Positions 1 through 38,883 of a DNA stretch of 38,883 nucleotides are shown piece after piece. The position numbers were made by a program, and so were the translations under genes. The first letter of the stretch is position 1. Each line of letters starts with the position of its first letter. A model generated the notes under the pieces. It made no database searches and was not told the DNA's origin. It worked only from the letters and a program-made list of their open reading frames with translations. The DNA is taken from positions 1 to 38,883 of the IMG/VR virus record IMGVR_UViG_3300025305_000050; one strand, written 5' to 3'. This DNA comes from a virus.

Positions 1-60
1 GATTTAGAATATGAGTTAATGCAAATAGGTAATGAAAATGAAAAGGAGAGTAAAGAATGA
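1..60 (+). CDS. C-terminal end of a gene cut by the window edge
   Basis: Frame 1 is open from the first base and stops at TGA 58-60, giving 19 residues rich in Glu, Asn and Lys. The stop overlaps the next start as ATGA (57-60), the usual sign of translational coupling in this window. If the molecule is circular, the same frame continues back across the junction to an ATG at 38806. Too little is visible to name a function. Confidence 0.55.
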   Translation, partial: DLEYELMQIGNENEKESKE

Positions 61-224
61 GTGCTAAAGTACATTTATGTGATGGAGATTGTGGGAATAT
101 TTATTATGAAATAGATTTATATTCAACCTGCTATGAGCAGATGCTATGTAAGGAGTGTATGTATACATTTTTATCAGAGCAAGAAGATGGTAGTGTTCGT
201 GATGCTATAACGGGAGAAGAATAG
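57..224 (+). CDS. small cysteine-rich protein, 55 aa
   Basis: ATG at 57 follows a good SD (AAGGAGAG, 41-48) and overlaps the preceding stop. Cysteines at residues 8, 12, 25, 31 and 34, with CxxxC and CxxC spacing, suggest a small zinc-binding fold; the rest is acidic and ends GEE. It starts a run of very short genes (57-399) that precedes the first nuclease. I recognise no family. The frame, SD and coupling make it a likely gene, but the function is unknown. Confidence 0.6.
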   Translation: MSAKVHLCDGDCGNIYYEIDLYSTCYEQMLCKECMYTFLSEQEDGSVRDAITGEE

Positions 225-225
225 T

Positions 226-300
226 ATGAGTACTCATGTATTAATTATTATATTAGCGTTTATTGTAGTGATAGCCACTTTTCTATATGTGTGGCGATAG
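226..300 (+). CDS. one-helix membrane micropeptide, 24 aa
   Basis: ATG at 226 lies one base after the previous stop, preceded by GGGAGAAG (212-219) as SD. After MSTHV the chain is a single hydrophobic stretch of about 16 residues (Ile, Leu, Val, Ala, Phe) ending YVWR, typical of a one-pass membrane peptide with a basic end. It is one of two consecutive tiny membrane peptides. A chance frame is possible at this length, but the tight spacing argues for translation. Confidence 0.45.
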   Translation: MSTHVLIIILAFIVVIATFLYVWR

Positions 301-309
301 GAGAAGATA

Positions 310-399
310 ATGGACTTTAACTCAACACTGCTTTTATTGTTCTTTATTATAATATTGGTTGCATTTTTGAAAGATATGTATAGTAGGGGGGGAGAATAA
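310..399 (+). CDS. one-helix membrane micropeptide, 29 aa
   Basis: ATG at 310 has a GGAGAAG SD (300-306). The product begins MDFNST, continues with about 16 hydrophobic residues (Leu, Phe, Ile), and ends KDMYSRGGE, so a single membrane helix is predicted. The TAA stop shares its last A with the ATG of the nuclease at 399 (TAATG), and the codons just before the stop (GGGGGGAGAA) supply the SD for that nuclease. Function unknown. Confidence 0.5.
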   Translation: MDFNSTLLLLFFIIILVAFLKDMYSRGGE

Positions 400-863
400 T
401 GGAAGGTGTAAAACAATTATTAATTGAGCATGAAATGGACATTCCTGCATTAAATGTCAAGGGAAGGGCTGATATAATTGCCCAAATGGAAACAGGCGAG
501 GTCTATGTGTATGACATTAAAACTATGAATTCATGGTCTTGGAAATTTAAGTTCGGAAGGAAAAAAGAGGGCAAACCATCTATCCATCAAGAGTTGCAAC
601 TCGGGACTTACGGATATGGAGTGAAGGAGGAGTTTGGAAGGTGTGATGGTTTGTTCCTCTTGTATTACAATAAGGATTCATCGGCTATGAAACAGGTTGA
701 GGTTGATTTAGACTTTATTGACCAAAGCTATAATTATTGGACAAGAGTTCAAGACTTACATAAACTAAATACTTTACCACGATTCCAGGAAGGTGAATCA
801 CCTGTAATGGAATGGGAGTGTAAATATTGTAATTATAGGGAGACATGTGATGAGAGAAGTTAG
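399..863 (+). CDS. Cas4/RecB-like PD-(D/E)XK exonuclease, short form
   Basis: This 154-aa protein has the RecB-nuclease core. GRAD (22-25) gives the first acidic metal ligand, YDIKT (38-42) the D-x-K pair, and HQELQLGTY (63-71) the QxxxY-type motif. Three C-terminal cysteines (141, 144, 150; CxxC-x5-C) resemble the iron-sulfur cysteines of Cas4/AddB-type nucleases. The family normally carries an N-terminal helical part and a fourth cysteine that I do not see. An in-frame TAG at 384-386 blocks extension, so this is a short version. Lying just before a Rad52-like annealing protein and an SSB, it probably supplies the strand-resecting exonuclease of a phage recombination module. Confidence 0.75.
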   Translation: MEGVKQLLIEHEMDIPALNVKGRADIIAQMETGEVYVYDIKTMNSWSWKFKFGRKKEGKPSIHQELQLGTYGYGVKEEFGRCDGLFLLYYNKDSSAMKQVEVDLDFIDQSYNYWTRVQDLHKLNTLPRFQEGESPVMEWECKYCNYRETCDERS

Positions 864-1203
864 GGAAGAAATGATTAAAATATTGTGTAACTATGTAGAT
901 AATAATAAAAAACAAATTATTGATGATTTTTGTAAAAAGATAAAAAAACAGGAAGTTGGCGACCTTAACCTTGAAGATTATACCCATTATAGATTCTGGG
1001 TTAATGAATCAACAGGTTCTTTGAAGAATTTTTATAATTCATTCCTCAAGGATACAGATCAAAAACCAAAAGATGTAAACTTTGATGAATTTTGTGAACA
1101 AACATGGCACATTTTTGATGGCTTAAACCTTGAAGGTGTACCAGAAGAGGATGTCGCAGAAACTATGTTAAAGTTTTTCAGTGGACAACACGCAGAGGCA
1201 TAG
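850..1203 (+). CDS. hypothetical acidic protein, 117 aa
   Basis: I choose ATG 850, which has AGGGAG (837-842) at good spacing; GTG 847 and ATG 871 are alternatives. It overlaps the end of the nuclease gene by 14 bases. The protein is mostly helical and charged, has cysteines at 13, 28 and 82 (counting from 850), and a WHIFDGLNLEGVPEEDV segment. I recognise no family. Its place between exonuclease and annealing protein suggests an early DNA-metabolism accessory role, by context only. Confidence 0.65.
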   Translation: MREVREEMIKILCNYVDNNKKQIIDDFCKKIKKQEVGDLNLEDYTHYRFWVNESTGSLKNFYNSFLKDTDQKPKDVNFDEFCEQTWHIFDGLNLEGVPEEDVAETMLKFFSGQHAEA

Positions 1204-1322
1204 TGTTAGATACCATAATTGAATATTGGATAAAGACTGTTAGGCTTATGTGTTATTTAGCTATGGCAGTCTGGTGTATTATATTTTGGTGGTGGATAAT
1301 AAAATTCTTAATTATAAAATAG
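1203..1322 (+). CDS. small membrane protein, 39 aa
   Basis: The frame starts at GTG 1203, whose G is the last base of the previous TAG stop, with AGAGG (1194-1198) upstream. An internal ATG at 1248 would give a 24-aa form. The C-terminal half is strongly hydrophobic and tryptophan-rich (WCIIFWWWII), ending in KFLIIK, so one membrane helix is likely. The gap it fills would otherwise be the only non-coding stretch between 399 and 2559. Function unknown. Confidence 0.45.
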   Translation: MLDTIIEYWIKTVRLMCYLAMAVWCIIFWWWIIKFLIIK

Positions 1323-1331
1323 GAGAGTAAA

Positions 1332-1940
1332 ATGAAAAATGGCAAGAAAAATATGGCATTAATTAATCCACAAATAATGGAAATGGAGACATCTGTCGTA
1401 TTAAAGCATGATAATGTTTCAAATATTGATACTCCAAACTACTATATAAAACAACAACAGGGGTTTGACTATGTAGATGAGGGTTATATGAGACATATGT
1501 TGAATTTGCATTACCCTATATGGAGGTGGGAAATTGTAAAGTATGAGTTTATTGGAGACAAAGCAATCTCAGTACACGGCAGGTTAACCATAGTAGATAA
1601 TGGGATAGAACGGCATTTCGATGCTGTAGATGCCCATAGAATCGCATCAAATGAAAAAGGCTATGTTGATATAGGGAATGACTTAAAATCGGCTAATACG
1701 GATTGTTTTAAGGTTGCTGTTAATAGGCTGTGCAATATTGCAGATGATGTGTATAGGAAAAGAATTGAGGATGTTAGCTTGGATGAATCTGAAACTAATA
1801 GGATTAAAGCTAAACTCAAGAAGGTGAAAAGTAAAGAGGTTGTATCTAAAATTGAGGCGAGCATTGATAAGATGGCGATTAATAAAACAAATCTGGATGC
1901 AACAATGAGACGATTAGAAACAATAATAGGAGAACAATAA
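1332..1940 (+). CDS. Rad52-like single-strand annealing protein (putative)
   Basis: This 202-aa protein is preceded by AGGAGAG (1321-1327). Residues 62-105 form alternating beta strands (WRWEIVKYEFIGDKAISVHG, then a FDAVDAHRI segment). Residues 111-142 (YVDIGNDLKSANTDCFKVAV, then a CNIADDVYRK end) match the Rad52/Sak pattern in which a TDAxKRA helix follows the beta sheet. The C-terminal part (145-202) is Lys/Glu-rich coiled coil. Such proteins anneal complementary single strands during phage recombination. Its position between a Cas4/RecB-like nuclease and an SSB fits a nuclease-annealase-SSB module. Family membership is inferred from motifs, not a search. Confidence 0.65.
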   Translation: MKNGKKNMALINPQIMEMETSVVLKHDNVSNIDTPNYYIKQQQGFDYVDEGYMRHMLNLHYPIWRWEIVKYEFIGDKAISVHGRLTIVDNGIERHFDAVDAHRIASNEKGYVDIGNDLKSANTDCFKVAVNRLCNIADDVYRKRIEDVSLDESETNRIKAKLKKVKSKEVVSKIEASIDKMAINKTNLDATMRRLETIIGEQ

Positions 1941-1941
1941 G

Positions 1942-2559
1942 ATGAGTACTGTAGAAGATGTTGTAAAGCACAACGCAGTTAATTTCTTTGACCCATCGCA
2001 AGAGCAGTCAAAGGTACGATTAGCAGTAGGGACTTATCCTGCACACATTATAAAGTGTGAGATAAGGGAAGTCGATGTTAAGGGCAAATATAGGGCAAAG
2101 GTTTATAATTATAGGGTTAAGGTTCATAAATCTGTATCTGATGTTAATAGCTTTGCTATTGAAGATATTGATGGCTCTATGAAGCCTGTAGAGGGAAATA
2201 ATTATGTGGGTCGTGAAATACGGTCTGCAGGAATATTCTTCTTCTTAACTCCCGATATTGGAGATAGCTTTAAGGCAAACCCAGGTGGAAACAGGGGATA
2301 TATGAATGCAGTTACTGCACTTGGTATTGAATGCCCTGAGATTGAAGTTGAGGTTGATGGTGACAAGCGAATGGTGAAAAGCCTTCCAGACCTTAGAGAA
2401 AGCGACTTTATAGGAAAGCCTGTACTTGCCAACGTTAATATGGGCAAACCCTGGAAAGGGAATGATGGTGTGGAGAGACAGACACCTGAGGTTAAAACCA
2501 TTGATCTTTGGAAGGATGGAGTTCAAGTGGATATGGAAGTAGATGATTTGCCGTTCTAA
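1942..2559 (+). CDS. single-stranded DNA-binding protein (SSB-like)
   Basis: This 205-aa protein begins one base after the previous stop. It has a beta-rich body (AVGTYPAHIIKCEIREVD, then KYRAKVYNYRVKV), consistent with an OB fold. It ends in an acidic tail with the exact SSB tip pattern MEVDDLPF (198-205), the signature by which bacterial SSBs recruit partner proteins. The sequence between (FLTPDIGDSFKANPGGNRGY and KPVLANVNMGKPW) resembles phage DUF-type ssDNA-binding proteins. It probably coats ssDNA during replication and recombination with the upstream annealing protein. The tip motif gives good confidence in role, less in exact family. Confidence 0.7.
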   Translation: MSTVEDVVKHNAVNFFDPSQEQSKVRLAVGTYPAHIIKCEIREVDVKGKYRAKVYNYRVKVHKSVSDVNSFAIEDIDGSMKPVEGNNYVGREIRSAGIFFFLTPDIGDSFKANPGGNRGYMNAVTALGIECPEIEVEVDGDKRMVKSLPDLRESDFIGKPVLANVNMGKPWKGNDGVERQTPEVKTIDLWKDGVQVDMEVDDLPF

Positions 2560-2581
2560 ATCACTTAAAATAAGGATAGAA

Positions 2582-2677
2582 GTGGCAAGGTTCTTCCATA
2601 AAGTTCTTGGAGTGAGGGCAAGACCATTGTTATCTTTATTACGGATTTCAAAGTCCACTTTCTATCGGTACAGGTAA
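2582..2677 (+). CDS. possible basic micropeptide, 31 aa
   Basis: GTG 2582 follows AAGGA (2572-2576). The 31-residue frame is strongly basic (8 Arg/Lys) and ends in LLRISKSTFYRYR, which recalls the recognition helix of small HTH domains. It is the only open + frame with an SD between the SSB gene and the hairpin at 2700. With a GTG start and this length it may be chance, or a leader peptide for the structured region downstream. Confidence 0.25.
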   Translation: MARFFHKVLGVRARPLLSLLRISKSTFYRYR

Positions 2678-2750
2678 CTCTCCTCCTTACGGTTAGGTTC
2701 ATCCTTCCCCTGCTTTCGTGCAGTCGGTGGGGGGAGGATGGGCGAATAAC
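2678..2750 (+). promoter_or_regulatory. stem-loop that can mask the ribosome binding site of the 2751 gene
   Basis: CATCCTTCCCC (2700-2710) can pair with GGGGGAGGATG (2730-2740) over 11 bp with one G-U pair, and TGC/GCA (2711-2713/2720-2722) continues the stem around the loop TTTCGT. The right arm holds the only SD-like sequence (GGAGG, 2733-2737) before ATG 2751. An upstream CTCTCCTCCTTA (2678-2689) could pair with the same GGAGGA instead. The arrangement suggests control of translation by alternative structures. A terminator is unlikely because no U-tract follows. Confidence 0.5.
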
Positions 2751-2942
2751 ATGGATTGTATTATAAAGGGTAAAAAAATAACAGGCAAATGTGAATGCTG
2801 TGGAACTTATAAAATGAATTTTCAAACTTATAAATGGTATAGCTTATTTGATAATAGATTATTGCTTGAACATATTTGTAGTAAATGTGCCAAGAGAGAA
2901 CTTGGCAGTAAAAATAAAAAAGCACATAAGGAGATATTATAA
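2751..2942 (+). CDS. zinc-ribbon protein, 63 aa
   Basis: ATG 2751 is preferred; a GTG at 2718 in the same frame would lie inside the hairpin loop. The protein has two CxxC knuckles (C14/C17 and C43/C46) flanking about 25 residues rich in aromatic and basic side chains, typical of a small zinc ribbon, followed by a Lys-rich tail. Its stop overlaps the next start as TAATG at 2942. Such proteins in phages often bind nucleic acid or inhibit host enzymes, but there is no direct evidence for either here. Confidence 0.6.
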   Translation: MDCIIKGKKITGKCECCGTYKMNFQTYKWYSLFDNRLLLEHICSKCAKRELGSKNKKAHKEIL

Positions 2943-3124
2943 TGTTTGATGTTTTAGATGATTTAAAAAGGCAGAATGATATGTTGTTGGCAAAACTCAC
3001 AGTTAGAGGCTGTCAATATAAAATTGCAGTAGAAGGGTTAAACAACATAGTTGAGTCTAATGACCCTGTTGGAATTGCTGCCAAAACTTTAGAGGCTATG
3101 GATGAATGTATGCCTAAGGATTAA
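2942..3124 (+). CDS. hypothetical protein, 60 aa
   Basis: Translationally coupled to the zinc-ribbon gene through TAATG, with AAGGAGA (2929-2935) as SD. The 60 residues are predicted mostly helical and acidic (FDVLDDLKRQNDMLLAKL, then a DPVGIAAKTLEAMDECMP end), with no recognisable domain. It closes the first early transcription segment before the stem-loop at 3135. Length, SD and coupling support a real gene; function unknown. Confidence 0.6.
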   Translation: MFDVLDDLKRQNDMLLAKLTVRGCQYKIAVEGLNNIVESNDPVGIAAKTLEAMDECMPKD

Positions 3125-3399
3125 AATTTGGAGTAGTCAAAAAGGGGGAGGAGTCGTTTTGGGTTATCTCTTATCCTCCCCCGACTAATTAAATGAGGAT
3201 TTAAAATGAAAATAATTACAGATGCACCGATGAGGATGAGAAGGTAATATTGACTATATCTGACTGTCATAACTCACCAAAATTGCTGGACACGTAAAAT
3301 GAACTCTGACGAGAGTTGTGTTAGACTATAAACATACACGGTTACCATCTTGATTGCGAGATGAGGGGCTAACATCTGTAAAATTTGAAAGGATTTAAA
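3125..3399 (+). other. 275-base structured leader with stem-loops and a 13-codon mini-ORF
   Basis: No gene of normal size is seen. GGGGGAGGA (3144-3152) pairs perfectly with TCCTCCCCC (3174-3182), and outer AGTC/GACT (3135-3138/3183-3186) extends it. AACTCT-GACG-AGAGTT (3302-3317) is a tight hairpin, and CATCT/AGATG (3346-3350/3359-3363) a weaker one. A 13-codon frame at 3206-3247 has its own SD (GAGG). Its start context AGGATTTAAAATGAAA (3196-3211) is repeated exactly at the next real gene (3390-3405), suggesting a decayed gene start or a leader peptide. Confidence 0.45.
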
Positions 3400-3585
3400 A
3401 TGAAATATATAGTAGCAGTAAAATATAGAGTTAGTGAAGATGAAGAAGATCTATCCTTTGAAACAGAACTCTTTGAATTTGATAGCAAAGAAAATAGAAG
3501 TGAGTTTATAAAAGAAATTAAACATATTGCACAGGATATAGCATTATCACAAATAAGTGAGGAGTATGAAGATGAGACGAGATAA
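3400..3585 (+). CDS. hypothetical acidic protein, 61 aa
   Basis: I use ATG 3400, spaced correctly from GAAAGGA (3387-3393), rather than the in-frame TTG at 3385. The protein begins MKYIVAVKYRVSEDEEDLSF, a beta strand followed by acidic turns, then helical segments. This short beta-alpha layout is common in small phage early proteins. The gene overlaps the next by 14 bases. No family recognised. Confidence 0.6.
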   Translation: MKYIVAVKYRVSEDEEDLSFETELFEFDSKENRSEFIKEIKHIAQDIALSQISEEYEDETR

Positions 3586-3829
3586 GTATACAGCAAATGC
3601 AACGAAAGGTATAAATGATTGGGGGTTGACCTATAATAAAGATTATGGAAAATCAGAATATAAGAGGAGGGAAAATCAAAAGTCAGCCTTCGCTGTTAAG
3701 GTTTGTCCAACCTGTAACAATGCATTTGAATTGATTCATAATCAATACAAGGGAAGGCACGATATACACTACTACGAGCATTTTTATAAAAGAGGATTAC
3801 ATAGGCAGGTGTGTCCAAAGTGCGAGTAG
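3572..3829 (+). CDS. zinc-finger protein, 85 aa
   Basis: Start ATG 3572 is chosen because GAGGAG (3559-3564) has good spacing to it and poor spacing to ATG 3566. After a basic, Tyr-rich N-terminus the protein has CPTC (45-48) and CPKC (81-84), a four-cysteine zinc site with about 32 residues between knuckles that include several His. A nucleic-acid binding role is plausible. Its last codons carry the GTG start of the next small gene. Confidence 0.6.
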   Translation: MRRDKYTANATKGINDWGLTYNKDYGKSEYKRRENQKSAFAVKVCPTCNNAFELIHNQYKGRHDIHYYEHFYKRGLHRQVCPKCE

Positions 3830-3954
3830 GAGAATTTGCAGAGATTATAAAGTCGTTGCAATCTGAGAATAAAGAATTGAAAAGGCAGGTGGAAATTATG
3901 GAAGAAATTCTTCATTCCTATTTACCTATAATAGAGAAGGAAAGTGATAAATAA
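3820..3954 (+). CDS. small coiled-coil protein, 44 aa
   Basis: GTG 3820 overlaps the previous gene by 10 bases, and the end overlaps the methyltransferase start by 11. The chain is a heptad-like helix (FAEIIKSLQSENKELKRQ, then VEIMEEILHSYL). An internal ATG at 3898 is a weaker alternative. It could dimerise or act as a partner of the methyltransferase, but this is only positional inference. Confidence 0.45.
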   Translation: MRVGEFAEIIKSLQSENKELKRQVEIMEEILHSYLPIIEKESDK

Positions 3955-4612
3955 ATTATATCATGAGGATTGGCAAGAGACTGTGAAAAGAATAAATCCA
4001 CATTCTGTCGACCTTATAATAGCAGACCCTCCATATGGAATGGAATTTAGGAGTAATCATAGATATGAAAGGTATGACCCCATACATAATGATAATAATT
4101 TAGATTGGTTGGGTGAGTGGGTTTGGGAATGTCAGCGTATTATGAAAAACAATACGCACTTATATTGTTTTTGTTCCTTCCATAATATAGATATATTCAA
4201 GAAAGAGCTATCAGAGTGGCTTGTTGTTAAGAATATTCTTATATGGGAAAAGAACAATACAAGTATGGGCGATTTAGAAGGGGATTATGCCCCCAAATAT
4301 GAAATGATTATATTTTGTGTTAAGGGTAAGCGAAAATTAAACGGAAGAAGGGATAGCAATATAATATATTCCCAAAGAACGCAGAATAAATTACATCCAA
4401 CACAAAAACCTACAAAGCTAATAAGGTATTTGGTTGGCAAAAGCACAGAAGAAGGTGATATTGTGTATGACCCATTTATGGGCAGTGGAACAACAGCAAT
4501 AGCCTGTATTCGTGAAAAAAGAAATTGGATAGGTTCGGAAATAAACATTCAATATGTAAATACAGCAAATGATAGGATAAATGTTGAATTAAATCAATTA
4601 ACATTGTTTTAG
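3944..4612 (+). CDS. DNA methyltransferase (amino-methylating, beta class)
   Basis: This 222-aa protein starts at GTG 3944 with GAAGG upstream. Catalytic motif IV is DPPY (28-31); HPTQKP (151-156) and the SAM-binding motif I DPFMGSGTTAIA (176-187) follow. Motif IV before motif I is the beta-class order for N6-adenine or N4-cytosine methylation, with a short target-recognition segment between. No restriction endonuclease gene is adjacent, so it is an orphan enzyme. It would most likely protect phage DNA from host restriction or mark it for packaging or replication. The recognition site cannot be read from sequence. Confidence 0.9.
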   Translation: MINKLYHEDWQETVKRINPHSVDLIIADPPYGMEFRSNHRYERYDPIHNDNNLDWLGEWVWECQRIMKNNTHLYCFCSFHNIDIFKKELSEWLVVKNILIWEKNNTSMGDLEGDYAPKYEMIIFCVKGKRKLNGRRDSNIIYSQRTQNKLHPTQKPTKLIRYLVGKSTEEGDIVYDPFMGSGTTAIACIREKRNWIGSEINIQYVNTANDRINVELNQLTLF

Positions 4613-4623
4613 GAGATATGTAA

Positions 4624-5952
4624 ATGACAGTAAATAGTGAGATGCCCTCATCGGCAGAGGCAGAAGATGCCGTAATAGGGGCAGTATTAAATGATAATTC
4701 TATACACGATAGTGTGGTTGGCTATATAAATGAAGAAACATTGTTTAAGCAGACAAGCAAGGTTCTTTGGAGAAAGATAAGTGAAATGATAAAAAAGGGT
4801 CACAGGGTAGATGTTATAACAATAACGCAGACCTTTAATGAATTTGATAAGAAGATTGGACTATCTGCACATTATATGTCCGACCTATTTCAATATTCAG
4901 TTGTGAAAGAATGGGCAATAGTATATGCAAAGGCAATTTATGAAAAGTATTTATTTAGACTTATAATTGAAAAAGCCTCTAATATACAGAAAATGGCACA
5001 AAATAGCCATACAAGAACTTATGATATTTTGACGGATACACATTCTCTTATAGGTGAATTAATAGAGATAAAGCCGGGGGAGTCTTTTGAAATAGACGCT
5101 GCCATGACAGATGTTATAAAGAGCATTGAAACTGGTGAAAACAACCTTATAAAGACGGGGTTCTCAGGTCTTGATGACTTGTCCGGTGGAATGACAAGGG
5201 GTGAGATAACAATCGTTGGTGGCAGACCCGGGCATGGTAAGACAACTTTCACAATCAACCTTATAAAAGGACTCATTGAGAATGGCAAGAAAGTCTTACT
5301 ATTTAACAGGGAAATGACCAACACAGAAATGTTGAAAAAACTTATTGCACTTGAAAGTGGTAAACTTTCCTATACAATGATTCGTAGGGGAGTGTTCGGC
5401 TTTGAAGAAATGGCAGAGCTTAACAGGGTTAAACAAGCAATTGTTGATAAGTATTCTGCAGACAAATTTATAATGTTTGACAACCTAAAAGATTTTGCTT
5501 CTGGGGCATCTGAGGTTAAAAGATTTAAGCCAGATGTTATAATAGATGATTATATTCAGCTTATAAGACCGGACAACCCAAAGGAACAGAGAAGGTTGCA
5601 ATTAGAAAAATTGGTAAATGATTATAAATGGTTGGCAAAATCCTCACAGGCTTGTGCTGTATTATTATCACAGCTTAATCGCCAAATAGAAAGTAGACCT
5701 AATCAAAGACCAATACTATCTGATTTAGCAGAAAGTGGGGCAATAGAACAAGTAGCTGAAAATGTTTGGTTTGTGTTCTACGATTATAAAATTAACTTTG
5801 CCAAAAGCAAGGTAGGGGCAAATGGAATAGAAATAATAGGTTCAAAAGTAAGATACGGAAATTCAGGTGGAGTTAAGCTTGGGTTTGATGGTGATAAGGT
5901 TAAACTATATAACACAATGGAAGAGTTTAAGGAGGCTCGATTTAATGCATAA
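4624..5952 (+). CDS. dnaB-like: replicative DNA helicase, DnaB family
   Basis: This 442-aa protein has the two-domain DnaB layout. Residues 1-150 form the helical N-terminal domain (PSSAEAEDAVIGAVL at the start), and 170-430 the RecA-like core. Walker A is GGRPGHGKTT (199-208), Walker B is DVIIDDYIQL (304-313), motif H4 contains SQLNR (349-353), and KVRYGNSG (408-415) holds the arginine finger. It would unwind DNA at the phage fork. No primase, helicase loader or DNA polymerase gene is visible, so the phage must rely on host enzymes. AGGAG (4612-4616) precedes the start. Confidence 0.93.
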   Translation: MTVNSEMPSSAEAEDAVIGAVLNDNSIHDSVVGYINEETLFKQTSKVLWRKISEMIKKGHRVDVITITQTFNEFDKKIGLSAHYMSDLFQYSVVKEWAIVYAKAIYEKYLFRLIIEKASNIQKMAQNSHTRTYDILTDTHSLIGELIEIKPGESFEIDAAMTDVIKSIETGENNLIKTGFSGLDDLSGGMTRGEITIVGGRPGHGKTTFTINLIKGLIENGKKVLLFNREMTNTEMLKKLIALESGKLSYTMIRRGVFGFEEMAELNRVKQAIVDKYSADKFIMFDNLKDFASGASEVKRFKPDVIIDDYIQLIRPDNPKEQRRLQLEKLVNDYKWLAKSSQACAVLLSQLNRQIESRPNQRPILSDLAESGAIEQVAENVWFVFYDYKINFAKSKVGANGIEIIGSKVRYGNSGGVKLGFDGDKVKLYNTMEEFKEARFNA

Positions 5953-6478
5953 TGATAAACTGTTTGTAGGGATAGACCCAGGAATGAATGGTGGGATAGC
6001 ATTTATAAAACCTGAAATGGATAGTGATTTTATAAAAACAATGAGATGTCCAAAGACCGTTCACGAAATGGCAGTTATGTTTGGGGCAGGAATAAGCCTT
6101 GCCGATAACTGTGAAAATATAATACTCTTTATAGAGCATGTATGGACATTTCCAGGAGATGGTAGGGTAGGGGCATTTAGATTTGGATATAATTATGGAC
6201 TGTGGAAGGGTATTGCAAGTGCAAATGAAATTGATATGTATAATATCCCCCCAAGAAAATGGCAAGGTTCATTGGATGTCCCAAGTGGCTTAATGGGAAG
6301 GGAAAGAAAGAAGTGGTTAAAAGAACACGCAGAGGGATTATTCCCTAATACAAAGGTAACATTTAATGTGAGTGATGCAATCTTGATTGCAAACTACGCA
6401 AAAGAGTGTTACTATAATTCAATGGAAACAGGAGAACCAATGCCTGAATCAGAACTAGGAATAGGAGTAATACAATAA
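5945..6478 (+). CDS. RuvC-like Holliday junction resolvase
   Basis: Start ATG 5945 overlaps the helicase stop and has AAGGAGG (5929-5935). The 177-aa product has the RNase H-fold acidic residues of RuvC: D11 in FVGIDPG (7-13), E64 in LFIEHV (61-66), and D144 in VSDAILIANY (142-151), with RFGYNYG (79-85) between, as in phage RuvC-like proteins. It probably resolves branched recombination or replication intermediates before packaging. The order helicase then resolvase is common in phage replication modules. Confidence 0.8.
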   Translation: MHNDKLFVGIDPGMNGGIAFIKPEMDSDFIKTMRCPKTVHEMAVMFGAGISLADNCENIILFIEHVWTFPGDGRVGAFRFGYNYGLWKGIASANEIDMYNIPPRKWQGSLDVPSGLMGRERKKWLKEHAEGLFPNTKVTFNVSDAILIANYAKECYYNSMETGEPMPESELGIGVIQ

Positions 6479-6936
6479 TGGAAGCAGACTTCGCAGTTAG
6501 AAATAAGAATAGGCCATCAGAGGCTAAGGCAGTAGAGTATTTGACAAGAAGGGATATACCACACCTTAGGTATGGTCTTGATGCTTTAGATTCAGACCTG
6601 CCTATTTACAGGATACCATCTTTAATAAGGTCAGCACCTGATTATATTATATTCAATCAGCACAGCTCCCCCCTATTCTTTGAGGTAAAAGGGTTCAGGG
6701 ATTATGTTAAGATTAAATTAAATGATGTGGACAACTATGAGAAGTGGAATAATCACATGGGAATGGTTATGTTCCTATATGATGTGGAACATGATGCTTA
6801 TTGTGAGGTTATGTTTAATGAAATAAAGAGGATTATAATAGAAAGAACACCTGATATAGACTCATATCCCGAAAGTCCTAAGAATCTATTCTATAAGATT
6901 CCTACACATTGGCTACCAGACTTCACGAATTTTTAA
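6478..6936 (+). CDS. PD-(D/E)XK family endonuclease (putative)
   Basis: Coupled to the resolvase gene by TAATG at 6478. The 152-aa protein shows E15 (PSEAKAVEYL), D55 (APDYIIF, 53-59), and E69/K71 (PLFFEVKG, 65-72), followed by YEKWNNHMG. This spacing fits VRR-NUC or archaeal-resolvase-like PD-(D/E)XK enzymes. It may nick or cleave branched DNA or host DNA. It is the last + strand gene of the early module; its final 24 bases overlap the end of the converging - strand gene, with no terminator between. Confidence 0.65.
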   Translation: MEADFAVRNKNRPSEAKAVEYLTRRDIPHLRYGLDALDSDLPIYRIPSLIRSAPDYIIFNQHSSPLFFEVKGFRDYVKIKLNDVDNYEKWNNHMGMVMFLYDVEHDAYCEVMFNEIKRIIIERTPDIDSYPESPKNLFYKIPTHWLPDFTNF

Positions 6937-7848
6937 CTTGATATTATAAACACCATTCGCAACTTGTGAAAATTCAAATGAATCCATATCAAATTTACAG
7001 ATAGCGAACCCATCTGGGTTGTTATTGTTATTATCAGGTTGGAAGATAAAAGGCAATTGTCCTCCATTAGTTTTGTGGATAACTTGACTATAGAACGTGT
7101 TATCGTCTAATAGAGTTTCACCTATATGCCAATTAGTTTCTGGATTATCTGAATATACCTCCTCTGTAGCTGATGTACTTTCGTAAGGATTTAGAGAGGA
7201 TAACATGGGAAACATATCACTATCCTGAAGATATGAGAAAGATAAATTCCACACCCTGCGACCACTTCTTGATAGGGCAGGGGGATAACCTGTGGGAGAT
7301 GTTGAAAGTTCCCAAGCACCTAAACCACCCCACTTCGGTGGTTTTGTGTATTTATGATTAACTAAATCAGCACCACCTTTGGTGCGAATTTTCTTAACCC
7401 CATCCATCTCTCTTTCCATAGTAAGTTTCAAATCAGGAGAGTGGGGCATATCGTAGTAATTTCCTATAACTATTGAACCAATGTTGGGGGCATAACCTCC
7501 TCCCCCATAAAATTGTACTAAATTGGCTGGAATACCAGTAAATGTCCATAAAGTGAATCCATTATAAGGTGGGTCTGAAGACCAACCCGGGTAATTTACT
7601 TGAGTATCCGACGCACTTGTATTCCCAATAGTAAAACCTCTATCTATAGTATGACCTAATAATGCTGCAAAATTCTTTTCATTACCAAAATATTGGTCAA
7701 TTTCCGAAATGGCTGTATCTGTCCAAACATTTTCCATATCAACTGGTAATGTATGAACTATTTTGTCAAACGATTGTACCCCAACCGAAGATAGCCACTC
7801 AAGTGTATTCACATAAAATCTTGGAGTGCCTACATTTTGATATGCCAT
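6913..7848 (-). CDS. structural protein, second copy of a tandem paralogous pair, 311 aa
   Basis: Last gene of the virion operon. It begins MAYQNVGTPRFYVN and ends with a FIFQPD/NNNNPDGFAICKF block (around 265-290), both shared with the adjacent 7849-8832 product. Internal matches include YYDMP, LTMERE, PPKWG, GAWEL, RSGRR and FSY in the same order. The product is beta-rich and Gly/Asn/Trp-rich, consistent with a virion surface or tail component. It lies downstream of the tail hub, where tail-tip or receptor-binding proteins are usually encoded. No named family recognised. Confidence 0.75.
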   Translation of the reverse strand: MAYQNVGTPRFYVNTLEWLSSVGVQSFDKIVHTLPVDMENVWTDTAISEIDQYFGNEKNFAALLGHTIDRGFTIGNTSASDTQVNYPGWSSDPPYNGFTLWTFTGIPANLVQFYGGGGYAPNIGSIVIGNYYDMPHSPDLKLTMEREMDGVKKIRTKGGADLVNHKYTKPPKWGGLGAWELSTSPTGYPPALSRSGRRVWNLSFSYLQDSDMFPMLSSLNPYESTSATEEVYSDNPETNWHIGETLLDDNTFYSQVIHKTNGGQLPFIFQPDNNNNNPDGFAICKFDMDSFEFSQVANGVYNIKLKIREVW

Positions 7849-8832
7849 TTACCAGACCTCCTCTATGGAAAGGGAAATATCATATATATTATGAGCAGAT
7901 TGATCGGCCTTCAGGGAATTATCTTTAAATTTACATATAGCAAATTGGTCAGGATTATTGTTACTGCTATCAGGCTGGAATATAAATGGCAGAGTTCCAC
8001 CTAAAGTTTTGTGCCAAACCTGTGAGAAGAAATTATTATCAGTTAATATATTAAATTCAAAATTATCATTTGCATCCATATCATCCGATTCATAACCCGT
8101 TGTTGTATATGCTTTGCTTCCCATTACCTGATTAGAACCCCATAAATCACTATCATCCATATAGCTAAACTTTAAATCCCAAGTTCTGCGACCACTTCTC
8201 ACCATATCTGTATCGACCAGTCCAAGAGATTCATATAATTCCCATGCACCAGCATCTCCCCACTTTGGGGGAGAGTTCCACATTGCATTGCTCATAGTCC
8301 CACCATTATATGTAGTAAATTCCTTTGTTCCTCCATACTCACGACTCATTGTGAGTGAAAGATTTGGAGCATTTGGCATATCGTAGTAAGTGCCCAATAT
8401 AGCCGATCCAATGTTTGCAATTGATTGATTAACTACAGAAAGTGCAATAGCCCAATCTGCTGCTATTATACTTTCTGCATTGCTAAATAAATTTATACTA
8501 AACCCATCGTAACTTGCGTCACCCCCTGAACTATTAACTACTTCTTCGACTCCGTTCCAAGGAACATCCAAACCTCCACTTACAACTTGAAAATAATCCC
8601 CTGATGTTCCCAGCGTATGACCTAAAATAGCCACAAAAGACTTATTTGTAAAACTCCCCAATGGAATGGGATATGCAGCAATAAGGGCTGGAATATCCTC
8701 CATTAATACAGGAAGTGTTTTAAAGTGATGGCTGGGTGTATCTTCTGGCAAGAATCCTGTAGCTCCTACGGATTCCAACCACTCTAATACATTTACATAA
8801 AAACGGGGTGTCCCTACATTTTGATATGCCAT
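7849..8832 (-). CDS. structural protein, first copy of a tandem paralogous pair, 327 aa
   Basis: It abuts the 6913-7848 gene exactly and shares its start (MAYQNVGTPRFYVN), core motifs (YYDMP, LTM-RE, PPKWG, GAWEL, RSGRR) and end (FIFQPD, NNNPD, FAICKF, EEVW). The middle parts differ in length and sequence, so the copies have diverged while keeping a common fold. SD GGAGG is not obvious; coupling by the overlapping start/stop at 8832 is likely. A role as paired tail-tip or decoration proteins is inferred from position. Confidence 0.75.
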   Translation of the reverse strand: MAYQNVGTPRFYVNVLEWLESVGATGFLPEDTPSHHFKTLPVLMEDIPALIAAYPIPLGSFTNKSFVAILGHTLGTSGDYFQVVSGGLDVPWNGVEEVVNSSGGDASYDGFSINLFSNAESIIAADWAIALSVVNQSIANIGSAILGTYYDMPNAPNLSLTMSREYGGTKEFTTYNGGTMSNAMWNSPPKWGDAGAWELYESLGLVDTDMVRSGRRTWDLKFSYMDDSDLWGSNQVMGSKAYTTTGYESDDMDANDNFEFNILTDNNFFSQVWHKTLGGTLPFIFQPDSSNNNPDQFAICKFKDNSLKADQSAHNIYDISLSIEEVW

Positions 8833-9494
8833 TAGTAACTACGACCTTTACTTGTTGATCGCCTACTTTTTAATTTTGCCTTCTTTCTTGTTTTTTGCTG
8901 CTGGATAGCACCATAAGGAACTAATTTAGGATTTTTTGTAGGCTTTCCATGATTAAAATATAAATCCTGAGAATCTTCAGAATGCTCTCTACCCGTCATA
9001 GCAGAGTTATCTTTTAAATGAATATGATAATATCCATTATACAATGTGCCATCTTTTAAATACAGCTCTATATCGTTAGAAGTGTTCTGATTGTTTAAAT
9101 TTGGCTGCTTTAGGGAGGTTTTAACTACTTTCTTGCCCGATACATAGGTGGCAGATAAATCCTCGCTTTTAGTAGTCATATCTTCAGCTTTAGTTTCAAG
9201 CAGTTCTGTATAATCCATCATTCTGTGAATAGAGGTTGACACTTTCTCTGCATTATTATCTGCTACAATTACAGATAGTATTCTAAATTCACCATTATAA
9301 TCAAACAGTTCATTTAAAGTCCCCTCTCCTATTGGGAATATTAAAATTCCATTATCTTGATGTCCGATAACAAAAGAATCAGAAGTTTTATCTTCAATTT
9401 CTATTGCACCTCTATATCTTATTTCTACTCCTCGAATTTCAGAACCACCTGATTCGATACTACAATTACCATTTCCATAATAAAGTTTAGCCAT
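8832..9494 (-). CDS. hypothetical virion-associated protein, 220 aa
   Basis: Start ATG 9494 (MAKLYYGNGN) is preferred: GGAGG (9501-9505) is 6 bases upstream of it and only 3 from ATG 9497. The first half is beta-rich (EIRYRGAIEIEDKTSDSFVI region). The second half is polar and ends in a very basic tail (KTRKKAKLKSRRSTSKGRSY, the last 20 residues). It follows the tail hub gene directly, so a tail-tip accessory role is likely. The basic tail could contact nucleic acid or acidic surface polymers. No family recognised. Confidence 0.65.
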   Translation of the reverse strand: MAKLYYGNGNCSIESGGSEIRGVEIRYRGAIEIEDKTSDSFVIGHQDNGILIFPIGEGTLNELFDYNGEFRILSVIVADNNAEKVSTSIHRMMDYTELLETKAEDMTTKSEDLSATYVSGKKVVKTSLKQPNLNNQNTSNDIELYLKDGTLYNGYYHIHLKDNSAMTGREHSEDSQDLYFNHGKPTKNPKLVPYGAIQQQKTRKKAKLKSRRSTSKGRSY

Positions 9495-9496
9495 CA

Positions 9497-12400
9497 TTAA
9501 CCTCCACAATTAGATGCCAATACACAATTAGCAAGTGTCACAATATCCAGCACATTATAGCCACCATCACCATTCATGTCACCTGCACAGCCATTTTCAA
9601 TCTCGTCACATGGCAAACCTGCACCTTCAGCACCACCACCTGCAAGCACACAGTTGCAAAGAGCAACAATATCAAGTACATTCCAGTTACCATCAGCATC
9701 TATGTCACCCATATTGCCACACGCTGTATGTTCAAGTTCAAATTTCACATCTTCTATATATACTATTTCTTCTTCTGTGATACAATCTACTGTGGTAATT
9801 TCAAATTGCATCTCAACAAGATGTAGTGATCCATCCGAAGGATCATTTAGTTCAAAAAATGGTTGTATCTCATCAGTAGCCCCCGGCGACCAAAGGTGAT
9901 ATACTGTTGCTGTATCGTCTACATCATCGGGATCATCAAAACAGCCTCCAGTACACCAGCCGTCATAAAAATCATTACCTTCATTAATTAGATTTGTAAC
10001 ATCATCTTCATTTTTTAACTTATATCTAACCCCCTTTACCATTCTGCCTTCTAAGCAGTTGCCTCCAAACCTAACCCAAAAATATTTAAGAGAAACTATG
10101 GCATTATTTACCGAGGTTGAAGGCAGGGGTGATTCTTGATCGAATAAAGGGTTGCAATCCTCAACATCATTATCATTGTCAAACTCTAAGACATCGGTCG
10201 TGGCTTCATTCTGTATGCCAACAAGAACATAATCTAATTGTGGTCTGCACACGAAAGGATATTCGCAGCTTCCATCATCTATGGTAGCATCAGGATCAAA
10301 ATTAAGAGCGTCTCCATCCATGCAACCAGAACAGGTAGAGTTATCACCATTACATTCACCACACTCATCTTCTACAGCATCACCATTTGGAGTTCCAGCA
10401 CAATCAGCACAGGAGGTATTATCACCACCACATATACCACACTCATCAACTACTGCACTCCCATTACAATCACCATTACAATCAAGAACGTCGGGAGGGC
10501 AACAGGTAGCATCACCACCACATACCCCACAAGCATCTATATCTAATAGGCAATTACCTTCACAGTCATGATTTTCTTCAGCCCAATAGCAACTTCCATC
10601 ATCTGTGTCAGCATCTTCATCATAGTTACAAGCACCTTCGGTGTGGCATCCCAATGTAAGATTCAGCCAATATTGTAAATCGTGCATTTGAACACACTCG
10701 ATCTGAACCCCATCTAATGTCTTATTGGTTGAGGTAATTAGAAAAGTGTTAAATACCACCTGTTCATTTACTGTATCTGCAACTTTATAATTAATATTAA
10801 AAGGCTCAATTCCACCAACCACCTCATCAAACTGAACGAGATCACCCACTTCTAAATTCATGTATTTTAGGGGGAGTTTAACCTTCATCTTCAAATGTTG
10901 ATTGCAACTCCACATCAAATACCATAGTGCAAAATTTAATGCAGTTCCATAATCTCTTATATATTTTCCCCTATCATCCTCAATTTCAAGGGTGGATTCA
11001 GCGTGCTCATCTCCATCTATTGTTTTAAATCCATAATAATCAAGACTATAACCATCTATAATATCATCATCCATTTTAACAGTTACACTATCGCTAAATT
11101 CTCCTATTGCATAATCCCAATTATAGTGGAATACAATCTTGGTATAAACATCTTCAATTTTGGTTTTAGAGAAAGAGAAGTCAATTACATCTGCTTCTTC
11201 AATTTGAAAATCGGCAGTTCCACCACCATTAGGAATTTCTGTAAACTTAAACACCCCCATATTATTGAATCGGGGGATGAAAGAACTTGCAGAGGCAATT
11301 CCCTCTATTAATTTTTTTGAGTTAATCTTTTCAACCGTGAAGGCGTATATATAATCACTTGGGGGTGATTCTATGTCACTTACTCCAATATGGTTCATTA
11401 TAAGTCCAATAGCTTTAGGTGCTGATACTCCTATATCAAACTGCCCAGAGGAAGTAAGCACGACACCCCTGCCAAAAACAGAAGCATAATATTCTTTACT
11501 TATAACATTATTAACCCTCCCCCACGCATATTTTACAGCCTGCGATATATATAGATTTCCAGCAAATTGAGAATCGTATGCTGATTGAAGCCCTGCTACA
11601 ATTGCACAGCTATTAGTTGAATCATAATCCAACAATCTATTAATCCTGTTCGATGCACCACTTATTAGAGTCCAAGAATCTGCATTATCTACAATATCAT
11701 CAATATCATATTCATCAGATTTTTTATTTTCTCCCGAAGGAAGTAGTATTGATATTAATTCAATATTAGCCGTTGTATCAGATTCACTATCTATTAATGT
11801 TCTATTTGATGCGTATAAAGAATATCTAATGTACCAATAGCCCACCTGATCGTCGAAGCCGAATGCAGGTGCAGTAATATTTGCACCAATAGTACACCAT
11901 TCACCAGTCGTATCCGATGGAGCATATTGACCAAATCCCGTATATATCAAATCTTCACCATCGTTTATATCCATAGGGGTAGAATGCTGGGTTTCTCCAA
12001 CTCCTACCAATGATGATGATCCATCCCAAGTAGTAGGTCTATTTTCGTATTCCATCAACATAGTACCTACAATTTCATTGCCAGTTTCGTTATTCATTCG
12101 CAATCCAAGTGATGTGTATAACATCCTATCGGCAGGGTTGGAATGATCATCTAATTCAAACCTTTCTCTGACAGCTCCCACGATTAATCCATTAGCTGGG
12201 GTAAGGACTTTTCTAACAAGAACACAATCATTATATATTGTATTTCCATCTGACAGAAATGCACCCACAGACAACTCATCTAATAGTTTTGATTGGAGCT
12301 TGATTGCATTTAGGTTTTCATCTTGAATATACTGATTATTAGTTTCCGAAATTTTAAATCCTAATATATCATACTCGGCAAGAGCTGAAGCATCATATTC

Positions 12401-13267
12401 AGTAATAAATTGAGGAATTTTAAAAAAATCATCATTATCGTAAAGATAAAAATGATCATCAAGTATAAGAGAGTTTTCCCACGCTTTGTTATTAACAATC
12501 GATGAGCTATCATTTGAATCAAAAAGTAATTCTATCTCTCCAACATTTAACTGTCCAAAATCTTCGCCTGACGATACTGGCGTAGGGATAGAAGCTATAA
12601 CACTCGGGCTTTTATCAACCCAGCCGAAAACCATCGGGATACCCTTACCTTTATATTTATTAGGGACATTTGTGTAACCATTTTCTTCTGTAAGACGATC
12701 TTCAGGTAACGGCAAATCCTTATGAAGCGTAGCTTGTGATTTATCTTCTACCACCAATCTAACTTTTTCATCGTCATGGGTGTATCTTCTGATATTGCCA
12801 TAGTAAATTTGGAAAGCATCCCCAAAATCGGTGATTCCAAATAAATCAACTGGAATAACTTTATTAACAGATGGAGATACCCAGAATATTCTACATTCTG
12901 TATTAATTAATGAGTCTGAACCTATAAGCTCACTAAATCTTTCGCCATTATGGGGAAAATTGCTAATATCCAAATTAATAGAAGAAACCTTATAGTTTCT
13001 TTTCTCAATATCAATACTTTCCTTTAGTGATGGAATATTTACAAGAATTGGAGCATAACTAATATTATCAATTATTTCTTCAACCTGATTCATGATGTCA
13101 ATATAGGTTGTGGTGGTAGCCAAACTAATGCTATTGGTGCTTATAAAAATAGAATTATCATCAATATGCTGACCATCATCCCAACCCCCTATAACAACAA
13201 TTGGAAAAAGATTAGTGTCCCTGCCTTTAAGGTCGTTAGAGAAATTGAAAGGAATATTAAGAGGCAT
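9497..13267 (-). CDS. tail hub / tail-tip protein with C-terminal cysteine-rich and dockerin-like modules
   Basis: This 1256-aa protein lies downstream of the tape measure gene, the place of tail-tip proteins. Residues 1-230 (IYYGNIRRYTHDDEKVRLVV; KYKGKGIPMVFG) look like the early domains of phage baseplate or hub proteins. Residues 600-870 resemble a hub body. From 873 the character changes: GC-x-DDGSC modules at 873-892 and 981-1000 enclose CGVCGGD/CGICGGD-type repeats. Residues 1187-1209 and 1229-1256 are two calcium-loop repeats of dockerin type (GDMNGDGGYNVLDIVTLANC). Such modules are known from bacterial secreted proteins, so this end was probably acquired from a host. It may bind a surface protein or polymer. 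Confidence 0.75.
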   Translation of the reverse strand: MPLNIPFNFSNDLKGRDTNLFPIVVIGGWDDGQHIDDNSIFISTNSISLATTTTYIDIMNQVEEIIDNISYAPILVNIPSLKESIDIEKRNYKVSSINLDISNFPHNGERFSELIGSDSLINTECRIFWVSPSVNKVIPVDLFGITDFGDAFQIYYGNIRRYTHDDEKVRLVVEDKSQATLHKDLPLPEDRLTEENGYTNVPNKYKGKGIPMVFGWVDKSPSVIASIPTPVSSGEDFGQLNVGEIELLFDSNDSSSIVNNKAWENSLILDDHFYLYDNDDFFKIPQFITEYDASALAEYDILGFKISETNNQYIQDENLNAIKLQSKLLDELSVGAFLSDGNTIYNDCVLVRKVLTPANGLIVGAVRERFELDDHSNPADRMLYTSLGLRMNNETGNEIVGTMLMEYENRPTTWDGSSSLVGVGETQHSTPMDINDGEDLIYTGFGQYAPSDTTGEWCTIGANITAPAFGFDDQVGYWYIRYSLYASNRTLIDSESDTTANIELISILLPSGENKKSDEYDIDDIVDNADSWTLISGASNRINRLLDYDSTNSCAIVAGLQSAYDSQFAGNLYISQAVKYAWGRVNNVISKEYYASVFGRGVVLTSSGQFDIGVSAPKAIGLIMNHIGVSDIESPPSDYIYAFTVEKINSKKLIEGIASASSFIPRFNNMGVFKFTEIPNGGGTADFQIEEADVIDFSFSKTKIEDVYTKIVFHYNWDYAIGEFSDSVTVKMDDDIIDGYSLDYYGFKTIDGDEHAESTLEIEDDRGKYIRDYGTALNFALWYLMWSCNQHLKMKVKLPLKYMNLEVGDLVQFDEVVGGIEPFNINYKVADTVNEQVVFNTFLITSTNKTLDGVQIECVQMHDLQYWLNLTLGCHTEGACNYDEDADTDDGSCYWAEENHDCEGNCLLDIDACGVCGGDATCCPPDVLDCNGDCNGSAVVDECGICGGDNTSCADCAGTPNGDAVEDECGECNGDNSTCSGCMDGDALNFDPDATIDDGSCEYPFVCRPQLDYVLVGIQNEATTDVLEFDNDNDVEDCNPLFDQESPLPSTSVNNAIVSLKYFWVRFGGNCLEGRMVKGVRYKLKNEDDVTNLINEGNDFYDGWCTGGCFDDPDDVDDTATVYHLWSPGATDEIQPFFELNDPSDGSLHLVEMQFEITTVDCITEEEIVYIEDVKFELEHTACGNMGDIDADGNWNVLDIVALCNCVLAGGGAEGAGLPCDEIENGCAGDMNGDGGYNVLDIVTLANCVLASNCGG

Positions 13268-13622
13268 ATTTATCCCACTTTCCTTCAGGGCAGGAAGCCA
13301 TTTTCAATTTATGTTTCACTTTCATAAAACATCCACATTTTTCGCATTTATTATTATTTAAAAATTCGCACCCCAAACATAAATCCCATCTCATCTTTAG
13401 CACTTCCTCATCATGTATAATATTACGTTTAACAGCCGGGGGTGCAGTTCGCATATCAATACTTTCATTGGTTTCTATAAACCCATCCATCTCTTCTACT
13501 GCAAGGGCTTTTGTTAATTTTCTGCCAATAAATAAATTAATCTCTAAAAGCCATTCTAAAAATAACTGTTTAGTAGTAATTACATAATATAGTTGTTTAA
13601 CTGATTCCAAAATCCGTGCCAC
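13257..13622 (-). CDS. cysteine-rich small protein between tape measure and hub, 121 aa
   Basis: GTG 13622 is used, with AAGGAAG upstream; it overlaps the end of the tape measure frame by 26 bases. The C-terminal 45 residues carry six cysteines (82, 85, 93, 96, 98, 111) in a CxxC...CxxCxC...CPEGKW pattern, which I recall from small phage and bacterial zinc-binding proteins. The N-terminus (VKQLYYVITTKQLFLEWLLE) is helical. Position suggests a tail-tip assembly or hub-associated role, but no function can be assigned. Confidence 0.6.
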   Translation of the reverse strand: MARILESVKQLYYVITTKQLFLEWLLEINLFIGRKLTKALAVEEMDGFIETNESIDMRTAPPAVKRNIIHDEEVLKMRWDLCLGCEFLNNNKCEKCGCFMKVKHKLKMASCPEGKWDKYAS

Positions 13623-16611
13623 GTCTTATTGCTTCCTTGATGTTTTCAGCAAGTTCACCTTCTACAAAATCCTGAGATAATACATTCCCGGATACATTTA
13701 CAGTAACACCACCACCTCCACCACCTTGATTCATACGGTTTAAGTTTTCCATTCCCACGCTTTGAACAGCACCCCGGTTCATAATAAACTCACCTGCTTC
13801 TGCTTCTATCATAGTGCCACCCAGGGAATGTCTACGACCACCTATCATACCACCTTGTGCAAATTTAGGTATTGGGTTTGCTTGAACTGCTGCTGCACCT
13901 TGAATTAATCCCAAGCTAGTTATCATTGCAGCTGGAATTGCTCCAGCTGGCCCAAAGTCTCTAAAAGCCTTCATAACTCCAACTGCTGTGCTAAGAGCAA
14001 TATCAGCTATTGCTAACCCTAATTTCTGTTTTGCAGCCCTTTTTCTATCTGGGAAAGTAGCTTCCATAGCCTTTTTCTCAAGTTGCTTCATTTTAACAGT
14101 ATCACCACGCTTCTGTGCTATTTTATATGTAGAAGTTTGCTTAACATTATCAATATCATTCTGCATAATTTCATTCTGCTTAGCTATCTCTGCATCTGCT
14201 AATTGATTCATATAGTTAAACGCTTCGCCCCTTATTTCCCCAGCTAATTGAGCTATTTGAGCCTGCCTTTCTACTTCTGTATTATATATAACTGTTGCGT
14301 TAGCCATCTCTTTTACATTCGCAATCGTTTCTTTGTGAATAAGATTTCCATTCTCATCCGTCTCATTCAACTGAGCCAAAGTTAGATTTAATTTCGCAGC
14401 TGCCTTCTCATATCCAAGCTGAGCTTCCATCGCTATTTTCTGTCCCTTACTCATCCCAAAAAATATATTCATACTTCTGGAAAGGCCTTCATTCATTGTC
14501 ATTATGGTGGCTACTCCACCCGGGGTAACCCATCTTTCTTTTCCCATCAAAAACTTGCTTCGCACCCTAAGAATTGCCAGTTGGTCGTCTAGTGATTTAT
14601 TAAGAGCTCGTACATGTTCTTCTTGAGTATCAGCAGCAATAGCTGAAGAGTGCTGTGCCTGCATAAGTACATATAAAGAATCTACAATTTCTTGCTGAGC
14701 CTTCACCTTTGCATTATAAGCATCAATTTCCATATATGTGCCATCGACCAGCTTCATCTTATCTTCTGTCAAAACTTTAGTCGTTTTTCTATCTTCAACA
14801 TACGTCGTTTGGGTTGCTTTTTGTGCCTTATTTAATTCAAGTAAAACATCTCTTTCCTTTTCGTATGCTTCTTTTTTAGCCTGTTTCACCAGAGCTGCAT
14901 CAAGCCTGTTTGATACTTCCAATACTTGAAGTTGTGCATCGGCAAAATTTCTCGCATCATCAGCACCCTCTTTATAACCACCTGCCATCCTTTTAATAGA
15001 AGGAAGTAATGCTATCGCTACACCAGCGATCAGCATAATCGGCCCAAAAGCTGCCTTATTAGCAACACTTAAAAGTTTCGTAGCCCTTGTTAATTTACCA
15101 ACTGATATAATACTTGGGTCTAATGCACTTATTTTTAGAGCTAATTGTGCTCTAGTTAAAAGTGAAGTAATAACTTTATTAGCTATCATTACAACAGTGA
15201 GAGCTCCTATTGTATCTCGAAATTGTCTAACACCTTCTGGGGTGATTGATTTAGCAAAATCAGAAAAGCCCTCTATCATTGGCTTCATTATAGGCAACAA
15301 TCCTTCGCCAAATTCTTCACCAAGATCACCAATTGCCATTTTCAAGTCATTTATCTGTCCAAGTGTGGAAGTTCTTATAATCTTTGCCATATTTCCATAT
15401 TGCTTATTTGCAGCTTCTAATATAACATTCTGTGCTTTCTGTGTTTTATTTAGATGCATAAGTGTTACTATTCTTTCCCTATCTACAGCATTTAATGAAA
15501 AGCCAACACGCCTTAATGCATTCATGCCTTTTTCAGGCTGTTGAAGTGCCTTTGCAAGCATTGTAACAGTTGATGCAAGCCTTTCCTGTGTAGGAATACC
15601 CATTTCAAGGGTAGTAGCCATATCATTAGCTGCCTTCAAAGCAGAAGGAAATACATTCCTCCCTATATTGTCATAAGTGAGCATTAAGGCAGACATTTGA
15701 AGATTTACTTCGTCACTAACAACGCCATTTTCTTGTAATGATTTAGTTAAATTAACTATTTCACCATAAGTAATACCAGCAGACATTCCCGTTTGTATAA
15801 GTGCATTTTTAACCTTCAATTCGGAAGCTTGTTGCAATCCGTGAAGCTTTAATAACTTTCCAATACTTCTTGAATAAAGACTAATAGCAAACGCACCAAG
15901 TAATAATTTAGAACGAAATACTGAAAATGTACTATTACTGTTTCTTAAATTCCTTGTCCAAAGCTTAGTATCTTTATTGGCAGTTTTAACTTTCTTGCCA
16001 AACCTGAGAATTGCCAATCCTGCTTTATTATATTTCCCAATAAGATCATCTAATTGCTTTCTATTCTCTTCCTTTACCCTTCTTAATTCTCTTAGACTTG
16101 CTTTTGCTTTATTGACCCTAGTCCTAAATATTCCTAAACTTTCTTTTGTTTTACCGTATTGCCCGTTTAATACTTTTTGTGCTTCAGCAGTCATACCAGT
16201 CTGCTGTGCTAATGATCTTAATTCATCTTTTAATATTTTGGCTTGTTTTTTAACATTCTTTGCAACATCAGCCTTCTTTTGATCTTCCCTTACTTTTTGA
16301 CGGCTTACCTTTAAATCTTCCTTCATCATGTTCACCATACCACGAAGGAGGTCAGTAGATTCTTTAGTAGAAAATCCAAGCTTTTTCATTTGAGTGGAAA
16401 TCTTTTTCATACTACCAAATTTCTTTTCAAATGCTGTAATAAGTTCCTTGTCTTTAGCGAGCATTGGAACTATTGCTTGTGTTATTTTTTGATAATCTTT
16501 TTCAGCCTGTTGTAATCGCTTGGAAGCCTTATTTGTTGACTCACGAAGGGTATTCCATGCTTCTGCATTTTTTAATAAACTTTTCGATAAATCGAGAATT
16601 GGTTCAGCCAT
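13597..16611 (-). CDS. tail tape measure protein
   Basis: At 1004 aa this is among the two longest proteins and has tape measure features. It has a long N-terminal coiled coil rich in Lys, Glu and Gln (about 1-240) and membrane-like helices (around 510-540 and 860-900). The C-terminal glycine-rich block GGMIGGRRHSLGGTMIEAEAGE continues to GEFIMNRGAVQSVG (about 920-960), a pattern common at tape measure C-termini. The protein sets tail length and is probably ejected with DNA. At about 0.15 nm per residue the tail would be near 150 nm. The upstream chaperone frames overlap its start by 8 bases. Confidence 0.92.
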   Translation of the reverse strand: MAEPILDLSKSLLKNAEAWNTLRESTNKASKRLQQAEKDYQKITQAIVPMLAKDKELITAFEKKFGSMKKISTQMKKLGFSTKESTDLLRGMVNMMKEDLKVSRQKVREDQKKADVAKNVKKQAKILKDELRSLAQQTGMTAEAQKVLNGQYGKTKESLGIFRTRVNKAKASLRELRRVKEENRKQLDDLIGKYNKAGLAILRFGKKVKTANKDTKLWTRNLRNSNSTFSVFRSKLLLGAFAISLYSRSIGKLLKLHGLQQASELKVKNALIQTGMSAGITYGEIVNLTKSLQENGVVSDEVNLQMSALMLTYDNIGRNVFPSALKAANDMATTLEMGIPTQERLASTVTMLAKALQQPEKGMNALRRVGFSLNAVDRERIVTLMHLNKTQKAQNVILEAANKQYGNMAKIIRTSTLGQINDLKMAIGDLGEEFGEGLLPIMKPMIEGFSDFAKSITPEGVRQFRDTIGALTVVMIANKVITSLLTRAQLALKISALDPSIISVGKLTRATKLLSVANKAAFGPIMLIAGVAIALLPSIKRMAGGYKEGADDARNFADAQLQVLEVSNRLDAALVKQAKKEAYEKERDVLLELNKAQKATQTTYVEDRKTTKVLTEDKMKLVDGTYMEIDAYNAKVKAQQEIVDSLYVLMQAQHSSAIAADTQEEHVRALNKSLDDQLAILRVRSKFLMGKERWVTPGGVATIMTMNEGLSRSMNIFFGMSKGQKIAMEAQLGYEKAAAKLNLTLAQLNETDENGNLIHKETIANVKEMANATVIYNTEVERQAQIAQLAGEIRGEAFNYMNQLADAEIAKQNEIMQNDIDNVKQTSTYKIAQKRGDTVKMKQLEKKAMEATFPDRKRAAKQKLGLAIADIALSTAVGVMKAFRDFGPAGAIPAAMITSLGLIQGAAAVQANPIPKFAQGGMIGGRRHSLGGTMIEAEAGEFIMNRGAVQSVGMENLNRMNQGGGGGGVTVNVSGNVLSQDFVEGELAENIKEAIRRGTDFGIS

Positions 16612-17038
16612 TACTTTGCTCCTTTTGATTCTTTTTTATCAACGATTCTTCTCTCTTAGCTAATGCTTTCTTTATAATAAATGACCTGTCAACCCATTTC
16701 TTTGGTTGATCGCCAAAGTTTCCATCGTAAGGAGCAACATTGAAGTCCTGACAATAGACATATTTCTCAACATATTTCTGTGCATCTTTATCATATAAAA
16801 TATTCATACATGAAAAAAAGGGCAGTTGTTTTGATACTGATAACCCAACATCGAAACTTTTGCCCTTACTATTATTTTCTTCAGTCTCCTTTATAAGAAG
16901 TTTAATCACATCTTGGACATCCTCTTTGCATCTAAAAAGTCTTGTCTCTCTCTTCCCATTTATTATTATAGGGATTTCAGCCTTATAAGGGAACTCATGG
17001 AATTTACAGCTATTTCCACCCTCACACCAATTATCCAA
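16604..17038 (-). CDS. tail assembly chaperone, T-like extension frame (reached by -1 frameshift)
   Basis: This frame has no ATG or GTG; its only possible start is TTG 17038, without an SD. Read backward, it is open through 17077 into the end of the 17068-17403 gene, in the -1 frame. This matches the lambda G/GT arrangement, where a minority of ribosomes slip and make a long fusion. The listed part encodes 144 aa with cysteines at 5, 11, 37, 77 and 95 and a basic C-terminus. It sits directly before the tape measure gene, whose protein such fusions chaperone. Standalone translation is unlikely. Confidence 0.65.
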   Translation of the reverse strand: MDNWCEGGNSCKFHEFPYKAEIPIIINGKRETRLFRCKEDVQDVIKLLIKETEENNSKGKSFDVGLSVSKQLPFFSCMNILYDKDAQKYVEKYVYCQDFNVAPYDGNFGDQPKKWVDRSFIIKKALAKREESLIKKNQKEQSNG

Positions 17039-17067
17039 ATGGATATTAAGTTCAAGTGTAAGGGTTT

Positions 17068-17403
17068 CTATTCCCCCAGACTTTGGTAATCCCTTATATA
17101 TTCCAGTAATTCATTTCGTTCAACATCAGATAATTCTTTAAGGACTTCATCACTTGCAAACCCTTTTATATCTAATGAAAATGATTTAAAATCACCACCA
17201 GAAATTCCACGTCTAATCCAAGCTGTTCTTGCCCTTGATACGCCCCTTACTGTCGATATATCCCCAAATTCATCATAAACAACTTCGGCAACATCATTAC
17301 AATAATCAATGTCATCAACAGACATTTCTTTAAGCTTAACATTTCTGCCACTTGCAAGGGTTACATTGTCACTACTATTTTTTGCTACTACTTTCTCCGA
17401 CAT
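17068..17403 (-). CDS. tail assembly chaperone, G-like protein, 111 aa
   Basis: ATG 17403 has GGAG nine bases upstream and overlaps the preceding small gene. The protein has the compact acidic, helical make-up of siphovirus tail chaperones. The segment VTLASGRNVKLKEMSVDDID (14-33) resembles the beta-hairpin plus helix that starts many G-like proteins. It lies between the major tail protein and the tape measure gene and ends at the G5 slip run. It would coat and solubilise the tape measure protein during tail assembly. Confidence 0.7.
   Translation of the reverse strand: MSEKVVAKNSSDNVTLASGRNVKLKEMSVDDIDYCNDVAEVVYDEFGDISTVRGVSRARTAWIRRGISGGDFKSFSLDIKGFASDEVLKELSDVERNELLEYIRDYQSLGE
17073..17077 (-). 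other. probable -1 frameshift site (G5 run before stop)
   Basis: On the - strand the reading is AGT CTG GGG GAA TAG. The five-G run lets the GGG codon re-pair one base back, entering the frame that continues through GGA ATA GAA into 16604-17038. The stop TAG directly after the run favours pausing. The heptamer G GGG GAA is not a canonical X XXY YYZ site, so the exact slip point is inferred. Confidence 0.5.
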
Positions 17404-17548
17404 CTACTTTCTCTCCTTTTTTAGATTTCGCATTTAATGAGTTTCCATCCTTATCACACTCAGCCCAATCAGATTCTATTCGGCTATCCTCTTCATCAAC
17501 GCATTGTATCTTAATAAAACGAGGTACTTTATAGTATTTCTTTGCCAT
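17375..17548 (-). CDS. small charged protein, 57 aa
   Basis: ATG 17548 is chosen because AAAGGAG lies just upstream on the - strand; longer in-frame starts would run into the major tail protein gene. The protein starts MAKKYYKVPRFIKIQC and continues with acidic and then Ser/Lys-rich segments, without a recognisable domain. A similarly placed short gene often accompanies phage major tail proteins. Function unknown. Confidence 0.6.
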   Translation of the reverse strand: MAKKYYKVPRFIKIQCVDEEDSRIESDWAECDKDGNSLNAKSKKGEKVDVGESSSKK

Positions 17549-17561
17549 GTTTTCTCCTTTA

Positions 17562-18680
17562 TTATGCAGTTGCACCTGTTGCAAGATGCAATACGAAATT
17601 GCTTCCGGGATCAAGAACTTTTGCTTCAAAATTAACAGATGCTACATCATCACTTGATATTTCACATGAAGTTAATTTAGCCTTTGGTATAATAAACCCA
17701 AAAGTTTGGGCAGATGATAAAGGTATAAGATTAACATCAGGCGATTCCAAAACACTTGTAACAGCCTTATTGTTTAATATCATTCTAATAAATGAATCTT
17801 CCCCTGTATCCCTAAATGCCTCTGTCATCTTATCAGTACCCGTATCATATTTAAAACTAGCCCCTAAAGTTATAGACAGTTCAGGAACTGCTCTTGCAAA
17901 ACCTTCAGGTTCAGCACTTGTTCCCTGTGCTCCTAAAAATTGAGTTGGGCTTTCAACCGTAAGTGTCAGATTATTGATAACAGGATTTATACTATCAACA
18001 GCATTAGCAGCAGCATTATAATCAATTATATCAAAGTCTTTTGTAGTTTGATCTGATAAATACATATTAGTAGCTCCAAGTGTTGTTGTAAGCTCATTTG
18101 CACCAGACACACTATCAGTTCCCTTTACAGGTTGATACATAGTCTGAAATGTTGCCGTATAATCATATCTACCAGAATTGCTTGTCATATCTCCAGTCAA
18201 CGCAAGAGATGTACATACACAGCCCGGAAGTGTTATACTATCAGCAGCAGTTGGTGCTAAAAAGAACAGAGTTAAAGTCTTATTAAACACAGTAGCCCCT
18301 GTTGAATCACCATGCTCATATACTCCCGGTGTATAGCCTGTTGCTATTTTAAAATTATTATCACTACCCGTTGCAGCCTGTGAAAATACATTTTCATACA
18401 AGATGGGGAGGCTCTGAAGCTCAACCCTTCCTGATAAACTTACTTCAGTAGTAACTCTTTTAGTTGATGAAAATACTTGTCCAAATTCAGCAACTCTTCC
18501 AGAACCAGATCGCATCTCAAACTCTTGGTTTGGTGCAAATGAGGGCAATGTCATCCCCTCTACATCAAGCCTATACATTGCAGCTCCATTAGATGAGTTG
18601 TCTTTTGTCCCAACACTTTCATCTGAGCCTATATATACACTAAATTCTTTTCCTGAATATATACTTGTATTAATAGCCAT
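17562..18680 (-). CDS. major tail protein (tail tube)
   Basis: This 372-aa protein is beta-rich, Ser/Thr/Gly-rich and poor in charge clusters, as tube subunits are. It starts MAINTSIYSGKEFSVYIGSD and precedes the chaperone pair and tape measure, the conserved position for the tube gene. A segment near 230-330 (NPVINNLTLTVESPTQFLGA; FARAVPELSITLGASF) may form a second beta domain, which would explain a length above the usual 150-250 aa. Assignment rests on composition and gene order, not on a sequence match. Confidence 0.7.
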   Translation of the reverse strand: MAINTSIYSGKEFSVYIGSDESVGTKDNSSNGAAMYRLDVEGMTLPSFAPNQEFEMRSGSGRVAEFGQVFSSTKRVTTEVSLSGRVELQSLPILYENVFSQAATGSDNNFKIATGYTPGVYEHGDSTGATVFNKTLTLFFLAPTAADSITLPGCVCTSLALTGDMTSNSGRYDYTATFQTMYQPVKGTDSVSGANELTTTLGATNMYLSDQTTKDFDIIDYNAAANAVDSINPVINNLTLTVESPTQFLGAQGTSAEPEGFARAVPELSITLGASFKYDTGTDKMTEAFRDTGEDSFIRMILNNKAVTSVLESPDVNLIPLSSAQTFGFIIPKAKLTSCEISSDDVASVNFEAKVLDPGSNFVLHLATGATA

Positions 18681-18702
18681 TTTTATTACTCCTTATATTT
18701 TA

Positions 18703-19134
18703 TTAGCTCATGTTCCCTACATGGAGACATTTCCAGCTCCATACGACAACGTATTCATTCTCATCACCCTGATTGAGATTACATTCATCTACTCTACAAT
18801 CTATTGCTTTTGTACTATCTGAAAGTGTCATAATCATGTTGTCATGTATTAATGATTCTATTCTTGAAACATATCTTAGTATGTGGTCGAGGGCTGTTCC
18901 CTTTGCATTTACATCCCTAAAATGATATGTAATTGCTATTGAATATTCCCTTGTCTCAGAATTTGACATATAACTATCAAGAGAAGAACCTAATGGATCA
19001 ATCCTTAAATATTGATTGCCAGCATCTACAGAACTACCTTTATAAATCTTTAAAGCACCTTTAAATTCATCTCTGAATACGCTTTGAAGTTTATCTAAGA
19101 TATTCTTCCAATTATTTGTAAAACTTGTAGCCAA
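18703..19134 (-). CDS. tail terminator / head-tail joining protein (putative), 143 aa
   Basis: This lies directly before the major tail protein gene, where tail terminator genes usually sit. The size is right, and the layout is an N-terminal helix (NNWKNILDKLQSVFRDEF), then strands (EYSIAITYHF), a helix (HILRYVSRIESLIHDN) and C-terminal strands (EYVVVWSWKCLHV), consistent with the terminator fold. It would cap the tail tube and join it to the head. The identification is structural inference. Confidence 0.55.
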   Translation of the reverse strand: MATSFTNNWKNILDKLQSVFRDEFKGALKIYKGSSVDAGNQYLRIDPLGSSLDSYMSNSETREYSIAITYHFRDVNAKGTALDHILRYVSRIESLIHDNMIMTLSDSTKAIDCRVDECNLNQGDENEYVVVWSWKCLHVGNMS

Positions 19135-19168
19135 ATTTATATCCTATTTATATAGTCAGGCAAGGAAT

Positions 19169-20143
19169 TTATCTGTACCTATTAGGATTGTAAGCCCTTG
19201 TCATCTTAACAGACCTAACAACAGGGTTGTCTACCATCTCTCCCCTGCCAAAAACTTCTATCTCCCATTCATCATCTGCAGTAGCAGTAGAGTCTTTAGC
19301 AGACCCTGCGAATCTAATCTGCAGACCACCTGCAAGAGATTGATAATCTCCATTAATTGTTTCTGCTGTAACAACTTGCGTTCCTTCATTAACACCAAGC
19401 TTATCACTATCTTTAACCCATACTGAATAAGTAGCAGTACCAGTTATTCCACCTACAATAATTTTAACTTTAATAAGGTCGTAAGTACCACCCCAACTAC
19501 CCCTTGTATCTACAGGGCGAATACCACCAGATATTGTGCCTACTTCACGAATAATACCCTTAGAAGAATCAGAAGTATTTTGATGTGATAGCTTTGCTTG
19601 TCCACCATTCAATAGTCCAAGATTAAGATTGTATTCTTCTTCAAACTTATCAAGCATAGGATTCATGGGATCATGAGATTTCATAAGAAATGCAACAGAT
19701 ATAAGAGCAACAGTCCTAACTATAAGATAATCATAATTACCTTCCTTGTCCTTCCATTGGTCTCTTGGGAGGGTAGAATCAACACGACTATCAAAATATC
19801 TTGAAGCATTTTTCATTACTCTTGTCATGAGAGTTGCAAAAACTTCTCCTGCTTCCATTAATTTATCTGCCGGATTATTTGCTGAATAATAGTAACATAC
19901 ATCGTCTGTTGAATTATAAAACCATTCTCCTTCTACATTCAAATCAGTATGAGCAGATTGTGCTGGCCCTAAACTCTCTCCATCTGCAAACAATTGAGTA
20001 ACTAAGCCACTACCATGAGCAGAATATTTACTACCTGATACTACTGCCCATCCATATATAGCCTCTTTACTATCATAATCATTTACATTAGGAAATATAT
20101 CCTCTAAATCTCTGTGTGTACAATATGTTGATGAGGTAGCCAT
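19169..20143 (-). CDS. head-tail connector / adaptor protein (putative), 324 aa
   Basis: The N-terminal part begins YCTHRDLEDIFPNVNDYD, resembling the first helix of gp6/gp15-like adaptors that dock under the portal. The central part (85-190) is helical (EVFATLMTRVMKNASRYFDSR; VALISVAFLMKS), also as in adaptors. The C-terminal third (210-310) is beta-rich and Gly-rich, perhaps an added domain. Adaptors are usually near 100-200 aa, so this is long. Start is coupled by TAATG to the basic micropeptide. Confidence 0.55.
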   Translation of the reverse strand: MATSSTYCTHRDLEDIFPNVNDYDSKEAIYGWAVVSGSKYSAHGSGLVTQLFADGESLGPAQSAHTDLNVEGEWFYNSTDDVCYYYSANNPADKLMEAGEVFATLMTRVMKNASRYFDSRVDSTLPRDQWKDKEGNYDYLIVRTVALISVAFLMKSHDPMNPMLDKFEEEYNLNLGLLNGGQAKLSHQNTSDSSKGIIREVGTISGGIRPVDTRGSWGGTYDLIKVKIIVGGITGTATYSVWVKDSDKLGVNEGTQVVTAETINGDYQSLAGGLQIRFAGSAKDSTATADDEWEIEVFGRGEMVDNPVVRSVKMTRAYNPNRYR

Positions 20144-20214
20144 TAATATCTCCTTCTCTTAGGTTTAGTCTTAGGCTTCATAGGTTTCTTCTTTTTATAT
20201 TTAGATTTAGGCAT
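20143..20214 (-). CDS. polybasic micropeptide, 23 aa
   Basis: The peptide contains 10 Lys, 3 Arg and 5 Pro in 23 residues (MPKSKYKKKKPMKPKTKPKR, then RRY). Its ATG shares its A with the stop of the upstream 498-aa gene, and its TAA shares its last A with the ATG of the connector gene. Both ends are therefore TAATG junctions, and its last codons (AGAAGGAGATAT) supply the SD for the connector. The double coupling makes translation very likely. It could bind DNA or serve only as a coupling spacer. Confidence 0.6.
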   Translation of the reverse strand: MPKSKYKKKKPMKPKTKPKRRRY

Positions 20215-21710
20215 TATGATGTTTTTATTTCAATCCTTCCTTCTGCTTTCTGTGATGACGTAGTAGCATATAAATCAATTAAACAATTTTTCCTACCCGT
20301 ATCACTTGTATTTATTTTTCCAGAAAATGCAGTATTCTCTAAACAGCTAAAAACAAATTCAGCATTTGAGGGACATCCTGTCAAGTTAATAGCACCAGTT
20401 TCATAGTTGATTGTGCCACTACAAGAACCTGCCAAATTTCCCCTTCCATCATCATAGCAAAATACTCCTGATGGTTTGGCTGTATATGTAATTGGATCAT
20501 AAGTAACATCATCGGGAAGTCTTGCAGGAACAGCTTTGGCAATAGCCGTAATAGCTGGTATTCTACCTTTGGCACTTGCATCTAAAAGCGAATCACTATC
20601 CCCTGTATCAGCAAGGGACATTGCAGAACCTGACTTTCTCTGACCTGATGTAAATCTAATATCACCATCTACTATTCCTACAGTTACAGCAGTTTCAAAT
20701 AAGTTTCCTGCTGTATAATATTGTGTATTTAAAGCATCTTGTATCTTCTGAATTATGCCATTAGTGCCTCCAAAATTAGTGTTAGAGGAATCAACAGTAA
20801 AGGTCAAATCTTGGAATAGAGTTCCTCCATCTACTGTAAGATCAAGTTTATAAGTTCCACTCGCAGTTAAACCTGAATTTGTAGAAGATGTTACACCAGA
20901 AAGCCCAAGCGACTGATAGCCAGGATTGTAAAATTTTATATTTACACTTCCAGGGACTATCCCTGCTGTCCCTGATGCTGATCTACCTTTGCCAAAGAAG
21001 TTTGATGCCTTAAATGTGCCATTAGCATTTGTTTGACATACAGAGTATTTGCTAATATCGTGGTAATCGTTTGAAAATTGTAATCTTAAAGTTTCCCCAT
21101 CTCCATGAGATGCAGCTGATGTTCCAAGCATTGCTCTATTTACAGTTAGATTTGCACCACTTATGGCAGTTATCTGAGCCACCTCTGCGTTAGCCCTTAT
21201 CATATCCCCAACTCTCCAAAAATCCCCATCAGCAGAAGCAATGGTAACAGGATCGGTTGTATTGTCAAAACCAGATGATACTGTTGAAATATCTGCATAC
21301 ATATTAGAATTTGGTGCTTCGTTTGTTATAGCAGTTCCATCTAAAATAGCCGAGCCTAAACTTCCAGATGTTATTACTGCTCTAACGGGTGCAGAAAAAG
21401 TATCTCCCGGAAGAACCATTGTATGTAAATATTCAACATCATTAGCAGAAGTTCCATCAGCAGTCCAATCTTCATATCCAGCTATAACCATAACTGGAAC
21501 TACCCCTGTGTTTGTAACTTCTACAGCAGAAGGAATTATCTCTGTTGTTTCACTCGCACTTATTGCTTCAGATATGGAAAATATCTTATCTGATGTTGCC
21601 CCATATCTAACCTTTTTTGTTTTTACAAGAGCAGTAGTAATCCCATTTCGAGAACCTCCAACACTTGTCTGTGAATTTCTCATACTTGTTGTTGTTGTTC
21701 CGTATGGCAT
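20214..21710 (-). CDS. virion structural protein, 498 aa
   Basis: Large beta-rich protein, high in Thr, Ser, Gly and Asn with few Lys or Arg, typical of phage surface proteins. It starts MPYGTTTTSMRNSQTSVGGS. A segment at about 135-210 (VTIASADGDFWRVGDMIRAN; NRAMLGTSAASHGDGE) resembles the small beta domains found in head decoration and fibre proteins. It lies between fibre-like genes and connectors. A head fibre, decoration protein or collar component is possible; no family recognised. Confidence 0.65.
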   Translation of the reverse strand: MPYGTTTTSMRNSQTSVGGSRNGITTALVKTKKVRYGATSDKIFSISEAISASETTEIIPSAVEVTNTGVVPVMVIAGYEDWTADGTSANDVEYLHTMVLPGDTFSAPVRAVITSGSLGSAILDGTAITNEAPNSNMYADISTVSSGFDNTTDPVTIASADGDFWRVGDMIRANAEVAQITAISGANLTVNRAMLGTSAASHGDGETLRLQFSNDYHDISKYSVCQTNANGTFKASNFFGKGRSASGTAGIVPGSVNIKFYNPGYQSLGLSGVTSSTNSGLTASGTYKLDLTVDGGTLFQDLTFTVDSSNTNFGGTNGIIQKIQDALNTQYYTAGNLFETAVTVGIVDGDIRFTSGQRKSGSAMSLADTGDSDSLLDASAKGRIPAITAIAKAVPARLPDDVTYDPITYTAKPSGVFCYDDGRGNLAGSCSGTINYETGAINLTGCPSNAEFVFSCLENTAFSGKINTSDTGRKNCLIDLYATTSSQKAEGRIEIKTS

Positions 21711-21722
21711 AATTTTTCCTTT

Positions 21723-22526
21723 CTATTGAATATGATATTTTACAGTTATATTGAGTGAAATAGTATCTGTCCCTGTAGATTCTACTGTTGCCAATATAAC
21801 TCGTCCAGAAGCTACATCTGTTGGACAATTAGCCAATGACTGATATTTAATTGCATCCTCATGGACATCTGATACAAAATCCCCCGTAGCCCCAACAGTT
21901 CCAGCAACTAAAGTCCCATCAGATAAATCACCATGATTTGTAGATGTATCTAAAGCATAACTATAAAGTTGGAAGTTTAAATTATCTGTAGTTGAAGCTG
22001 TGTCCCCACCCATTAATACATGAACTGAATCTACAGTAATCGCATCTGGTAAATACCAGTACGATGTAGCTAAATGAATACTATCATCTTCACCACTTAC
22101 ATCGAGTGTAGCAGCTGGATTGTTTCCCGTTCCAAGATTCCATTCTGACAAATGTCCTACATAAGAAGGAGAGCCAAGAGCCAATACCATGTGAGTATTT
22201 GCTACACATGATAACCTTGCTGCTGTAAAATATTGATACTGTGTCATGGCATTTACCTGCGAAGTTCCACATTTTACAACCGAGTTTGAACTATCAACTT
22301 TAAGTAGAGAATCTCCCCCTAAATTCTGAATATCTAATGTAGTTGTAGTATTAGATGCTTGTGGTTTAACCCTTAAATGATTAGTGGATATGCTAACAGA
22401 TGTATTATTTCCCAAACCATCCTGCATTTCACGAATACTTGTATCGATCCCAGTATTTCCAACCTGGTTTACAGCAAAAATGTTCTTCCAAAATGATGCG
22501 AAAGTTTTTTGTGAAAAAGTTGGCAT
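21723..22526 (-). CDS. fibre-like or decoration virion protein, 267 aa
   Basis: The N-terminus (MPTFSQKTFASFWKNIFAVN) looks like a short helical anchor. The rest is beta-rich with Asp/Asn/Thr-rich turns (TTTTLDIQNLGGDSLLKVDS), a style also seen in the neighbouring 532-aa protein. The C-terminal part (165-267) may be a jelly-roll type domain. Gene order suggests a virion surface protein. Starts directly after the stop of the coiled-coil gene at 22527. Confidence 0.6.
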   Translation of the reverse strand: MPTFSQKTFASFWKNIFAVNQVGNTGIDTSIREMQDGLGNNTSVSISTNHLRVKPQASNTTTTLDIQNLGGDSLLKVDSSNSVVKCGTSQVNAMTQYQYFTAARLSCVANTHMVLALGSPSYVGHLSEWNLGTGNNPAATLDVSGEDDSIHLATSYWYLPDAITVDSVHVLMGGDTASTTDNLNFQLYSYALDTSTNHGDLSDGTLVAGTVGATGDFVSDVHEDAIKYQSLANCPTDVASGRVILATVESTGTDTISLNITVKYHIQ

Positions 22527-22691
22527 TTAATCAATTTCCCTTAAATATGCTAAAGCACCTGTCTTTTGATGATAAACTTTTTCAATCTCCCTTATTTCGG
22601 ATTGAAGTTGTTTTATCATCTCATCTTTAGTGAGTTTTTTCTTCTCACCATTCTCTTTAATATCTTGTTTTATTTCTTTAGTTTTTTCCAT
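22527..22691 (-). CDS. small coiled-coil protein, 54 aa
   Basis: The ATG at 22691 shares its A with the stop of the fibre gene upstream (TAATG), and its own stop abuts the ATG of the 267-aa gene. The peptide is Lys/Glu-rich and predicted as one long helix (LTKDEMIKQLQSEIREIEKV), ending KTGALAYLREID. It may be a chaperone or linker for the fibre-like proteins on each side. Coupling at both ends supports it as a real gene. Confidence 0.65.
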   Translation of the reverse strand: MEKTKEIKQDIKENGEKKKLTKDEMIKQLQSEIREIEKVYHQKTGALAYLREID

Positions 22692-24289
22692 TATGGTTCA
22701 CTCCCATCACCTATTGTGGCTGGTAATGCTGTTGCTTCTACTATTACACCCCCAAAACCACTTGTATTTGTTCCACCTGTATAAAATCTCATGCTACTTG
22801 CAGCATAAGCCATTATATATAAAGTTTTAGTTTCTCCAGCACTCCAACTATGGTCAGAACCTTCTACTACCCAAGAATAATTTATATTAAAATTATCAGC
22901 CCTATTTGCATCATCAACATCATTTTGATATTTAGTTCCTAAAGTTGTAGCAGAAGAATCAGTTGCAAGTCCAAGCTGTATTGCAATACTTGCTGCCTGA
23001 ACCCAGGGCAGATGAACACTAATTTTTACTATATTGCTTGGAGGAACTACAAATGTTACTAAAGCAAACTTATCTGTGTCCCATACAAGATTTGCAAAAG
23101 TATTAGAGATGGATACAAATACTCCACCTGTTCCACTACCAAATACATGAGTACAACCTAATAGCATACCCGAATATGAACTATTTGCAGCCGAAAATTC
23201 TGTTCCTGCGTTCATTGATATGAAAACACCATCACCTGCATCAAGGGTAATGCCACCACCAGCATCTACTACAAGAGCAGCATCAGGTGACATCAATATA
23301 TCTTGATCTGCTTCTATGACCATATCTTCAGGATTATCAGAATTAGAACCTATTTTCGTATCGGCAGAATCAAAATAAATAACCCTGCCACTACTAAGGG
23401 AAATATCTCTGTCAAAGGTTGTAGTTCCAGTTGATTCAAAGGTGATAACTCCACCAGAATCAAAAGTAATATCCTCTCCCGATGCACTATTAAAATCTAT
23501 AAGCCCATCAATGTTAAAAGTCAAGTCTGCACTTACTCCATCTCCAGAATCCCCATCATCAACTGTTGTTATGGTTGTTGCTCCAAGAGTGGTTGTATCT
23601 ATCCTAAAATAATCACCTGAATCTACTAAGGAAGCAAATGTCATACCACATCCAGCACTTGTATATCCATCAACCCTTAGTTCAAAAGTTGTTACCTCAC
23701 TCTGTATGGCCCTTATCATGCTTGTCGCAGGATTTAAGTAAATATTCCCACCTGCATCAAGGGTTATATCTTCACCCGATGGAGTATTTATATCTACAAA
23801 TCCGTCAACATTGAAAGTTAAATCTGCTTCATTGCCGACTGCATCAATCGTGGCAATGGTAGTAGCACCATTAGTTCCTACGCTTGTTTTAAAGTAATCT
23901 GATGTATTGGCATCATCCATTATTTTTACACTTGGATCATCTACGTCAAAATCGAATATATTTGATGTTCCATCATTCATGTAAACATTGCCATTATTAG
24001 CAGTTATAGTAAGGTCAGTAGATATAATACTATCTGTTGTCAATGAATCAAGTGTGACATCTTCTAATACCATATCTTTTATATTGCCCTTAATATCACC
24101 AGCAACTAATAAATCTTGCGTAACCCTAAAATCACCTACAACTCTTGCTCCATTTGTATCAGAAATTTCAAGGCAAGTGCTTTGATCCCCTACTGTTACA
24201 GTAGAAAGGTTTTCTGATATAGGTTTTGAACCTTTGATTTTTAAATCATTCAACACTATTTTATCAAAATCCTTTTTACTTGAGCCCAC
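22691..24289 (-). CDS. tail or head fibre-like protein with internal repeats, 532 aa
   Basis: Acidic, beta-rich protein with an internal duplication: residues 131-185 and 226-284 both run through a DYF block, GATTI, ADLTFN-DG, then SGEDIT-D-GG. Other copies of the DAGG/LDAGD motif occur at 342-353. Such Asp/Gly repeats are common in fibres of marine phages and suggest a beta-solenoid shaft. Residues 400-532 (FALVTFVVPPSNIVKISVHL; SAGETKTLYIMAYA) form a distinct beta domain, probably the tip. It may recognise the host surface. Confidence 0.65.
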   Translation of the reverse strand: MGSSKKDFDKIVLNDLKIKGSKPISENLSTVTVGDQSTCLEISDTNGARVVGDFRVTQDLLVAGDIKGNIKDMVLEDVTLDSLTTDSIISTDLTITANNGNVYMNDGTSNIFDFDVDDPSVKIMDDANTSDYFKTSVGTNGATTIATIDAVGNEADLTFNVDGFVDINTPSGEDITLDAGGNIYLNPATSMIRAIQSEVTTFELRVDGYTSAGCGMTFASLVDSGDYFRIDTTTLGATTITTVDDGDSGDGVSADLTFNIDGLIDFNSASGEDITFDSGGVITFESTGTTTFDRDISLSSGRVIYFDSADTKIGSNSDNPEDMVIEADQDILMSPDAALVVDAGGGITLDAGDGVFISMNAGTEFSAANSSYSGMLLGCTHVFGSGTGGVFVSISNTFANLVWDTDKFALVTFVVPPSNIVKISVHLPWVQAASIAIQLGLATDSSATTLGTKYQNDVDDANRADNFNINYSWVVEGSDHSWSAGETKTLYIMAYAASSMRFYTGGTNTSGFGGVIVEATALPATIGDGSEP

Positions 24290-24411
24290 AATTTATCATC
24301 GAGCTTATTTTTAGAGCTTTTAACTAAATAATCTCCCAATATTGCAAGAAGTTGTTTAAGTATTTTCTCTGTTAAAAATGTTTTTGTTATCCATGCTATT
24401 AATGCTGGCAT
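24256..24411 (-). CDS. small helical protein, 51 aa
   Basis: ATG 24411 with GGGAGA on the - strand upstream; the end overlaps the fibre gene start by 34 bases. The chain MPALIAWITKTFLTEKILKQ continues to LLAILGDYLV, then a basic KSSKNKLDDKLWAQVKR tail. It looks amphipathic or membrane-associated. It is the last of four tiny genes (24256-24855) between the metallophosphoesterase and the fibre. Function unknown; a lysis or virion accessory role is guessed from position. Confidence 0.5.
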   Translation of the reverse strand: MPALIAWITKTFLTEKILKQLLAILGDYLVKSSKNKLDDKLWAQVKRILIK

Positions 24412-24412
24412 A

Positions 24413-24574
24413 TTATTTATCTCCCATTTTATCTTTAATTAAATCGTATAATCTATTATATGCACCTTCTAAAGACTCTATCTTCCTCTCCCAATCTACA
24501 GGAGGGTGTGCAATATGCTCTAAATGGCTAACTCTTTCTTCCAATCTATCTAATCTTTGCTTTCTTTGTTCCAT
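24413..24574 (-). CDS. small coiled-coil protein, 53 aa
   Basis: ATG 24574 follows a gene whose end it overlaps. The first 20 residues (MEQRKQRLDRLEERVSHLEH) are a clear heptad-repeat coiled coil. After a break at HPPVDWERK comes a second helix ending DLIKDKMGDK. Peptides of this type in the lysis region of phages can resemble Rz-like or spanin-associated helices, but there is no signal sequence or lipobox. Function unknown. Confidence 0.55.
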   Translation of the reverse strand: MEQRKQRLDRLEERVSHLEHIAHPPVDWERKIESLEGAYNRLYDLIKDKMGDK

Positions 24575-24696
24575 AAATCAAACAACGTCTTAACCTTTTC
24601 CTTTAGGACATCTATATCTACTCGCATTCTAGTAAGTGTCATAACTAATATGACAAACGCAGTTAGCTGTTCCCAATAATCTTTTAAAAAATTCAT
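24550..24696 (-). CDS. one-helix membrane protein, 48 aa
   Basis: ATG 24696 directly follows the TGA stop of the preceding gene (24697-24699). The peptide MNFLKDYWEQLTAFVILVMT continues LTRMRV and then a helical KEKVKTLFDLW segment. One membrane helix (about 11-22) with a cytoplasmic coil is predicted, as in small holin-like or spanin-like proteins. A competing ATG at 24700 gives only a short unrelated frame. Confidence 0.5.
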   Translation of the reverse strand: MNFLKDYWEQLTAFVILVMTLTRMRVDIDVLKEKVKTLFDLWNKESKD

Positions 24697-24855
24697 TCAT
24701 CGCCTTCGTGTAAAAACCCATATTGCTATATTAATCATTCCTATCGCTAACAAATGATGCCCTAAACCATTAATATAGAGATAAATATTAAAGAATCCTA
24801 CAATGAGATTGACCCATCTTACTACTCCGAGCCATTCATCTCTACGAATTCCCAT
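24697..24855 (-). CDS. two-helix membrane protein, holin-like, 52 aa
   Basis: ATG 24855 lies within the end of the metallophosphoesterase gene. The peptide has two hydrophobic segments (about 10-28, VVRWVNLIVGFFNIYLYI, and 34-47, LLAIGMINIAIWVF) separated by a short NGLGHH turn and ends RRR. Two helices with a basic C-terminus fit class II holin topology. It is therefore an alternative holin candidate to the 80-aa protein at 25572. Confidence 0.5.
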   Translation of the reverse strand: MGIRRDEWLGVVRWVNLIVGFFNIYLYINGLGHHLLAIGMINIAIWVFTRRR

Positions 24856-25624
24856 CTAATATTTCTCCCCAAAGGGAGGTTTTCCCTTTAATTATCTGAA
24901 TTACGTGTACCGTAAAGTAACCCTTTTCAAAGAAATCTACAATAGAAAATGCGTGAGACCAGTTATGTTTTCTATTACCTAAAAAAGAATTGCCATCATC
25001 ACTCATATCTTTTAGACATCCTATGCTCCATGCAGACTTAACTCCATCCATATTAGTAACAGATGATTGCTGTAGATCGTGATGATGTCCATACATAATA
25101 TTACAACCTAGTTTCATTAAATGATTTCTTGCGTGATGCATAGAGGCAAAGTGATGTCCGTGATAGAAGTAGAGCTTACCTATCTTTAAGTATTTCCCCA
25201 TAGGGTGATAGGAATATCCTCTACCTTCTAAGTCTACTGCGTTTTTAAATCTATAATCAAGGTATGGGTGCTCATCATTAAAGCAATTCATCCAATTATC
25301 ATGATTGCCTTCTATCATGTGCTTATTGCTACAATTAATTTTATCTAGGGATTCATCAATAACATCCATTCCCTTATTAACATCGACTATATCTTTTTTG
25401 ATTGATGGGAGTTGATATTCAAGAGGAGGTCGTTTCTTCTTCTTCCACTTCCAATGAGAGCTACCCTCCCATTCGCCTACATCTCCTAAATCTATATAGA
25501 GATCAGGTTTTACAATTTCAATAGACTGACATAAAACATTTATAGCTGCTTTATCTGCTAACGGGAAATGTTTATCCGGAGTTACTATCGCCCTTCTTAC
25601 TGGGGTTTTCTTTGCTTTTGACAT
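24842..25624 (-). CDS. calcineurin-like metallophosphoesterase, 260 aa
   Basis: Start ATG 25624 is preferred: GGAGGG lies 6 bases upstream, while a longer frame would begin inside the holin-like gene. Metal-ligand motifs are in family order: PDKHFP (16-21), DLGDVGEW (45-52), EGNHDNW (105-111), YHGHH (154-158) and YGHHHD (178-183). This two-metal enzyme could cleave a phosphodiester in nucleic acid, a nucleotide, or a cell-envelope polymer. It lies inside the lysis cassette, so an envelope role or a nucleic-acid clean-up role are both possible. An in-cassette position is unusual. Confidence 0.85.
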   Translation of the reverse strand: MSKAKKTPVRRAIVTPDKHFPLADKAAINVLCQSIEIVKPDLYIDLGDVGEWEGSSHWKWKKKKRPPLEYQLPSIKKDIVDVNKGMDVIDESLDKINCSNKHMIEGNHDNWMNCFNDEHPYLDYRFKNAVDLEGRGYSYHPMGKYLKIGKLYFYHGHHFASMHHARNHLMKLGCNIMYGHHHDLQQSSVTNMDGVKSAWSIGCLKDMSDDGNSFLGNRKHNWSHAFSIVDFFEKGYFTVHVIQIIKGKTSLWGEILDGNS

Positions 25625-25814
25625 TCCACACCCTCCATGCTTTGTTATACTGAACATACGCAACAGAGATCGCTGTAACGGTACTAAAAATTAATATTAA
25701 AAATCTAAAAAATGGGGATAACATCTCAGAAAGAGATAACATATATCCACCCATTGATGCTCCTACCCCCTTAAATGGGTGATTACTTAAAGCTACTTTA
25801 ATCGAATCCAACAT
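25572..25814 (-). CDS. holin-like membrane protein, 80 aa
   Basis: The start overlaps the end of the transglycosylase gene by 17 bases, the tight coupling typical of lysis cassettes. The N-terminus is amphipathic (MLDSIKVALSNHPFKGVGAS). A membrane segment spans about 33-55 (PFFRFLILIFSTVTAISVAY), and the C-terminus is Lys/Ser-rich and cytoplasmic-looking (KSKENPSKKGDSNSG). One clear helix, perhaps two, would allow a pinholin or class III-type holin. Identification is by position and topology. Confidence 0.6.
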   Translation of the reverse strand: MLDSIKVALSNHPFKGVGASMGGYMLSLSEMLSPFFRFLILIFSTVTAISVAYVQYNKAWRVWNVKSKENPSKKGDSNSG

Positions 25815-26262
25815 CTTTGTTTGCCTTTATAAAATGTTCAGTTGTTCCTCTTCCGAGGTTAGTATTATATACTCTCTTCCAATATTTCGCCTGACCTTCT
25901 AAGTCATCCCACGATGGAATCGAGTGTTTGTCTCTACGATAGTGAATCCTGCATAAAGCTGCCTGGACTCCTATATTAGACATGACAGACATAACGGTAT
26001 CTTTTTGAAAATTCATTCCTAGTGATACTAAATTCTTTTTGTAATGAGAACGATACTTGATATAATTATCTATCATATCGTTCATAGTGGCAGGTTCAAC
26101 CTGAAAGAATCCAATTGCAGGATTCCCTTCGCCATATCCCTTCAATGCTCTATATCCTGATTCAGCCATACCTGTGCGAACCACTAGAGCAAGAGCATCA
26201 TCACTATAAGCATCTATCTTATAGAGTGCATACTCTACTATCTCTTTTATCTCATTGATCAT
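25798..26262 (-). CDS. lytic transglycosylase / lysozyme-like endolysin
   Basis: This 154-aa protein has the lysozyme-fold signature: VVRTGMAESGYRAL with catalytic Glu34, then GNPAIGFFQVEPATM (47-60), corresponding to the GxxQ motif of transglycosylases. There is no signal peptide, so release through the adjacent holin-like protein is expected. It would cut the glycan strands of peptidoglycan at the end of infection. The start (ATG 26262) lacks a purine-rich SD; its leader instead carries CTCTCCTCCTTA, and it lies after two terminator-like hairpins. Confidence 0.8.
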   Translation of the reverse strand: MINEIKEIVEYALYKIDAYSDDALALVVRTGMAESGYRALKGYGEGNPAIGFFQVEPATMNDMIDNYIKYRSHYKKNLVSLGMNFQKDTVMSVMSNIGVQAALCRIHYRRDKHSIPSWDDLEGQAKYWKRVYNTNLGRGTTEHFIKANKDVGFD

Positions 26263-26290
26263 GGATATAATTTAAGGAGGAGAGCCTAAT

Positions 26291-26325
26291 AAAAAAAGGG
26301 GTAATTAGACCCCTTTAATTATTTT
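26291..26325 (-). terminator. Rho-independent terminator, possibly bidirectional
   Basis: AAAGGGGT (26295-26302) and ACCCCTTT (26309-26316) form a perfect 8-bp stem with a 6-base loop. On the - strand a T7 run follows (26291-26297); on the + strand AATTATTTTTTT follows, so it could work both ways. The stop codon of the 45-aa gene (26305-26442) lies inside the loop. It separates the capsid transcript from the lysis genes. Confidence 0.75.
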
Positions 26326-26442
26326 TTTAGAACTTTCCTTATTAGCAATAACACGCTTTTTAGACTTTATTCCTTTATTGAGAATATTCTTCTCCCAAGA
26401 TACCCTTACTTCATCTAGGAGTGCATGTATAGTTGCTATCAT
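26305..26442 (-). CDS. small basic protein, 45 aa
   Basis: ATG 26442 overlaps the stop of the preceding gene as ATGA. The peptide (MIATIHALLDEVRVSWEKNI start) becomes Lys-rich and ends SSKKIIKGV, with the stop inside the terminator loop. With its neighbour it forms a two-gene unit bracketed by terminators. No family is recognised; a virion or capsid accessory role is guessed from its place after the major capsid gene. Confidence 0.5.
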   Translation of the reverse strand: MIATIHALLDEVRVSWEKNILNKGIKSKKRVIANKESSKKIIKGV

Positions 26443-26576
26443 TTGGATTTCTTCTTAGATTGCTTAGATGAAGATACTTCTTTCCACCCTCTTTTTAGCA
26501 TATTTTTAATTTGTGCTTCGTCATTACATTCTTTTACTACTATATCTCCATTACCGTCTTTAGCTTCGAGCTTCAT
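26439..26576 (-). CDS. small protein downstream of capsid, 45 aa
   Basis: ATG 26576 has AGGAG on the - strand just upstream. The peptide starts MKLEAKDGNGDIVVKECNDE and ends in a Lys/Ser-rich tail (SSSKQSKKKSK). The beta-turn-beta start with a central AQIKNMLKRGW recalls the small FxxM-type proteins sometimes found near capsid genes, but this is weak. Coupled by ATGA to the next gene. Function unknown. Confidence 0.55.
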   Translation of the reverse strand: MKLEAKDGNGDIVVKECNDEAQIKNMLKRGWKEVSSSKQSKKKSK

Positions 26577-26594
26577 TATAATCTCCTATTTATA

Positions 26595-26626
26595 ATAATA
26601 GGGGTAGAATTAACTACCCCTATTAT
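26595..26626 (-). terminator. strong stem-loop after the major capsid gene
   Basis: ATAATAGGGGTA (26595-26606) pairs perfectly over 12 bp with TACCCCTATTAT (26615-26626) around an 8-base loop. It lies 19 bases after the capsid stop on the - strand. The - strand sequence after it is AT-rich (TATAAATAGG) but has only a weak T-run, so it may act as a partial terminator or as a 3' end protecting abundant capsid mRNA. Confidence 0.6.
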
Positions 26627-26645
26627 ATTGATTATCAACTGCCTA

Positions 26646-27710
26646 TTATGCATCCATACAAGCAAATAATCTTTTGTTTGTGCCTGTATTACCTACTAGA
26701 GTGACACCATAGACTGTGTCAGCAACGAATCTATTAGACAATGAAGTCAAATCATATTCACTCTGAACTCTAGCCTTCATATTGGCAGACCATGCAATAT
26801 TAATAGCATCTTTATGAATCATATATCCAGCAAGATGATCAGCTTCTGTAGTGATGTCAGTAGAATTGAATACTGGACTTGCACCTGCTGTTGTATATAA
26901 ACTTTCACCTGATGTAACATATACAAAGTTATTAGATACAATTACATTAACGCCAGCTAATTTACCAACATAACCACTTACTCTTGGAGCGTCCATTGAA
27001 GAGCCAATAACATCATATCTTGCAAAATCATCAAGTTTAAATAAACTTGCATAAGTTTTAGGATGTAATACTAATGTCCAATCTTCAAGAGATGAATCAT
27101 TTATATGAACTGCTTGAATCAAATTAGCGATACCAGCTTTATCAATATTATAATCACCTGAACCTGTAATATCAATAACATTCCCAACTAAATCGCCATT
27201 TGCATCACTATTTGCACCATCATTATAAGTTAATGCTTGAAATATAGCTTTAGATATTTCAGTATCTATCTTTTTAGCCAAGGCATACCCTAATTTTTTG
27301 GTGTAAATATCCATTAGCTCATAACTAGACTGAGCCTTAACAAGATCAGATACTGAGAAAGCAGCATAATGAGATTTATTTACGATTAATTGATATTCGC
27401 CACCAGCTGTTGTAGTATCGTCAAACTTAATACCAAGATCTGTATCTGATTGCAATGCTGCAGAATTAGCAGAGCTATATAAATCGCTTGCTACTAATTC
27501 ATCGTGTTGTGGTAGGTGAATCAAATCACCTCCATTTGCAACAAGCCCAGATAGGTCTGTTGCTAAGTTTCCATATACAAGATTCTTTTCCATATAATCT
27601 CGTACTGCCATTCCCCATACCTCAGGGACGAATTTTTGTAATCCTGCTCTTACATTGCTGTCTTGTAGACCACCAGTTAAAAACTGATTACTTGTAGGTG
27701 CTATTGCCAT
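26646..27710 (-). CDS. major capsid protein, HK97-fold type
   Basis: 354 aa, following the scaffold gene. The N-terminal part (VPEVWGMAVRDYMEKNLVYG, 29-48), a spine-like helix (KKLGYALAKKIDTEISKAIF, about 138-157) and the C-terminal A-domain pattern (LVLHPKTYASLFKLDDFARY; KLAGVNVIVSNNF; MIHKDAINIAW) match phage HK97-fold capsid proteins of the P22/N4-gp56-like group. These subunits form the icosahedral shell. A 12-bp stem-loop follows, as expected for a highly expressed gene. Confidence 0.88.
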   Translation of the reverse strand: MAIAPTSNQFLTGGLQDSNVRAGLQKFVPEVWGMAVRDYMEKNLVYGNLATDLSGLVANGGDLIHLPQHDELVASDLYSSANSAALQSDTDLGIKFDDTTTAGGEYQLIVNKSHYAAFSVSDLVKAQSSYELMDIYTKKLGYALAKKIDTEISKAIFQALTYNDGANSDANGDLVGNVIDITGSGDYNIDKAGIANLIQAVHINDSSLEDWTLVLHPKTYASLFKLDDFARYDVIGSSMDAPRVSGYVGKLAGVNVIVSNNFVYVTSGESLYTTAGASPVFNSTDITTEADHLAGYMIHKDAINIAWSANMKARVQSEYDLTSLSNRFVADTVYGVTLVGNTGTNKRLFACMDA

Positions 27711-27742
27711 AATTTAAATTCCTTTTATTTTAAGCCTTAATT

Positions 27743-28270
27743 CTATTCATTAGCCCTTTGAGTGTAGAAAATACGCTTCTCTTCATCAGTCATTTCTGTC
27801 CAAGGTTTATCAAGGTTGCCAGTCCTTGACATTCCTGGCTTATGTTGAGTAGGCTTTGAATTTGGCTCGTTTAATTTTTCTGTCATATATTCTAAGACTT
27901 GCAAATTTTCATTCGCAAACTTCTCTCTGTCAGCCTTTGGAAGCTTTGAAAGGTACTTGTCACGCTGAGCTGTTTCATGAGCCTCCCACTTTTCCTTATA
28001 GGGAAGAGTAGAATCTAATTTCTTTTGAAGTTCTTCAGATAATTCCTGAAACTGTTCTTGTTCCTTCATCTGTTTCACTTTATTAGTCTCTTGAGCTGTC
28101 GTGAACTCTGTTACTTTCGCTTCTGCATCCTGCGACCTCTTACGAAGCTTCTTTGAATTATTAACTTCATCAAGGTACAAGGCTTTATAATCTACATTAG
28201 AATCGGACTGACTCTCCTGTTGAGGCTCCTGCCCCGTTGCTTGATCTGTAGTGGTTACTTCTGTTTCCAT
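27743..28270 (-). CDS. capsid scaffolding protein
   Basis: 175 aa, acidic and almost wholly helical, very rich in Glu, Gln and Lys with a Gln/Ser/Thr-rich disordered start (TTTDQATGQEPQQESQSDSN). The central coiled coil (about 35-95) and a small C-terminal basic region (about 130-175) follow the scaffold design, in which the C-terminus binds the shell. It lies directly before the major capsid gene. It would direct prohead assembly and then leave. No protease gene is seen, so removal is probably by exit rather than cleavage. Confidence 0.8.
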   Translation of the reverse strand: METEVTTTDQATGQEPQQESQSDSNVDYKALYLDEVNNSKKLRKRSQDAEAKVTEFTTAQETNKVKQMKEQEQFQELSEELQKKLDSTLPYKEKWEAHETAQRDKYLSKLPKADREKFANENLQVLEYMTEKLNEPNSKPTQHKPGMSRTGNLDKPWTEMTDEEKRIFYTQRANE

Positions 28271-28332
28271 TAAAAATCTCCTATTAATTAGTGGGAAATC
28301 TACTAATATTTATTGTTACTACCAAAGAATTT

Positions 28333-28557
28333 TCAGGCTACTCCCATAAAAATAAAATTTTTATTCTCAGAATATTTATAAATAATTTCATAGGCTTCAT
28401 CTGAAAGCATTATTGTATTCTTATATGTATCATCTTTATCATGATCTAATAATGGGGTTGATGGGGTTAAAAATCCATATAAAAATTCTAATTCATCTTG
28501 GAGTTCTTTTATAGCCATTTCAAGCTCTTCTATTTTTTTACTATTTCCATTAAACAT
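28333..28557 (-). CDS. hypothetical protein, 74 aa
   Basis: GGAGGT on the - strand precedes ATG 28557. The N-terminal 30 residues are a coiled coil (KKIEELEMAIKELQDELEFL); the rest is mixed, ending NKNFIFMGVA. It lies between the morphogenesis protein and the scaffold in the head operon. Probably a small head-assembly accessory protein, by context only. Confidence 0.6.
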   Translation of the reverse strand: MFNGNSKKIEELEMAIKELQDELEFLYGFLTPSTPLLDHDKDDTYKNTIMLSDEAYEIIYKYSENKNFIFMGVA

Positions 28558-28569
28558 AATACCTCCATT

Positions 28570-29172
28570 TTAACTGTCCCAAGGCAATTGCCCATATCCT
28601 TTAAATTTAAATTCAACGCCTATTTTTCCTGTATCAAGATAAGTTTTAAATGTAAATTTTAAAGTACTCGCCAAATCTGACATAGCCTTATTATAAGCTG
28701 TTCCCCCCTCCTTCCAGGTTCTAGGAATCCCCCAAAATTTTCTTGCAGGAACAGGGACATTTGGTATAGCCGACTTAGACCCTGTCGTAAACCCTGAATT
28801 GTGGTGTTTTCCATAATCATTATAAGCCGAATTCTTATCTAATTTTAATTTTGTATTATTAGCAGTGGGTGTAACACTAAATGAATCACGAAGCTTTCCC
28901 GTTCCATATAATATTGGAGTATCAGGGCTATGCATAGGTTTGGCTTTACGCATTTTAATAGTAGCCTCCCTTGTAGGGCTAGGGTCAGAACGCTTAAAAG
29001 GAGCACCATTAATATTTTTTCCATTATCAATGCCCCATTGCAATCTTCCAATAAGACCATCAGCAACGCCCTTAATGAATCTACCATACATAGCTTCTTC
29101 ACCAGTATTAGAGGCTATATCTGCAAACTTTGTCGCCCTATCTGCCAATTTTATTACACTTTTTAATGCCAT
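28570..29172 (-). CDS. phage virion morphogenesis protein (head-tail completion family)
   Basis: 200 aa. The pattern runs IGRLQWGIDNGKNINGAPF (41-59), SDPSPTREATI, then ILYGTGKLRDSFSV (87-100), YNDYGKHHNSG (116-126) and VPARKFWGIP (140-149). It is the order seen in the gpG/gpS-like virion morphogenesis family: a reaching loop, 'TGxLRxS', 'YGxxHN', 'PARxFLG'. These proteins help complete heads or tails. Here it sits between portal and scaffold, close to its usual place among head genes. Confidence 0.75.
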   Translation of the reverse strand: MALKSVIKLADRATKFADIASNTGEEAMYGRFIKGVADGLIGRLQWGIDNGKNINGAPFKRSDPSPTREATIKMRKAKPMHSPDTPILYGTGKLRDSFSVTPTANNTKLKLDKNSAYNDYGKHHNSGFTTGSKSAIPNVPVPARKFWGIPRTWKEGGTAYNKAMSDLASTLKFTFKTYLDTGKIGVEFKFKGYGQLPWDS

Positions 29173-29330
29173 TATTTTTTACCTAATACCTGCAAAACTT
29201 CATCTAATTTTAATTCTAATATCTCAATTTTTTCTTCAAGCTGTCTAAACATAGTTCGTAGCTGAAATGAATCTATTTGCAGATTAGCCACTGCACTTCT
29301 AATCTCCTCTGTCTGTATCATCGTCATCAT
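29172..29330 (-). CDS. small coiled-coil protein, 52 aa
   Basis: I choose ATG 29330 (MMTMIQTEEIRSAVANLQID), which has GAGG at suitable spacing; ATG 29321 is an alternative. The gene overlaps the portal end by 32 bases. The chain is a continuous heptad helix (LRTMFRQLEEKIEILELKLD) ending VLQVLGKK. A role as a portal or morphogenesis partner is inferred from coupling; its stop overlaps the next start at 29172. Confidence 0.55.
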   Translation of the reverse strand: MMTMIQTEEIRSAVANLQIDSFQLRTMFRQLEEKIEILELKLDEVLQVLGKK

Positions 29331-30645
29331 TCTCACTTTCCTCTCCATCGTTAGTTTGCAACTGTGGGGGAACAAAAGTAGTGAGCTGTGTCACATTTTT
29401 TTCAAGGTTTTCTTCAATTTTCCGTTCAGCTTCTTCAATGGTAATGTCTTTATTATTGCGTACCATGATCTCTGCAAGCGTCGTTTGACCATTCTTTAAA
29501 TCCCAATCGTCACGAAGAACTTTTTCCTGTTCTGATTTTGGGTAGTCTGGTTCAAGAAAATCAATTCCAAATTTATTGGGTAGCTTAGCACCATAAGGTG
29601 CTCCAACAAGTTGCTCAATTTCATAAAAATCATTTTCATATTGCCTCCATAATTCTATATCATCTTTAAAATCTTCAAAAGATTCCAAGTCTTTAATCTG
29701 AAGTGCTACTCCCGAAGGAGTCTCTCCACCATCTTGGGCAAATTGTACAAACATGTGGTTAGATTGTGCCAATAGCTCTATTTGAAATTTAATAGAGTCA
29801 ATTACTGCCTGCAGGTTGCCTCCGGGAGATGCAATCCCAAAATTTGCACCTTCAGGAAGAGAAATAATCATATCACTACCTGCTCTTGCAGTCATATCGG
29901 CTTCAGGAACCCCTGTGGCCCAAGGCTGTCCAAACATTTGGTATCTTAATCCTAATTGCATTTCAGTAAGAGTAATATTTATATGAGTATTACAATTAAT
30001 AATATCAACAGCACCCTCTACAAAGAAAGAATCAACCTGATGCTCACGATGGGTGAAAACAACTGGCAATCTACCAAGATTGTGTACCTCTTCCTTGACA
30101 ATATTCCCCCCTTTATCATATTCAATATAATATTCATCATCAATGTATGCAAATGCCTCCTCACCACTTCCATAAGAGGGATCATCTACAGGATTCATAA
30201 GAGGATAAGATATTGCAATAGGATTAAATGGATCACTTGGATCAAAATGGGGTATAAAGAAATAAATTGGATGATAACAAAATTTATCTCCTTCGTAAGT
30301 AACTTGAGTGGCAATAGTTCCAAGAAGTCTTGTCATTCTTTCAATGTGCTTAAAAGAAACATCCTTTTTCCTTGTGTAAGTAGTATATTTCTTATTCACA
30401 TTTCTGATTGCACCAAGAGTATAAATCTTTGACATCTTATTGATAAACTTTTTAGTAATATTCATCTCATAAACAGGAACTTCCTGAAAAGGAATAGCAT
30501 CAAAGTAAGGTTTAATGTATTGATGTATTGATGTGCCTGTATAGAAATTTAAATAAACTTCTATTTCCCTCCTCTTGGCATTAAGTCGATGTAACTTATC
30601 GTCTTTAATGGATTGTCTGATTAAATCTTTAGCGTATTGTGCCAT
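29299..30645 (-). CDS. portal protein
   Basis: 448 aa, directly after the large terminase and overlapping it by 25 bases. The arrangement of long helices and strands matches SPP1-type portals. It has an N-terminal helical clip region (LNAKRREIEVYLNFYTGTSI), a crown/stem region around 285-330 (IKFQIELLAQSNHMFVQFAQ, then GGETPSGVALQIKDLES), and an acidic disordered tail (DGEESENDDDDTDRGD). PSGVALQ is a typical portal motif. It forms the dodecameric DNA channel. Confidence 0.88.
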   Translation of the reverse strand: MAQYAKDLIRQSIKDDKLHRLNAKRREIEVYLNFYTGTSIHQYIKPYFDAIPFQEVPVYEMNITKKFINKMSKIYTLGAIRNVNKKYTTYTRKKDVSFKHIERMTRLLGTIATQVTYEGDKFCYHPIYFFIPHFDPSDPFNPIAISYPLMNPVDDPSYGSGEEAFAYIDDEYYIEYDKGGNIVKEEVHNLGRLPVVFTHREHQVDSFFVEGAVDIINCNTHINITLTEMQLGLRYQMFGQPWATGVPEADMTARAGSDMIISLPEGANFGIASPGGNLQAVIDSIKFQIELLAQSNHMFVQFAQDGGETPSGVALQIKDLESFEDFKDDIELWRQYENDFYEIEQLVGAPYGAKLPNKFGIDFLEPDYPKSEQEKVLRDDWDLKNGQTTLAEIMVRNNKDITIEEAERKIEENLEKNVTQLTTFVPPQLQTNDGEESENDDDDTDRGD

Positions 30646-31976
30646 TTATTACCCTCTTTTTTTCTATCTACAAATTTTATGCCTTGCTGTTTGATTGGAA
30701 AACGATTTAGGAGAAAGTATCTCAACATATCGCAACCATGATCATGAAAACCATCTTTAACAGGAATCTCTTTTAAGTCCTTACCCTCTTTATGTTCAGG
30801 ATAGCGATAATTCTCTAAATCTTCTGCTAATCCCATACAATTCTTATTTAAGTGTAGCCTGCGTAAGCCTTCAGCATTCTCAATGAAGCTTCTAACATGA
30901 GAAATACCTGCTTCTAATTTACGACTAATTTTGTCACGAACAAAGCGAACATTCATTCCATTTCTACGAAATTTTTCAATATCACCCATACCAGAAGAAG
31001 ATTGGACTGCACTACCTGCAGGGTCTCCGAAGGAAGCTATCACTCTGTATTTAGCCTGCTTATTTTTACATACATTAATAAGATCATCAGTTGTTACTCT
31101 TTCTTGGTGGATAAACTCATCAATAACATTGATATGCTCTATTCCGTCTACAGTATAGACTTGAAACCAGGCAGCAGCCGGCATTCTAAAACCAAAATCA
31201 ATACAAACATAGGTAGGAAGATTTGGTTGATAGGGGAAATTACCTAAATCCTTCATTCTATCAAATGGATAGACACGACCAGCAAATGAAGTAAACATTG
31301 CCCCATATTCTTGGTCAAAAATCTCTGTGGACATGTTTCTTTTAGCCTCGATAAGGTCAGGATCATCTAATCCAAGTGGATATGCATATTGATTCTCCCA
31401 TGACGGACTATTGAATGAATTCCAATCAACATCAGACTTTCCAAGAAGGAATTTATCATAATTCCAATTATAACCTTCCGGTGTTGATATGAAAAGGGCT
31501 TTGCCCTTACGATCTGAAAGAGTAGGGCGTAAATACATATCCCAAACAGTAGCTTTCTGCTTGGCAGACTCATCAAGTACGAGAAAATCCAGTCCCTCAC
31601 CCACAAGTGAAGGGGGGTTATCTGCTGATTTGCCCTCAAAGACCGAACCCCACTCGGTTTCTATATACATGTCACGGTATGATGCTCGTCTTGTTGGTAC
31701 GCCCTGATTCATTATAAGTTCAGCCCATACTTCACGAAAAACCTTTTCTGCAAGTTGATAATTTGGGGCAACTACCCAAGCTCTTTTATTTGGCTGTGTA
31801 ATTACAGCCTCAATCTCTTTAGCAGCAGCTATTGATTTTCCCCATCGTCTACCACATATTGCAACTGTAAATCGTGCCTCTTTATCGGGAAAGTGTAATT
31901 TTTCCTGACCTTTGTGTGGGATATACTTCGTGAATTTAAAGTATTTTCTCTTATAACGAAATAAGTCTTGACTCAT
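30621..31976 (-). CDS. terL: terminase large subunit
   Basis: 451 aa with both domains. ATPase: Walker A CGRRWGKS (41-48), Walker B FLVLDES (131-137) with catalytic Glu136, coupling motif STPEG (164-168). RNase H-like nuclease: D260 in CIDFGF (258-263), D318 in FGDPAG (316-321), and a third acid in HDHGCDMLRY near the C-terminus. It pumps and cuts DNA at the portal. No SD is seen before ATG 31976; the leader is an (AT)n tract, unlike most genes here. Confidence 0.95.
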   Translation of the reverse strand: MSQDLFRYKRKYFKFTKYIPHKGQEKLHFPDKEARFTVAICGRRWGKSIAAAKEIEAVITQPNKRAWVVAPNYQLAEKVFREVWAELIMNQGVPTRRASYRDMYIETEWGSVFEGKSADNPPSLVGEGLDFLVLDESAKQKATVWDMYLRPTLSDRKGKALFISTPEGYNWNYDKFLLGKSDVDWNSFNSPSWENQYAYPLGLDDPDLIEAKRNMSTEIFDQEYGAMFTSFAGRVYPFDRMKDLGNFPYQPNLPTYVCIDFGFRMPAAAWFQVYTVDGIEHINVIDEFIHQERVTTDDLINVCKNKQAKYRVIASFGDPAGSAVQSSSGMGDIEKFRRNGMNVRFVRDKISRKLEAGISHVRSFIENAEGLRRLHLNKNCMGLAEDLENYRYPEHKEGKDLKEIPVKDGFHDHGCDMLRYFLLNRFPIKQQGIKFVDRKKEGNKWHNTLKI

Positions 31977-32080
31977 ATTGAAAATTCAGTTATTTTATTT
32001 ATATATATATATATATATATATTAATATATATATTATTAAAAGAAAGAAAGAAAAAGAAGCAAAAGAAAGAAAGAAAAAT
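31977..32080 (-). other. non-coding leader of the large terminase with (AT)11 tract and duplicated GA-rich repeat
   Basis: The 104 bases between the small gene and terL hold no ORF. 32001-32022 is a pure (AT)11 run followed by another AT-rich stretch to 32040. An 18-base purine block (AAAAGAAAGAAAGAAAAA) occurs twice, at 32039-32056 and 32062-32079. On the coding strand this reads as a long pyrimidine tract then TATATA. It may be a promoter, an mRNA cleavage site or a packaging-site element. No SD lies before terL. Confidence 0.5.
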
Positions 32081-32281
32081 CTACCAGCTTGAAACCCATT
32101 CAACTTCAATCTCTTCATTTTGGTACTTATATGTTACTATCGTGCTATCATGCGTTACTAAATATTTCATAAATGAACAATGCCCTTCTTTTTTATAGTG
32201 AGTGTGCTGGACATCGCAATAGGATGGACATGTATATCCAGCCATTGGGTACTTATCAAGATAGTGACCCCATTGACCCAC
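32081..32281 (-). CDS. small protein with possible membrane anchor, 66 aa or longer
   Basis: The conservative start is GTG 32281 without SD. The frame stays open upstream to 32326 and would add a hydrophobic stretch (LIVGSIIFAGIFVIVG) if translation began at a non-standard codon such as ATA 32308 or ATT 32305, which follow GGAAG. The rest has cysteines at 18, 22 and 35 and an acidic, beta-like end (YKYQNEEIEVEWVSSW). It lies between the two terminase genes. Function unknown. Confidence 0.5.
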   Translation of the reverse strand: MGQWGHYLDKYPMAGYTCPSYCDVQHTHYKKEGHCSFMKYLVTHDSTIVTYKYQNEEIEVEWVSSW

Positions 32282-32319
32282 AATGACAAAAATTCCAGCA
32301 AAAATTATACTTCCAACGA

Positions 32320-33024
32320 TTAACGATTACCTAATACCTTCCCAAATTTTTTTATTTCAAGTTCTTCGAGCTTATCCCACCACGCATCTCTCTGTGATTT
32401 TGTCCTTCGACCAGGTTTCAACAGTTTTAAGCCAACTGCTTTTGCTCGTTTTCTTCTTTCATACATGTTTTGTTGCAACTCTTTCTGAGTGATCTTCTTC
32501 TTTTCAGACTGCGTAGCCAACTTAAGCATTTTAAGTTCATCTTTTTCCCTAAGCTTAGGGAGATCATTACTAGTATCCCTATCAGGAAGAACAATGTCAT
32601 CAACAATGAGAGCACTTGCTTGCTCAGCAATTGAAATAGCTCCATTAGTGATTCCTTCATCTTGAACGAACTCTGCATTTTCAACATCCTCCATTTTCAT
32701 AAATTTTTCAAAAGGACTTTCAACTTGTATCTTAACCTTATGTTCCAACTTTCCAAAATGTTCCAACACAAGCCGACCAGCTTGAACATTACCAGCCTTT
32801 GCTTCTCGGATCATTGCACTAATGACAAATGGTAATTCTTTACCTGCAACCTCCATAAATCTTTTATATAAAACATCTATGAATAGAGGATCACTCAACC
32901 ATGTTCTGACCGTAGGAGTGGTAACACCCAAGCTCTCAGCTAAATCCTTCTGTGTTAAATGAGGTGTAACTGCCAACATCTCAACAGCTAATAACCTTTC
33001 CTTACTCTTTCTTACTTTTTCCAT
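32320..33024 (-). CDS. terS: terminase small subunit
   Basis: 234 aa beginning the leftward virion operon. Residues 12-46 form a helix-turn-helix (AVTPHLTQKDLAESLGVTTP, then TVRTWLSDP), the DNA-recognition domain, followed by helices (ELPFVISAMIREAKAGNVQA, GRLVLEHFGKLE; about 63-95) for oligomerisation. The C-terminal part is basic. The product recognises the packaging site and hands DNA to the large subunit. The packaging site itself often lies in or near this gene. Confidence 0.8.
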   Translation of the reverse strand: MEKVRKSKERLLAVEMLAVTPHLTQKDLAESLGVTTPTVRTWLSDPLFIDVLYKRFMEVAGKELPFVISAMIREAKAGNVQAGRLVLEHFGKLEHKVKIQVESPFEKFMKMEDVENAEFVQDEGITNGAISIAEQASALIVDDIVLPDRDTSNDLPKLREKDELKMLKLATQSEKKKITQKELQQNMYERRKRAKAVGLKLLKPGRRTKSQRDAWWDKLEELEIKKFGKVLGNR

Positions 33025-33325
33025 ACTCTAAACTTAACTTGAAATTCAAATTATTTCCAATGATTAATTTGAGATTTAATAAAAACGCAGATATTCAAGT
33101 TCTTTTGGACTAATTATGTGCTGAGGGGATATAGGTGAACGATTTTCACCCATACCACATATGGGGGTGGGTTTATAGCATACTACTATATATAGTAGGT
33201 CAGACAATAAAAGTGTAATCTGAAAAAGAAATTTCTTAGATTCAATTACCAATATATACTAAATTTGTTTGGTGGTAGAAATGCCACATTAAATGTAAAT
33301 ACAACGTAAAGAAAGGTAAAATAAA
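33025..33325 (+). promoter_or_regulatory. divergent control region between virion operon and right-hand early genes
   Basis: This 301-base spacer is the only divergent junction in the window and must hold promoters for both directions. Visible elements are TTGAAATTCAA (33039-33049), an inverted repeat just upstream of terS; the hairpin GGTGAA/TTCACC (33134-33139/33145-33150); CCCATA/TATGGG (33149-33154/33160-33165), which shares bases with the previous hairpin; and the palindrome at 33183. TAAATTTGTTTGGTG (33260-33274) resembles motifs in two other right-hand leaders. Exact promoters cannot be fixed by eye. Confidence 0.55.
33183..33198. promoter_or_regulatory. 16-base palindrome, possible operator
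   Basis: CTACTATATATAGTAG is a perfect palindrome in the middle of the divergent control region. Related TATATA-centred palindromes occur in two other leaders of the right-hand module (33883-33896 and 35778-35789). It could be a binding site for a dimeric regulator or a symmetric TATA-like promoter core. Confidence 0.4.
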
Positions 33326-33763
33326 ATGACTACAAAAGATAGTACTTCTAATAAAGTTGAACCGGTAAAAAAACCATCTAAAATCAAAGTAAGTGAAGCA
33401 AAGTTCAATGCTTTGGTTGATGAACAAAAGAAAGTTATCAATGACACAAAGAAGCAATGTGGGATTAAGATGACGTTACAAGAACGTAAAGCAAGTGATG
33501 ATCATGCCGTGCAAATTGTATCCAAATCACATTACTTTGGTCACGTTGGTAACTTCAATCACTTCCATAAAGATGATCAAAAGTTGATAGTTGAAATTGA
33601 TGATTTCATTAAGGCACAAAAGAAGAAAAGTAAGACCGGTCTTAAGGCTATTTGTCCAAAGGGTATAGAATATGGCTTTGGTAGATATATTAACAAAACA
33701 GGAAAAGTTGTTAAACCTAAAAAAACCAAGAAATCTGAGATTGAAAAGTCTAATAAAAAATAG
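33326..33763 (+). CDS. lysine-rich hypothetical protein, 145 aa
   Basis: First gene of the right-hand rightward module, with AAAGAAAGG (33308-33316) as SD. It is very basic, with Lys-rich ends (VEPVKKPSKIKVSEAK at 12-27; VVKPKKTKKSEIEKSNKK at the end), and a central segment with several His and aromatic residues (SKSHYFGHVGNFNHFHKDDQ). A DNA- or RNA-binding early protein is plausible. No family recognised. A terminator follows, so it forms its own unit. Confidence 0.65.
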   Translation: MTTKDSTSNKVEPVKKPSKIKVSEAKFNALVDEQKKVINDTKKQCGIKMTLQERKASDDHAVQIVSKSHYFGHVGNFNHFHKDDQKLIVEIDDFIKAQKKKSKTGLKAICPKGIEYGFGRYINKTGKVVKPKKTKKSEIEKSNKK

Positions 33764-33784
33764 ATTTTAGATTTTAGAAAAATT

Positions 33785-33838
33785 AGGTAGGTAAAAAAAT
33801 CTGATTGTTTCCACAAGATCAGGTTTTTTACCTTACCT
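33785..33838 (+). terminator. terminator after the 33326 gene, inside a longer hairpin
   Basis: CTGA-TTGT-TTCC-ACAA-GA-TCAG (33801-33822) is a stem-loop followed by G and T6 (33824-33829), the standard Rho-independent form. The outer sequences AGGTAGGT (33785-33792) and ACCTTACCT (33830-33838) also pair, making a hairpin of about 20 bp over the whole element, so an antiterminated form may exist. Confidence 0.65.
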
Positions 33839-33923
33839 GTAAATTGTAAATAATCTGCTTAAATGTTTAGGTGAAATTTCCCCTTATATATATAAGCACA
33901 ACAAAAACGTAAAGGAGTAAATA
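33839..33923 (+). promoter_or_regulatory. leader of the 33924 unit with TATATA palindrome
   Basis: The leader holds TAAATGTTTAGGTG (33860-33873), similar to a motif in the leaders at 33260 and 35726, and the perfect palindrome CTTATATATATAAG (33883-33896), 27 bases before the start. AAAGGAG (33909-33915) is the SD. A promoter is expected here because a terminator lies immediately upstream. Confidence 0.45.
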
Positions 33924-34127
33924 ATGGAATCTGAAAAGAAAATTATCTGTTGGTTTTGTCAAGACAAAGTAACGGATGAATCTCAAATTGTTAAGCAGAA
34001 GTTTAGCAATAAATTCTGGAGTGTTTGTAAAACCTGTCATATTGCACTAAAGAGGGTTTCAGGCATTAGATCAGCAATCAATGTAGTTCAGATAATAAGA
34101 AAGGAGAATGATTATGCAATTCGTTAA
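33924..34127 (+). CDS. zinc-finger protein, 67 aa
   Basis: AAAGGAG precedes the start. The protein has CWFC (9-12) and CKTC (35-38), a four-cysteine zinc site, then a basic helical tail (SGIRSAINVVQIIRKENDY). It overlaps the next membrane peptide gene by 14 bases. This is one of several zinc-knuckle proteins in the two rightward modules; it may bind nucleic acid or host proteins. Function unknown. Confidence 0.65.
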   Translation: MESEKKIICWFCQDKVTDESQIVKQKFSNKFWSVCKTCHIALKRVSGIRSAINVVQIIRKENDYAIR

Positions 34128-34233
34128 ATTCATGATAAATGAGATTTTATTGCCAAGTCTGACATTTGTAATAGGTGTCTGGTTTGTTGCAATACTTGTA
34201 AAAATATTAATAATAATCTATAATTGGGTATAA
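34114..34233 (+). CDS. one-helix membrane protein, 39 aa
   Basis: ATG 34114 lies inside the end of the zinc-finger gene, with AAAGGAG (34100-34106) at good spacing. After MQFVKFMINEILLPS the chain is hydrophobic (LTFVIGVWFVAILVKILIII), ending YNWV. A single membrane-spanning segment is predicted. Tiny early membrane proteins of this sort are frequent in phages; no specific role can be given. Confidence 0.55.
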   Translation: MQFVKFMINEILLPSLTFVIGVWFVAILVKILIIIYNWV

Positions 34234-34244
34234 AGGAGAATAAT

Positions 34245-34412
34245 ATGAAACTGATGTTTGTAGTAGAAGGTGATATAAATGGTCTGGCACAGAAAGAACA
34301 TTGTGTGCCTGATGAAATAATAAACTCAATTACAAATGATATCCAGTCTTTGGTAAAAGGTTATGGGCTGGAATCATATTGTGATGATGCAACAGATAAC
34401 AAAGGAGAATAA
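34245..34412 (+). CDS. hypothetical acidic protein, 55 aa
   Basis: ATG 34245 (MKLMFVVEGDINGLAQKEHC) has AAAGGAG (34233-34239) upstream and is preferred over the earlier in-frame GTA-region start. The protein is a beta strand followed by helices and an acidic end. Two cysteines (22 and 47) are present. Part of a four-gene unit with tight spacing; function unknown. Confidence 0.6.
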   Translation: MKLMFVVEGDINGLAQKEHCVPDEIINSITNDIQSLVKGYGLESYCDDATDNKGE

Positions 34413-34414
34413 TA

Positions 34415-34684
34415 ATGCCGAGTTCACCAATAACATCAGAACATGTGGCTAATCCTGTAGAAAGGAAAAGGCTGAAAAATACATACTATCACATTCCTGA
34501 AATATCTGCCATATTCACGGTCTGGTATAATGGCAATACAGCATATTTGATGTATGCCTATGATGATGACCAACTGGCTAATGAAGAAAGCTGGGGGCAT
34601 TGTGAAGAGACAGATGGCATTTCTGAATATGATATGCAATCTATAAATAGGACATTCAGAACCAAGTTTGTATTCCTGAAATAG
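34415..34684 (+). CDS. hypothetical protein, 89 aa
   Basis: It starts two bases after the previous stop, with AAAGGAG (34401-34407). It is acidic and aromatic-rich, with alternating short strands (AIFTVWYNGNTAYLMYAYDD) suggesting a small beta sheet, then an acidic helix and a final strand (FRTKFVFLK). No motif is recognised. Last gene of its unit; a long leader follows. Confidence 0.65.
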   Translation: MPSSPITSEHVANPVERKRLKNTYYHIPEISAIFTVWYNGNTAYLMYAYDDDQLANEESWGHCEETDGISEYDMQSINRTFRTKFVFLK

Positions 34685-34875
34685 AATAACTCAGATCGGA
34701 TAAAATCCTGAAAATATATTCACTGCAATACATATGACTGCTGTTGCCTAAAAATCTGGGTTATATTATATTATATTAATGTACCTGTAACATTATATTA
34801 TGAAAGTTTTTATTATATCTCGTTCCAAGTAAAACAGAAAAAGTAAACCATAAATGAAAAAAAAGGAGTAACATA
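34685..34875 (+). promoter_or_regulatory. leader B of the right-hand module (191 bases)
   Basis: No ORF of note. It shares several blocks with the leader at 35630-35865: AATCCTGAAA near its start, AATGTACCTGTA (34779-34789 region), GTTCCAA followed by an A-rich tract with AAACAG, and an AAAAAAAGGAGTAA SD. The shared order suggests duplication of one promoter-leader unit. TTATATTATATTATATTAAT (34760-34779) is a likely promoter core. Confidence 0.45.
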
Positions 34876-35007
34876 ATGCCAAGATCAAAATGCAAAAAAC
34901 CTACTAACAAAATCTGGAGAAAAAAACGGAATGGTAGGAAATTGAAATTCCAGCTGTTTGTTAAGACAGAAAAAGTAATCAATAATCTATTAAAGGAGAG
35001 AACATAA
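34876..35007 (+). CDS. small basic protein, 43 aa
   Basis: AAAGGAG (34862-34868) precedes ATG 34876. The peptide is very basic, with Lys/Arg making up nearly 40% (MPRSKCKKPTNKIWRKKRNG start), then an FQLFVKTEKVINNLL segment. The stop shares its last A with the ATG of the next gene (TAATG). A nucleic-acid-binding role is plausible. Not previously recognised by me. Confidence 0.6.
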   Translation: MPRSKCKKPTNKIWRKKRNGRKLKFQLFVKTEKVINNLLKERT

Positions 35008-35441
35008 TGAAAGAACTTTCCAATATGCAGAAATGTGAAATATGCTGTAAGAAGTTAACTGAACCAGCAATGAGAAATAGTACCTGTAAGAAGTGTGATC
35101 TTGCAATATCCGAATCCGAAGCTGAAAAGGCTATAATGGAGCATTATGGTTTTGATAACTCGTTAGAGACCGACAGCAATCCACGAATTGCTATCACAAC
35201 ACGATCTTCAGTAACTTGTTCACCACAGGGATTAGAAGGAATATGCGTTACACTGCCCTTAGGAGAGGTTATGATGGTCTTGATTGAAGAAATGAAGGAG
35301 AACCCTAAAATTGCAGATGTATTCAATAGGCTTTCAGCAGACCAACATTATGAGGGTGAAGATGAATATATCGTTATGACCAAACATCAGATAAATGTAT
35401 TTGCTGATAGATGGTGTAATGGGAGAGCAAAAGCACTATGA
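35007..35441 (+). CDS. zinc-finger hypothetical protein, 144 aa
   Basis: Coupled by TAATG to the basic peptide gene. The N-terminus has CEIC (10-13) and CKKC (27-30), a zinc knuckle pair. Residues 58-145 form a separate acidic domain with strand-like and helical segments (GICVTLPLGEVMMVLIEEMK, NPKIADVFNRLS). The stop region overlaps the next start as ATGA. The combination of zinc knuckle plus acidic domain hints at a partner-binding protein. Function unknown. Confidence 0.65.
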   Translation: MKELSNMQKCEICCKKLTEPAMRNSTCKKCDLAISESEAEKAIMEHYGFDNSLETDSNPRIAITTRSSVTCSPQGLEGICVTLPLGEVMMVLIEEMKENPKIADVFNRLSADQHYEGEDEYIVMTKHQINVFADRWCNGRAKAL

Positions 35442-35629
35442 AAAGAGTATTTGTAAAAGATGGCTACATCATCAATGTTGAGGAAATGGGCGAAAAACTC
35501 AGACAAGCCAAAGAAACGCTGAGGAGGAAAAGAATCAGCGAATCTTTAAAGGCTCGTAATAAGGAAATCCGTAACTATAATAATGGGCTGGAGGAGCTTA
35601 AGGCTCATTGGAGGAGGGCAGTGAAATAG
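35438..35629 (+). CDS. basic helical protein, 63 aa
   Basis: ATGA overlap with the previous gene. The product starts MKRVFVKDGYIINVEEMGEK and then forms an Arg/Lys-rich helix (LRQAKETLRRKRISESLKAR, ending LKAHWRRAVK). It may be a small DNA- or RNA-binding protein. It ends its unit; the 236-base leader of the amidoligase gene follows. Confidence 0.6.
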   Translation: MKRVFVKDGYIINVEEMGEKLRQAKETLRRKRISESLKARNKEIRNYNNGLEELKAHWRRAVK

Positions 35630-35865
35630 GAACAATCCTGAAATATTAACCGACAGCAGATAATCCAAACACTCAGATAATCTGACCCAGCATTTCACCT
35701 GACAGAGATTTGCACAATACCTGATTAAAATGTTTGGTGTATATAATGTACCTGTATCAATTTAGTTGTAATTCGTTCTTATATATAAGAGTGCTTTAAA
35801 ATTTGAGTTCCAAATAGTAAACAGTAAATAAAAAGAAACAGTAAATAAAAAAAGGAGTAAAGTAA
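35630..35865 (+). promoter_or_regulatory. leader C before the amidoligase gene (236 bases)
   Basis: No gene is seen. It holds AATCCTGAAA (35634-35643), TAAAATGTTTGGTG (35726-35739), AATGTACCTGTA (35745-35756), the palindrome CTTATATATAAG (35778-35789), GTTCCAA with an A-rich tract, and AAAAAAAGGAGTAA before ATG 35866. The same blocks, in the same order, occur in the leader at 34685-34875 and partly at 33839-33923, so this is probably a phage-specific promoter with a conserved 5' UTR. Confidence 0.5.
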
Positions 35866-37566
35866 ATGAAAAAAAGAAACAACATCTACATAAATGCAAT
35901 AGCAGTAGTTAGCGACCCTGACAGCTCGGAAAAGATAGCTCACGTGGTATCAGGAAGAGATCCACTTCTGTGGATTAAGGTTCTGGAAACACGATCCCTG
36001 AGAATCCATATTCATAACTTTGAGAATAATATGATTAATATCTCTACAAAGACATTGGATGCTGAGCTTCAAGATAGCTGTGATCAATACAATAATGGAG
36101 ATTCATTTAACTCAGTTAATCTTGACACTACTATGAGGATTGTACTGAATAAAACCACTTCAGGGTTTGGTGGAATTAAACAAGCCGTAAAAAATATCTC
36201 AGAGCCAGACTACTCTCATTTGTTTAGAGATTTGTTATTGCTGAGATCTCATGCATATACTCGATCTTGGAAAGAAAATATGATCTCTCAGGCTCTGGTA
36301 AGAGAACCCATTACCTGTAATATGCGTGCTGTCAGGGATACATTTCCTGTATATAAAGGACTATTCGTGAAATACTTTGACAGATTAAAGATAGATCATA
36401 CATGGCATGATGGTTTCTACATGAATATATTTGAGATGAGTACTGTATCTATAAACAGGTGTAATCACTGTGACGATCATTTCTGGGAAGGTTTGTCAGA
36501 TGATTATGAGGATTACGAAGAGTTCTATGATGTATCTGGAGATTCGTGGTGTCAGTCTTGCTATGAATCAGATTCTCAATATTGTGAGAGCTGTGATCAT
36601 AATTATCACACGGATTCATTCTGTAATAGTTCAGATGGAGAACCAGTGTGTGAAACCTGCTGGGATGAAAGAAGAGAATCAATTGATTCATACTGCTCAA
36701 ACCCTCCCTTAATATTCTATGTGTACAACAGTGGGCAGAAATTAATCCAAGTAGTAGAAAGACAGGATAAAACTCCATTTTACGGAGTTGAGCTTGAGGT
36801 TGAAGAGGGTGATGGTGATAAGTATCAGGTTGCAGACGAAATCAGGAATTATGGTGGACATAAAAAATATTTCTGGTGCAAGGGCGATGGATCTCTAACC
36901 AATGGATTTGAGATTTGTTCACATCCTATGACTTTTGAGGCTTGGCGAGAGTTGGATTTGAAGGCTGCAATATTTACACATAGAGGGGATATTAAATCCT
37001 ACTATACAAATACCTGTGGAATCCATATTCATATGAATAGAAGTGCATTCTCAGATTTGCATGTTCTGAAATTTATGACCTTTATTCATGAATATAAAAA
37101 GATGACTCATTTTATTGCACAGAGAAGAAAGTGGTCTGAATACAACAACTACTGCAAGTTTGAAGAAGGGCTTGTAAGGAAATCACAGAGAAGAATGGCT
37201 CAGGATGTGAGATCTAAAAAGAGAAGAATCATAGAAGGTACAAATGTCACAAAATACTGCACAATAAGTACAGGTGATAAGTATGTTCCTGTAAACATAC
37301 AGCACAGGGATAGTATTGAGGTTAGGGTATTCAAGGGAAATCTGAGAGAGGTATCGTTCAGAAAAAACATTGAATATCTTGATGCACTGTATTACTGGAC
37401 TAAAAATACTCCATTAAATAAATTGGATATTAAAGAGTTTGGCAGATACATGGAAAGTAATAAGAAAAAATACCCCAATCTGATTGAATATATCGGTGAG
37501 AGGGAACAAGACTACAGGGCTTGCTTTATTACAGCAAGAGAAATTCCTGAAGAACTTCACATATAA
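35866..37566 (+). CDS. amidoligase-like protein (glutamine synthetase fold) with zinc-binding insert
   Basis: 566 aa. The C-terminal half matches the Amidoligase_2-type pattern: FYGVELEVE (305-313), KGDGSLTNGFEICSHPM (339-355), CGIHIHMN (384-391) with paired His, FIAQRR (416-421), KYCTI (463-467) and the basic IEVRVFKG (484-491). These enzymes use ATP to join a carboxylate and an amine, the amine sometimes ammonia. Residues 199-265 carry nine cysteines in CxxC pairs (199/202, 229/232, 240/243, 262/265 plus 253), a zinc-binding insert. The next gene encodes a glutamine amidotransferase, a natural ammonia donor. Residues 1-195 are unrecognised. The substrate is unknown. Confidence 0.75.
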   Translation: MKKRNNIYINAIAVVSDPDSSEKIAHVVSGRDPLLWIKVLETRSLRIHIHNFENNMINISTKTLDAELQDSCDQYNNGDSFNSVNLDTTMRIVLNKTTSGFGGIKQAVKNISEPDYSHLFRDLLLLRSHAYTRSWKENMISQALVREPITCNMRAVRDTFPVYKGLFVKYFDRLKIDHTWHDGFYMNIFEMSTVSINRCNHCDDHFWEGLSDDYEDYEEFYDVSGDSWCQSCYESDSQYCESCDHNYHTDSFCNSSDGEPVCETCWDERRESIDSYCSNPPLIFYVYNSGQKLIQVVERQDKTPFYGVELEVEEGDGDKYQVADEIRNYGGHKKYFWCKGDGSLTNGFEICSHPMTFEAWRELDLKAAIFTHRGDIKSYYTNTCGIHIHMNRSAFSDLHVLKFMTFIHEYKKMTHFIAQRRKWSEYNNYCKFEEGLVRKSQRRMAQDVRSKKRRIIEGTNVTKYCTISTGDKYVPVNIQHRDSIEVRVFKGNLREVSFRKNIEYLDALYYWTKNTPLNKLDIKEFGRYMESNKKKYPNLIEYIGEREQDYRACFITAREIPEELHI

Positions 37567-37590
37567 TAACTAAAAAAGGAGAATAAAATA

Positions 37591-38481
37591 ATGTGTTTAC
37601 TTGTATTACAAAAAGAGAATTCCAGCCTAACGCTGGAAGAACTAAACAATGCTAATCAGGCAAATCCAGATGGAATTGGATATGCGTATGTAAATAATGG
37701 AAGGCTCATAACGAGAAAGTTCAGGAATTACAAAAAGTTCCTAAATGGCTACTCAAGAGATATTGGGACATACAGCCAGAGCTCGCCATTTCTTCTGCAT
37801 TTCCGATTAGCTACTCATGGAGTGAATAAAGGAGTGGAAAATGTACATCCATTCAAAGTAAAAGATGACCTGATATTTGCACATAATGGAATTATAGGTG
37901 ATGTCAGCAATTCTACGATTTATTCAGATACACAAATGTTCAATTTCGAGATATTACAGAAACTTGAGGGAGAATTTTTGAAAAATCTCGGGATAATTAA
38001 GCTATTATCCGAATTTGTGTCTGGATCAAAACTTGTATTCCTTAATGATAAAAAGGAGTTTAACATAATCAATGAGCATTCTGGACATTGGAATGAAGAT
38101 AAAACAATCTGGTTTTCCAATTCTGGCTATAAAAAGACAGTAACATACGGCTATGGCTGGAGTTGTGATGGATATAATTACAGAAGCCCAAACCTGCTAA
38201 ATACTGGTTCTAAATCAAAATTTAGTTTTGGAACAACCAGATCAACTGCATTGTCTACAAATATGACTAATGAGGATAAATTACCAACTTGTGAGTGGTG
38301 TGGAATGGAATCTGGTGACTTATTGTCTCTTGATGTAACGGACTATTACACAGCAGGAATCAGCCATGATACAATAATGGCTGACCTTTGCCCAGAATGC
38401 AGTAAGTCCAAACTCGAGGATGAAAGAGTATTAGATAATCGCAGATTGTCAGGAGGTGATAATGATCTATTTAATTGCTAA
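37591..38481 (+). CDS. class II glutamine amidotransferase with C-terminal zinc ribbon
   Basis: 296 aa. N-terminal nucleophile C2 (MCLLV) would be exposed after Met removal. NPDGIGYAY (25-33), LHFRLATHG (69-77), and FAHNGII (96-102) are the class II amidotransferase glutamine-site motifs, with SDTQMF (112-117) following. It hydrolyses glutamine to release ammonia. After the amidotransferase domain (about 1-180), residues 234-270 have CEWC and CPEC, a zinc ribbon. It follows the amidoligase by 24 bases with AAAAGGAG as SD, so the two are one transcription unit and probably one enzyme system. Confidence 0.85.
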   Translation: MCLLVLQKENSSLTLEELNNANQANPDGIGYAYVNNGRLITRKFRNYKKFLNGYSRDIGTYSQSSPFLLHFRLATHGVNKGVENVHPFKVKDDLIFAHNGIIGDVSNSTIYSDTQMFNFEILQKLEGEFLKNLGIIKLLSEFVSGSKLVFLNDKKEFNIINEHSGHWNEDKTIWFSNSGYKKTVTYGYGWSCDGYNYRSPNLLNTGSKSKFSFGTTRSTALSTNMTNEDKLPTCEWCGMESGDLLSLDVTDYYTAGISHDTIMADLCPECSKSKLEDERVLDNRRLSGGDNDLFNC

Positions 38482-38581
38482 TACAGGAGATGGGTTGGTT
38501 TTCTGGATTGCGTGGATTGTTATGGGATTAATTCTCCTTGAGTTCATTGTGAGTGTAATTCGTGAGTTCCTGGAAGATTAA
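38462..38581 (+). CDS. one-helix membrane protein, 39 aa
   Basis: ATG 38462 overlaps the end of the amidotransferase gene by 20 bases and has a strong AGGAGGTGATA SD (38451-38461). After MIYLIANTGDG comes a long hydrophobic stretch (LVFWIAWIVMGLILLEFIVS), then VIREFLED. One membrane helix is predicted. It could anchor or accompany the amidoligase-amidotransferase system at the membrane, or be unrelated. Terminator follows directly. Confidence 0.6.
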   Translation: MIYLIANTGDGLVFWIAWIVMGLILLEFIVSVIREFLED

Positions 38582-38598
38582 AACTGGTGTGGGAATAC

Positions 38599-38626
38599 GG
38601 AGGGGAGCAATCCCCTCCCTTTTTCC
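38599..38626 (+). terminator. Rho-independent terminator of the right-hand module
   Basis: GGAGGGGA (38599-38606) pairs with TCCCCTCC (38611-38618) over 8 bp around the very stable GCAA tetraloop, followed by CTTTTT. It lies 17 bases after the last + strand stop. This is the clearest terminator in the window and marks the end of the amidoligase transcription unit. Confidence 0.85.
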
Positions 38627-38689
38627 CAAAAAAATTTAATCATATATTGTATAAATTAGGGATGAATTTTAACCCATCAAATTTAACGA

Positions 38690-38862
38690 TTACGGGCATT
38701 TTTTTAACTTCTTGATCATTGTACCCATTGAATAAAAAAGTTCCATATACTTTAAATTTGCTTGGCTATCGTCTAAAATATATCGAGAAACTTTTCCGAG
38801 AACCAATGAATTATCTGGAAATTTGCATCTGGGAATTGATTTTTTTTCTGGAAAAAAATTTT
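38690..38862 (-). pseudogene. possible partial or frameshifted gene at the right edge
   Basis: The - strand frame is open from about 38862 to TAA 38690-38692 and reads like real protein (CKFPDNSLVLGKVSRYILDD, then SQANLKYMELFYSMGTMIKK). It has no good start codon, and a stop lies upstream near 38862-38864. A one-base change in the A8 run (+ strand T8, 38840-38847) would join it to a frame open to the window edge. It may be a gene truncated by the edge with an indel, or a decayed gene. The rest of 38627-38883 shows nothing clear. Confidence 0.3.
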
Positions 38863-38883
38863 AAAATTGCTATTAATTTTTAC

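Follow-up and report, generated by a model that had tools for sequence, protein, structure and literature searches.

A zinc-array amidoligase and its adjacent class II glutamine amidotransferase form a predicted amide-forming pair of phages and small mobilizable elements

We analysed a stretch of viral DNA of 38,883 nucleotides, referred to here as the window (IMG/VR virus record IMGVR_UViG_3300025305_000050, positions 1 to 38,883). Its minus strand carries the genes for terminase, portal and major head protein, and its plus strand encodes a PD-(D/E)XK nuclease, a DNA methylase and a DnaB-type helicase. The last two open reading frames (ORFs) of the window are both on the plus strand and run from 35866 to 37566 (566 aa) and from 37591 to 38481 (296 aa), with a spacing of 24 bases. 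The original prediction for this locus, made from the sequence alone, had described an amidoligase followed by a class II glutamine amidotransferase (GAT). Its coordinates for the two ORFs were confirmed exactly, as were the motifs it listed: GVELEVE, DGSLTNGFEI, CGIHIHMN and IEVRVFKG in the 566-aa protein, and Cys2, NPDGIGYA, HFRLATHG and FAHNGI in the 296-aa protein. The features of the locus are as follows.

35866..37566, plus strand: amidoligase gene, 566 aa (Pfam Amidoligase_2 above cut-off; PHROG 16683, E=3e-29; Shine-Dalgarno sequence AAGGAG just 5' of the gene)
35866..36447, plus strand: N-terminal region of the amidoligase, residues 1-194, with no recognised domain (pLDDT mostly <50; partly common to the near relatives L014 and L015)
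36451..36685, plus strand: zinc-ligand array, residues ~196-273 (four CxxC motifs from residues 199, 229, 240 and 262; LIM-like in the family profile)
36781..37494, plus strand: predicted glutamine-synthetase-fold amidoligase domain, residues ~306-543 (AlphaFold2 core pLDDT mostly >90; Foldseek; invariant residues)
37591..38481, plus strand: class II GAT gene, 296 aa (PHROG 25883, E=1e-13; family profile against GlmS and PurF; Shine-Dalgarno sequence AAGGAG just 5' of the gene)
37591..38160, plus strand: predicted Ntn-hydrolase glutaminase domain, residues 1-190 (AlphaFold2 pLDDT mostly >90; Foldseek; conserved residues)
38287..38402, plus strand: C-terminal zinc-ribbon-like tail with CxxC pairs at C234/C237 and a second near the end (sequence; homologue conservation)

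A second IMG/VR contig, L001, matches window positions 30303-38883 with 99.7% identity over 8.6 kb, and both ORFs are intact on it; therefore, the pair in the window is not an assembly artefact. L001 extends 487 bases beyond the end of the window and reaches the start of the PD-(D/E)XK nuclease gene, and the nuclease also lies 3' of the GAT in the relatives L014, L015 and L258. These observations suggest that the pair is part of a plus-strand arm that continues to the replication genes, and the two ends of the window are probably joined by a short gap. The nuclease is itself encoded in two separate ORFs (window 399-863 and L001 8733-8987), an 84-aa N-terminal part and a C-terminal part, and the gap between the nuclease ORFs measures approximately 0.3-1.1 kb in the same three relatives. 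An Rfam search of the early region and the split-nuclease gap returned no intron and no structured RNA. Upstream of the amidoligase gene are two small proteins with CxxC pairs (window 33924-34127 and 35007-35441), the second of which has no match in Pfam.

The 566-aa protein matches Pfam Amidoligase_2 (PF12224) with 29.8 bits and E=7e-7, which passes the curated cut-off of 22 bits. A single-chain AlphaFold2 model, built with 43 homologues in the alignment, is confident for residues ~220-545 and not for residues 1-194. When this model was compared with the PDB using Foldseek, gamma-glutamylmethylamide synthetase (GmaS, probability 0.99), YbdK (0.98) and the Pup ligase PafA (0.87) were on top, and the probabilities of the matches are mostly 0.87-0.99 although their E-values exceed 0.001. 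The structure comparison indicates a common glutamine-synthetase fold, with identity of only ~10% across the structural match. Sixteen positions are invariant in the 43 homologues, including E309, E311, D341, S343, E349, H387, H389, R420, E485 and R487. In a profile alignment with E. coli GlnA, CGIHIHM falls opposite GSGMHCHM and IEVRVF opposite IEVRFP, which places H387/H389 on H269/H271 and E485/R487 on E357/R359 in mature GlnA numbering. A sequence-profile search of the amidoligase family against solved glutamine synthetases gave no direct match, nearly all of its matches being LIM proteins, so the link to the glutamine-synthetase fold comes from the structure comparison and the pairwise profile alignment. 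On this evidence, the 566-aa protein is predicted to be an amidoligase of the glutamine-synthetase/PafA fold.

The 296-aa protein scores 20 bits against Pfam GATase_4, under the 23-bit cut-off. The profile of its family, however, matches GlmS and PurF in the PDB with E-values of about 1e-11, and the best Foldseek match of its model is the GlmS glutaminase domain (1xff, E=1.8e-6), with PurF and EgtC also found. Because the protein is below the Pfam cut-off but its fold match is strong, we place it in the class II superfamily and not in PF13230. The sequence opens with Met-Cys, so that Cys2, the predicted nucleophile, directly follows the initiator methionine. C2, R72, T75, G77, N99 and G100 are invariant in all 41 aligned homologues, and D113 is present in 37 of them. 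The window GAT therefore has in common with the glutaminase domains of GlmS and PurF and with EgtC the Ntn-hydrolase fold, the N-terminal cysteine and the Arg/Thr/Asn/Gly/Asp glutamine site. It differs from them as a stand-alone domain with a zinc-ribbon-like tail, in which 37 of 41 homologues have C237; one or more C-terminal CxxC motifs occur in 54 of 65 viral GATs. At the position of W74 of GlmS, the window GAT has leucine, and its family has mostly other hydrophobic residues. Both enzyme assignments of the original prediction are upheld by these data, the amidoligase by the Pfam match, the GS-like fold and the catalytic residues kept in 43 homologues, and the class II amidotransferase by the GlmS/PurF profile and fold matches and by a C2 found in every homologue aligned. 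Structure prediction of the single chains, which it had proposed as a check, gave a GS-like active site in the amidoligase and a glutaminase fold in the GAT.

These same comparisons allow for gamma-glutamyl chemistry, in which the amidoligase would couple an amine to glutamate at its gamma-carboxyl group, or to another acid, and the product would be hydrolysed or trimmed by the GAT-fold protein in the manner of EgtC, with no transfer of ammonia. GlmS and PurF are ammonia-channelling enzymes, whereas EgtC is a gamma-glutamyl hydrolase, and EgtC is both among the structural matches of the GAT and its best NCBIfam match, the latter far below cut-off. PafA, GmaS and YbdK take an amine as acceptor and are not known to work with a GAT, and the products of GmaS and YbdK are gamma-glutamyl amides. 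Moreover, the diverged GATs of phages C75C1 and ctfjg026 (L008 4001-4897 and L009 4001-5218) are fused to a gamma-glutamyl cyclotransferase domain, which keeps this alternative alive. Set against it are the better matches of the GAT to GlmS and PurF than to EgtC, the presence of the cyclotransferase motif in only two of the GATs examined, and the finding that no cyclotransferase family recurs near the pair in the phage and genome loci. We regard gamma-glutamyl chemistry as a serious contender that is nonetheless unlikely.

A further feature of the amidoligase is the zinc-ligand array that precedes its catalytic domain. At least two CxxC motifs occur in this position in 123 of 137 amidoligase-GAT pairs, with a maximum of 11, and the array is missing in approximately 10% of pairs. 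The family profile of the amidoligase matches tandem LIM proteins, the best being CRP1 (E=2.7e-5). In the family member L122, a Pfam LIM match is just below cut-off, and the window amidoligase alone has no LIM match in Pfam. LIM domains are protein binders, and for that reason a macromolecular target is favoured. The original prediction named the family of this protein correctly and missed the LIM-like zinc array that most of its homologues carry. Zinc motifs do not covary between the amidoligase and the GAT (Fisher p=0.15); therefore, a zinc-mediated contact of the two proteins is unsupported. A search of the literature for LIM domains named together with amidoligases found none, and a tandem LIM-like zinc array before an amidoligase domain was likewise not found described. 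The amidoligases of L197, L206, L217 and L251 each have a repetitive, acidic-looking N-terminal region in which CxxC motifs are few or absent; these regions are possibly degenerate zinc modules.

The family is large, with at least 579 amidoligase relatives in a scan of phage contigs and 447 GAT relatives. Pairing was scored in scans that kept the best 80 matches, and the query profile was built mostly from paired examples, so the pairing figures are valid for this subfamily and not for all Amidoligase_2 proteins. With the amidoligase as bait, 79 viral loci were kept among the best matches, and in 77 of them the amidoligase is followed directly by a GAT ORF of the same strand; in the two others, the contig ends no more than 170 bases past the amidoligase stop codon. 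A GAT is likewise found alongside in 77 of the best 80 loci in GTDB genomes, where two of the three exceptions are contig ends and the third, L129 (Oscillibacter), is either real or diverged. With the GAT as bait, an adjacent upstream amidoligase was recognised by HMM in 69 of the best 80 viral loci. Of the remaining 11, six begin no more than 340 bases from the end of a contig, and five have a diverged amidoligase directly upstream, accepted by eye from recognisable motifs, which brings the total to 74 of 74 evaluable viral loci. As a control, relatives of the terminase of the window phage were collected; either gene is carried by 3 of 64 such loci, all three having both side by side. Some of the 64 loci are too short to show the pair, but in 28 the relevant side extends for 7 kb or more. 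Adjacency is kept at protein identities of 20-30%, in phages and chromosomal mobile elements alike, and the distances among amidoligases are correlated with those among GATs (Mantel rho 0.56; 0 of 2000 permutations). The conserved adjacency for which the original prediction had called for a profile search was thus found to be near-universal from both baits. Had adjacency been seen in one genome alone, the two genes could have been neighbours in a phage accessory region with no relation to each other; near-universal adjacency at 20-30% identity makes this hardly credible and refutes it for this subfamily.

Departures from the two-gene arrangement were also observed. In C. difficile phage AR1086-1 and plasmid pCd18_2 (L011 and L318), an amidoligase occurs with no adjacent GAT, and the AR1086-1 protein has no zinc array. 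Two tandem amidoligase genes precede one GAT in L021, L026, L027, L118, L126, L164 and L166. In the genomic locus L122 (1674-3845), zinc array, amidoligase and GAT are all encoded by a single 723-aa ORF, in which the GAT part starts with an internal Met-Cys; this is either a natural fusion or a lost stop codon. We considered L122 as proof of physical fusion and found it weak, since the internal Met-Cys could be a separate start for the GAT part and an Ntn enzyme requires its catalytic cysteine at the N-terminus.

All 34 terminase large-subunit genes recovered near the pair in viral loci are on the opposite strand and upstream of it, and when the long minus-strand genes upstream of the pair were scanned with Pfam, terminase and portal families were confirmed. 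No third gene family was found to recur close to the pair in phages, and in PADLOC neither the amidoligase nor the GAT matched a known defence or anti-defence system. Outside phages, we found 26 loci in Ruminococcus and its relatives (20 distinct at 85% identity) in which a minus-strand relaxase gene, usually a minus-strand MobC gene, and then plus-strand DUF960, amidoligase and GAT genes lie within approximately 5 kb, in most cases with a serine recombinase or integrase after the GAT. L104, L123, L131, L155 and 22 similar loci are such compact elements, and their flanks differ in those inspected closely. DUF960 and recombinases recur next to the pair in the ruminococcal elements only; DUF4314, DUF1643, DUF960 or an integrase are found around the pair in other loci. 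The pair is accessory cargo of several kinds of mobile element. While the pair itself was confirmed, the original prediction of a phage system missed this spread into non-phage mobile elements.

A repeat of the TCGCTTCGCTCC type lies between MobC and DUF960 in approximately 7 of 20 ruminococcal loci and may be an origin of transfer. The pair genes point away from this presumed oriT. Single-stranded expression of leading-region genes has been described (PMC11541004), and the main text of that paper on leading-region anti-defence names no amidoligase. An argument for the pair based on leading region and origin of transfer was rejected, as the gene orientation speaks against expression driven by ssDNA.

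The pairing of amidoligase and GAT genes has been reported for Pseudomonas phage tf (PMC3517423), LUZ24-like phages (PMC3890496) and Pseudoalteromonas phage PSA-HP1 (PMC5498523), and both genes are named in the OM43 phages MEP401/402 in a report that cites earlier phiEco32 and Marvin work (PMC10580990). The pairing is also in print for Phage-ZRK32 (PMC10945688). Several of these reports cite Iyer et al. 2009, and the roles proposed are wall modification, superinfection exclusion, secondary metabolism and nitrogen metabolism. Given these precedents, the description of the window pair as the best candidate for an undescribed system was too strong. Our literature search found no direct test of these enzymes and no experiment on a substrate. 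That search also found no description of small relaxase-bearing elements that carry the pair in Ruminococcus or its relatives, or of the pair adjoining and divergent from terminase genes. The closest counterparts are gp105/gp106 of Mycobacterium phage Marvin, where a homologous amidoligase is directly followed by a class II GAT in the same order and on the same strand, and the homologous pairs of Methylophilales phages MEP401/402 (gp05/gp06 and gp06/gp07), which also keep order and strand. The window proteins are only ~21-33% identical to these, and the CxxC motifs before the amidoligase domain number four in Marvin, two in MEP401/402 and four in the window. Like the window, the podovirus cassette of phiEco32, LUZ24, tf, RIO-1 and PSA-HP1 has an Amidoligase_2 protein and a class II GAT among non-structural genes; its predicted function is to modify peptidoglycan or peptides. 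Further genes of the phiEco32/LUZ24-type cassette encode a COOH-NH2 ligase-type amidoligase, an ATP-grasp enzyme and, in many cases, a gamma-glutamyl cyclotransferase, whereas the window amidoligase has the zinc array. No ATP-grasp enzyme, second amidoligase or cyclotransferase was recognised by length and sequence among the window ORFs from 34 kb to the end, and none of them is a recurrent neighbour in relatives. The window pair is a compact zinc-array form of a predicted cassette, one that is widely spread outside phages.

For phiEco32/LUZ24-type cassettes, it has been proposed that the enzymes act on the envelope (PMC5498523, PMC10580990, PMC11318856). Applied here, the pair would amidate carboxylates of peptidoglycan stem peptides or another envelope precursor, leading to a wall change or a block to superinfection. 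Bacteria offer a precedent in MurT/GatD, which amidates wall precursors with nitrogen from glutamine (PMC3267633). We consider envelope modification quite improbable for the window pair: three further genes of that cassette (ATP-grasp, COOH-NH2 ligase and cyclotransferase) are missing from the window and most relatives, the zinc array points to a partner that is a macromolecule, and the published role is itself a prediction for which our literature search found no experiment. Another proposal is an auxiliary role in which the pair raises amino-acid or nitrogen assimilation of the infected cell. It was made for Phage-ZRK32 (PMC10945688), whose genes include those for an amidoligase, a GAT, a glutathione synthase and a cyclotransferase. 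That claim is based on gene content and on the growth effect of the whole phage, and minimal mobilizable elements and LIM-like arrays would be unexpected for a bulk metabolic enzyme; such a role is very improbable here.

The best explanation, to which we assign a probability of roughly 0.5, is that the pair is a zinc-targeted, glutamine-fed amidation enzyme of mobile elements that acts on host material early after entry. Its amidation chemistry is well inferred, from the predicted folds and the conserved residues. The two gene products would be subunits of one ATP-dependent amide-forming enzyme, in which the GAT would free ammonia from glutamine by means of its N-terminal cysteine and the amidoligase would activate a carboxylate as an acyl-phosphate and hand it to that ammonia. 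The zinc array, LIM-like in the family, would most likely hold a protein partner or substrate, and the targeted carboxylate is likelier to belong to a macromolecule of the host, probably a protein, than to a free metabolite. The pair would serve the mobile element soon after entry, in counter-defence or host takeover and not in virion assembly or lysis; early action is suggested because minimal elements carry the pair and because it is positioned by packaging or transfer genes outside the structural operon. Several observations argue against this explanation, namely the fold that the GAT has in common with the hydrolase EgtC, the two phage GAT-cyclotransferase fusions that point to gamma-glutamyl chemistry, the uncorrelated zinc motifs of the two proteins and the pairs lacking an array, the amidoligases with no neighbouring GAT (L011, L318 and L129), and the failure of the window protein alone to match LIM in Pfam. 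The early-entry role is further weakened by the ruminococcal gene orientation, which appears unlike that expected for expression from entering ssDNA. A narrower version is speculative and rather unlikely as a whole; in it, phages and small mobilizable elements would share a zinc-targeted enzyme of two proteins that, for counter-defence or takeover, uses ammonia from glutamine to turn a carboxylate of a specific host protein into an amide (in effect Glu to Gln, Asp to Asn, or amidation of the C-terminus) shortly after the DNA has entered. We know of no such post-translational modification described for mobile elements.

The pair recurs in hundreds of phage contigs and in small mobilizable elements of gut Ruminococcus, and the findings reduce the problem to a single unit that is open to experiment, namely two enzymes that form a self-contained pair and are also present in the culturable Mycobacterium smegmatis phage Marvin. 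The zinc module should pull down the target of the enzyme and, if that target is a host protein, mobile elements would be using a modification of a new kind. In the linear record of Marvin, the pair lies within the last 3.5 kb. On Mycobacteroides abscessus plasmid pGD21-2 (L319 2902-4600) there are an amidoligase gene and another with the annotation glucosamine 6-phosphate synthetase, both located no more than 2.3 kb from the end of a 155-kb linear record, which resembles the position of the pair in Marvin.
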